DNA from: Methanobacteriota archaeon
Lineage (GTDB): Archaea; Halobacteriota; Methanosarcinia; Methanosarcinales; Methanosarcinaceae
Length of the DNA: 40,412 bases
Direction of reading: 5' to 3'
NCBI GenBank assembly: GCA_016841625.1
Contig: JAENYU010000021.1
Span: 18,110 to 58,521, forward strand
Shown: positions 1-40,412 of the stretch, one piece after another
How positions within the stretch are numbered: position 1 is the first letter of the stretch
Layout of the letters: the number at the start of each line of letters is the position of its first letter
Position numbers and translations under genes: made by a program
The notes under the pieces: model-generated
Databases searched by the model: none
What the model was told of the DNA's origin: nothing
What the model saw: only the letters and a program-made list of their open reading frames with translations

Positions 1-70
1 GTGATGATTGGTAAGTGATGATTGGTAAGTGATGATTGGTAAGTGATGATTGGTAAGTGATGATTGGTAG
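1..70. repeat. Tandem array of a 14-bp unit (5 copies)
   Basis: The unit GTGATGATTGGTAA is repeated head to tail four times, followed by a fifth copy whose last base is G. The array starts at the window edge, so its true length is unknown. It is non-coding and lies upstream of alaX. A 15-bp array of similar composition (GTGATTTGG core) closes the other end of the window; I cannot tell whether the two are related. Confidence 0.95.
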
Positions 71-210
71 ATTGCCAGAGCTTCGCCGGATGATTTGGAA
101 ACTCTTTTAAAGGAATATTTAGTTACCTGCTAACTATATTTTTGAATCTGTAAGCAGTTTTGAATGTCAAGACTTTAAGTACCGGACTTTTTAAAAATAG
201 AGGTTTATCC

Positions 211-945
211 ATGACTGAAGCGCTCTACTACCTTGACTGCTACCTGAAAGAATTCGAAGCCACCGTGGAAAAAGTTACCGACGGCAAGTACGTTGTTCTG
301 GACCGCACCGCTTTTTACCCCGAGAGCGGGGGGCAGCCTAACGATACCGGTAAACTTGTCCGGGAAGAGGACGGCGCCGTTTTTGAGGTTGTCTATGTTG
401 GAAAATTCGGTGACGATATCAGCCACGAAGTGGCAACTGCCGATGAAGCCGCCCCTATCCTCAAGCTAGGAGACAAAGTCAAAGGCATTATAGGCTGGGA
501 GCGCCGCTACCGGCACATGCGTATGCACACCGCGACCCACGTGGTTGCAAACGTGATAGAAAAGGAGGCAGGAGCCCAGATCACCGGGAACCAGTTGGGC
601 CTTGATAAGAGCCGGGTGGACTTCAGCCTCGAAGCTTTCGACAGGGACAAGTTTGCCGAATATGAGAAAATTGCCAATGACGTGATAGCAGAAAAGCACC
701 CGGTCAACTTCTACCTGGTCAGCCGGGAGGAGGCTGAAGAGAAACTTTCCAGGCTCACAACCCTGGCAAAGGGCTTTTCCGAGGACATCAAGGAAATCCG
801 CCTTGTAGAGATTGAGGGAATCACAATTGAAGCCTGCGGCGGGACCCACCTGAAGAATACTGGAGAAATCAAGGGGATAAGGATTGAGAAGCTTCAGAAC
901 AAGGGGAAGAGCAACAGGAGAATGTACTTCACGCTGGTGGACTGA
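211..945 (+). CDS. alaX: AlaX-type alanyl-tRNA editing protein (AlaX-M)
   Basis: A free-standing trans-editing hydrolase that deacylates mischarged Ser-tRNA(Ala) or Gly-tRNA(Ala) in the cytoplasm. It is homologous to the second additional (editing) domain of AlaRS/ThrRS. Visible motifs are the N-terminal FYPESGGQP glycine motif, the zinc-binding HTATH at residues 106-110, and CGGTH with Cys209 and His213. At 244 residues it fits the medium-length AlaX-M class. I chose ATG 211 because AGAGG lies 7-8 bases upstream and the protein then begins MTEALYYLD, the usual family start. An upstream in-frame TTG at 160 has no ribosome-binding site. It appears monocistronic. The family assignment is secure; the amino-acid specificity is inferred. 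Confidence 0.95.
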   Translation: MTEALYYLDCYLKEFEATVEKVTDGKYVVLDRTAFYPESGGQPNDTGKLVREEDGAVFEVVYVGKFGDDISHEVATADEAAPILKLGDKVKGIIGWERRYRHMRMHTATHVVANVIEKEAGAQITGNQLGLDKSRVDFSLEAFDRDKFAEYEKIANDVIAEKHPVNFYLVSREEAEEKLSRLTTLAKGFSEDIKEIRLVEIEGITIEACGGTHLKNTGEIKGIRIEKLQNKGKSNRRMYFTLVD

Positions 946-1141
946 ATCGGGACATTTACTTCAATTCGGTCCAAATTTTCTTTTTTCAGGGATCTTTGAA
1001 GAACATTCACCCTGATCACTCAGATTTGTACGTCTGATTCTTTATTCCCATCTTGAGTCCAATTTTATTCGTATCCTGATTTATTCTTTTTTGAGTTCAA
1101 AATTATTCATACCTCTCGCAACTGTTAAAATATTTGAACAG

Positions 1142-1150
1142 GTTTATATA
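1142..1150 (+). promoter_or_regulatory. Probable TATA box of the sensor kinase gene
   Basis: The 313-bp AT-rich spacer between alaX and the kinase holds TTTATATA about 110 bases before the kinase ATG. The gene has a GGTGAT ribosome-binding site at 1244-1249, complementary to the archaeal 16S 3' end. I see nothing else in this spacer beyond T-runs after alaX that could act as an archaeal U-tract terminator. Confidence 0.4.
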
Positions 1151-1258
1151 TAACAACTATTAATTTATATTTTGCAGATTTTTTCTTACATATAATATGG
1201 TATAATCCTGTCCTGAAAAAATAGTTATGCTGTTTTGAGAATATGGTGATATTGGACT

Positions 1259-4200
1259 ATGAGTGAAATCGGGGATATCACTGAAAAGGAGGGGGCCGAA
1301 GAGGAGGTAATTACAGCTCAGGAAGAGTTGCAGTTGCAGGAAAAACTGAAACTTCTCAGCTGGGCAGCCGAATCCTCAACTATTGCCCTCATCACCACGG
1401 ATTATTCGGGAAATTTGAACTATGTGAACCCGGTCGTTCCCAAAATGTGGGGGTACCGGAAAGAAGAACTTCTGGGGAGGCACTCCTCTGAGTTCTGGTA
1501 CCCTCCCTCGGAGATCCTGGAGGCAGGAAAGGAATGCCAGGAAAAAGGAGAGTGGACCGGGGAACTCGTGGCCAGAAGAAAGGACGGGACCTTATTCGAT
1601 GCACATGTTTCGTTAAGTTTGATCAGGGACGATGATGGCAAGCCCATCGGGCTTATGGGCACGTGTTTTGACATCACCGAGCGTAAGCGGGCAGAGAATG
1701 AATTGAATAAAAAAACTGAAGAGCTTTCGCTGGCAAAACAGCGTCTCGACCTGGCGCTTGAGGCTACCGGGATGGGTACATGGGACTGGGACGTTGCCAG
1801 CAACAGGCTTACCTGGGACGAACGCATGTTTCGGCTGGTGGGCATAAAGGGGGAGGAATTCGAACAGACACATGATGGTTTAATGGAGCTCAGCGATAAA
1901 ATTATGCCCCCCGAAGACCAGAAAAAAATGCAGGAAGCAATACAGGAGGTTGTGGAGGGAAAGACTGACGATTATGAAATCGAACATGGAGTTATCAGGC
2001 TTGACGGTACTATCCGCCGCTTTGCAGTTAAAGGCCATGCCTACCGGAATTCAAAGGGTGAGCTGCTGCGTTTAATCGGCACAACACAGGATATTACGGA
2101 GCGCAAAGTTGCTGAAGAGGTCCTGAGGAAAAGTGAGGCAGACCTCTCCAGGGCTCAGGCGATGGCACATCTGGGGAATTACTCCGTGAATATTCAGACC
2201 GGTGAAGTCTCCTGGTCAGAGGAGCTGGGGGCTATCTGGGGCTGCATACCCGGTGAAAAGCTGTCAATTGAAGATATCGTTTCGAAGATTCATCCCGAAG
2301 ACCTGGACACTGTTCTTGAAACGGTGCGTATGTTGCAGGAAGATGGCTGTCCTTTTAATGTCGAATACCGCATTGTTAGACCAGACGGTTCAATACTGCA
2401 TGTCCATGACAGGGGAGAGCTTATCCGGGATGAAACAGGAATTCCTTTACTAATGTTCGGAACCATCCTGGATATCACCGAGCGGAAACGGATGGAAGAG
2501 CAGTTTCACAAAGCCAGGGAAGAAGCCGAAGCTGCAAACCGGGCCAAAGGAGAATTCCTGGCAAATATGAGCCATGAGATCCGCACTCCCATGAATGCGG
2601 TTATGGGAATGCTGGAACTTCTGGAGGAAACCGACCTGAATGAGGAACAGAGGGAATACCTCAGGCTTGCTCATCTCTCTTCGGAATCACTGCTTTCCAT
2701 AATTGACGACATCCTTGATTTTTCCAGGATCGAGCAGGACAAACTGGAGCTTGAGCTCATCGGTTTCGACCTGAGGAGTTCAATTTCCCAGATAATGAAT
2801 GTAATGGGTCCTCGTGCAGATTCCAGTGACATAGAACTAATCGCAGAAGTTGGGGCTGATGTGCCAGATCTCATCATCGGGGACCCTATAAGGCTGAAAC
2901 AGGTCCTTTTCAACCTCATTGGCAATGCGGTCAAGTTCACGGAAGAAGGAAAGGTAATACTTTCAGTGGAACCCTGCAAAGGCGGGAATTCAGACGCAAA
3001 TGGAGAGCCGGAAACTGGAGAGCCGGAAACTGGAGAGCCGGAAATAAACGGGGAAATAAACCTCCTTTTCAAGATTCAGGACACGGGTATAGGCATTCCC
3101 CCGGAAAACCTTGACAGGATATTCGATGCCTTTACCCAGGCTGATGCCTCTATCACAAGGAAGTACGGCGGAACCGGCCTGGGGCTCGCAATTTCTTCCC
3201 AGCTTGTGGAACTTATGGGCGGCCAGATCCGGGTTGAGAGTGAAGTCGGGAAAGGGAGCACTTTCTATTTCAAGATAAAAGTGAAAAGAGTGGCCGGGAC
3301 GAGAACGGAGATAGGAAGCGGGGCGGGAACTGAGATTGAATCGAGAGCATATCATGCCTTGAGTATCGAAGAAAACCCGTCTCTTGAGAAGGATATGGGA
3401 AAAAAGATCGGTGAGGTACATTTGGGTGAAAAGGCTGAAAGCCTGGAAATAGAATCTGAGAATAAAGGACCCTGTGGGATAGGGTTAAACATACTTCTTG
3501 CTGATGACCATCTTATCAACCAGAAGCTTGTTTTTACGCTCCTTGAAAAGAAAGGACACAGGGTGACTCTTGCCGGAAATGGGGAGGAAGCACTGGCCAT
3601 TCTTTCAAAGCAAGATTTTGATGTTGTGTTGATGGATGTGCAGATGCCCTTGATGGACGGACTTGAGGCAAGTCGGAGGATAAGGGACAGGTCCTCCTCT
3701 GTGAAACGGCATGACATCCCTATAATTGCCCTGACGGCCCGTGCTATGAAGGAAGATCGAAAAAAGTGCATTGAAGCAGGGATGAATGATTATCTTTCAA
3801 AACCTCTGAAAAAAGGGGAACTTTTCAGGGCTCTGGAGAGGGCGTACTCAGGGACCGGTGGGAAAAGAAGGGCAGTTCCTGGTGCTCCGCTTAGCCTGTA
3901 TTCTGACCCGTTGTTCGACCTGGAACGAGGACTTGAAAGGACCGAAGGGGATGAAGAACTCCTGAGAGAAATGGTCAGAATGTTCCTTGAGACCTTTCCT
4001 GAATTGTTAGCCGCGCTGGAGAAGGCTGTGATGGAGGGTGATTTTGAGGTGCTCGAGAGAGATGTACATTCGCTAAAAAGCTCGGCGGGAGCCATAGGGG
4101 CTGATATGGTCTTCAAGGCGGCTAAAGAGCTCGAAAAAACAGGACGGGTAGAAAAAACGGAAGGCAAAACGGAAGGTAGGATGGATGAAACATCTAAAAA

Positions 4201-4273
4201 ATTTGGAGAACTGAGATGCAGGCTGGAAGAACTTGAACCGGTCCTCGTTAAATTCCTTTCCGTAGAATCCTGA
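1259..4273 (+). CDS. Hybrid sensor histidine kinase: PAS-PAS-PAS-HisKA-HATPase-REC-HPt
   Basis: A 1004-residue soluble multidomain kinase of a phosphorelay. Three PAS domains (about residues 30-145, 160-285, 290-410) each end in the ITERK signature. Then come the HisKA H-box (ANMSHEIRTP, phospho-acceptor His439), the HATPase_c N, G1 and G2 boxes (NLIGNAVKFT, DTGIGIPPE, GGTGLGLAIS), a receiver domain with phospho-acceptor Asp793 (LMDVQMP) and lysine in YLSKPLK, and a C-terminal HPt domain with His937 (DVHSLKSSAGAIGA). No membrane segment is visible, so it should sense a cytoplasmic signal, probably through PAS-bound ligand or cofactor. A 15-bp tandem repeat encodes GEPET repeats near residues 581-596, inside the ATPase region. 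The next gene is a stand-alone receiver, a natural acceptor for phosphate from His937. The signal is unknown. Confidence 0.95.
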   Translation: MSEIGDITEKEGAEEEVITAQEELQLQEKLKLLSWAAESSTIALITTDYSGNLNYVNPVVPKMWGYRKEELLGRHSSEFWYPPSEILEAGKECQEKGEWTGELVARRKDGTLFDAHVSLSLIRDDDGKPIGLMGTCFDITERKRAENELNKKTEELSLAKQRLDLALEATGMGTWDWDVASNRLTWDERMFRLVGIKGEEFEQTHDGLMELSDKIMPPEDQKKMQEAIQEVVEGKTDDYEIEHGVIRLDGTIRRFAVKGHAYRNSKGELLRLIGTTQDITERKVAEEVLRKSEADLSRAQAMAHLGNYSVNIQTGEVSWSEELGAIWGCIPGEKLSIEDIVSKIHPEDLDTVLETVRMLQEDGCPFNVEYRIVRPDGSILHVHDRGELIRDETGIPLLMFGTILDITERKRMEEQFHKAREEAEAANRAKGEFLANMSHEIRTPMNAVMGMLELLEETDLNEEQREYLRLAHLSSESLLSIIDDILDFSRIEQDKLELELIGFDLRSSISQIMNVMGPRADSSDIELIAEVGADVPDLIIGDPIRLKQVLFNLIGNAVKFTEEGKVILSVEPCKGGNSDANGEPETGEPETGEPEINGEINLLFKIQDTGIGIPPENLDRIFDAFTQADASITRKYGGTGLGLAISSQLVELMGGQIRVESEVGKGSTFYFKIKVKRVAGTRTEIGSGAGTEIESRAYHALSIEENPSLEKDMGKKIGEVHLGEKAESLEIESENKGPCGIGLNILLADDHLINQKLVFTLLEKKGHRVTLAGNGEEALAILSKQDFDVVLMDVQMPLMDGLEASRRIRDRSSSVKRHDIPIIALTARAMKEDRKKCIEAGMNDYLSKPLKKGELFRALERAYSGTGGKRRAVPGAPLSLYSDPLFDLERGLERTEGDEELLREMVRMFLETFPELLAALEKAVMEGDFEVLERDVHSLKSSAGAIGADMVFKAAKELEKTGRVEKTEGKTEGRMDETSKKFGELRCRLEELEPVLVKFLSVES

Positions 4274-4475
4274 ACAAAGATTTTTCGATCAGTCCCGGCT
4301 AAGAAGTCGCGTATAATTGGGAAAATGACTATCTGATAGTTCCAGCAAATCATTTTGAAAAAGGCTTTAATGAAGTATTTCTATATTGTTAACTGTTCCT
4401 TAAAAATATTGATATTTGAAGCTTGCACTTGAAGAGTCTTGCATAAATATCCGTTGTCCTTTAAGGGGGAGTCCA

Positions 4476-4850
4476 TTGAAAATTCTGATTGCCGAAGATG
4501 AGCCGATCTCGAATTTATGGCTTAAGACCCTTTTGACCAAGTGGGGTTATGAGGTCATTTCGACCAGGGACGGGTGTGAGGCCTGGAAAGTACTGAGCAG
4601 TGATGAACCTCCCGGAATTGCTATTCTCGACTGGGAAATGCCTGAAATGAAGGGCATAGAGGTATGTGAGAAAGCAAGAAAGGAATTGCTGAATACTAAC
4701 ACTTACATAATCCTGCTAACTGGCAGGGACCTGGATGAAGACGTGGCTAAAGGGCTTGAAGCAGGTGCGGATGATTTCATAAAGAAACCTTTCACTAATG
4801 AAGAACTCAGGGAAAAACTGAGTTCAGGTAAGAAGAAGTTGAAACTTTGA
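4476..4850 (+). CDS. Single-domain response regulator (CheY-like receiver)
   Basis: A 125-residue receiver with the acidic pocket (IAEDEP), phospho-acceptor Asp52 in ILDWEMP, Thr in LLTGRD and Lys in IKKPF. There is no DNA-binding or output domain, so it either works by protein contact or relays phosphate onward. I start it at TTG 4476 because GGGGGA (4465-4470) lies five bases upstream and the protein then begins KILIAEDE, a typical receiver N-terminus. The open frame reaches back to 4416 but without a ribosome-binding site. It follows the hybrid kinase on the same strand after about 200 bp and is its likely partner. Confidence 0.88.
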   Translation: MKILIAEDEPISNLWLKTLLTKWGYEVISTRDGCEAWKVLSSDEPPGIAILDWEMPEMKGIEVCEKARKELLNTNTYIILLTGRDLDEDVAKGLEAGADDFIKKPFTNEELREKLSSGKKKLKL

Positions 4851-4888
4851 TTCCGGTTTTCAGGCTTTCAATCCGGAAGTTTTTTTTC
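4851..4888 (+). terminator. Stem-loop plus T-run after the receiver gene
   Basis: TTCCGG (4851-4856), immediately after the stop codon, pairs with CCGGAA (4873-4878). A run of eight T follows at 4880-4887. The T-run is the likely functional part in an archaeon. It also separates this gene from the converging Mop gene. Confidence 0.6.
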
Positions 4889-4937
4889 AATCACTGCTTC
4901 ACTCCGGTTTTTCCGGATAAAAAAAGGAAGAAATTGG

Positions 4938-5147
4938 TTATTCGATGGCTAACATGACATTTGTTGCCTTGATTACCGCATATACTTCATGCCCTTCTTT
5001 TAAACCCAGGCTTTCAGCTGAATTTTTTGTGATTATTGAAGTGATTTCCGTACCGTTTGGAAGTTCAACTACAATTTCCGAATTGACCGAACCATGGACT
5101 ATGCTTTTGACCTTACCTTTCAAAACATTGCGTGCACTTATTTTCAT
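4938..5147 (-). CDS. Mop/molbindin-like TOBE-domain protein
   Basis: A 69-residue protein made of a single Mop (TOBE) domain: it begins MKISARNVLKGKV and contains the conserved VVELPNGTEITSIIT strand-turn region followed by LGLKEGHEVYAVIKATNVM. Members bind molybdate or tungstate oxyanions in the cytoplasm as oligomers, for storage or homeostasis. Length and motif order match the molbindin family. The ATG is preceded by GGGGGAG six bases upstream on the minus strand. It stands alone; no molybdate transporter or molybdoenzyme gene is seen nearby. Confidence 0.9.
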   Translation of the reverse strand: MKISARNVLKGKVKSIVHGSVNSEIVVELPNGTEITSIITKNSAESLGLKEGHEVYAVIKATNVMLAIE

Positions 5148-5256
5148 ACGTAACTCCCCCCTGCCTGACTTTTGTTTACTAATATGGTTGCTTCTGTTAA
5201 TTATAAAAATAATATGAACCTGATTTTCTGAACCTGATTTCTGATTAAATCCACTT

Positions 5257-5325
5257 CATTGGTCGCCGGTTAAGGAATTTTCTTGCCTGTATTATCATGA
5301 CTCCTCTCTTAACCGAAGACGCATG
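5257..5325. repeat. Short inverted-repeat element, relative of the MITE at 16703-16891
   Basis: The element starts CATTGGTCGCCGGTTAAG and ends with CTTAACCG followed by AAGACGCATG. Both ends match those of the 189-bp element at 16703-16891, but the internal part is only about 30 bp, so it looks like a deletion derivative. Terminal inverted repeats are visible (CGGTTAAG/CTTAACCG). No clean target duplication is left. It sits between the Mop gene and the dolichol-kinase-like gene. Confidence 0.7.
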
Positions 5326-5392
5326 TATCTCACTCGAATGTAGCAGTATTTCAGTAGGAGGTGACGGTATTTCAGTAGTAATGAACAATATT

Positions 5393-6091
5393 TCAGTAGA
5401 AGGGGACGGTAAATGAAGGGAACCAGAAATGAGCTACCAGTAAGATGAATAAGCTGACTGTCGGAACAGTGAGATTATCATCAACATTCTCTATTCGCTC
5501 AACGAATGAGCATACTATTCCTGCAAGAATTCCGGCAGGACCCAGTTTGGCGCCGATGATTATGCACAGGACCAGCATACCTACAGTGCCTTCCCAGGCT
5601 TTCGTCCGTCTGTTGTACTTTAGGTTCCTTATTATTCCGGTTATCCCATCCCCGTATGCCATGAAAAGCACGGGGATAACCCCGATCCAGAATGTTTTGT
5701 CGATGTACCAGGTAAAAAGCACTATTATTCCCCAGATGAGTGTGAAATCGACATCGTAGAGATTGTCCGGGTCCTGGAACCAGTACATCAGCCTGCCGGT
5801 CTTGTGTGGAATGTATGTCGCAAAAGCAAGTCCGATTGCAAAGACTGCCGGCACGACAGGTTCCCTGGCAAAAAAGGGCAGCAACGTTGCGGTTAGTCCT
5901 CCCGCTAAAAAATGGATTACTTTTCTTGCAAAGTATATTGACGAATTGTGCGATCTTCCCTTCTCCAGAGCAAATTCATAAGTCTTTTTTGCCAGAACAA
6001 GGATTACAAATAAATTCCAGACCCCAAGGACTGCAAATAAGGGCAGGTCCGCGATTATGGATTCCAGTGGGATTTGAAGGAAGGCTTCCAT
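5393..6091 (-). CDS. Dolichol/phytol kinase-like polytopic membrane protein
   Basis: A 232-residue integral membrane protein with about seven hydrophobic segments. It carries the hallmarks of the SEC59/DGK1/VTE5 CTP-dependent lipid kinase family: ARKVIHFLAGG near residues 54-64 and YGDGITGIIRN...KAWEGTVGM near residues 146-172, where the Asp-Gly and Lys-x-x-Glu-Gly-Thr motifs form the nucleotide site. The likely role is phosphorylation of a polyprenol or dolichol at the cytoplasmic membrane, feeding glycosylation or lipid synthesis. The exact lipid substrate cannot be read from the sequence. It starts at ATG 6091 with no clear ribosome-binding site and is monocistronic. Confidence 0.82.
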   Translation of the reverse strand: MEAFLQIPLESIIADLPLFAVLGVWNLFVILVLAKKTYEFALEKGRSHNSSIYFARKVIHFLAGGLTATLLPFFAREPVVPAVFAIGLAFATYIPHKTGRLMYWFQDPDNLYDVDFTLIWGIIVLFTWYIDKTFWIGVIPVLFMAYGDGITGIIRNLKYNRRTKAWEGTVGMLVLCIIIGAKLGPAGILAGIVCSFVERIENVDDNLTVPTVSLFILLVAHFWFPSFTVPFY

Positions 6092-6143
6092 GACACTCTG
6101 TATATCTTTAGGGTATAAGGTTTTTTGGATTTGTTATCTCTCA

Positions 6144-6388
6144 GGCGGCAGATTTGTATTCGATTGGTATTATATAAGAGTAGTAATATATACATATTCT
6201 ATGGGAAAACGAGGGCCAAAGCCTAAGTTTACTGATGTTGCCTGCCCAAATGAAGAGTGTAAAGATCACGGTGTCACTGGAAACGGAAACGTAACCGGTA
6301 ACGGTACATACCAATCAAGAAGCAAAACTGTTAGAAGATACCGCTGCCATAGCTGCGGAGAAGCGTTTTGTGATAGTACAAATACTTT
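6144..6388 (+). mobile_element. Truncated 5' part of an IS1-family element
   Basis: This stretch aligns, in the opposite orientation, with the outer 245 bp of the complete element at 6389-7553: the terminal repeat, the AT-rich leader and the first part of the transposase gene. It then stops abruptly at the edge of the complete element. The two copies are clearly diverged, so this is an older or different subtype. The pair forms an inverted repeat around the transposase gene. Confidence 0.85.
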
Positions 6389-6391
6389 GAT
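6201..6391 (+). pseudogene. IS1-type transposase, N-terminal remnant
   Basis: The remnant begins MGKRGPKPKFTDVACP and keeps the Cys4 zinc finger (CPNEEC...RCHSCGEAFC) before the homology ends after about 63 codons at the junction with the neighbouring element. The frame runs on into unrelated sequence, so no catalytic domain is encoded. Confidence 0.85.
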
Positions 6392-6400
6392 GGTCCATCT

Positions 6401-7066
6401 TTATACGATTGATGTTTTGAAACACCTAAATGTCAGCAATTGTTTTAAAGTCCACTTTGACTCAGTAATCCCTGCTTCTCTTACAGGTGTATTTTTGCAC
6501 ATAACTCCTCTTTCATCTTTGTACTTTAATCCACCATGCCCTCTACAGAAGTTAAAATGCGTGCAATAGAGCCTCATTTGACGTACTAGCCATTCTTTTA
6601 CTTTTGAAAAACCTATCGTTTTCCTTGAAACACGGTTGTTATCCTGTCTAAAAGTCAGGTTTTGTCTTTCAAGTAAAGTAGTTGAGATTTCGCTTTGTTC
6701 AATATCTTCTCCAAAGATAACCTTCTTCTCTACTTTTTCAATTATCCCGCCTTTTCTTGTTTTGATTACCTGTGCATATATCAAATCATTGGAAGGAACA
6801 AGTTTTGGTTTCTTTGGTCTTCCCCTTTTTCCTGTTCTTGGGAACTCTTCAACTACTCCATATACATTCAAAAGAGCTCCTTTATAAAATGCCAATCCAT
6901 CTGTGATAAATACAGGGATTTTTTCAGAAAGACACTTATTAACTAACTCAACCAACTTGTCTGCTACATACTGTTTTCTTGGACCTATAACAAAATCAAT
7001 TATTAGCCTACAACTTGGTACAAAAGCTACCCACATCCACATCCCATCATCTTCATAATCCTTCAT
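6401..7066 (-). CDS. IS1-type transposase, downstream frame (catalytic core)
   Basis: This frame carries the rest of the DDE domain: the second Asp in FITDGLAFYKGAL and the Glu in LLERQNLTFRQDNNR, with the following Arg-rich IS1 signature. It continues open upstream of its first ATG to the A8 run at 7078-7085, which shows it is normally translated as a fusion with the upstream frame. The fused product would be about 360 residues, the size of the single-frame archaeal IS1 subgroup. Whether the element is active depends on how the frame break is resolved. Confidence 0.85.
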   Translation of the reverse strand: MKDYEDDGMWMWVAFVPSCRLIIDFVIGPRKQYVADKLVELVNKCLSEKIPVFITDGLAFYKGALLNVYGVVEEFPRTGKRGRPKKPKLVPSNDLIYAQVIKTRKGGIIEKVEKKVIFGEDIEQSEISTTLLERQNLTFRQDNNRVSRKTIGFSKVKEWLVRQMRLYCTHFNFCRGHGGLKYKDERGVMCKNTPVREAGITESKWTLKQLLTFRCFKTSIV

Positions 7067-7496
7067 TCGTGGAACTATTTTTTTTGACTATCACCCATAG
7101 TTCATCCATTTCAACCTTCGGTACATCGAGGTTCGTCATCAAATTGTCATTTACTTTCTCACACTGCTCAGCTGCACGGGCTAACCATCGTTTCACACTG
7201 GCTGCTTCTACCTCTAAAACCTCTGCAATGGCTTCAATACTCATCCCTTTCATGGACATTTTAAGAGCTAAATCGATGATTTTCTCATCTTTGCGAAGAT
7301 CATGATAAAAAGTGCCTGTATGGTCACAAAATGCTTTGCCGCAGTGACGGCAAATGTATCTTCTTGTTTTTTCTCCACGGCTTATGTAAGTCCCATTTCC
7401 AACAACGTTCTCCTGACCAGTTTGACCATAGAGATCACAGTCTTCATTCGGACAGGCAACGTCAGTAAACTGTGGCTTTGGACCTCGTTTTCCCAT
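7053..7496 (-). CDS. IS1-type transposase, upstream frame (zinc finger, HTH, first catalytic Asp)
   Basis: A 147-residue frame that begins MGKRGPKPQFTDVACP and contains a Cys4 zinc finger (CPNEDC...CRHCGKAFC), a helix-turn-helix (MSIEAIAEVLEVEAASVKRW) and the first DDE aspartate in VEMDELW. It runs out of phase with the catalytic frame at an A8 run (T8 at 7078-7085 on the plus strand). Moving from this frame to the next requires a +1 (or -2) shift at that run, or one base fewer in the run. So either recoding or a single-base insertion separates the two halves. The ATG lies in the AT-rich leader close to the element end. Confidence 0.85.
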   Translation of the reverse strand: MGKRGPKPQFTDVACPNEDCDLYGQTGQENVVGNGTYISRGEKTRRYICRHCGKAFCDHTGTFYHDLRKDEKIIDLALKMSMKGMSIEAIAEVLEVEAASVKRWLARAAEQCEKVNDNLMTNLDVPKVEMDELWVIVKKNSSTNEGL

Positions 7497-7621
7497 GATT
7501 ATAATATTTATAATTACTAATATATAATATCAATCAAATAAAAATTGGCCATCGGGGGCTAAACGGAGGCTAAATTTAATTGATATGAAATTTGGGCAGG
7601 TGTGTGTTTCTTCTGTCAACC

Positions 7622-8662
7622 TTAAGTCACATGGAGTAACACTGCCAGAAAAGCCGCATAAAGACCCGTCAACGCAATTCCTTCCCATCTTTTTATTTCC
7701 CAACCTGTGGCGATGAACACGAGAAGAACCGTGCTTATGAATATCATGAAAGGAGCCGTCAGAAAGATGCTGATCTCCTCGACAGTTATGGGAAAGAGCA
7801 GGCCTGAGACTCCAAGAATCAAGAATATGTTTGTGATGTTTGAGCCGATGACGTTTCCCAGGGCTATGCTTCCGTACCCGTTTCGGGCAGCAGAGACTGT
7901 CACCATCAGTTCGGGAAGAGAGGTGCCTACGGCAACAAGCGTTGTGCCTATAACGGTATCCGGGATTTCGAGCAGCTGCGCAAAGAAGATGGACTGCTCA
8001 ACGAAATATTTTGCCCCCAGTATAACTGCTGTGCTGCCTGCAACGAGAGTCAGGATATCCCTTCCGAGGCCTTTCCTGGCACGGACCTGTTCTTCGCTCA
8101 GGTCTGAGTTCCTGTTCCGGCTTGCAGAGTTTATTTTTTGCTTCATACTGTTTATGTATTCAAACTTAACAAAATAAGTTATAAACTCCTTAAAATAAAA
8201 CCTGCCTTTATTAGTGGGTATTTCCTCAAACAGGAAAAACACATAAGCCACGTAAAGCAGCACGAAGATGGCAGCTTCCAGCCTTGAAAGGGCTTCATTA
8301 AAGGCAAAGGCAAAGAAAAGCAGGGCTGCAAAAAGCATAATGTAGCCGTCTCTTCTGAGCATCTCGGGCTCTGTCTTTACGGGGAAAAGAGCTGCTGCCA
8401 GCCCCACAATGAGGGCAATGTTTGCTATGTTCGAGCCAACAATGTTCCCTATCACGATTCCGCTTGCCTGCTGCAGTGAGGCGGCTATCGAGGAGGCAAG
8501 TTCGGGGATCGAGGTCCCCACCGCAACCAGGGTCAAACCTATAACGAACTCCGAGACCCCGAGTTTCTTTGCGATTGTTGAGGCTGCTTTTACAAAGTAG
8601 TCGGAACCCTTGACCAGCAGGACCAGGCCTGCCAGGAGGATGGCGGCGTTAACCAGCACCAT
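7622..8662 (-). CDS. Ca2+/Na+ antiporter (CaCA family, YrbG-like)
   Basis: A 346-residue polytopic membrane protein with the two alpha-repeats that define the cation/Ca2+ exchanger family. The first is GTSIPELASSIAA plus GNIVGSNIANI (about residues 49-83); the second is GTSLPELMVTVSAA plus GNVIGSNITNIFLILG (about 248-286). The acidic Glu in each PEL motif binds the cation. It should exchange Ca2+ (or Na+) across the cytoplasmic membrane. A charged cytoplasmic loop lies between the halves (about residues 170-205). It starts at ATG 8662 without an evident ribosome-binding site. The family is certain, the exact ions are not. Confidence 0.95.
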   Translation of the reverse strand: MVLVNAAILLAGLVLLVKGSDYFVKAASTIAKKLGVSEFVIGLTLVAVGTSIPELASSIAASLQQASGIVIGNIVGSNIANIALIVGLAAALFPVKTEPEMLRRDGYIMLFAALLFFAFAFNEALSRLEAAIFVLLYVAYVFFLFEEIPTNKGRFYFKEFITYFVKFEYINSMKQKINSASRNRNSDLSEEQVRARKGLGRDILTLVAGSTAVILGAKYFVEQSIFFAQLLEIPDTVIGTTLVAVGTSLPELMVTVSAARNGYGSIALGNVIGSNITNIFLILGVSGLLFPITVEEISIFLTAPFMIFISTVLLVFIATGWEIKRWEGIALTGLYAAFLAVLLHVT

Positions 8663-8759
8663 GAAGCTAGATAGAATCCGTCTTAAGTTTAAGTTTAAGT
8701 TTGTTTGTTGACATTTTTAATTCTGTACTGTTATTTGTCTCTCTAGGGTGGCTTTTTTC

Positions 8760-9164
8760 TTACCTAATTTTCCCGGCTTCGAGTTCCCTTTCCAGGTCCG
8801 TGATATCAAACCAGACCCGCACAGGTGCATCTTTTCCTGAATCGTTGAGATCAATTTCTATGGGCTGGATTAAGTAATCCTTGATGGTTTCCCATTCCCC
8901 TTTTCGGATATCGGTGATTTCCCAGGGGCCGGATTTAGGGTCTTTCTTTCTGTCCCGGCTAAGCTGGGCAAGCAAATGCTTTTTTTCCATGTAAGATAGG
9001 GCTTCAATCCCTTTGATCTCGGACCCCCCCACTTCAGGCTTATCTATTTCAGGCAGGTTTAATCTGTGCTGGTTCACCTTATGTTGAGTTGCATCTGGCT
9101 GGTTTACTTTATGTTGGTTCACTTTATGCTGCTTCACATCGGTTTGATTCGCTTTGGATTCCAT
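8760..9164 (-). CDS. Hypothetical protein with Gln/His/Asn repeat N-terminus
   Basis: A 134-residue protein I do not recognise. The first 45 residues are low-complexity repeats of QHKVNQ produced by a short tandem DNA repeat. The rest (GGSEIKGIEALSYMEKK and a conserved-looking PWEITDIRKGEWETIKDY...RVWFDITDLERELEAG) resembles a small folded domain with alternating beta and helix. AAAGGGGGTAAAGAG precedes the ATG, a strong ribosome-binding site, so it is probably expressed. It lies 118 bp downstream of the TIR gene on the same strand and could be in the same transcript. Confidence 0.65.
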   Translation of the reverse strand: MESKANQTDVKQHKVNQHKVNQPDATQHKVNQHRLNLPEIDKPEVGGSEIKGIEALSYMEKKHLLAQLSRDRKKDPKSGPWEITDIRKGEWETIKDYLIQPIEIDLNDSGKDAPVRVWFDITDLERELEAGKIR

Positions 9165-9199
9165 CTCTTTACCCCCTTTGTTTATTGATGGTCAGAGCA

Positions 9200-9292
9200 G
9201 GTTCTGATCAACTTCAAAGCAAGTTTCAGATCAACTTCAAAGCAAGTTTCAATTCAAGCTTCAGATCAACTTCAAATGAAGTTCAGAGTAAG
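9200..9292. repeat. Degenerate tandem repeat, about 23-bp unit
   Basis: GATCAACTTCAAAGCAAGTTTCA is repeated about three times, with a partial diverged copy containing AATTCAAGCTTCA. It fills the space between the TIR gene stop and the ribosome-binding site of the next gene. It is non-coding in the direction of these genes. Confidence 0.85.
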
Positions 9293-9843
9293 GGCATGAA
9301 GGTTCTTGGGTCCAGGGAGAGAGCCCTCTGGCAGTAGCTGCACAGGGTTTCCAGGTTAGTCCCCCTGAGTAGGGCCCTGTCCACCTCTTCCTGGGGTGAG
9401 ATGTACTGGGTCATTTCCTCCCCACAGTAAGGGCATTTTATCTTCAGCCAGTCCAGCCTGGTGAGCTGCCTTATATTCTGTATCAGCATACCCATGGCAT
9501 CTTCAAAGGCATCCGCGGAAAATCTGATGGGATTCAGGTGACGGATCAGGACGGGCAGTTCCACCCCGGCCTCTGCCAGTGGAATTATTAGCTGGTCGGT
9601 TCCCACGGCCAGGCCGATTTCCTGGTTTACTTCCGTAGCTGCTGCCCCTTCTCGGGTCAGGATTGTGATTACGCAGTCGGACTGCCGGATCCCGAAGCGT
9701 ATCCGTTCCGCCCGGGAGAGGGACTGGGCTTTCCTGTACAGGGAAGAAAAGCTCTCCAGTTCCACGGCCCAGAGAGCCCGGGCCAGTTCCTGGGCAAGGG
9801 GCTCGTCCTGCTCACAGTGGGATATGTAGACTCTGGTGATCAT
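9283..9843 (-). CDS. TIR-domain protein with C-terminal zinc ribbon
   Basis: A 186-residue cytoplasmic protein. Residues 1-125 read as a TIR domain: VYISHCEQDEPLAQELARAL is strand A and helix A, DCVITILTREG the central strand, and EVNQEIGLAVGTDQLIIPL carries the Glu (E75) that lines up with the catalytic NADase Glu of SARM1-type TIRs (HKEIVTAL). Residues 137-171 hold a CPYC...CSYC zinc ribbon. Prokaryotic TIRs often cleave NAD+ in defence or make signalling nucleotides; the zinc ribbon could bind nucleic acid or a partner. No Thoeris- or CBASS-type partner gene is recognised nearby. Its neighbours are a small Pro/Glu-rich ORF and an ATP-grasp gene upstream on the same strand. No clear ribosome-binding site. 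TIR identity is likely; catalytic activity is inferred. Confidence 0.8.
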   Translation of the reverse strand: MITRVYISHCEQDEPLAQELARALWAVELESFSSLYRKAQSLSRAERIRFGIRQSDCVITILTREGAAATEVNQEIGLAVGTDQLIIPLAEAGVELPVLIRHLNPIRFSADAFEDAMGMLIQNIRQLTRLDWLKIKCPYCGEEMTQYISPQEEVDRALLRGTNLETLCSYCQRALSLDPRTFMPLL

Positions 9844-9902
9844 GGTTCAGTCGTGTCAGGGTTGCTTTGCTTTTTATCCTTTAAGCCGCATTCAACATGC
9901 AG

Positions 9903-10034
9903 TTAACTTTTTTTGTCCTCATGTTTTCTGGTCGGCTCCGGGCTGGGCAGATTTTCGGGTGAAGGAGCAGGTTCCGGTTCCGGACAGGGTATTGTTTCCG
10001 GCTGAATAGATAATTCCCTCTCGTCTTTTTGCAA
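9903..10034 (-). CDS. Small Pro/Glu-rich ORF (43 residues), TTG start
   Basis: This frame opens at TTG 10034, eight bases after an AGGGGGG ribosome-binding site, and ends at TAA 9903. The product is hydrophilic, with a PCPEPEPAPSPENLPSPEP core and a basic/acidic tail ending KHEDKKS. It lies 59 bp upstream of the TIR gene and about 116 bp downstream of the ATP-grasp gene, all on the minus strand. The strong Shine-Dalgarno site is the main reason to call it; composition suggests an unstructured peptide. It could be a short regulator, a linker-like protein or a spurious frame. Confidence 0.45.
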   Translation of the reverse strand: MQKDERELSIQPETIPCPEPEPAPSPENLPSPEPTRKHEDKKS

Positions 10035-10150
10035 AATAATTTCCCCCCTTAATTACCCATTTTTAATATCTAAATTATAATTCCACCCTATAAAATCTCT
10101 CTGCTACAGACTATATTGCAATATTTCAGTATTCCAAAATTCCACATTTT

Positions 10151-11431
10151 TCAGATTTCTCTCTCGATGGAAAAGGAAATTTTGCTGAGGATACGGTTGT
10201 ATTTATCTACCAGGCCCTGGCGGTCGTCTGCGCCGATGTAGATGTCTGCAAGTTCGTAGCTGTAGCTGTCCCGGATCTGGAACTCGGAGAGTTGCTGCCC
10301 TTCTCTGACAAGGAGCCTGATGATGGTGTCCGGGATTTCCCGTTTGACTGCGGCGATTTCTTCTCTGCTGGGGACTTTTACCACTTTTCCGGGTTCAAAG
10401 GTCCTGAGCATGAATTTTGCGGCGTAATTGTATTTTCCCTGCCATTCAAAGGGGACCGGTTTCCTGCCAAGGGCTATTTGCAGCATGACCCTGTGGTGGG
10501 AGACCCCATGCACTTTTTCAAAAAGGTCTGCGTGGGATTGGGACATTCTCGGGTTGATTTCAAGCAGGTAGATTTCGTCGCTGTCGGGGTCATAGAAAAA
10601 TTCCACGTTGAAGGCAGAATTGTCCAGCCCTATGTGTTTGATGATCTTCCTGCAGACCCCTGCCATATGGTCTTTTACCCGGTCAGGAAGGGATGAGGGG
10701 TATTCGTAGCTTAAGACGGAGGAGAAGTGCCCATCAAGGACCCAGTCGACAACCCCGTATATTGCCACTTCCCCGTCCAGAACGTAGCCTTCAACGGTGC
10801 ACTGCCTGCCTGAGAGGGGGCTTTCGGCAAGGCAGCTCTCTTTCATGTCTGCAAACTCGGACGGTATGGTGTAGTTTTTCAGCAGGTAACGGAATGGCTC
10901 ATGGAGGAAGCCGATCTTTTCGCGAATTTCGTGGACGTGTTCACTGAACTCCTCTTCACTATCCACCCTGAACGCTAGAAATGCCCTGAAAGACCTGACC
11001 GGCTTGATCCAGAACGGGGTTTTAATATCGATTCGGGCGCAGGATTCCTCATCAAAAGGATCGAAAGCGCAGAACTTCGGAATATTATGAGGGATAATCT
11101 TCTGCTGTTCAAACCGGCTCCAGTATTTGTGCTGGCATTTGCAGACGCTCTCCATACTTGGCCCCGGCACTCCGTAGGTTTCGACAAGGATCGGGACAAG
11201 GTCAGTTGCCGGAAAATCAAAGTAGGTGACAATGGCATGGGTCTTCCCGGGAGTTGTTTCAATCCGCTGCCTGGCCCTGACAATCAGCTCCCCCATGTCA
11301 TAGTCCGGAACGTCCAGGATTTCGCTTGCATCGAGCGCGGAATAAAAGTTACACTCGGCGGCTTCCGGAAGCCTCTGAAGTTTCTTGAGATTGAATGAAT
11401 CCATACCGACGATAAAAACGTTCTTTTTCAT
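10151..11431 (-). CDS. ATP-grasp domain ligase of unknown substrate
   Basis: A 426-residue cytoplasmic ATP-grasp enzyme. The N-terminal pre-grasp domain starts MKKNVFIVGMDSFNLKKL; then come KYWSRFEQQKIIP, the ATP-lid lysine region (FWIKPVRSF), TVEGYVLDGEVAIYGVVD, and the metal-binding Glu/Asn motif VEFFYDPDSDEIYLLEINPRMSQSHA. Such enzymes join a carboxylate to an amine or thiol through an acyl-phosphate. The overall layout resembles carbamoyl-phosphate synthetase/biotin carboxylase-like and peptide-ligase members, but I cannot name the substrate. I chose ATG 11431 because GAGGGGG precedes it at correct spacing; the frame extends 11 codons further to 11464 without one. It may be co-transcribed with the small ORF and TIR gene downstream. 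Confidence 0.85.
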   Translation of the reverse strand: MKKNVFIVGMDSFNLKKLQRLPEAAECNFYSALDASEILDVPDYDMGELIVRARQRIETTPGKTHAIVTYFDFPATDLVPILVETYGVPGPSMESVCKCQHKYWSRFEQQKIIPHNIPKFCAFDPFDEESCARIDIKTPFWIKPVRSFRAFLAFRVDSEEEFSEHVHEIREKIGFLHEPFRYLLKNYTIPSEFADMKESCLAESPLSGRQCTVEGYVLDGEVAIYGVVDWVLDGHFSSVLSYEYPSSLPDRVKDHMAGVCRKIIKHIGLDNSAFNVEFFYDPDSDEIYLLEINPRMSQSHADLFEKVHGVSHHRVMLQIALGRKPVPFEWQGKYNYAAKFMLRTFEPGKVVKVPSREEIAAVKREIPDTIIRLLVREGQQLSEFQIRDSYSYELADIYIGADDRQGLVDKYNRILSKISFSIEREI

Positions 11432-11874
11432 ACATGCCCCCTCAATCATGTCCTTTTCCCTCATTTTCCAGGACCGTGTCCTGTCACTTCAGGTTTTATC
11501 AGATATGATCAGATCAATTACGGGGGAATTATTTGCCACCAGCTCTTACGAATCTTTCATACTCCCCCATTTTATACTATTTATTTACGAGGACATATAA
11601 TTATCTTATTTTATTTTTCTACTATGAGTTCAAAGCTTCTTTTTTTGTTGTACGATCCCACCTGTCAAATCAACCTTTTTTGAAAAATGAAAAATGAAAA
11701 ATGAATAATTAAAATGAGTTATTAATAAAAATAAAAAAAATGAAAAATAAATTATTACCGGAAGGACGGAATTGATACTTCAAATCCAATCTCTCCGGCT
11801 TTCGGAGATTTTTCCAGAGCTTTGTTTATCTTGAGCCTGTTTTATCTTCCGTATCATGCATTTTCAGAGCCAGG
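11432..11874. other. Gene-free spacer with AT-rich simple repeats
   Basis: The half next to the ATP-grasp gene (to about 11600) should hold its promoter. The part around 11683-11755 is made of irregular repeats of GAAAAATGAAAAAT type. A short inverted pair, CCGGAAGGAC and CTCTCCGGC, lies near 11757-11790. I see no coding potential with a ribosome-binding site. Confidence 0.5.
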
Positions 11875-13944
11875 TTAATCTTCCGGATCATATATGTTTA
11901 TGAACATTTCTTTTGAGGCTGAAAGCAATGTTTCGCGATCAGTTAGGACCAATCCGACAGGGGTATGTTCCGGGACAAGGGCTTTGAACGTAAATTCCAG
12001 GTCAGATTCTTCTTCCAGTGATACGTTTTTGTTTGAGATGAAAAACTCTAAAAACGTACTTTTGTTTTCATTGATTTCAGGGTCTGCCCTGCAGGTAAAA
12101 GTTTCTCCCAGAGCTACATTTACCGGAAATGCCGGTTCGATTAATTTTAATTCCGGGAACTTATTTTGGTCTGCTGTAACTCCGTTAAGGGCCAGGTTTT
12201 CCAGCCAGTCGAGTAAGTTCTGGGTTATGTCGGTTTCAAGGTTGAACCCTTCTACATTAAATGCCACATTGTATATCGCACTAAGCTGCTGGGAGTAATT
12301 TTCAGTTGAAGCCGTAAGTGTGATATGTCTTTTATTTTCCGGATTAAGGCCCTGTACGCGGGAAATGTGCCTTTCACTTTCCGGATTGGGGCGGTGTACG
12401 CATTCGTTTAGCGCCGTTGATGCAAGGGTTTTGAAAATTCTCTCGTGCACCGGGGCCGGACCACTGTTTGACACGTAGATTTCGAGATTTATTTTTTCTT
12501 CACCTTCGTGCATGCACCACTGCTTCAATACCCCATTCCACCCGACTCTGACCTGCTCGAGGTCCAGGGTCCAGCCTGATAATAGTGGATTTGCCAGGGG
12601 GTCTGGCCAGTTGCAGCATACGAAGGTATTGGGGTCTATGCTTTCGTGTCTTGCAGGGTAGTCCAGCAGTTCCTTAATTTTGTTTAACTTTTCTGCTTTT
12701 TTGTCATTCCTATTTTCGTCCTTTTTCTCATCCATTTTCTCGTCTTTTGCACTTTCAGGTGGCACAGGCAGCGGATTTGCATCTTCGATCCTATCTACAT
12801 CGACCACCCCGTACCCTATAACGATATCCTCCTTTTTCCCGGGCCTGTCAAACCTTTCTGCCGGGTAAAGTTCGGGTTTTGAATCAACGGCCTGGTCGAC
12901 ATATTCTTCTGCCGTATCGTTTCCGGGGTGAGGTCCTGCACAGGCGTCCAGTATATTGTCCTTATTTAACAGGCCGCAAAAAGCGTGGTTGGCAAATCCG
13001 GTCCGGAGCTCCGAGGCTTCATCAACGACTTCAGGGTCGTGCCGGCCGTGTTTTAAGAAGAAGGGATTGTTGCACTCTCCCCTGCCCAGCAGGTCGGTTT
13101 TGTCGAGGTAGCCGAAAGGCTCCAAAAATAGCCATTCAATGTCGTTAATCCCTATCCCGCCGAGTATTGCCTGTAAAGCTGCTGCCTGGTCGTAACAGTT
13201 AGCAATCGGGATTGAGCCGGTCAAATAGGCTTTTAGGTTGAAAAAGCCGCCGTGTTCAAAAACCCCGTAATGGCTTGCTCCGCAAAAACTGTCGTATTTC
13301 AGTTCATGTTTGAAGTGGCAATAATCCACAATTCCTGAGATGCATTCCTCCTTTGACGCAGGGGTGCTAATGACCTTCCCCGAGAGGAATTCCAGTAACT
13401 CAGCCCATGCTCCTCTCTTGAACATCGTGCCGGGCTGGTCAAATATCCAGTATATCTCTACTGGAATAGTTTCAACTGTTTCGACGATTTCTTCTGCTAT
13501 TTCTTGAGGATCTCCGGGATCTTCCTGAGCCTTTTCAGAATTACCTTTTTCTTCCGTATTCTCTTCGGAGTCTCCTGTTTCTTCCGAATAATGGATTTTC
13601 CAGACCATATCTCCCTTTTTGCAGCAAAATTTGTCAATTGCTTTTTCAGGCCTTGTGGAAACCGTCTGTTCTTTTATGCCTCCCTCAATCTCGCCTGAAA
13701 ATTCCAGATCATCTATTATTCCCGTTATTTTGAGGGTTTTTCCGTTTTCCAGACCTTCCTGTTCGATTTCAAGAGAGATACTATTGTCAAATTCATTGCC
13801 GATTACAAATACACCGGGTTTGTGAGTTTCCCTGCTGCTGGCGTCCCAGTTGGGTTCTGGGAGGACTTTGCCATTAAAGCAGGTTTTTACGCCCCCTTTG
13901 ACATTGAGGGCTTTTATTTTGACATCTATTTTCGGGGTTACCAT
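11875..13944 (-). CDS. Large transglutaminase-like (papain-fold) protein
   Basis: A 689-residue soluble protein without signal peptide or membrane segment. The middle resembles a transglutaminase-like cysteine hydrolase: candidate catalytic Cys250 in IANCYDQAAALQAIL, His320 in FANHAFCG, and Asp333 in NILDACAGP, in the family order C-H-D. The N-terminal 110 residues look like a beta-rich domain with a CC pair, followed by an acidic, Glu-rich linker (about 120-160). A second charged linker (about 405-430) leads to a C-terminal beta-rich region that may be Ig-like. The role is unknown; transglutaminase-like proteins of archaea are mostly proteases or amidases. ATG 13944 is chosen because GGA lies six bases upstream; a GTG five codons earlier is possible. 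Confidence 0.7.
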   Translation of the reverse strand: MVTPKIDVKIKALNVKGGVKTCFNGKVLPEPNWDASSRETHKPGVFVIGNEFDNSISLEIEQEGLENGKTLKITGIIDDLEFSGEIEGGIKEQTVSTRPEKAIDKFCCKKGDMVWKIHYSEETGDSEENTEEKGNSEKAQEDPGDPQEIAEEIVETVETIPVEIYWIFDQPGTMFKRGAWAELLEFLSGKVISTPASKEECISGIVDYCHFKHELKYDSFCGASHYGVFEHGGFFNLKAYLTGSIPIANCYDQAAALQAILGGIGINDIEWLFLEPFGYLDKTDLLGRGECNNPFFLKHGRHDPEVVDEASELRTGFANHAFCGLLNKDNILDACAGPHPGNDTAEEYVDQAVDSKPELYPAERFDRPGKKEDIVIGYGVVDVDRIEDANPLPVPPESAKDEKMDEKKDENRNDKKAEKLNKIKELLDYPARHESIDPNTFVCCNWPDPLANPLLSGWTLDLEQVRVGWNGVLKQWCMHEGEEKINLEIYVSNSGPAPVHERIFKTLASTALNECVHRPNPESERHISRVQGLNPENKRHITLTASTENYSQQLSAIYNVAFNVEGFNLETDITQNLLDWLENLALNGVTADQNKFPELKLIEPAFPVNVALGETFTCRADPEINENKSTFLEFFISNKNVSLEEESDLEFTFKALVPEHTPVGLVLTDRETLLSASKEMFINIYDPED

Positions 13945-14697
13945 GTTGATTCCACGCACTATTGGAAATTTATTAGAACTTTATTATCTAATCAGAATAA
14001 ATTTTTTTGTAAATTTAATCCTTTCTATTTTAACCGGCTCCACTTCAAAACCCGGGGGTGTGATGTAGATGAAAAATAAATGGATTTTGAAACCGGTTGA
14101 TTGAAGCACAAATTCTTCCTGCAAATTAAGAGCTTCGCTAAAGGAATGCAAATATCAATGGATTTTGGAACAGAGTCCCTTTTGGGCGCTTGCGTGAACT
14201 TGATTGAAGCAACTTCAATTTTTCCTCTGAAAATAGAATCCAACCCTTTTCTCCCTTTGATTGAAAATCGCCCTGACCCTTCCCCCCCCTGCCCGAATTT
14301 AATCGGTTTGTTTTGTTTCCGGGGGAGGCTGGAAGTGAAAGGATTTTGAATATTCCGGTGGCATTTTCTGTAATTATTTGGTTGAGGTTCTCCGAAGTAA
14401 CCGGAATGGTGTCTCCCGTCGTTCTTGTCCCGAACGTAGTGAGGCTAGCCCGCTTTGCAAAACAGAAATAAAAAGCTGCATGAAAAGAATAAAATCCGTC
14501 CAGTGGTTCTGACCTAAATTAAGCGATAGCCAATGAATTCTAAATCTTCTCTTTTATTTTTTGCCGGTTTTGGGGCTCTTCGAGAACTTAAGCGGATTTC
14601 CGGCAGGATATTTAAGGTATCCTTTACTATCAGAGATAATCAATTCAAGTTTAAGTGTAATGATCTGTGTACAATTTAACAAGAAGGCGGGAAATAG
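13945..14697. other. Long spacer with decayed copies of the composite repeat
   Basis: Divergent promoters should lie here, for the minus-strand gene ending the left side and the plus-strand gene at 14698. The stretch 14386-14600 matches the composite non-coding repeat seen at 18.6-20.5 kb (CTCCGAAGTAACCGGAATGG, GTCTCCCGT...CCCGAACG, and the GCCGGTTTTGGGGC motif). Around 14188 a degraded GCTTGCGTGAAC...GAAGCAAC segment is also present. Open frames here lack ribosome-binding sites. Confidence 0.6.
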
Positions 14698-16065
14698 ATG
14701 GCGGAAGACAACAATACACAACCTGAAACGTTTTCATTACATGAACGTTTACGCTCTCTTGACGCTACGGATTTTTACGATCTGGTAAGCAAGCTGCTGG
14801 TTAAAAAACCTGAATTATACCAGCTGATTCTTGAGTGGTTCAAGGAAAAACAGGCATCTATGCCGGAAACCATAACAGATGACGATGTTATCTCCATAAA
14901 TGATGACCTGCTGTTTGAATATTGGGAAGATGCCAGAAGTATAATCTCGGAGTTCAATGAGCTTGGTGGTGGGCCTGAAGAAGATGAAGATGAAGCATAC
15001 GAGTACCTTGACCAGATTTTAAAACTCATTAAAGAAGGAGAGCTGTCAACTTCCGCAAAGCTTGATTTTTTGGACGAGGCTTTTGAGGAATATAACGCCG
15101 AAAATTCCGGTTTTGAAGATGGTCTGATGGATATTTTTTTTGAGATCTGCCAGACAAAAGAAGAATGGGAGTATCTGGTGAAAAAGCTTGATGAACATCC
15201 TTCGGATTGGAGAAAAAAACTGATAATGGATATTCAAAGGGAACATCTTCAGGACGACGAAGCTTACCTGCAGGAGCGCATGCAAATCCTCAGTTATGGG
15301 ATGGATTACTGGGACCTGGTTAAATATTATCTTGAGAAGGGTGATCAGGAAAAAGCCCTGGAAACAGCAGAAGAAGGGATCTTAGAGGGGAAAGGCAGGC
15401 TTACTGAGTTGTTTGAATTTCTCTCGGATCATTTTTCGAAGAAAGGAGATGCTGCCAGTCTTGAAAGGATTGTACAGACGGCATTATCTCGCAATACCGA
15501 AAAGAAAGAGATGCTGGACAGGTTATTTGAATATTACAGGTCAAAAGGAGACTACGAGCGTGCAAAAAATGCTCTGTTAAAGTCATTTGAGTTTGCCAGC
15601 CGGAAATATTATGAAGAGTACAAAAGGCTGAAAGGATTCATGAAAGAGCCTGATTGGAAATCCGTTGAGCCTGAAATCTTCGATAAGATCAAAGAAGAAG
15701 ACTTTCACGATTATCTGCGGATATGTCTGGATAAAGGTATGAAAGATACAGTCCTCAAATCAATTCAAAAGCCTCCCAAAAGCAGGTTCGGTTATTCAAT
15801 AGAAGAGAATTTCGATAAGTTTGCAGATGAACTGGCAAATGATTTTCCGGAAAAAATCATCGAATATTACTGGCAAAGATCTCTCAATAAGATTCCTCTC
15901 GGTGGCAGGGGAACATACAGTGTTGTGGCCGGATATCTGGAAAAGGTTAAAAGCATATATATAGACATCCTGAATGATGAACAGAGGTGGATAAAACGTT
16001 TTACCGCTCTGAAAACCGAATTTAAGAAACGTCCCGCTTTCCTTGATGAGGTGAAACACCTGTAA
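14698..16065 (+). CDS. Alpha-helical repeat protein (TPR/SWIM-protein C-terminal-like)
   Basis: A 455-residue, acidic, almost wholly helical cytoplasmic protein. Helix pairs with TPR-like spacing are visible (YYLEKGDQEKALETAEEGI, YYRSKGDYERAKNALLKSF). The C-terminal stretch, YSVVAGYLEKVKSIYIDI followed by RWIKRFTALKTEF and RPAFLDEVKHL, resembles the C-terminal region of SWIM zinc-finger proteins, but no SWIM CxC...CxH motif is present. It probably acts as a scaffold or binding protein. The start ATG is preceded by GGCGGGAAATAG. It has no obvious operon partner and is flanked by repeat-rich spacers. Confidence 0.7.
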   Translation: MAEDNNTQPETFSLHERLRSLDATDFYDLVSKLLVKKPELYQLILEWFKEKQASMPETITDDDVISINDDLLFEYWEDARSIISEFNELGGGPEEDEDEAYEYLDQILKLIKEGELSTSAKLDFLDEAFEEYNAENSGFEDGLMDIFFEICQTKEEWEYLVKKLDEHPSDWRKKLIMDIQREHLQDDEAYLQERMQILSYGMDYWDLVKYYLEKGDQEKALETAEEGILEGKGRLTELFEFLSDHFSKKGDAASLERIVQTALSRNTEKKEMLDRLFEYYRSKGDYERAKNALLKSFEFASRKYYEEYKRLKGFMKEPDWKSVEPEIFDKIKEEDFHDYLRICLDKGMKDTVLKSIQKPPKSRFGYSIEENFDKFADELANDFPEKIIEYYWQRSLNKIPLGGRGTYSVVAGYLEKVKSIYIDILNDEQRWIKRFTALKTEFKKRPAFLDEVKHL

Positions 16066-16133
16066 CATTATTATGTAGATCCGAAGGCTTTGGGAGGAGC
16101 AGGCCAAAACTGCTGAAATGAAACCTCTATCTC

Positions 16134-16562
16134 TTAACCCTGTGCAGGTAAAGGACTGACCCCAAGCTGCTGGAGCATGCCAAACATGTCAACAAGCTCC
16201 CAATCCTCAATTATCCTGTTATCTGCGAAGCGGGTAATGCAGATTACTGTCACTGTTACCTGCTTGCCGGTCGGAGCCATTCCCATCAGCTCATCTTTAT
16301 GTGTGCCGCGGACTGTTGCCCGGCTCACAACTCTGTCCCCTTCGGCGATCAGGTCTTCAACCTCTGCATGGAAGTCCGGGAAAGCTTTGAAGTACATGCT
16401 GAGAAATCCTTTGAGACCCTCAGGCCCGTGTATCTCCTGCCCCGCAGCTCCGTGGTAGACCCAGTTACTGGCAAAAAGTTCGTCAATTAGGGCCAGGTTT
16501 TTCTCACTGAATACCTCATTCCAGAAGCGTTTGATTGTGGCTTTGTTATCTTCTATTGACGT
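16134..16562 (-). CDS. SnoaL-like/NTF2-fold protein (ester-cyclase family), near-cognate start
   Basis: The product, about 142 residues, has the SnoaL-like pattern: NKATIKRFWNEVFSEKN at the N-terminus, LIDELFASNWVYHG, GPEGLKGFLSMYFKAFPD, and a C-terminal VTVICITRFADNRIIEDW strand pair ending in MLQQLGV. Members form small alpha+beta barrels that act as cyclases, hydrolases or binding proteins. No ATG, GTG or TTG precedes the homology: GGGGG is followed, at seven-base spacing, by ACG (16562-16560) and then SIEDNKA, exactly where ATG is expected. The first canonical ATG (16397) would remove 55 residues of the fold. So either ACG is used or the start codon has mutated and the gene is dying. Confidence 0.75.
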   Translation of the reverse strand, partial: TSIEDNKATIKRFWNEVFSEKNLALIDELFASNWVYHGAAGQEIHGPEGLKGFLSMYFKAFPDFHAEVEDLIAEGDRVVSRATVRGTHKDELMGMAPTGKQVTVTVICITRFADNRIIEDWELVDMFGMLQQLGVSPLPAQG

Positions 16563-16627
16563 GGTATATCCCCCATCAACTTATATTATTCATTGAATAT
16601 AATATTCTCCATCCATTGATTTCAGGT

Positions 16628-17095
16628 CTCCTTTTTATTTTTTAGCTGTTTTGGGAAGCTTGCGTGAATTTTCCCGAAGCGACCTTAATTCTACTGAAAA
16701 TCCATTGGTCATCGGTTAAGGAATTTTCTTGCCTGAAAGTATCGATTTTGCACCGGAAGCCTGCCTTAAATTTTGGCCTCTTTACATGAAATCGATACCC
16801 TGTTCCAGTCCACAACACTTTAAAAATATTGATAAATGTTGTGAAAATGGAAGCGATTTGTCACGATTCCTCACTTAACCGAAGACGCATGACTGAAAAT
16901 CTAATCTGATCTTCCCCCTCCCCTCGCCACCACCCCGTCGATTGCTCAGTTCTTTGACCATGGGAGGGCAGGCTTTTTGAAAGTGATGAGTTTCCGGCGG
17001 CGGCATAGCTTCTTTTTTTATATTTTGGCGGTTTTGGACTCTGGTTTGTACTTCGCCAGAGCAACCTCAATTTTTTCTCCGAAATTATTCCCACC
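16628..17095. repeat. Composite non-coding repeat, copy 2 (split by a MITE)
   Basis: This holds the motifs shared by all copies: GTTTTGGGAAGCTTGCGTGA, CCCGAAGCGACCTTAATTC, then after the inserted element ATCTAATCTGATCTTCCCCC, GATTGCTCAGTTCTTTGACC, ATGGGAGGGCAGGCTTTTTG and TTTCCGGCGGCGG, closing with another ATATTTTGGCGGTTTTGG unit. No coding frame is supported. The right end runs up to the lipoprotein gene and must include its promoter. Confidence 0.8.
16703..16891. mobile_element. MITE-like element with 10-bp target duplication (189 bp)
   Basis: The ends form an imperfect 18-bp inverted repeat: CATTGGTCATCGGTTAAG on the left and, read from the right end, CATGCGTCTTCGGTTAAG. The host sequence ACTGAAAATC is present on both sides (16693-16702 and 16892-16901). 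The empty site can be read in another copy of the composite repeat (18632-18650), where the sequence runs through without the element. The internal 150 bp is non-coding. The long duplication is reminiscent of IS4-type transposition, but the parent element is not in the window. Confidence 0.88.
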
Positions 17096-17153
17096 AGGAT
17101 TATCTTATTTACATAAAGAAAATGTTAAATTGAATGTAATAAAATAATGGAAT

Positions 17154-18506
17154 ATGTTTCGGAAACCCTTCTTTTTATTCAGTTTACTTGTCATTTTCTC
17201 CTTTTTTTCCATACTGACATCAGGATGTCTGGGCCAGGAAAGTGTTGCAAAAGTATTATCGGAATCGCCAGCATCCATAGAACATTTTGTAGAAGAGATT
17301 TCAGGATACAACACAGTAAATGTTCCAGATGAATCTTCAGAATACAACAGGGAAAGCATAGCAGAAGAACAAAGTAAAGTATATGACGCCTGTCTGATAA
17401 AGCTGGGTTCTTCCGGGGAAGTTTTGTTCGAAAAAAAATATTTTTCCGAGCATATGAGCGAATGCACCTGTGTGATACAGACGAGTGACGGCGGGTATAT
17501 GATGGGAGGGTGGGGTGGAACATACAATAGACCGGACATGAGATACTCCTTCCTGAAAACCGACGCGGATGGAAACCGGGAATGGATGAGAATGTCTCCA
17601 CTTTACGAAGACGGCATCTATTCCATTGTAGAAATCCCGGGTACGGGTTACTCTTTTGCAGGATATACACGCTCTATGGGCAATGGATCGAGGGATACAC
17701 TTCTATTTACGACTGACTTTGAAGGTTATGTTAACCCCGGGAATCCCGGGATATTCAAGAAGGTTTTTGGGGAATGGGGTGCTGAGTCGGCATTTTCACA
17801 TGTTATGACCACTGACGGGGGATACCTGCTTGCAGGGTCTACAAACTCCCATGGGGAAGGAGGATCTGATGGTTATCTGATTAAAACGGATTCTTCCGGC
17901 AACAAAGAGTGGGAAAAAACGTACGGAAGAAGAAGTACTGACAGGTTTACCAAAATTGCAGAGGCCGCAGACAGTGGGTTTGTGCTTTCGGGGTACACGG
18001 ATACCGAAGAAGCAGGAGGATACGATGCCCTGGACGCCTGGATCGTGAAGGTCGATTCTAAAGGAGAAATGGAATGGGAAAACATCTTTGGCTTTGGAAA
18101 ACAGGACGTAGCCAGGGGAATTGTCCCCACTCCCGATGGAGGGTGTGCTGCTACAGGTCCCTCTTTCTCCGAAGAAGCTGATGAAGCACATCCGTTTCTC
18201 CTGATAATAAATGACGCCGGAGAAACCGAGTTTTCACTGGTAATTCCCGCTGTTGATAGAGAGATAGGAAATAGGGAAATAGGAAACTCGCTGGTACGAA
18301 CATCAGACGGTGGATATGCCATAACTGGTTTCACGATGCAAGATAACGATGTTAGCACCGGTCATGGCTGGGTGATAAAAGTCAGCTCTGAAGGGCAAGT
18401 CGAATGGAAAAAGGTGTTCGATAACAGAACCGCGGTGCTACTCTGGTCGATTATCGAAACAAATAACGGAGAACTCGTAGCGGCTGGATACGGATACAGG
18501 TATTGA
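17154..18506 (+). CDS. Secreted lipoprotein with beta-propeller-like repeats
   Basis: A 450-residue protein with an N-terminal signal (FFLFSLLVIFSFFSIL) ending in a lipobox-like LTSGCLG, where Cys25 would carry the lipid anchor. The mature part is made of about seven repeats of roughly 55 residues with the pattern TxDGGY-xxxGxT, DxxLIKTDxxGxxxWEKxYG. This fits a beta-propeller displayed on the outer face of the cell membrane. Its binding partner is unknown. The ATG at 17154 is preceded only by TGGA. It is isolated between two blocks of composite repeat. Large families of such proteins occur in Methanosarcina. Confidence 0.85.
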   Translation: MFRKPFFLFSLLVIFSFFSILTSGCLGQESVAKVLSESPASIEHFVEEISGYNTVNVPDESSEYNRESIAEEQSKVYDACLIKLGSSGEVLFEKKYFSEHMSECTCVIQTSDGGYMMGGWGGTYNRPDMRYSFLKTDADGNREWMRMSPLYEDGIYSIVEIPGTGYSFAGYTRSMGNGSRDTLLFTTDFEGYVNPGNPGIFKKVFGEWGAESAFSHVMTTDGGYLLAGSTNSHGEGGSDGYLIKTDSSGNKEWEKTYGRRSTDRFTKIAEAADSGFVLSGYTDTEEAGGYDALDAWIVKVDSKGEMEWENIFGFGKQDVARGIVPTPDGGCAATGPSFSEEADEAHPFLLIINDAGETEFSLVIPAVDREIGNREIGNSLVRTSDGGYAITGFTMQDNDVSTGHGWVIKVSSEGQVEWKKVFDNRTAVLLWSIIETNNGELVAAGYGYRY

Positions 18507-18564
18507 TAGGGCTCGCTTAAACCCGGAACCTTTGGAAGGGAAGTTTTTCAGTATCTCGGCGGGT

Positions 18565-19015
18565 CCAAAACTTCTTTTTTATATTTTGGCGGTTTTGAGG
18601 CACTTGCGTGAATTTTCCCGAAGCGACCTTAATTCTACTGAAAATCTAATCTGATCTTCCCCCTTCCCTCTACAACCTTCCTCCCCTTATCACCGCCTTG
18701 TCGAATTGCTCAGTTCCTTTGACTATGGGAGGGCAGGCTTTTTGAAAGTAGCCGAGTCTCCGGCGGTGGTTTCAGCGATTGCCTGGCGAACTTTTCCGGA
18801 GTAACCGGAATAGTGTCTCCCGTGTTTCTTGTCCCGAACGAAGTGAGGCCCGCTCTTTTTGTAAAATGAGATTAAGCCGCTTCATGAAATGAATAAAAAT
18901 CAGCCAGCATTTTTGACTCTTGTACCATGCGATCTTAAATCGATTGATCTTCTTTATTATATTTTGGTGGTTTTGGGGCGCTTGCATGCACTTGTTCGAA
19001 AAATCAAAAACTAAA
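18565..19015. repeat. Composite non-coding repeat, copy 3 (most complete)
   Basis: All modules occur in order. The first has TATATTTTGGCGGTTTTGAG, CGAAGCGACCTTAATTCTAC and TGAAAATCTAATCTGATC. The second has TCGAATTGCTCAGTTCC, ATGGGAGGGCAGGC and a TTTCCGG-like GTCTCCGGCGGTGG. The third has TTTTCCGGAGTAACCGGAAT, GTGTCTCCCGT...CCCGAACGAAGTGAGG and CATGCGATCTTAAAT. It ends with a new first-module copy at about 18955. It lies between the propeller and YczE genes. Confidence 0.85.
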
Positions 19016-19080
19016 TTGAGTTGAAAAAAGAATGGAACAAAGTTCAAGTTAATTGAAAAAAGCACCTACGAAAAACAAAA

Positions 19081-19087
19081 TATATAA
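19081..19087 (+). promoter_or_regulatory. TATA box of the YczE-like gene
   Basis: TATATAA lies about 20 bases before ATG 19106. With usual archaeal spacing, transcription would begin close to or just after that ATG, which argues against it being the real start codon. Confidence 0.5.
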
Positions 19088-19105
19088 CTCTTTGATACAA
19101 CTCAT

Positions 19106-19825
19106 ATGCTCCAAACAATAATAGAAAGGGGTTTCGTTATTAAACACTATTATACCCGTCTGATGCGTTTAATATGGGGACTTTTCCTTTATGCACTCGG
19201 AATTGTATTTACACTGAATGCCCATATAGGATACGCTCCATGGGAAGTTTTCCACGTCGGACTCGCAAAAACGATAGGTATAAGCATTGGAACTGCTTCA
19301 ATTCTAATCGGAGTAATTATTGGAGTAATTACCTTATTACTTGGAGAAAAACTCGGAATTGGTACCATTTTAAATATGGTACTTATTGGTGTGTTTCTTG
19401 ATATGATTCTCGGATTGAATATAATACCCGTATCGAACAACTTCATTTTTGGAATCATAATGTTGATTTCAGGACTGTTTATAATTGCTTTAGGCTCATA
19501 CTTTTACATTGGATCAGCATTTGGAGCAGGCCCAAGGGACAGTTTAATGGTTGCACTGACTCGAAAAACCGAACTACCGGTAGGTGTCTGCCGCGGAACA
19601 ATCGAACTTTTAGCGGTGCTTGCCGGATGGAGGCTTGGCGGTATGATTGGTATCGGAACAATTATATCGGCTTTTACAATAGGGTTTTGTGTCCAGACAA
19701 CCTTCAAATTGCTTAAGTTCGATACAACAGCTATTAACCACGAGACACTGGGTCGGACATATAAACTGTTTTTTAGCGATAAAAAAGAGCAAATTTATGA
19801 AGAAAATACGCCTGTAGATTATTAA
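19106..19825 (+). CDS. YczE/YyaS/YitT-family polytopic membrane protein
   Basis: A membrane protein of about 230 residues with five to six hydrophobic helices and the YczE signatures LIWGLFLYALGIVFTLNAHIG, YAPWEVFHVGL, and YIGSAFGAGPRDSLMVAL. The family function is not established (transport or membrane regulation is suspected). The coordinates use the only canonical start, ATG 19106, but AAAGGGG (19125-19131) followed seven bases later by ATT 19139 and then KHYYTRLMRLIWG gives the standard family N-terminus. The true start may therefore be the near-cognate ATT. It is isolated between repeat blocks. Confidence 0.85.
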   Translation: MLQTIIERGFVIKHYYTRLMRLIWGLFLYALGIVFTLNAHIGYAPWEVFHVGLAKTIGISIGTASILIGVIIGVITLLLGEKLGIGTILNMVLIGVFLDMILGLNIIPVSNNFIFGIIMLISGLFIIALGSYFYIGSAFGAGPRDSLMVALTRKTELPVGVCRGTIELLAVLAGWRLGGMIGIGTIISAFTIGFCVQTTFKLLKFDTTAINHETLGRTYKLFFSDKKEQIYEENTPVDY

Positions 19826-19835
19826 ACCCCCTCAT

Positions 19836-20460
19836 GTGGCACTTGCGTGCACTTCGCCGGAGCAACCTTAACTCTACTGAAAATCTAATCCGATCCTATC
19901 CCCTTTGCTTCTCAACCTCCCTCCCCTCGTCCCCGCCCTGTCGAATTGCTCAGTTCTTTTGACCATGGGAGGGCAGGATTTTTGAAAGTGGTTGAGTTTA
20001 CGGCGGCTTCATAGCTTCTTTATTATATTTTGGTGGTTTTGGGGCGCTTGCGTGCACTTCGCCGGAGCAACCGGAATTCTACTGAAAATCTAATTGAATC
20101 ATCTTTTCTTTGTTCAATACCCTTCCTCCCTTCGTCTCCACCTTGTCGAATTTCTCAGTTCTTTTGATCATGGGAGGGCGGATTTTTTGAAAGTGGTCGG
20201 GTTTCCGGTGGCGGTTTCAGCGATTTCTTAGTGAACTTTTCCGGAGTAACCGGAATGGTGTCTCCCGTGGTTCTTGTTCCGAACGAAGTGAGGCCCGCCC
20301 TTTTTTGAAAATGAGATTAAGATGCTGCATTAAAAGAATAAAATCAGTCAGTGTTTTTAACTCTCGCGCCATGCGATCTTCAATGAATTGCAAATCTCAT
20401 TTTTTATATTTTAGCTGTTTTGGGGCGTTTGCGTGCACTTCTCCGGATACAGTGCAATTC
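19836..20460. repeat. Composite non-coding repeat, copies 4 and 5 in tandem
   Basis: Two successive copies of the first and second modules (starting near 19836 and 20009) are followed by one third module (20229-20385) and a final first-module fragment near 20396-20450. Motifs are as in the other copies, for example GCTTGCGTGCACTTCGCCGG and ATGGGAGGGC. Divergence between copies suggests stepwise, ongoing duplication. Confidence 0.85.
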
Positions 20461-21106
20461 TAGCTGATAAGTTTGCTCTTTCTTCGACAAGATCAAACAT
20501 CAATGAAATTGTGGTTAAAATTATTGAAGTTGTAAGACCTGACATAATTTCTGAAATTCATCGAAAATTGGCATATTTTGAGGCTTCAAAAAATGGTCAT
20601 GTAGTTAATATTCCAATTGAGCAAATAAGATCAGGTCCTTTTTACTCAGGTTTCAAAACAGATTGTGGCCACTTGTCTCTAAATTAGAGATAATCCTTTT
20701 TTTGAGAAAATTAGTTTAACCATCTTGTGGTACAAAAATAGAGGTTGTATGGGAAGAACAAATATAGAGAAAATCTGGTAATTCGATCACTAGGATTTTG
20801 AGTGTATTCTGTAAAAAAATTCAATTTCTATTTCCTTCCTTTTTTATTCATTAACATTAAGGGCAGGCCGCTCGCCTTCGTCGAACGTGGCTGGGCATGG
20901 AACCTGGCTACTAAACGGTTGCTTCGGTACAGAGTCAAAAAACCGAAAACTCACTCCCAAATCTAAGTTCAATTCATCCAAAAAGCCAGGGTCCTTCTCT
21001 CCAACCTCTCAACTCCCTTTCTCCTAAAAATCCAAAAGCCACCGCTCACCAACAAAAATCCCTACAAAAAAAGAAAAAGAAGTAACGGCCGTAAAAGCCG
21101 CTTTTT
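20461..21106. other. Spacer with a possible gene fragment
   Basis: An open frame reaching 20687 could encode about 75 residues (…NEIVVKIIEVVRPDIISEIH…) with plausible amphipathic helices, but its beginning is repeat sequence and no ribosome-binding site is seen. It may be the 3' end of a lost gene. The rest is AT-rich and ends in pyrimidine-rich sequence that, read on the minus strand after the dehydratase gene, gives T-runs (21060-21080) suitable as an archaeal terminator. Confidence 0.35.
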
Positions 21107-21625
21107 TCACTCTAACTTGAAGTCCCCGTACTTACTAATATGTGCAGCAAGCCCGCCGTCTTTCAGGATAGTAATCATGACGTCAGGGAGCGGCGAAAAA
21201 GTAAGCTCTATTCCTTTTGTTATGTCCTTGATTAGGCCTGTGGAAAGGTCGATCTCCAGGTCGTCTTCGGGGTCGATCTGGTCGGTGTCGCAGATGAGGA
21301 CGGGGAGGCCGACGTTGATGGCGTTTCTGAAGAAGATTCTTGCGAAGGACTTGGCAAGGACTGCGCCTACGCCGGATATTTTTATTATCGTGGGGGCGTG
21401 TTCGCGGCTTGAGCCGAGGCCGAAGTTGCGTCCTCCGACTACGAAGTCGCCTTTCCGGACTTTGTTCGGGAACTCGGGGTCGGCGTCTTCGAGGACGTGT
21501 TTGGCGAGTTCGGGCATGTTGGTCCGGAGATGGAAAAGGCGTCCGGGGGCGATGTGGTCCGTGCTGATGTCGTCTCCGAATTTCCAGGCTTTGCCTTTAA
21601 GGTTGTTTTGCATTTCTTCTGCCAT
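21107..21625 (-). CDS. leuD: 3-isopropylmalate dehydratase / homoaconitase small subunit
   Basis: The 172-residue swivelling subunit of an aconitase-family hydro-lyase. Seen are GKAWKFGDDISTDHIAPGR, the GGRNFGLGSSREHA substrate-binding motif (GSSRE), and FFRNAINVGLPVL. It pairs with the large subunit encoded just upstream: the large-subunit stop TAA is directly followed by this ATG, and the ribosome-binding site GGGAGGTG lies within the end of the upstream gene, implying translational coupling. The specificity loop reads FHLRTN. An LRT at this place is, as I recall, associated with methanogen homoaconitase (coenzyme B pathway) rather than isopropylmalate isomerase, so it may be hacB/aksE. Confidence 0.9.
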   Translation of the reverse strand: MAEEMQNNLKGKAWKFGDDISTDHIAPGRLFHLRTNMPELAKHVLEDADPEFPNKVRKGDFVVGGRNFGLGSSREHAPTIIKISGVGAVLAKSFARIFFRNAINVGLPVLICDTDQIDPEDDLEIDLSTGLIKDITKGIELTFSPLPDVMITILKDGGLAAHISKYGDFKLE

Positions 21626-22879
21626 TTAGAGCACCTCCCTGGGGTCTGTGATTTCGCCTTTTATGACTGAGGCGGCGGCTGTTGCAGGGGATGAGAGGTA
21701 GATTAAGCCTTCGGTGTTTCCCATCCTGCCCTGGAAGTTCCTGTTCTGGGTAGAGAGGCAGACTTCCCCGTCGCCGAGGATGCCCTGGTGCACGCCCACA
21801 CAGGGGCCGCATCCGGGGGCCATGACTGCAGCTCCGGCTTTGATGAAGGTCTCGATGTAGCCGGCGGCGATTGCGTCCAGGTAGACGTCTTTTGAGGCAG
21901 GGACCACGATCAGGCGGGTGTCCGGGTGGCGCTGTTTGCCTTCCAGGATTCTGGCTGCGATTGCGAGGTCTTCGATCCTGCCGTTGGTGCAGGTCCCGAT
22001 AAAGACCTGGTCGACCTTTGTGCCTGCAAGTCCGGCTGCGGTGCTGGTGTTGTCCACGGTGTGGGGGGCGGAGACCATGGGCTCGAGGGTGGAGGCATCA
22101 ATCTCGATTATTTCTTCATAGACTGCGTCCTCGTCAGGGGCAATTTCCCTGAACTTATCTGCACGCCCGCGGGATTCCAGAAAAGCCCTGGTCGTGGCGT
22201 CGGATGCGATCAGGCCGGTCTTGGCGCCGGCTTCGACTGCCATGTTCGAGAGGGTGAAGCGGTCGGACATTGCCATCTTCTCGATGGTCTCGCCGCCGAA
22301 TTCAAGAGCCTTGTAGGTAGCACCGTCGGCGGTGATCTTGCCGATCAGGTAGAGGATGAGGTCTTTTGCACAGACTCCATCCTTAAATTCCCCGCTCACG
22401 TTGATCCTGATGGTCTCAGGCACGCGGAGCCAGGTCTTTCCAAGCGCGATTCCGACAGCAACGTCGGTTGAGCCCATGCCCGTGGCAAAAGCGCCGAGGG
22501 CTCCGGAGGTGCAGGTGTGGGAGTCTGCCCCGATCAGGATGTCCCCGGGATTCACGTAGTCTTCGACCAGGCGCTGGTGGCAGACACCGGTCCCGACTTC
22601 GGAGAGGTCCACACCGGTCTTTTTTGCAAAGTCCCTCAGGATCTTGTGGGCGTTGGAAAGGTCCTTGTGGGGGCTTGGGGCTGCGTGGTCAATGAAAAGG
22701 ACAGTTCTTTCGGGGTTTTTAGCCTGGACAAGGCCCATCTTCTCGAGCTGCTGGACAGCCAGAGGGCCGGTCCCGTCCTGAACCGCGGCAACGTCCACCG
22801 CAGCGACCACAATGTCGCCGGCGGAAACTTCCTTGCCTGCGTGCTCACCTATTATTTTTTCTGCTAGTGTCTTTCCCAT
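21626..22879 (-). CDS. leuC: 3-isopropylmalate dehydratase / homoaconitase large subunit
   Basis: The 417-residue catalytic subunit that binds a [4Fe-4S] cluster and, with the small subunit, isomerises a 2-alkylmalate by dehydration and rehydration. Seen are DIVVAAVDVAAVQDGTGP, FIDHAAPSP, GADSHTCTSGALGAFATG, and the three cluster cysteines in GTCTNGR and PGCGPC. The length is normal for the archaeal LeuC/HacA type. ATG 22879 follows AAGGTGAT with five-base spacing. The pathway is either leucine synthesis or coenzyme B (2-oxosuberate) synthesis. The small-subunit loop leans towards homoaconitase, but sequence alone does not settle it; alternative symbols are hacA/aksD. Confidence 0.92.
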   Translation of the reverse strand: MGKTLAEKIIGEHAGKEVSAGDIVVAAVDVAAVQDGTGPLAVQQLEKMGLVQAKNPERTVLFIDHAAPSPHKDLSNAHKILRDFAKKTGVDLSEVGTGVCHQRLVEDYVNPGDILIGADSHTCTSGALGAFATGMGSTDVAVGIALGKTWLRVPETIRINVSGEFKDGVCAKDLILYLIGKITADGATYKALEFGGETIEKMAMSDRFTLSNMAVEAGAKTGLIASDATTRAFLESRGRADKFREIAPDEDAVYEEIIEIDASTLEPMVSAPHTVDNTSTAAGLAGTKVDQVFIGTCTNGRIEDLAIAARILEGKQRHPDTRLIVVPASKDVYLDAIAAGYIETFIKAGAAVMAPGCGPCVGVHQGILGDGEVCLSTQNRNFQGRMGNTEGLIYLSSPATAAASVIKGEITDPREVL

Positions 22880-23119
22880 AGAATCACCTTAAAAAAGTGT
22901 TTAATGATACGTTTGAATTCGATTGATCGGAAAGGCTTATGCCGGCAGGGATTAGCTGAAGAATCCCCTGTGCGGCTTTTTTCAGTAAATCTGACTTCTT
23001 CAGGGATCTGCTGAGAGTAATCGCTTTTTCCGTATATGACATTAACGGAGTTTTGGGTACATTTTTGAAGAAGTCTGGACAACAAAATCCGGAAAATTCT
23101 CCCGTAAATTCTCCCGTAA

Positions 23120-23356
23120 ATCCCGGACGCGAAAATAGGGGAATTCGGGCAGATCGGGGAAAAACCCATGTGGACCGACATCGGAGAAAAGCTTGTTGTT
23201 GAAGCCACCCAGGAAATCTATCCCGGGCTGATCGTAGCCGGTATGGCTGCAAGTGCCGCAACCCGCGCCCTGCGGATGGGTCCGGTTTTCGGAGGCATGC
23301 TCCTTTCCGGGGAAAAGGCCGCAAAACTTGCCCTTGACCGCCTCAAAGAACTCTGA
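23120..23356 (+). pseudogene. C-terminal remnant of a Thi4-family (thiazole / ribose-1,5-bisphosphate isomerase-like) protein
   Basis: The frame from 23120 (after a stop) reads ...GEKPMWTDIGEKLVVE and then EIYPGLIVAGMAASA...RMGPVFGGMLLSGEKAA. That is the C-terminal FAD/NAD-binding end of Thi4-like thiazole synthases, where full proteins are about 260 residues. Only about 79 codons remain, so the dinucleotide-binding N-terminus and the middle are missing. A tandem CTCCCGTAAATT repeat sits at the broken end (23094-23120). A short expressed product from ATG 23168 (62 residues) is possible but would lack a complete fold. Confidence 0.75.
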
Positions 23357-23508
23357 AAGCGGGCCTGAAAAGTAAAGTTATTCCTATTAAGGTGCCGGGA
23401 GGCAGAATAATTCCCTCTCAAGGGGTCTCTCCTGCCCTTTCCGGCAAAAACTTTATATAAAAAAACTCCTTCTATAGGTTGCTCAAGCTTGAGTACCCAA
23501 TCCTGCGT

Positions 23509-23584
<76 letters not shown>

Positions 23585-23701
23585 TAACTTCTTCTAAGCA
23601 ATTTTCCTGATCATGCTTGTTTCGTTTTTAACACAATTCAGTTTTAATATACTGCTCTTATAACGGTTTTAATATCTCTTTCAGCTTTTAATTTCCCTTT
23701 A

Positions 23702-23835
23702 TCGTTTTATGCCCCTTTTATATCGTTTTATGCTCCTTTTATATCGTTTTAGATCTACCTTACAGTACCAGCCTTAAATACCAGCCTTAAATACCAGTCT
23801 TAAATACCAGCCTTAGATATCAACTCCAAAAGTCG
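23702..23835. repeat. Two short tandem repeats upstream of the radical SAM gene
   Basis: First, CTTTTATATCGTTTTATG-type units of about 21 bp are repeated around 23702-23750. Then the 13-bp unit CCTTAAATACCAG occurs four times around 23767-23815 with small changes. This 333-bp spacer between tRNA-His and the radical SAM gene holds no other recognisable feature. Confidence 0.8.
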
Positions 23836-23917
23836 ACCTGCAATAACCGACCTGCAATATATGTCAAATCCACCTGAATTCCTGTCATCATAAAAGAGGA
23901 CTCAAAAGAGGACTTCC

Positions 23918-25636
23918 ATGAAAGCACTTATCATCGACGGTTATGTGGACGAACCCGCCTGCCTCGGGGTCCCTCCCTACTTCTCCCCCTACCCCAGGTA
24001 CATAGCAGGGGCTCTCCGGGAGCGCGGGCTCTTTGAAACCGACATCCACTACCTGACAATCGACCGCCTGCGGGAAAACCCGCCAGGAGCCGGGGAGCTG
24101 ATCGGGAAAGCAGACCTCGTAATCGTGATTGCAGGCACAACAGTTCCGGGGAAGTACCTCCGGGCCACGCCCATCTCTCCGGGAGAAATCGAAACCATCT
24201 TCCGGACTGCACACGGCTTAAAAGTCATAGGTGGCCCGATAAGGCTTGGTTTCAGCGGCGAAGGCGGGAAAGCTGCGAAAGGCCTGGGCAGCAGGATCAG
24301 CCTTGAAGGTGCCGTGCTTGCGGAAATGGACCTTGAGGCTTTTGTCTTTGACCTTTTTGAGGACTTTGGGGGCAGTAAGGGGAAGCAGCCGGGAAGTAAA
24401 TTGAAAGCCCCGGAAAGCGTAGAACACCGCTTCAGGACAGGCACCGAAATCGGACGCTGGGCACCGCTGGGAGCTTTTCTTATCAGGCAGCACCCTGACT
24501 ACCCTTACTGCATGTGCGAACTTGAGACCTACCGGGGCTGCGGTCGGAACATTCATTGTTCGTTTTGCACCGAACCTTTCTACGGGGCTTCGGACTACCG
24601 CCCTGTGGAAGACGTGGTCTTTGAAGTCTCTGCCCTCTATTCTCACGGGGCTCGCTATTTCAGGATAGGAAGACAGCCCGACCTCCTTTCCTACCAGGGC
24701 ACCGATACAGGCGGCCCGGTCCCGAAACCCGACCCTTCCGTAATCGAAAGGCTCTACAGGGGAATAAGGAACGCCGCCCCGGAGCTTTCCGTGCTCCATC
24801 TGGACAACGCAAACCCGATAACCATTTCCACCTACCCCGAAGAAGCCACGCAGATAATAAAAACGATCCTCAAATACCACACCCCGGGGGACGTGGCTGC
24901 CTTCGGGATGGAAAGTGCGGACCCGAAAGTGATCCGGGCAAACTCCCTGAAAGCCAGTCCCGAAGAGGTCTTCGAAGCGATCAAACTCGTGAACAGCCTG
25001 GGCGCCTCCCGCGGGGCAAACGGGCTTCCGGAACTCCTGCCAGGCCTGAACTTCGTACACGGGCTCATGGGCGAGACAAAGAATACCTTCCAGCTGAACT
25101 ACGACTTCCTCCAGCAGGTGCTCGATTCCGGCCTGCTGCTCCGCAGGATCAACATCCGGCAGGTCATGGCCTTCCCCGGAACTCCCATGTACGGAAAGGA
25201 CGAAGCTGCAGGCAAGCACAAGAAACTCTTCCTGAAATACAAGGACCAGGTCCGGAAAAACATCGACCTCCCCATGCTCCGCCGTGTCGTCCCCGAAGGC
25301 ACGGTGCTCAAGGAAGTGATGTGCGAGGTGCACGAAAAAGGAATCACTTTCGGAAGGCAGCTTGGCTCCTATCCGCTGCTGGTCGGAATCCCCACTTCCC
25401 TGCCCCTCCGGAAGTTCACTGACTTGACCGTAACCGGGCATGGAATGCGCTCCATTACCGGAATTCCCCACCCCCTGCCGATTAACTCCGCTTCTCCAGC
25501 CCTTCTCCGGGAACTCCCGGGGCTCGGCAAGAAAGCTTCGGATTCTGTTGCTGCCGGGCTGCCCTATGCCGATGAAGAGGATTTTGTAAGAAGGGTAAAG
25601 GAAGGAGAAAAGTTCCTCAAATATATAGAGTTCTGA
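23918..25636 (+). CDS. Radical SAM protein with C-terminal helix-hairpin-helix (COG1031-like)
   Basis: A 572-residue Fe-S enzyme. The first 170 residues look like a Rossmann-type B12-binding-like domain ([24 protein letters not shown]). The radical SAM core follows with cysteines 208, 214 and 217 in [14 protein letters not shown], that is CX5CX2C instead of the usual CX3CX2C. Core strands are [30 protein letters not shown] and [10 protein letters not shown]. The C-terminus (about 515-572) carries a helix-hairpin-helix of the [14 protein letters not shown] type, which usually binds DNA or RNA. The domain set matches the uncharacterised archaeal Fe-S oxidoreductase group COG1031. The reaction is unknown; tRNA or DNA modification is a reasonable guess. 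It is monocistronic with AGAGGAC before the ATG. Confidence 0.85.
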
Positions 25637-25926
25637 AATCCAGACTCTTTTTTGTCTCTTTTTTTCATTCTGATGTAAAAATTATTCTGGAAGGCAGAAC
25701 GCATCTTTCCGTTGCCCGTATATGGAAGACGGGTATGAGATTCTGGTTTTCTAAGAACCTGCCCGGTTGCTATCTCCTTGCTTTCTTGCCTGATAGCTAT
25801 CGTCTTGCCTGTATGCCTGCCTCCCCACTTTTCTTACTCCCTAATTCTCTTCTTTATATTTTTAAAATAATAATTTATTTATTCTAACGAGAACGATATG
25901 AAATAGGGTTTTCAAGGGGGACTATT

Positions 25927-26157
25927 TTGAGCGAGAGCACGGACTATGTTTGCAAAGTAAAAATTGCTTTTCAGTTGAGTTTTACTTTCTGGGTCATAAT
26001 GTTTATTCTCATGTTTTATGCCACCTTCGAGACAGGACCCAGGACGCTTGGCACCTTCTTTTTACTCTTTTCAGTGCTTCTGGCAGCTCCTTTTTTGCCG
26101 GACGGGGCGAGGAGTTATGAAGAGCTTGGAAGCTGTGATGAGTGCGAAGAGGAATAA
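25927..26157 (+). CDS. Small membrane protein, two transmembrane helices, TTG start
   Basis: 76 residues with two hydrophobic segments (IAFQLSFTFWVIMFILMFYA and TLGTFFLLFSVLLAAPF) separated by a short ETGPRT loop. Both ends are hydrophilic, and the C-terminal tail contains CDEC, which could bind a metal. Translation from TTG 25927 is supported by GGGGGAC at correct spacing. I do not recognise a family. A 7-bp tandem repeat begins at its stop codon. Confidence 0.7.
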   Translation: MSESTDYVCKVKIAFQLSFTFWVIMFILMFYATFETGPRTLGTFFLLFSVLLAAPFLPDGARSYEELGSCDECEEE

Positions 26158-26212
26158 GAAATGAGAAATGAGAAATGAGAAATGAGAAATGAGAAATGAG
26201 AAATGAGAAATG
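26157..26212. repeat. 7-bp microsatellite (GAAATGA, about 8 copies)
   Basis: GAAATGA is repeated without change about eight times directly after the stop codon of the small membrane protein, overlapping its 3' UTR. Perfect copies suggest recent slippage. Confidence 0.95.
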
Positions 26213-26349
26213 GGTAATTCCTGCTTTGAAATACTTTGAATGGGAAATAACTGATCCTGCTGCTGAGAGTTGGAACTGAACAGGTGGTCAGAACGACTTA
26301 TTAAATTTTCCCCCGATTTCCGTTTCAGATCGCTGTTTCAGAAGTCGGT

Positions 26350-27492
26350 TCAGGACTTCGTTACCCCAAGAATTCCCGCAAGTTCCAGGCCCTCGCTTCC
26401 TATGTCCGAGAGTCGGTCCAGGACTTCCGAACTTGAAAGGTACTTTTCGGTCCTGATCCCTCCGGGCTCTTCGATCTTGATGGTTATTTCCCCTTTGGTG
26501 TATCCTCTCTCAACACATTCCCTGATGAGTTTTCCATATCTCCCGGCAATGAGAATAAGGGTGCCCTGGACCTTGTTTTCGTCCATTACGTTTTTGCCTT
26601 CCAGCAGGACCCGCCTGAGCTTTCTGGATTCCGTGGATTCAGTAAAGAGTTGTTTGAGCTTTTTTATCAGTTCATAGATGGAATCCATGTCTATGGAAGC
26701 TGCCAGTTCTTCATCTCCACTTATCTCATAGTCCCCGTACAGAATCAGGTATGCCTTCTCGTCTGCCGATATGGTGAACCGGTGTTCACCTTCTTTATCT
26801 TCGAGCACGGCGTTGAGGCTATTTCCCTCATATTCGACCGACATGACATGGAAATGGGAAATGTCGAGTTTCTTTATTTTGTCTGCCTTATGCAGGATTC
26901 CTGCCTTCACCCGGATCGGCAGGGTGAGTTCGTACAGATCCCCTACTTTTATCATATTCTCTGCAAAAGTCAGGTCGAATTCGTACTGCATGTCGTCAAT
27001 GGAACTGACCTGCGTTCCTGTCAACTTTTTCTCCTTCACAACAGCAGAATAAACGTGTTCTGCCCCGTAGATCCCGGCTTCAAAAAAAGGGCTCAGAATC
27101 GAAAGCACCTTCGTTTCCAGCTGCTGGATCTCATTTTGGGCAATCCTGGTATCCTTCTCAAGTTCTTCCAGATTTTCGTCCTTTTTTCCTGAAGTAGCCG
27201 CAGCACAGGTTTCAAGAATCTTATTCTTGATTTCCAGAATGTCCTCTGATTCGATCTCCTGGGTAAGTTTCTCAAGATAACCTGTCACTTCTATCTGGAA
27301 CTCATCTATCTCCTGAATTCTTTTCTCCAGAATTGCGGTTCTTTCCCTGTTCTCTTCTTTTGTTCCGATTGCAGACCTTTCAAGAGGTATGACCTCTTCC
27401 GAAACCTTCAAAAAGCCTTGCAGATCCTGGATGAAATCCCTCTGTACAGGAAACTCGGTGGAATCTTGAAAAGTATACTTTATATTAACCAC
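26350..27492 (-). CDS. Hypothetical coiled-coil protein
   Basis: A 380-residue soluble protein I do not recognise. Residues 30-140 are strongly heptad-like and charged (EENRERTAILEKRIQEIDEFQ...ELEKDTRIAQNEIQQLETKV), so a long coiled coil is likely. The middle (about 150-260) is beta-rich (YEFDLTFAENMIKVGDLYELTLPI), and the C-terminus (about 290-380) is mixed alpha/beta ending LELAGILGV. No signal or membrane segment is seen. The start is GTG 27492 with CGGGGA close by; the spacing is tight, so a start slightly downstream is possible. It is flanked by repeats and not obviously in an operon. Confidence 0.65.
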   Translation of the reverse strand: MVNIKYTFQDSTEFPVQRDFIQDLQGFLKVSEEVIPLERSAIGTKEENRERTAILEKRIQEIDEFQIEVTGYLEKLTQEIESEDILEIKNKILETCAAATSGKKDENLEELEKDTRIAQNEIQQLETKVLSILSPFFEAGIYGAEHVYSAVVKEKKLTGTQVSSIDDMQYEFDLTFAENMIKVGDLYELTLPIRVKAGILHKADKIKKLDISHFHVMSVEYEGNSLNAVLEDKEGEHRFTISADEKAYLILYGDYEISGDEELAASIDMDSIYELIKKLKQLFTESTESRKLRRVLLEGKNVMDENKVQGTLILIAGRYGKLIRECVERGYTKGEITIKIEEPGGIRTEKYLSSSEVLDRLSDIGSEGLELAGILGVTKS

Positions 27493-27696
27493 TTCCCCGT
27501 TAATTGTGATAAATTAATTGTTGAAATTAAATTGGCAGCTTTCCTTATTTAAACTTATAAGTTCAAAAACTTGCAGCTAAAAGGGCAAAATTAAAAAAAA
27601 TGTCGTCTCCTCGTTTTTTTTGCGTGTGCAACCCTCAAAAAAACAGATACGGTCTTGAATTGAAACTTATCTAACCCACGAGAAATGTTGAAGAGC

Positions 27697-27775
27697 CAAA
27701 ATGTCTGGAAAAAAATGTCTGGAAAATAAAGTAAAAAATGTCTGGAAAATAAAGTAAAAAACGTCTGGAAAATAA
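27697..27775. repeat. Tandem repeat of a 23-bp unit downstream of tRNA-Gly
   Basis: Units of TGTCTGGAAAATAAAGTAAA followed by AAA occur two to three times, with diverged end copies. They lie directly after the 3' end of the minus-strand tRNA-Gly and could affect its 3' processing or termination. The remaining part of this spacer, 27493-27696, shows no gene. Confidence 0.85.
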
Positions 27776-27779
27776 GGTA

Positions 27780-27851
27780 TACATCAGCCGGGATTCGAAC
27801 CCGGGTTCGAGCGTTGGCAACGCCCGGTGATGACCGCTACACTACTGATGT
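27780..27851 (-). tRNA. tRNA-Gly (anticodon GCC), CCA not encoded
   Basis: Read on the minus strand, the acceptor stem is ACATCAG with CTGATGT. The anticodon stem GGGCG/CGCTC encloses TTGCCAA with anticodon GCC. The T-arm contains the invariant GGTTCGAATCC, and the discriminator base is A (position 27780). No CCA follows. An inverted repeat GGCGAA/TTCGCC lies just upstream on the minus strand (27860-27875). Confidence 0.95.
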
Positions 27852-28016
27852 CTGAAGCAGGCGAAGCGTTTCGCCAGCATTACGCAATATACATTTTCTC
27901 ATTAATTAATTTGACCCTTGGATGATTTATTTTGATCCGGGAAAGGTTTCCGGTCCGGAAAACGGCTGTATTTATATGCTTCTTTCCGGCTCCGGGCTGC
28001 AATATCTTTTTGCATG

Positions 28017-28120
28017 TCTTCTGCTGTTTCTGCTGTATACCCTGCATGTAGTTTTCTGTTGTTTCTGCTGTATACCCTGCATGTAGTTTTCTGTTGTTTC
28101 TGTTGTATACCCTGACTGTA
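28017..28120. repeat. Tandem repeat of a 35-bp unit
   Basis: TTTCTGCTGTATACCCTGCA plus TGTAGTTTTCTGTTG is repeated about two and a half times, with a final copy that has changes. It lies in the 406-bp spacer between tRNA-Gly and recJ, which otherwise holds only promoter-like AT-rich sequence. Confidence 0.9.
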
Positions 28121-28257
28121 ATATCCTGCAGGTCTGCCTGTTCCGGAAAGTATTATAAGATCAAGATTGTATAGAGTGGCATCCGACGTGAGGCTTTTTC
28201 AGGTAAATTATTTATTCTGTTTCCTTATTTTACTACTAAATTTACGAGTGATGGATT

Positions 28258-29592
28258 TTGAGCGAAGTTGAAAAACTGATAGATCTTGCAAAAAATGCGG
28301 CTGAAAAGATCCTTAAATACCAGTTTGTGCGCCTTATCTCTCATAACGACGCGGACGGGCTGACCTCGGCAGGGATCATGGCCCAGGCTTTGTTCCGGGC
28401 TGGCATCCGCTTCCAGCTTTCGATAGTTGCGCGGCTTGACGAAGCCGTTATCGAGGAGGTTAACGGGAGCACTTCTCCAGGGGACCTTGTTCTCTTTTGC
28501 GATATGGGCAGCGGACATTCCGGCCTGTTAGGGAATGTGGTTGCTGACGTCGTTGTGCTCGACCACCACAAGCCTGTGGGAGAGTCTCCGGCAAAGGCTG
28601 TTGTAAACGCGCATACGGTGGGAATCGATGGGGCAACGGACATCTCGGCTTCTGGCACATGCTACCTGGTTGCAAGGGAAATGGGCTCCGAAAACACGGA
28701 CCTGGCAGGCCTGGCGATTGCCGGGGCAGTCGGGGACAAGCAGCTTTTCCGGACCGCGAACGCCTTTATTCTGGACGAGGCCCTGAGGGCAGGGGTCGTG
28801 TCCATCCGGAAAGGGCTGAAAGTGGGGGACGGGGACCTTGCCGAAGTGCTCACGTACAGCACCGAACCTTTCCTGGACATAACCGGAGACCCGGAAAAGG
28901 TCCGGGAATTCCTTGGCGGACTCGGGCTTTCAGGCCGGATCGAGGAACTCCCTGAAGAGGGGATCTCGAAACTGGTCAATGCCGTTGCCCTGAAACTTGC
29001 AAGGCAGGCCAGCCCGGAAGCCGTGGAAGCCGTTATCGGAGACATCTATATCCTGGACCGGGAACTCGTGCCAAACGTCTATGACTTCATCTCCATCCTC
29101 AACACCTGCGGAAAAATGAAAGTCTACGGGCTCGCTATCGGGCTCTGCCTGAAGGACTCGGGGGTCCTGAAAGAAGCCCTTGCCCTTTCCAGGGAGCACC
29201 AGCAAAACCTTGCCCTCGCTATCAGAGAAGACATCAAAAATATCCGCAAAGGGGAAAACCTCTGGTATATCAGTACCGTGGACGCGCTTTCCACAGGGAC
29301 CCTTGCAAGCACGGTGGTCCGTTACCTCCACCCCGAACTCCCCTTTATCTGCGTAAATGAGTCCGAAGGCATCCTGAAAGTCTCGGGCAGGGGGACCCGC
29401 GAACTCGTTTCCCGGGGCCTTGACCTTGCCTTTGCCCTGCGAGAAGCAGCTAGCGCAGTCGGGGGAAACGGTGGTGGGCACAGTGTTGCCTCAGGAGGTT
29501 CCATTCCCCTCGGAACTGCCGAGGAGTTTCTGGGCATCGCGGACAGGATTGTCGGGGAGCAGCTCCAGGCAAGGGGAAAAATTAAGAAGTGA
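28258..29592 (+). CDS. recJ: Archaeal RecJ-like DHH phosphoesterase (single-strand exonuclease)
   Basis: A 444-residue DHH-superfamily protein. Motif I is SHNDADGLTSAG (Asp31, Asp33), motif II FCDMGSG, motif III the DHH signature LDHHKP at 101-106, and the C-terminal DHHA1 domain ends with GGNGGGHSVASGG. Members bind two Mn2+ or Mg2+ and degrade single-stranded DNA or RNA; archaeal versions associate with the replisome (GINS/Cdc45-like) or act in RNA decay. TTG 28258 is taken as start because GTGATGG precedes it. It is followed after 66 bp by pcc1, the usual archaeal order, so the two are likely co-transcribed. Confidence 0.92.
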   Translation: MSEVEKLIDLAKNAAEKILKYQFVRLISHNDADGLTSAGIMAQALFRAGIRFQLSIVARLDEAVIEEVNGSTSPGDLVLFCDMGSGHSGLLGNVVADVVVLDHHKPVGESPAKAVVNAHTVGIDGATDISASGTCYLVAREMGSENTDLAGLAIAGAVGDKQLFRTANAFILDEALRAGVVSIRKGLKVGDGDLAEVLTYSTEPFLDITGDPEKVREFLGGLGLSGRIEELPEEGISKLVNAVALKLARQASPEAVEAVIGDIYILDRELVPNVYDFISILNTCGKMKVYGLAIGLCLKDSGVLKEALALSREHQQNLALAIREDIKNIRKGENLWYISTVDALSTGTLASTVVRYLHPELPFICVNESEGILKVSGRGTRELVSRGLDLAFALREAASAVGGNGGGHSVASGGSIPLGTAEEFLGIADRIVGEQLQARGKIKK

Positions 29593-29658
29593 CGGGAAAG
29601 AAGAAGTGACGGGGAAGAAAGCGAATTATTTATATTAAAAACGACTGGAGAAACGTTT

Positions 29659-29898
29659 ATGAAAATTACTGGAACCATCGAATTCCCTGATCCTGATACG
29701 ACAGAATTAGCTAAAAGGATCCTGGTAGCCCTTTCCCCGGATAACCTTAGGAGCATGGAAAGCGAAATAAGTGATGAAAGGGTAGCTGTCCATTTCCGGT
29801 CCGAAAAAATCGGATCTCTTCTTGCGACTGTTGATGATTTCCTTATGAATTTAAAAATAGGGGAAGGAGTCGGAAAAGCGCTGGAAATGGAAAAATAA
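29659..29898 (+). CDS. pcc1: KEOPS complex subunit Pcc1
   Basis: A 79-residue protein starting MKITGTIEFPDPDTTELAKRI, with VHFRSEKIGSLLATVDDFLMNLKI: the small KH-like Pcc1 fold. With Kae1, Bud32 and Cgi121 it makes the N6-threonylcarbamoyl modification of tRNA A37; Pcc1 is the dimerising, tRNA-contacting subunit. Its length matches archaeal Pcc1. It sits right after recJ on the same strand. In many archaea rps3ae follows pcc1 closely, but here it is 6.9 kb away. Confidence 0.92.
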   Translation: MKITGTIEFPDPDTTELAKRILVALSPDNLRSMESEISDERVAVHFRSEKIGSLLATVDDFLMNLKIGEGVGKALEMEK

Positions 29899-30062
29899 GT
29901 TTCCGGGAAGCGAAATATCTCCTTTCATGCCCTCTATTTTCTCTATCCCTGTTTCTGCCAGAATCTTTACAGTGAAAAATGAAGTGTGAAAGGGCGACCG
30001 AAAAGTTCCCGGAAAAAGCCTTTATTCCTGACAGCCCTACTCTCTTATGGGGAGTGAAAAAC

Positions 30063-30332
30063 TTGCTTTCGGAAACAATTGCTGACATTAAAAAGACCAG
30101 GCCTGAAGACCTCGATAAGGAAATTCTCAGGGCCGCCATGATCGCCGAACTGGATGCTGTCAACATTTACGAGCAGATGGCAAACCTTACAAAGAGTGAG
30201 GAGATAAGGAAAATCCTCCTGGACATTGCCAGGGAAGAAAAAATCCACGTTGCCATGTTTGAGACCGTGCTCCTGCAGACCGACGAGGAGTTCCTGCAGG
30301 TCTATATCGACTACGCACTTGCAAAAAGGTGA
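30063..30332 (+). CDS. Ferritin-like/rubrerythrin-type diiron protein
   Basis: An 89-residue two-helix protein with the diiron pattern: IAELDAVNIYEQMANL (Glu ligands) and IAREEKIHVAMFE (ExxH). Short ferritin-like proteins of this type dimerise to form a four-helix bundle with Fe bound between subunits, as in encapsulated ferritins, and serve iron or oxidative-stress functions. I place the start at TTG 30063 because GGGGAGTG lies six bases upstream and the protein then begins LSETIADIKKTRPEDLDKE, the usual family N-terminus. The frame extends upstream to ATG 29979 without a good ribosome-binding site. No encapsulin gene is seen nearby. Confidence 0.85.
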   Translation: MLSETIADIKKTRPEDLDKEILRAAMIAELDAVNIYEQMANLTKSEEIRKILLDIAREEKIHVAMFETVLLQTDEEFLQVYIDYALAKR

Positions 30333-30357
30333 TACTGGGTTTGGAATCCTGAAAATT

Positions 30358-30396
30358 ACTAATCAGGATTAGTACTAATTTAGATTAGTATTTTTC
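30358..30396 (+). terminator. Twin hairpin terminator
   Basis: Two identical six-base-pair hairpins follow each other: ACTAAT-CAGG-ATTAGT and ACTAAT-TTAG-ATTAGT, then ATTTTT. They lie 26 bases after the ferritin-like gene and probably end the recJ-pcc1-ferritin transcript. Identical stems with different loops point to selection on the stems or a recent duplication. Confidence 0.7.
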
Positions 30397-30546
30397 AGGC
30401 ATTTGAGCTTTTTAAGCTTATACTAAACAATTACGGCCTCCTGTCCTGCCTCATATCCTGTCTCATCGGGCCGGGCTTACTACTTTGTCCAGATTCATCC
30501 TCATAACTCTATTATATTCCGGCAGCGTATTTCTTAATGGTTCTTT

Positions 30547-31005
30547 ATGCTTGAAGAATACAGGAAGAAAAGGGATTTCAAAGAGACTCCGGAACCCGCG
30601 CCGGGAAATTTTAAGGAAGCTGCCGATAAACCGATTTTCGTAATCCAGAAGCATGATGCCAGTACCCTACACTATGATTTCCGCCTGGAAATCGACGGGA
30701 CTCTGAAAAGCTGGGCAGTCCCCAAAGAACCGCCTGCAAAGGCTGGAATAAAGCGGCTGGCGATCCAGACCGAAGACCACCCCCTGGAATACGCCGGTTT
30801 TGAAGGGGAGATCCCGGAAGGGCATTATGGGGCAGGAAAGGTTGAAATCTGGGACCGGGGGACTTTTGAGCTCAAAAAGTTTGAAGAAAAGGAGATCCTT
30901 TTTGCGCTTGAAGGAGAAAGGCTCCGGGGGGATTATGTTTTGATCAAAACGAAGTTTGGGAAAGAGGGGAAAGGGTGGCTGTTATTTAAGAAAAAGGAAG
31001 AGTAA
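30547..31005 (+). CDS. Stand-alone LigD-type 3'-phosphoesterase
   Basis: A 152-residue protein consisting only of the 3'-phosphoesterase (PE) domain found in bacterial DNA ligase D. The catalytic set His36, His42, Asp44, Arg46, His78 and Tyr82 (KHDASTLHYDFRLE and EDHPLEY) has exactly the spacing I recall for the Pseudomonas LigD PE domain. GEIPEGHYGAGKVEIWDRG is the second family signature. It removes 3' phosphates or 3' ribonucleotides from DNA ends so that they can be extended or ligated. No ligase or polymerase domain is attached, as in other archaeal homologues. It starts at ATG 30547 and is probably monocistronic. Confidence 0.93.
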   Translation: MLEEYRKKRDFKETPEPAPGNFKEAADKPIFVIQKHDASTLHYDFRLEIDGTLKSWAVPKEPPAKAGIKRLAIQTEDHPLEYAGFEGEIPEGHYGAGKVEIWDRGTFELKKFEEKEILFALEGERLRGDYVLIKTKFGKEGKGWLLFKKKEE

Positions 31006-31030
31006 AGGGAGATTGAGAATAGTAAAAGAA

Positions 31031-31120
31031 ACTTCAATCAACCTTAATTTCAATCAACCTTAATTTCAATCAACCTTAATTTCAATCAATCGAAACTTCA
31101 ATCAAGCTTAATTTCAATCA
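31031..31120. repeat. 16-bp iteron-like array upstream of the STAS/PIN pair
   Basis: TTCAATCAACCTTAAT is repeated three to four times exactly, then twice with changes (CAATCGAAACTTCAATCAAG). The array ends about 30 bases before the first gene of the pair, which puts it in promoter or operator position. It could bind a regulator, or simply be one more of the many minisatellites in this window. Confidence 0.9.
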
Positions 31121-31150
31121 GTCATATGGGGGATCTGCACGGGTGGAACT

Positions 31151-31498
31151 ATAAAAATCAGAGTCGTTGAGGCCGCAGGAGGCAGCTGTTGCGTTGCTAT
31201 GGGGGACGGGCAAAAGGTTTATGGTAGAATCGCTGAGGCTTTCCTTGAAAACAGGAAGGTTGAACTCTCTTTTGCGGAGGCAGGAGACCTGACGCCGGCT
31301 TTCCTGAATGCTGCTGTGGGGCAGTTGTACGGGAGTTTTCTTGAGGAGTTCATCAGGCGCAATCTGATTTTCACGGATATCAGCCCTGAGGACGAACTGA
31401 TCCTGAAAAGGGTTTTGGAAAGGGCAAAATGCTATTTTGAAAACGCCGATCATTACAGGAAAGCTGTCAGGGAAGTAATGGGGGGCGAAGATGAGTAA
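31151..31498 (+). CDS. STAS-like domain protein (DUF4325 type), near-cognate ATA start
   Basis: About 115 residues: KIRVVEAAGGSCCVAMGDGQK, KVELSFAEAGDLTPAFLNAA, VGQLYGSFLEEFIRRN, and a helical C-terminus. The pattern (SCC at the first strand turn, F-A-x-x-x-x-L-T-P-A-F-L-N-A-A-x-G-Q-L-Y-G) matches the STAS-like DUF4325 family, whose members often sit beside toxin-like or ATPase genes. Homology begins before the first ATG (31199): GGTG (31142-31145) is followed five bases later by ATA 31151, giving [M]KIRVVEAAG. No canonical start exists there. Its 3' end overlaps the PIN gene by eight bases (ATGAGTAA), so the two are translationally coupled. Confidence 0.75.
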   Translation: MKIRVVEAAGGSCCVAMGDGQKVYGRIAEAFLENRKVELSFAEAGDLTPAFLNAAVGQLYGSFLEEFIRRNLIFTDISPEDELILKRVLERAKCYFENADHYRKAVREVMGGEDE

Positions 31499-32159
31499 AA
31501 ATACCCATGCTACAAAGGTCCGTCTCCTGGGAGCCCAGCCTTCGGAAGCTTATCCTTCGGGAGTCCACACCACAGAGGTTCACTCGTTAGAAGCCCATTC
31601 TGAAGAACTGCGTGCAGCAAAGTTTCACCCGAAAACGGTTCATTCCGTAGAGGATTACGATTTTTCGGACGGCCAGCATTTTTTCTTTGATACTAATATC
31701 TGGCTCTACATCTACGGCCCTATCAGTTTCCCGGACTGGCGTTCGGATGTCTATTCCAGAGCACTGAAAGAGATCCGGGACTCAGAAGGCAGCATCTACA
31801 TAAACTGCATGATTATTTCAGAGTTCATCAATGCCTTTGCCAGGATAGAGTTCAAGCAGCAGTCTGAATTCGGAAAGTATAAGGAATTCCGAAATTCCCC
31901 GGATTTCCGGCATATCGCTGAAGACATTTCCCACAACCTGAAGAAGATCCTGAAAAGCACCCTTACCTGCGACCCGGATCTCGTGGGCATAAAGCTCCCG
32001 GAAATCATGGACACCTTCGAAGAAGGCAGATATGACTTTAATGACCTGGTTTTTGCGGAAATATGCCGCGCAAAAGACCTCATTTTCGTAACCCATGACC
32101 GGGATTTCAGGGATCTCGGGATTGAAATCCTGACCGCGAACGAAAGGATGTTGAGGTGA
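31491..32159 (+). CDS. PIN-domain ribonuclease-like protein
   Basis: A 222-residue protein with a C-terminal PIN domain. The acidic metal site is Asp67 (FFFDTNIWLY), Glu111 (IISEFINAF), Asp185 (YDFNDLVFAEIC) and Asp203 (FVTHDRDF), the complete PIN quartet. Residues 1-58 are a low-complexity extension with imperfect repeats (PSGVHTTEVHSLEAH) that is not part of the fold. PIN proteins are Mg2+-dependent RNases, often toxins of toxin-antitoxin pairs. The gene overlaps the preceding STAS-like gene; ATG 31491 has GGGGGGC upstream inside that gene. The overlap suggests the STAS-like protein is its antitoxin or regulator, but this is inference. Confidence 0.88.
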   Translation: MSKNTHATKVRLLGAQPSEAYPSGVHTTEVHSLEAHSEELRAAKFHPKTVHSVEDYDFSDGQHFFFDTNIWLYIYGPISFPDWRSDVYSRALKEIRDSEGSIYINCMIISEFINAFARIEFKQQSEFGKYKEFRNSPDFRHIAEDISHNLKKILKSTLTCDPDLVGIKLPEIMDTFEEGRYDFNDLVFAEICRAKDLIFVTHDRDFRDLGIEILTANERMLR

Positions 32160-32959
32160 AGGGATAATTGGTTGTGCAGTTTATGCTAATCTTGTTTTGC
32201 ATATCTTTTGATTTTTATGGTAATAGATATGAAGCGTGTTATTTGGAAATGTAGATGTGTAAACTCATTTGTGGTTTATAGATGTATCAGAAACAAGAAA
32301 TCTCCATATATAACTTTTTTATTATATTTATCTACGGCAGATCGCTTGCCTAGAGAGTGTCGGAAAAGTCGATAATTGCCAAAATTTCGGCACATTTGAG
32401 CATTAGCAATAAATTTTAAAAGACCGCAAGATCCATATTTTTTGATTGGATTTCTCGGTACTGTGTGAACTTAGGTGTGAACTTCCGACTTTTCCGACGC
32501 TCTCGCCTAATACCTCTTGTCATCTGCCTTTCCTACACCCCACATCCTTAGAATCAAACTTTGAGTTAGGTTCAGAAAGCGTTTGTCCATTGTGTGTAGG
32601 ATTTTTCAGATTGAAAACAAGGGTTGCAAAGATGGGGTGAATGGAGTTCTTTTATGGCTTACTATTTTTATCTCATAACCTAAAATTCCTTGAATTTCCT
32701 CCATTGTAGTCTGTCCTAAGAATCATATTTTTCGAGTATATTTGGGAAATATCTGGAAACTGCAAATTTGTTTGGGAAGTAGTAAATAATATGTGTAAAC
32801 AGTGTATTGAATAGTCTAAAGATCATTTTTGGAAGATCAGGGTTTGAGAGGTGTGAATGCGAGTGGATGCCGCACATCACAATCAATTAGAAACCTGTAA
32901 TCTGCTTCGAGTGCAAATTTCCTTACTGAAATATTTATTTTAGAAGCTATTCGAGTTGA
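32160..32959. other. 800-bp AT-rich spacer
   Basis: No gene with a credible start is seen. The spacer includes the MITE at 32353-32504, several scattered TGTGTAAAC-like motifs (near 32255 and 32785), and the promoter region of the membrane protein at 32960. Base composition is clearly more AT-rich than the housekeeping genes on either side, fitting acquired DNA. Confidence 0.5.
32353..32504. mobile_element. MITE with 5-bp target duplication (152 bp)
   Basis: The terminal inverted repeats are GAGAGTGTCGGAAAAGTCG on the left and, read inward from the right, GAGAGCGTCGGAAAAGTCGG: 18 of 19 matching. GCCTA is duplicated on both sides (32348-32352 and 32505-32509). The inside is non-coding, so it depends on a transposase from elsewhere. 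The ends differ from those of the IS1 and of the 189-bp element, so it is a separate family. Confidence 0.92.
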
Positions 32960-34117
32960 ATGCATATGATGGACGGAATAAAAAAGTTAATTCTTGGACG
33001 CTCTGTAATCCCTTCTAATAAAGACATTGAATCAGCAATCAATGTTTCCTCCTTTTTAAAAGGGAAAAATGAGAAAGAATCTATAACCAACGTTATGGAT
33101 TATATTGATCGGAATTTTGAGTACTGGTATGAAAGAGCAGATGGTTTCTCTGTTATAATGTATGCATTTTTGCTGCTTTATATTGTAACAAGCTTGCTTA
33201 TCGCTCCTTTTATTCCCTTCAACTATTTGGTTTTGGCTTTTGTGCCTGCCATTTTGTTTATCTCATTTCCTCCGTTTGGAACTTATCATATCATAATATA
33301 TTATCTTGTTTTCTTGTCCGCCCTCGCAATACCCGTAATGATAACAATTATGCAAAATGTTCAAAACTTGGTTCCCATATTGTCGATTCTATGTGTAACA
33401 TACGGTGTACTTATAGGAGTGATAGTTGGAAATCTGGTCACGATGTATGTTAAGTACATGCATTACAGTAAAAAAAGACAAGGATTTGCAAAGCTTGGAA
33501 CTCTTCAGGATATGATTAGGTCTACATTCGGGATGGGGCTAAGTGTAGAAAATATGTTAAATTATCGAGTAGGAATTTGCAGGGATTATGCCAGATTGAC
33601 CTCTGCAATACTGGCAAATCTAAATATAGATCACAAATTTGTTTCATTGAAAAATCATGTTGCAGTTGCGGTAAAGATCGATGGAGAATACTTTGTCATT
33701 GATCAAAGATCTCCCATTGTCCAGTTTGATAAATGGTTATCGATCCATGCTAGTAAAAAAGCAGATGTATATGGGGTGAAATTTGTTAATAAACAAGTTT
33801 ATTCTGTTGAGCTGATCAATAAAAAATACAGAATAAGAGCAGATAAACTCGGCATTAATTTACAGAATAAAGATCTAGAACGCATTCAAAAAGAGATTAA
33901 TGAAATATTCCCGGTTAAACAAAAAAATAATGATTGGAGCGTAAAATCAGTTTTAATAAAAGATGCTGCATATTTCTATGATAATTGTGTTTATGATTCA
34001 ATAATGAGTTACATATCAAGAGAAATATCCAATATTCCCAAAAACATTGTAAGAAATATTAGTCACATTACCATTTTACAAGATGAAAAGAACTTAATAG
34101 CTGAGATTTACAATTAA
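32960..34117 (+). CDS. Membrane-anchored transglutaminase-like protein
   Basis: A 385-residue protein. After an N-terminal soluble segment, four hydrophobic helices are visible (about 63-84, 88-106, 109-132, 137-163). The C-terminal half is transglutaminase-like, with candidate catalytic Cys207 in VGICRDYARLTSAIL, His233 in LKNHVAVAVKI and Asp248 in YFVIDQRSP. This is the family C-H-D order, likely facing the cytoplasm. It may act as a peptidase or amidase on a membrane-associated substrate. Codon use is much more AT-rich than in recJ or serS, and it lies in an AT-rich island with a MITE, so horizontal transfer is likely. The start ATG has no strong ribosome-binding site. Confidence 0.78.
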   Translation: MHMMDGIKKLILGRSVIPSNKDIESAINVSSFLKGKNEKESITNVMDYIDRNFEYWYERADGFSVIMYAFLLLYIVTSLLIAPFIPFNYLVLAFVPAILFISFPPFGTYHIIIYYLVFLSALAIPVMITIMQNVQNLVPILSILCVTYGVLIGVIVGNLVTMYVKYMHYSKKRQGFAKLGTLQDMIRSTFGMGLSVENMLNYRVGICRDYARLTSAILANLNIDHKFVSLKNHVAVAVKIDGEYFVIDQRSPIVQFDKWLSIHASKKADVYGVKFVNKQVYSVELINKKYRIRADKLGINLQNKDLERIQKEINEIFPVKQKNNDWSVKSVLIKDAAYFYDNCVYDSIMSYISREISNIPKNIVRNISHITILQDEKNLIAEIYN

Positions 34118-34592
34118 TTTAGTAATTTTTTCTTTTGGAATTCCTCCAAAATAAAAAATTACATCTTTATGTACATGCTTACAGAGCTATGGAATCTCCA
34201 CTTACAAATTTACACCTTTTGTGTAAATTTTTACATTCATGTCGTTATATCAATGTATATTTTAGATCCCTATTTGTAAAAATCACAAACTATAAGCCCC
34301 ATTCTGCGATTCTACAATAATATAATTTGCAAGAGTTAGTTTCAACGTTGAGATGTTAAAAACTTAAATATTTAGCTAGGTTTTTCATCTGGGTGAGAAT
34401 TATAAAAATTATCTCTACGATGTGTAGAAATTTACACATATATGTATAGCTGTATACCATTAGAATTATAGGCATTCAGCATCAGAATCATAAAGGTTTA
34501 TGTATAGTGTACATGTTTAAATCTGAGTCATATTCAAATATACATTTTTATAAATCGCATTATTTCAACCATTATAAAAAGAGGCCCAAACC
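34118..34592. promoter_or_regulatory. Spacer with inverted repeats upstream of serS
   Basis: AAATTTACAC (34206-34215) and GTGTAAATTT (34221-34230) form a perfect 10-bp stem with a five-base loop, followed by T's; this may be the terminator of the preceding gene. TGTGTA (34421-34426) and TACACA (34433-34438) form a second palindrome with a six-base spacer, operator-like. A TATA-like TTTATGTATA at 34497-34506 is the likely serS promoter. No gene is seen here. Confidence 0.5.
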
Positions 34593-36101
34593 TTGGAATT
34601 ACAGTTCAATCTCAAAGCTTACTACAAAACCAGCGCCGACCCGACTCCCGCAATGGAAGCCGTGGCTGCGTTCTTTGAAGAGGCGAACAGGACCATCCTC
34701 ACGAAAGGGGCTCCCGAAGGCCAGGGTGCACTGCTTACAGGGTGGGAAATCTGGGAAGACAGGATCAAGTTCACCCTGGAGTCCGGAAAGTACGTGCGGG
34801 TGCATGACGCAGCGCTCAGGCTCAAGAAGCAGCTTTCGGCCGTCCTCGGGAAGGAGTTCAAGATCGGGATCCGGGGGACAGAGGTAGAGTCTTTCACCAT
34901 CCTGGTGCCTTCCGAAAAGGAGCTCAAGGAAATGAAGGTCCCCTACGTCAAGAGGATGGAGAACGTGAGAGGCGGGGTCCTGCTCGAGCTCGAGGTCGGG
35001 GAAGCCGAGATGAAGAACAGGGTACCGGATAGGATTCTAACCCTGCTTGAGGACAAGATCGAGGCTGCCAGGTACGGCGCAAAGGCTGAACACTGGAACC
35101 TGATCTGGCAGCGGGAGCCCATGGAACACCCCTTCAAGGAAGACCCCACCCAGGCGATGATGAAAGAGGGCTGGCTCAAGCGCGGGAGTAGCCGCGGGCA
35201 GTGGATCCACGGGCCGCAGTCTACGAAGGTCTTCAGGACCTTTGAAAAGATCGTCTATGAGGAGCTCCTGGAGCCGATAGGATACAGGGAGATGATTTTC
35301 CCCAAGCTCGTGCCCTGGGAAGTCTGGATGAAGTCCGGGCACGCCAAAGGCGTCTATCCCGAAATCTACTACGTCTGTCCCCCCAAGACCCGGGACCCCG
35401 AGTACTGGGAAGAAGTGATTGACCATTACAAAGTGACCCACGAGGTGCCAACAGCCCTCATCAAGGAAAAGATCGGGGATCCCATAGGCGGCATGTGCTA
35501 TGCCCAGTGCCCGCCCTTCTGGGGTTTTGTGGCAGGGGAGACGCTTCCCAACGACGAAGTGCCGATCAGGGTATTTGATCGCTCCGGGACCTCCCACAGG
35601 TACGAGAGCGGCGGGATCCATGGGATCGAACGTGTGGATGAGTTCCACAGGATCGAAATCCTCTGGCTTGGCACCAAAGACCAGGTTATTGCAGCCGCAG
35701 AAGAGCTGCACGACCGCTACATGCACATCTTCAACGATATCCTGAACATCGAGTGGCGCAAAGCCAAAGTGACCCCCTGGTTCATGGCCCAGGAAGGGCT
35801 GCTAGGGCTTGCAGAAGGAAATGTTGTCGGGACTACTGACTATGAGGCCTGCCTCCCCTACAGGGGCGAGGACGGGGAATGGCTCGAGTTCCAGAACGTG
35901 AGCATCAACGGGGACAAGTATCCCTCCGGCTTCAACGTGAAGTTGCAGTCAGGGGAAGAACTCTGGTCCGGCTGCTCGGGCGTTGGGCTCGAGAGGTGGG
36001 CTGCCGTCTTCCTGGCTCAGAAAGGGCTTGACCCGGAGAACTGGCCTGAAGAGTTCAGGAAGAGAGTGGGCGAAATGCCAAAGGGCATCCGTTTCCTTTA
36101 A
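34593..36101 (+). CDS. serS: Seryl-tRNA synthetase, rare methanogenic type 2
   Basis: A 502-residue class II aminoacyl-tRNA synthetase that charges tRNA-Ser. It is the methanogen-specific form with a zinc in the active site: the three predicted ligands, Cys306 (MCYAQCPPF), Glu355 (EFHRIE) and Cys461 ([11 protein letters not shown]), have the residue numbers I recall for the M. barkeri enzyme. The N-terminal 160 residues are the alpha/beta tRNA-binding domain unique to this type. Class II motif 2 includes [14 protein letters not shown], and motif 3 [17 protein letters not shown] 34593 is taken as start (AGAGGC upstream), giving [10 protein letters not shown]. It is monocistronic with its own promoter. 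Confidence 0.97.
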
Positions 36102-36111
36102 GCCCTTTCTC

Positions 36112-36240
36112 TTTTCCCCCCTCCTTTTTTCCATACCTTTTCTCCATACTTTTTTTCTATACCTTTTCTCCATACTTTTTTTCTATACCTTTCCTCTATA
36201 CTTTTTTTCTATGCCTTTCCTTCATACCTTTTTTTCCACG
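36112..36240. repeat. Pyrimidine-rich tandem repeat (about 26-bp unit)
   Basis: CCATACTTTTTTTCTATACC plus TTTTCT and diverged versions are repeated about four times directly downstream of serS. The T-tracts would also act as an archaeal transcription terminator for serS. Confidence 0.85.
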
Positions 36241-36349
36241 CTTTTTCTTCCTTTCTTATACCCTTTCTTTTTATTTCAAAACCATTTTTTTCTTTTTTTG
36301 TTTGCTTTCCGCTTTGGTGAAGGGCGTTGGGCGGGCTTTCTGACCGATT

Positions 36350-36769
36350 TGTTTATATATTGAAATGATATGTATAGTGGAGCCAGAAACTAGAATTCGC
36401 AAATTTCTGAGAATACTTCTGATCCGTTCAGATCGTCTTTTCGGGTTTCGGGGACCATTGCCAATCGGCCAGGCCAGGTACCCTGAACTCAGGGATTGGG
36501 TTTTCGCAAAAGGGAACAGGCGCGTAAAGCCGCCGGAATCTGCAGACCGTAGGTTTCGGGACTGTGCTGCCCGGCCGCTGGATTCGCCTGCTAAATCGTT
36601 CATGCTCATTGTTAAGGGAATGAATCGGCTCTCTCGGGTCGTATTCGGAATATGAAGCATCGCCTTTTGGCAAAATAAAGACAATCAATTGCAGCAGAAT
36701 TCAAACAAACCGAAATAAACACCAATTAAATCCAAAGTAAATCCAATATCCAATTCGGAGGAACATCAC
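36350..36769 (+). other. Long leader of rps3ae, candidate structured RNA
   Basis: GTTTATATATTG at 36350-36361 is a good TATA box. Transcription from it would give a leader of nearly 400 nucleotides before rps3ae. Unlike other spacers here, this leader is not AT-rich and has several potential hairpins: CCCTGAACTCAGGG nested inside CCAATC...GATTGG (36459-36499), GGGTTTTCGCAAAAGGG region (36499-36515), TTCAT...ATGAA (36599-36624) and GCCTTTTGGC (36662-36671). The open frames across it are Arg-rich without ribosome-binding sites. It does not show the conserved motifs of RNase P RNA or SRP RNA. It may be a regulatory leader or a separate ncRNA. Confidence 0.4.
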
Positions 36770-37534
36770 TTGGCAAGAAAGAAAGTACAGAGGAAGCTTG
36801 ACAGCTGGAAGTCAAAGGAATGGTACCACATCGAAGCACCCACCTACTTAAACAGGGCTCATATCGGGACTACCATGGCAAGCGACCCGAGCCTGCTCAT
36901 CGGCAGGAGGATTGAGACCACCGTCGGGGAACTTACCAACGACATGACCAAGAACAACACCAAGGTCCTGCTCAGGGTCAACAACGTTGTCGGGGACATC
37001 GCACACACCACCCTTATCGGTCACGAGCTCACCACCGACTACGTCAGATCCATCGTAAAGAGGCAGACTTCCAGGATTGATGCCAACGTAGATGTAAGGA
37101 CAAAAGACGGCTACCTCATCCGTGTAAAGCCCACCTGCTTTACCATCAAGAGGGCTCGCTCAAGCCAGATGAAGGCTATCAGGGAACTGATGATCAATAT
37201 CGTCAAGAGGCGTGCATCAGAGTCTGATTTCGAGACTTTCATGCAGGAAGCAATCCTAGGCAGGCTCTCGGCAGGCATCTACAGGCAGGCCAAGTTCATC
37301 TACCCTCTCCGCAGGGTCGAGATCAGGAAGACTGAGGTCACTTCAGCTCCCGTTCGCAAAGCTCCACCTGCACCCAAAGTAGTGCCCGAGCCTGTACCAG
37401 AACCTGAACCTGAATCCGAAGCTGTCCCGGCAGAAGAAGCTGTCTCGGCAGAAGAAACTGTCTCGGCAGAAGAAGCTGTCTCGGCAGAAGAAGTTGTTCC
37501 GGCAGAAGAAGTTGTTCCGGCAGAAGAAGAATAA
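36770..37534 (+). CDS. rps3ae: 30S ribosomal protein S3Ae (eS1) with repetitive acidic tail
   Basis: A 254-residue small-subunit ribosomal protein (eukaryotic eS1 homologue). The core covers residues 1-200: [58 protein letters not shown], and [19 protein letters not shown]. The C-terminal 50 residues are an extension made of [11 protein letters not shown] and VPAEE repeats, from an 18-bp tandem DNA repeat (37423-37531). The usual archaeal length is about 200 residues, so the tail is an add-on and probably disordered. TTG 36770 is the start, with GGAGGA seven bases upstream. Confidence 0.97.
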
Positions 37535-37567
37535 GCTTCTTTCAGGTCTTATCTAAAAATAAAAAAG

Positions 37568-37590
37568 GAAAATCCGAAAGGATTTTCTTT
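37568..37590 (+). terminator. Stem-loop with GAAA tetraloop after rps3ae
   Basis: GAAAATCC (37568-37575) and GGATTTTC (37580-37587) form a perfect eight-base-pair stem around a GAAA tetraloop, followed by TTT. The position between convergent rps3ae and topA fits a transcription end for rps3ae. Confidence 0.7.
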
Positions 37591-37697
37591 CCACTTATTC
37601 TATACAGGGTGTTTGCAGACGGGCAAAGCACTCTGAACACTTTACTCTTTGTTCATAAGCTATTTTCACAGGCAAGCAGGCAAGCAGCCGGAGGCTT

Positions 37698-40256
37698 TTA
37701 CCTCTTCTCTTTCCCGGCAAATCTTGTCCCTGAAGTTCCTGTCCTTGAAGCCCCCGTCCCTGAAGTTCCTGTCCTTGAAGCCCCTGTCCCTGAAGTTTTT
37801 TTCCCGGTTGGCGAAGCTTTTGAAGTTGAACCTTTTGTTGTCGCTCCTTTTATTGCTGCCCCATTTGCCAGGACTCTCCTTTCCGGGGCTCCCTTTGCCG
37901 CGGTTCCACCTGGACCGGGTGAATTTTTTTTCCAGAACTTCCTTCCTTCCTCGCAGCGCCGGTTCACACAGAACTCCTCGGCTTCCTTTTCCTCTTCCTT
38001 TATCCTGAGTAGCCGCCAGCCGCAGTTCTTGCAGGTCTCTTCGAGCAGGGTCAACCGCCCGGTCTTCGGGACCGAATGGGTGTAGCCACAGCGTTTCGTG
38101 CAGCCAAGGAAGCGGGAATCTTTCAGGGTGATCAGGAACATGCTCCCGTCGCATTTCGGGCAGGGCCCGACTATTTCGGGGGGGAAGCAATCCTTTTCGA
38201 GGTCGCAGGCGAAACAGGGTCCGATGCCTACAGCCCAGTGGTACTTGTTCCCCACTTTCATGACCGCAACCCCACCTTCCTTTTTACATTCCTTTGAACG
38301 TAGGATGTTCAGAGCTCCGGTTTTCGGGAGGGGGTAGGAATTCCTGCAGTCAGGGTACCCGGTACAGCCCACGAAGCGCCCGGAATCCGTTTGCACGATG
38401 TGCAGCAGGTGCCCGCATTCGGGACAGGTCCCGATAAGGTTTTTCTTGTCTTCCAGAGCGGCTTCATCCTTGATCGTGCCTGCGATGCTGGAGGTAAGTT
38501 CCTTTTTCTTGGCTTCGAGCTGGGCGTACATCTCCCGGATAAGAGCCGTGCCCTCTGCAAGGGCGTCCTCGAATTCCTTTTTCCCGTCCTCCACTTCCTG
38601 GATAAGGGCTTCGATCCTTGCCCTGATCTCGGGCTTGATGAGAATCGGAACTGAAAGGGAGAGCCCGTCCATCAGGGTGAAGCCGGTGTCCAGGATCGAG
38701 ATTGTCTTTCCCCTGGTCTCGAAGTACCCGCGCTTCTTGTTTGTTTCGATATGGGAGGGGGCAGTTGCCTTTGTCCCTACCCCGTTCTTGTCCATCAGCG
38801 TGAGGAGTTCGGCTTCGGTCAGCTTTTTCGGAGGGCTTGTTTTGGACTTCGTGTTGCTGAGCTTTTTTATGCCCACGGTCTGTCCTTCCTCCACATACGG
38901 GAGGAGTTTGTCCTTCTTGTTTTCGAAGGGGTAAGCTTCCAGCCATCCCGGTTCCTTTTGCACCGTCCCCGAAGAGTCGAAGGGGTCTTCCTGCACGAGT
39001 ATATGCAGGTGGGTCTTTTCAAAGACTGCGGCAGGCATCAGGTTTGCCAGGAAGTGCCGGGAAATCAGGTCGTAGATTTCGGGCGCATGGGGGATGGCCA
39101 CGGCTGAGCTGACCTCGCCCCTGGCTGCCGCCCGAATCGGGTGGATAGGAGGGTGGTCGTGTCCGTCTTTTGTCCCGTTTTTCGGGACGATCGGTCCTGA
39201 AAGGATCAATTTGGCAAAGGGCTGATACTCCTTTTTCCCCGCAAAGTCCGAAACAATGGTCTTGAAATCGAAGTCGTCGGCGTATTTGTTGGTCTCGGTC
39301 CTGGGATAACTGGTAAACCCTGCAAGGTAGAGCTGTTCCGCAACCTCAAGGGCAACTTCCGGACTGATCCCCAGGAACTTGGAAGCCCGTTTCAGGTATT
39401 CCGTGGTGTTAAGCGGGTTAGGGGGGGTGGTCTTTGTTTCCTTCACTGTCTTTTTGGAGACAAGCGCGGTTTTCGTGCCTTTCAAGCGCTTGAAGATCTC
39501 TGCGGCTTTTTCCTTATCGTGGATGTTCCCTGCCCTGTGGGTGCCCTCGAACTCTCCGCCGTTAGCCGCAAAAAGGCCCGTGATCTTCCAGAAGTCCTTT
39601 GCCTCGAAAGCCCTGATTGCCTTTTCCCGCTCGTACACAAAGCCGCAGGTCGGCGTCTGGCAGGGCCCGATGGAAAGTATGTCCTTTGTCCTTGCCCGCT
39701 CCTGCACGGAAAGGGTCACGAAGCGGGTAAAGGCTGCTCCCATCTTCAGGTCCAGGATCTGCCGGGCTTCCGCTGCCATGGCCATGTTGTAGTCCGGCTC
39801 CGTAGGGCTCTCGAAAGCCCTCAAGACTTCTTTTGGGGAGAGGGCTGAGAAACGAGCCCTGAAAACGGGGACATTCGTCACTTCCTCGGCAAGGGTCTTT
39901 GCCTCGAAGCCGATGTTTTCCCCTTCCCGGTCGTAGTCGCATGCAAGGATTATTTTGCTGGCCCTCTTCGCGAGCTTCTTTATGGCAGCAGCATACTCTT
40001 TCCTGGTAACGAACTTTTCCGGGTCAACTCCCAGGAGCACTCCCGGGTCAACGTCGCGCCATTTGTTGTACTGCTCAGGGAAGTCGTAGTTCATGATGTG
40101 TCCCGAAAGCCCCATCACGTACCACTCCTCTCCTTTCCACTTAAATTCGTACGCAGGCAGCCCCTCTACAGTAATTTTGTCCACCTGCCCCTCCCCGAGG
40201 ATGTTGGCGATCTGGGCTGCTGCCTTGTTCTTTTCTGCAAATGCGACGACTGTCAT
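37698..40256 (-). CDS. topA: DNA topoisomerase I (type IA) with C-terminal zinc ribbons
   Basis: An 852-residue type IA topoisomerase that relaxes negatively supercoiled DNA through a transient 5'-phosphotyrosine. The TOPRIM domain has Glu8 (AEKNKAA) and the acidic triad in ACDYDREGENIG (Asp107, Asp109, Glu111). The catalytic tyrosine is Tyr317 in LAGFTSYPRTETN. The C-terminus has several Cys4 zinc ribbons (CPECGHLL...CTGYPDC, CFACDLEKDC, CPKCDGSM...CTKRCG, CKNCGW...CVNRRC). The last 50 residues are a basic, low-complexity GTGASRTGTSGT tail from a 30-bp tandem repeat. ATG 40256 is preceded by tandem repeats and no strong ribosome-binding site. It faces rps3ae tail to tail. Confidence 0.96.
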   Translation of the reverse strand: MTVVAFAEKNKAAAQIANILGEGQVDKITVEGLPAYEFKWKGEEWYVMGLSGHIMNYDFPEQYNKWRDVDPGVLLGVDPEKFVTRKEYAAAIKKLAKRASKIILACDYDREGENIGFEAKTLAEEVTNVPVFRARFSALSPKEVLRAFESPTEPDYNMAMAAEARQILDLKMGAAFTRFVTLSVQERARTKDILSIGPCQTPTCGFVYEREKAIRAFEAKDFWKITGLFAANGGEFEGTHRAGNIHDKEKAAEIFKRLKGTKTALVSKKTVKETKTTPPNPLNTTEYLKRASKFLGISPEVALEVAEQLYLAGFTSYPRTETNKYADDFDFKTIVSDFAGKKEYQPFAKLILSGPIVPKNGTKDGHDHPPIHPIRAAARGEVSSAVAIPHAPEIYDLISRHFLANLMPAAVFEKTHLHILVQEDPFDSSGTVQKEPGWLEAYPFENKKDKLLPYVEEGQTVGIKKLSNTKSKTSPPKKLTEAELLTLMDKNGVGTKATAPSHIETNKKRGYFETRGKTISILDTGFTLMDGLSLSVPILIKPEIRARIEALIQEVEDGKKEFEDALAEGTALIREMYAQLEAKKKELTSSIAGTIKDEAALEDKKNLIGTCPECGHLLHIVQTDSGRFVGCTGYPDCRNSYPLPKTGALNILRSKECKKEGGVAVMKVGNKYHWAVGIGPCFACDLEKDCFPPEIVGPCPKCDGSMFLITLKDSRFLGCTKRCGYTHSVPKTGRLTLLEETCKNCGWRLLRIKEEEKEAEEFCVNRRCEEGRKFWKKNSPGPGGTAAKGAPERRVLANGAAIKGATTKGSTSKASPTGKKTSGTGASRTGTSGTGASRTGTSGTRFAGKEKR

Positions 40257-40261
40257 GATAA

Positions 40262-40412
40262 AAGACCTGATTATTGTGATTCGGATAGTTGTGATTTAGG
40301 TAGTTGATTTATGTAGTTGTGATTTAGGTAGTTGATTTAGGTAGTTGTGATTTGGTTAGTTGTGATTTGGTTAGTTGTGATTTGGTTAGTTGTGATTTGG
40401 TTAGTTGTGATT
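40262..40412. repeat. Tandem array upstream of topA (about 15-bp unit)
   Basis: Units of GTTGTGATTTGGTTA and the related GTTGTGATTTAGGTA and GTTGATTTAGGTA continue to the window edge. The four copies at the end are identical, so the array is probably still changing length. It occupies the topA promoter region, so its length might influence topA expression. Confidence 0.92.

Follow-up and report, generated by a model that had tools for sequence, protein, structure and literature searches.

The window analyzed here, a 40,412-nt stretch of DNA from a Methanobacteriota archaeon, carries on its minus strand a conserved unit in which a Pro/Glu-repeat (PEP) microprotein is followed by a TIR-zinc protein and a further conserved gene. 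The TIR-zinc gene resides on the chromosome and has been inherited mainly by vertical descent; it is not a mobile defense cassette. The best overall explanation, to which a probability of ~0.4 is assigned, is that its product would be a resident NAD-type hydrolase gated by its zinc module, with small lineage-specific partners in the microprotein and the product of the gene downstream. The data establish the anatomy of the unit, its conservation, co-inheritance and synteny, and the lack of a link to an adjacent ATP-grasp ligase gene. The features of the locus are as follows.

9283..9843, minus strand: TIR-zinc protein, 186 aa, single copy (Pfam TIR_2, AlphaFold (AF2), Foldseek, orthologs)
9469..9843, minus strand: TIR domain, residues 1-125 (Pfam, AF2, Foldseek)
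9619..9621, minus strand: codon of E75, the predicted catalytic Glu (invariant in 54/54 orthologs)
9286..9468, minus strand: zinc module, residues 126-186, C-X2-C-X27-C-X2-C (all four Cys invariant)
9903..10034, minus strand: PEP microprotein, 43 aa, TTG start
10043..10049, minus strand: Shine-Dalgarno site AGGGGGG of the microprotein
8760..9164, minus strand: conserved downstream gene, 134 aa; unit member in the window's genus, g2 and Methanosarcina
10151..11431, minus strand: ATP-grasp ligase; genus-specific neighbor, outside the unit

The initial annotation had grouped three minus-strand ORFs, those of the small protein, the TIR-zinc protein and the ligase, and all three were present where it placed them. 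The association of the small ORF with the TIR gene was borne out, but the inclusion of the ligase was not. An Rfam scan revealed no RNA element in the unit; the sole matches were two tRNAs elsewhere. The window also includes an IS1-like element on the minus strand at 6401-7496, split into two ORFs (DDE_Tnp_IS1, 2.7e-7). A plus-strand ORF at 6090-6569 adjoins it and contains a segment that closely resembles the beginning of the IS protein (MGKRGPKPKFTDVACPNEEC), an arrangement which suggests that one IS element inserted near or into another.

The TIR domain and its predicted active site

The 186-aa ORF matched Pfam TIR_2 at 1.9e-11, and an AF2 model of the TIR-zinc protein (pLDDT 90, pTM 0.85) retrieved SPARTA TIR-APAZ, the SARM1 TIR, MilB and nucleoside deoxyribosyltransferases in Foldseek searches. 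The TIR fold, for which a profile search had been named initially as the check, is thereby confirmed. In an alignment of 54 orthologs from three lineages, which extended down to about 25% identity, just 16 positions were conserved at a level of at least 95%, including E75, G77, R125, W132 and four Cys residues. The earlier assignment of E75 as the residue aligned with the catalytic Glu of NADases was upheld: it is situated within VNQEIGLA, the catalytic-Glu motif of TIR domains, and, when the profile included haloarchaeal orthologs, it aligned to the motif Glu of AbTIR, an NAD+ hydrolase. This profile matched AbTIR at 8e-7 and 1.5e-6, with other bacterial TIRs also near. Position 71, which corresponds to the Trp of WxxxE, is Trp in 13/13 haloarchaeal orthologs and in none of the 41 methanogen orthologs, and the classical motif appears to be confined to the haloarchaeal members of the alignment. 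As this Trp is missing, the methanogen proteins may act on another substrate or possess weak activity. Overall the TIR-zinc protein is predicted from its sequence to be enzymatically active, which is considered somewhat probable.

No PADLOC model matched the TIR ORF below 0.03, the best being ThsB at 0.031, and a haloarchaeal ortholog matched Pfam ThsB_TIR at 1e-5. A PADLOC scan of the neighboring ORFs agreed with the initial annotation in finding no known TIR-system partner.

The Cys4 zinc module

The zinc ribbon that had been recognized as fused to the TIR domain comprises C137, C140, C168 and C171, each of which is invariant in the 54 orthologs. In a sequence search of the PDB the best match to the module was the redox-switch domain of Hsp33 (1xjh, 9.8e-5), which was colinear over the domain; a further value of 0.0024 was obtained for Hsp33. 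Hsp33 itself was not found in the window's genome. When the AF2 model of the isolated module was submitted to Foldseek nothing significant was returned; the top non-significant matches were archaeal eS27 ribbons (E 0.17), and eS27 also was matched by sequence at 0.003-0.015. Identification of the module as eS27 was rejected since these matches were weak only, and matches to TPR and cytochrome b562 proteins were discarded as spurious because they involved only repeats or one helix. The joint invariance of E75 and the four Cys residues implies that selection acts jointly on the catalytic site and the zinc module, which argues for a putative enzyme with a required zinc module.

Distribution and synteny of the TIR-zinc gene

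Full-length orthologs were detected in about 50 of the 112 genomes of the window's family. A profile built from the TIR proteins of the window's family identified orthologs in 47/50 genomes, including all 33 of high quality, of another family of the class, a Methanothrix-like one which we take to be the Methanotrichaceae. Full-length relatives that are 22-25% identical occurred in 105/125 genomes (97/111 high-quality) of a further family, whose haloarchaeal identity was inferred from genes such as an HVO_2718-like MBF1. In 13 of 19 Methanothrix-like loci the TIR gene is upstream of, and on the same strand as, a block of genes for a PF02598 RNA methyltransferase and L3-L4-L23-L2, at distances of 92-395 nt in 12 loci and 3.3 kb in one. 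In all 13 haloarchaeal loci that were read, the TIR gene follows AK6, MBF1 and TpiA and shares their strand. In the tree, the haloarchaeal and Methanosarcinaceae members each formed one group, and the Methanothrix-like proteins were paraphyletic to those of Methanosarcinaceae; an old transfer of the gene is possible on this topology. Loss of the gene appears to be frequent within some Methanosarcinaceae genera, the only part of the range in which its occurrence is patchy. A mobile defense gene would not be expected to show this distribution. As the TIR-zinc gene is near-universal in two families, single copy and syntenic, with a coherent tree, it is regarded as resident.

In several Methanosarcina (loci L089, L091-L094 and L106), a gene for a Thi4-like thiazole synthase (260 aa, assigned by eye) is located a few genes upstream of the TIR gene on the opposite strand. 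Archaeal Thi4 uses NAD, and this connection may be a coincidence.

The PEP microprotein and the downstream gene

The small ORF had been noted for its strong ribosome binding site (RBS); the site was confirmed, and the ORF is a real gene. The other frames gave pN/pS values of 1.09 and 2.0, and the coding frame 0.35. Nearly every copy starts with TTG, preceded by a GGGGG or GGAGG site; the RBS in the window is stronger than the 5th percentile of the background. The core of the microprotein, QPEPIPxPEPxPxPSPEPIPxPEP, is flanked by charged ends. A chance reading frame is ruled out by the pN/pS values, the conserved start and Shine-Dalgarno site, and the recurrence of the ORF upstream of the TIR gene. 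In a Ribo-seq survey of small ORFs in M. mazei, TTG starts account for about 20% of new ORFs (PMC11456600), and the microprotein may be among those catalogued there without a function. Text searches of the literature retrieved no description of this TIR-zinc family or of the microprotein.

A profile search that covered 112 genomes of the family and 238 of the class recovered 39 copies of the microprotein gene, one per genome and within 39/238 of the class genomes, and each copy was directly upstream of a TIR gene on the same strand. Thus, the pairing noted in the window is kept in other genomes, and the PEP microprotein is a clear example of a small gene tied to a single partner: no Pro/Glu ORF was found away from a TIR gene in the 238 class genomes. 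The 39 genomes belong to the window's genus, g2, g3 and Methanosarcina, together with one g9 genome. In the patchy genera g3 and g9, eight genomes had both genes, ten had neither, and only G063 had the TIR gene alone; the p-values for this pattern take no account of relatedness among the genomes. The TIR gene was present without the microprotein in twelve family genomes, namely nine of g5, G009, G063 in which the TIR gene is broken, and G122 where the contig ends. The microprotein was not found in Methanothrix-like genomes, in the class neighbors of the haloarchaea, or in g5 and g7. Because it is missing there, it cannot be required for the basic TIR function.

Individual loci deviated from the common pattern. 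In G001 (L088; G001:C9:8809-8934), a TAA codon comes straight after the TTG start of the microprotein and the remaining frame is conserved. In three single genomes (G105:C2:3177716-3178265, G128:C63:1849-2407 and G063:C1:497665-498127) a frame change or stop apparently disrupts the TIR gene; in G105 and G128 the microprotein and the downstream gene persist beside it. In g5 loci L102, L103 and L105, which have no microprotein, the TIR gene is followed instead by one for a small regulator of 86-94 aa, judged by eye to be winged-helix-like.

The gene at 8760-9164 was absent from the initial grouping. Its relatives, found in 32 genomes (the window's genus, g2 and 27 Methanosarcina), were directly downstream of the TIR gene on the same strand in 32/32 cases, with gaps of 40-287 nt between matched segments. 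No Pfam family was found for it. The median RBS strength was -9.2 kcal/mol for the microprotein, -10.0 kcal/mol for the downstream gene when the best among its possible ATG starts was taken, and -3.5 kcal/mol for the TIR gene against a background of -3.0 kcal/mol. This contrast between a strong site on the small ORF and none on the TIR gene, along with the usual gap of about 21 nt between the two in Methanosarcina, would suit a leader (uORF) that controls TIR synthesis by being translated and does not yield a functional peptide. Such a role concerns the microprotein alone and is compatible with any reading of the TIR protein, but it is judged unlikely: the gap ranges from 12 to 290 nt, the TIR gene lacks an RBS in genomes without the microprotein also, and the pN/pS value reflects conservation of Glu as well as Pro positions and of the charged ends. 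The lack of a TIR RBS in the absence of the microprotein similarly makes translational coupling unspecific as the sole explanation for the missing site.

The ATP-grasp ligase

The ligase ORF spans 10151-11464 and its relatives begin at an inner ATG at 11431. Matches to Pfam ATP-grasp_4 (1.2e-10) and CPSase_L_D2 (7e-11) indicate that the product is a diverged ATP-grasp protein. The initial annotation had proposed that this enzyme modifies the small peptide or a metabolite linked to the TIR protein, for which the adjacent position on the same strand in four genomes, all of the window's genus, is the evidence. In other genera the ligase ortholog is missing or away from the TIR gene. The microprotein and TIR genes occur together in 35 further genomes in which no ligase is beside them, and Methanosarcina with both genes have no close ligase relative. 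Furthermore, in 11 loci the ligase gene directly follows that of a Peptidase_S15-type (CocE/X-Pro type) hydrolase of ~670 aa, apart from the TIR gene. The ligase was rejected as a partner of the TIR unit because adjacency is limited to one genus and the gene is paired elsewhere with the S15-type hydrolase; modification of the peptide does not stand as a general mechanism, and the proposal is considered very improbable. The ligase-hydrolase pair is conserved in other Methanosarcinaceae (L107-L116 and L119), with a 694-aa protein of no Pfam family (11875-13959) standing in for the hydrolase in the window's genus. In loci L106 and L089 of Methanosarcina, a genus assignment made from shared contigs, the counterpart of the gene at 14698-16065, which lies beyond the ligase in the window, is directly beside the TIR unit. 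The arrangement is what would be expected if the ligase pair had entered the window's genus by insertion or had been lost elsewhere.

Proposed function of the TIR-zinc protein

In the proposed mechanism, the TIR-zinc protein would be an NAD+-type glycohydrolase that acts through E75 and is held inactive by the folded Cys4 module. Oxidation of the Cys residues or loss of zinc would release the enzyme, which under stress might then consume NAD or generate an NAD-derived product. Gating of this type is advanced tentatively from the sequence relationships of the module, and is itself rather doubtful. In Methanosarcina and its close relatives, the microprotein and the downstream gene would be dedicated cis-encoded partners or regulators specific to one branch, as the core function is found in lineages that lack them; regulation of the TIR protein by the microprotein is a reasonable possibility that falls short of being probable. 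A broader proposal, in which a housekeeping, non-immune archaeal TIR uses its zinc redox switch to tie NAD level or RNA and translation to stress, with the Methanosarcina microprotein as regulator, is somewhat unlikely.

The zinc/redox-gated NAD-type hydrolase is rated highest, followed by an enzyme linked to RNA or the ribosome and by an immune TIR that has become fixed. In the RNA-linked alternative, the zinc module would bind RNA or the ribosome, where the TIR domain would act, for example by converting NAD-capped RNA to ADP-ribose-RNA or by sensing stalled ribosomes. The ribosomal-operon synteny of Methanothrix-like loci and the AK6-MBF1-TpiA context of haloarchaeal loci are in keeping with this role, as are the eS27 ribbons among the nearest matches to the module. 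Both NAD-RNA and ADPR-RNA exist in archaea (PMC10663502). However, synteny within a family can arise by vertical inheritance alone, the 100-1400 nt that separate the gene from TpiA do not demonstrate an operon, and Methanosarcinaceae have no such synteny, so that a link to RNA or the ribosome is viewed as unlikely. The immune alternative, an abortive-infection NADase that became a fixed core gene and has its trigger or brake in the microprotein and the downstream gene, draws on the closest folds being those of defense TIRs (SPARTA and Cat1) and on the dedicated small neighbors, which suit a toxin-brake arrangement. The single-copy, near-universal and syntenic occurrence of the TIR-zinc gene in two families and its coherent tree are unlike the behavior of patchy defense genes, and PADLOC yielded only the marginal ThsB match with no partner nearby; this alternative also is rather improbable.

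Prokaryotic TIR proteins are studied as components of antiviral systems that are gained and lost between strains. A TIR that is fixed, single-copy and syntenic throughout whole archaeal families and has an invariant catalytic Glu and zinc site suggests cellular TIR chemistry outside immunity, a role that can be tested in genetically tractable Methanosarcina.

Comparison with known systems

The zinc module resembles the Hsp33 redox-switch domain in being a colinear Cys4 unit, but the similarity is weak with one Cys offset by a residue, the first Cys pair is CXXC here and CXC in Hsp33, and the chaperone domain of Hsp33 is absent. SPARTA TIR-APAZ was the top Foldseek match to the TIR fold, whereas the TIR-zinc protein has no APAZ region and its unit includes no Argonaute partner. 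Thoeris ThsB likewise is a TIR protein of single-domain size with a weak profile match; here, no ThsA (SIR2-SLOG) gene is adjacent, a zinc domain is present, and the distribution is housekeeping-like. The best sequence matches among solved structures were AbTIR-type NAD+ hydrolases (PDB 7uwg and 8g83), TIR proteins that possess the motif Glu. The likeness is limited to the TIR part and leaves the zinc module unmatched, the methanogen members differ further in the WxxxE Trp, and the gene described here is core and syntenic.
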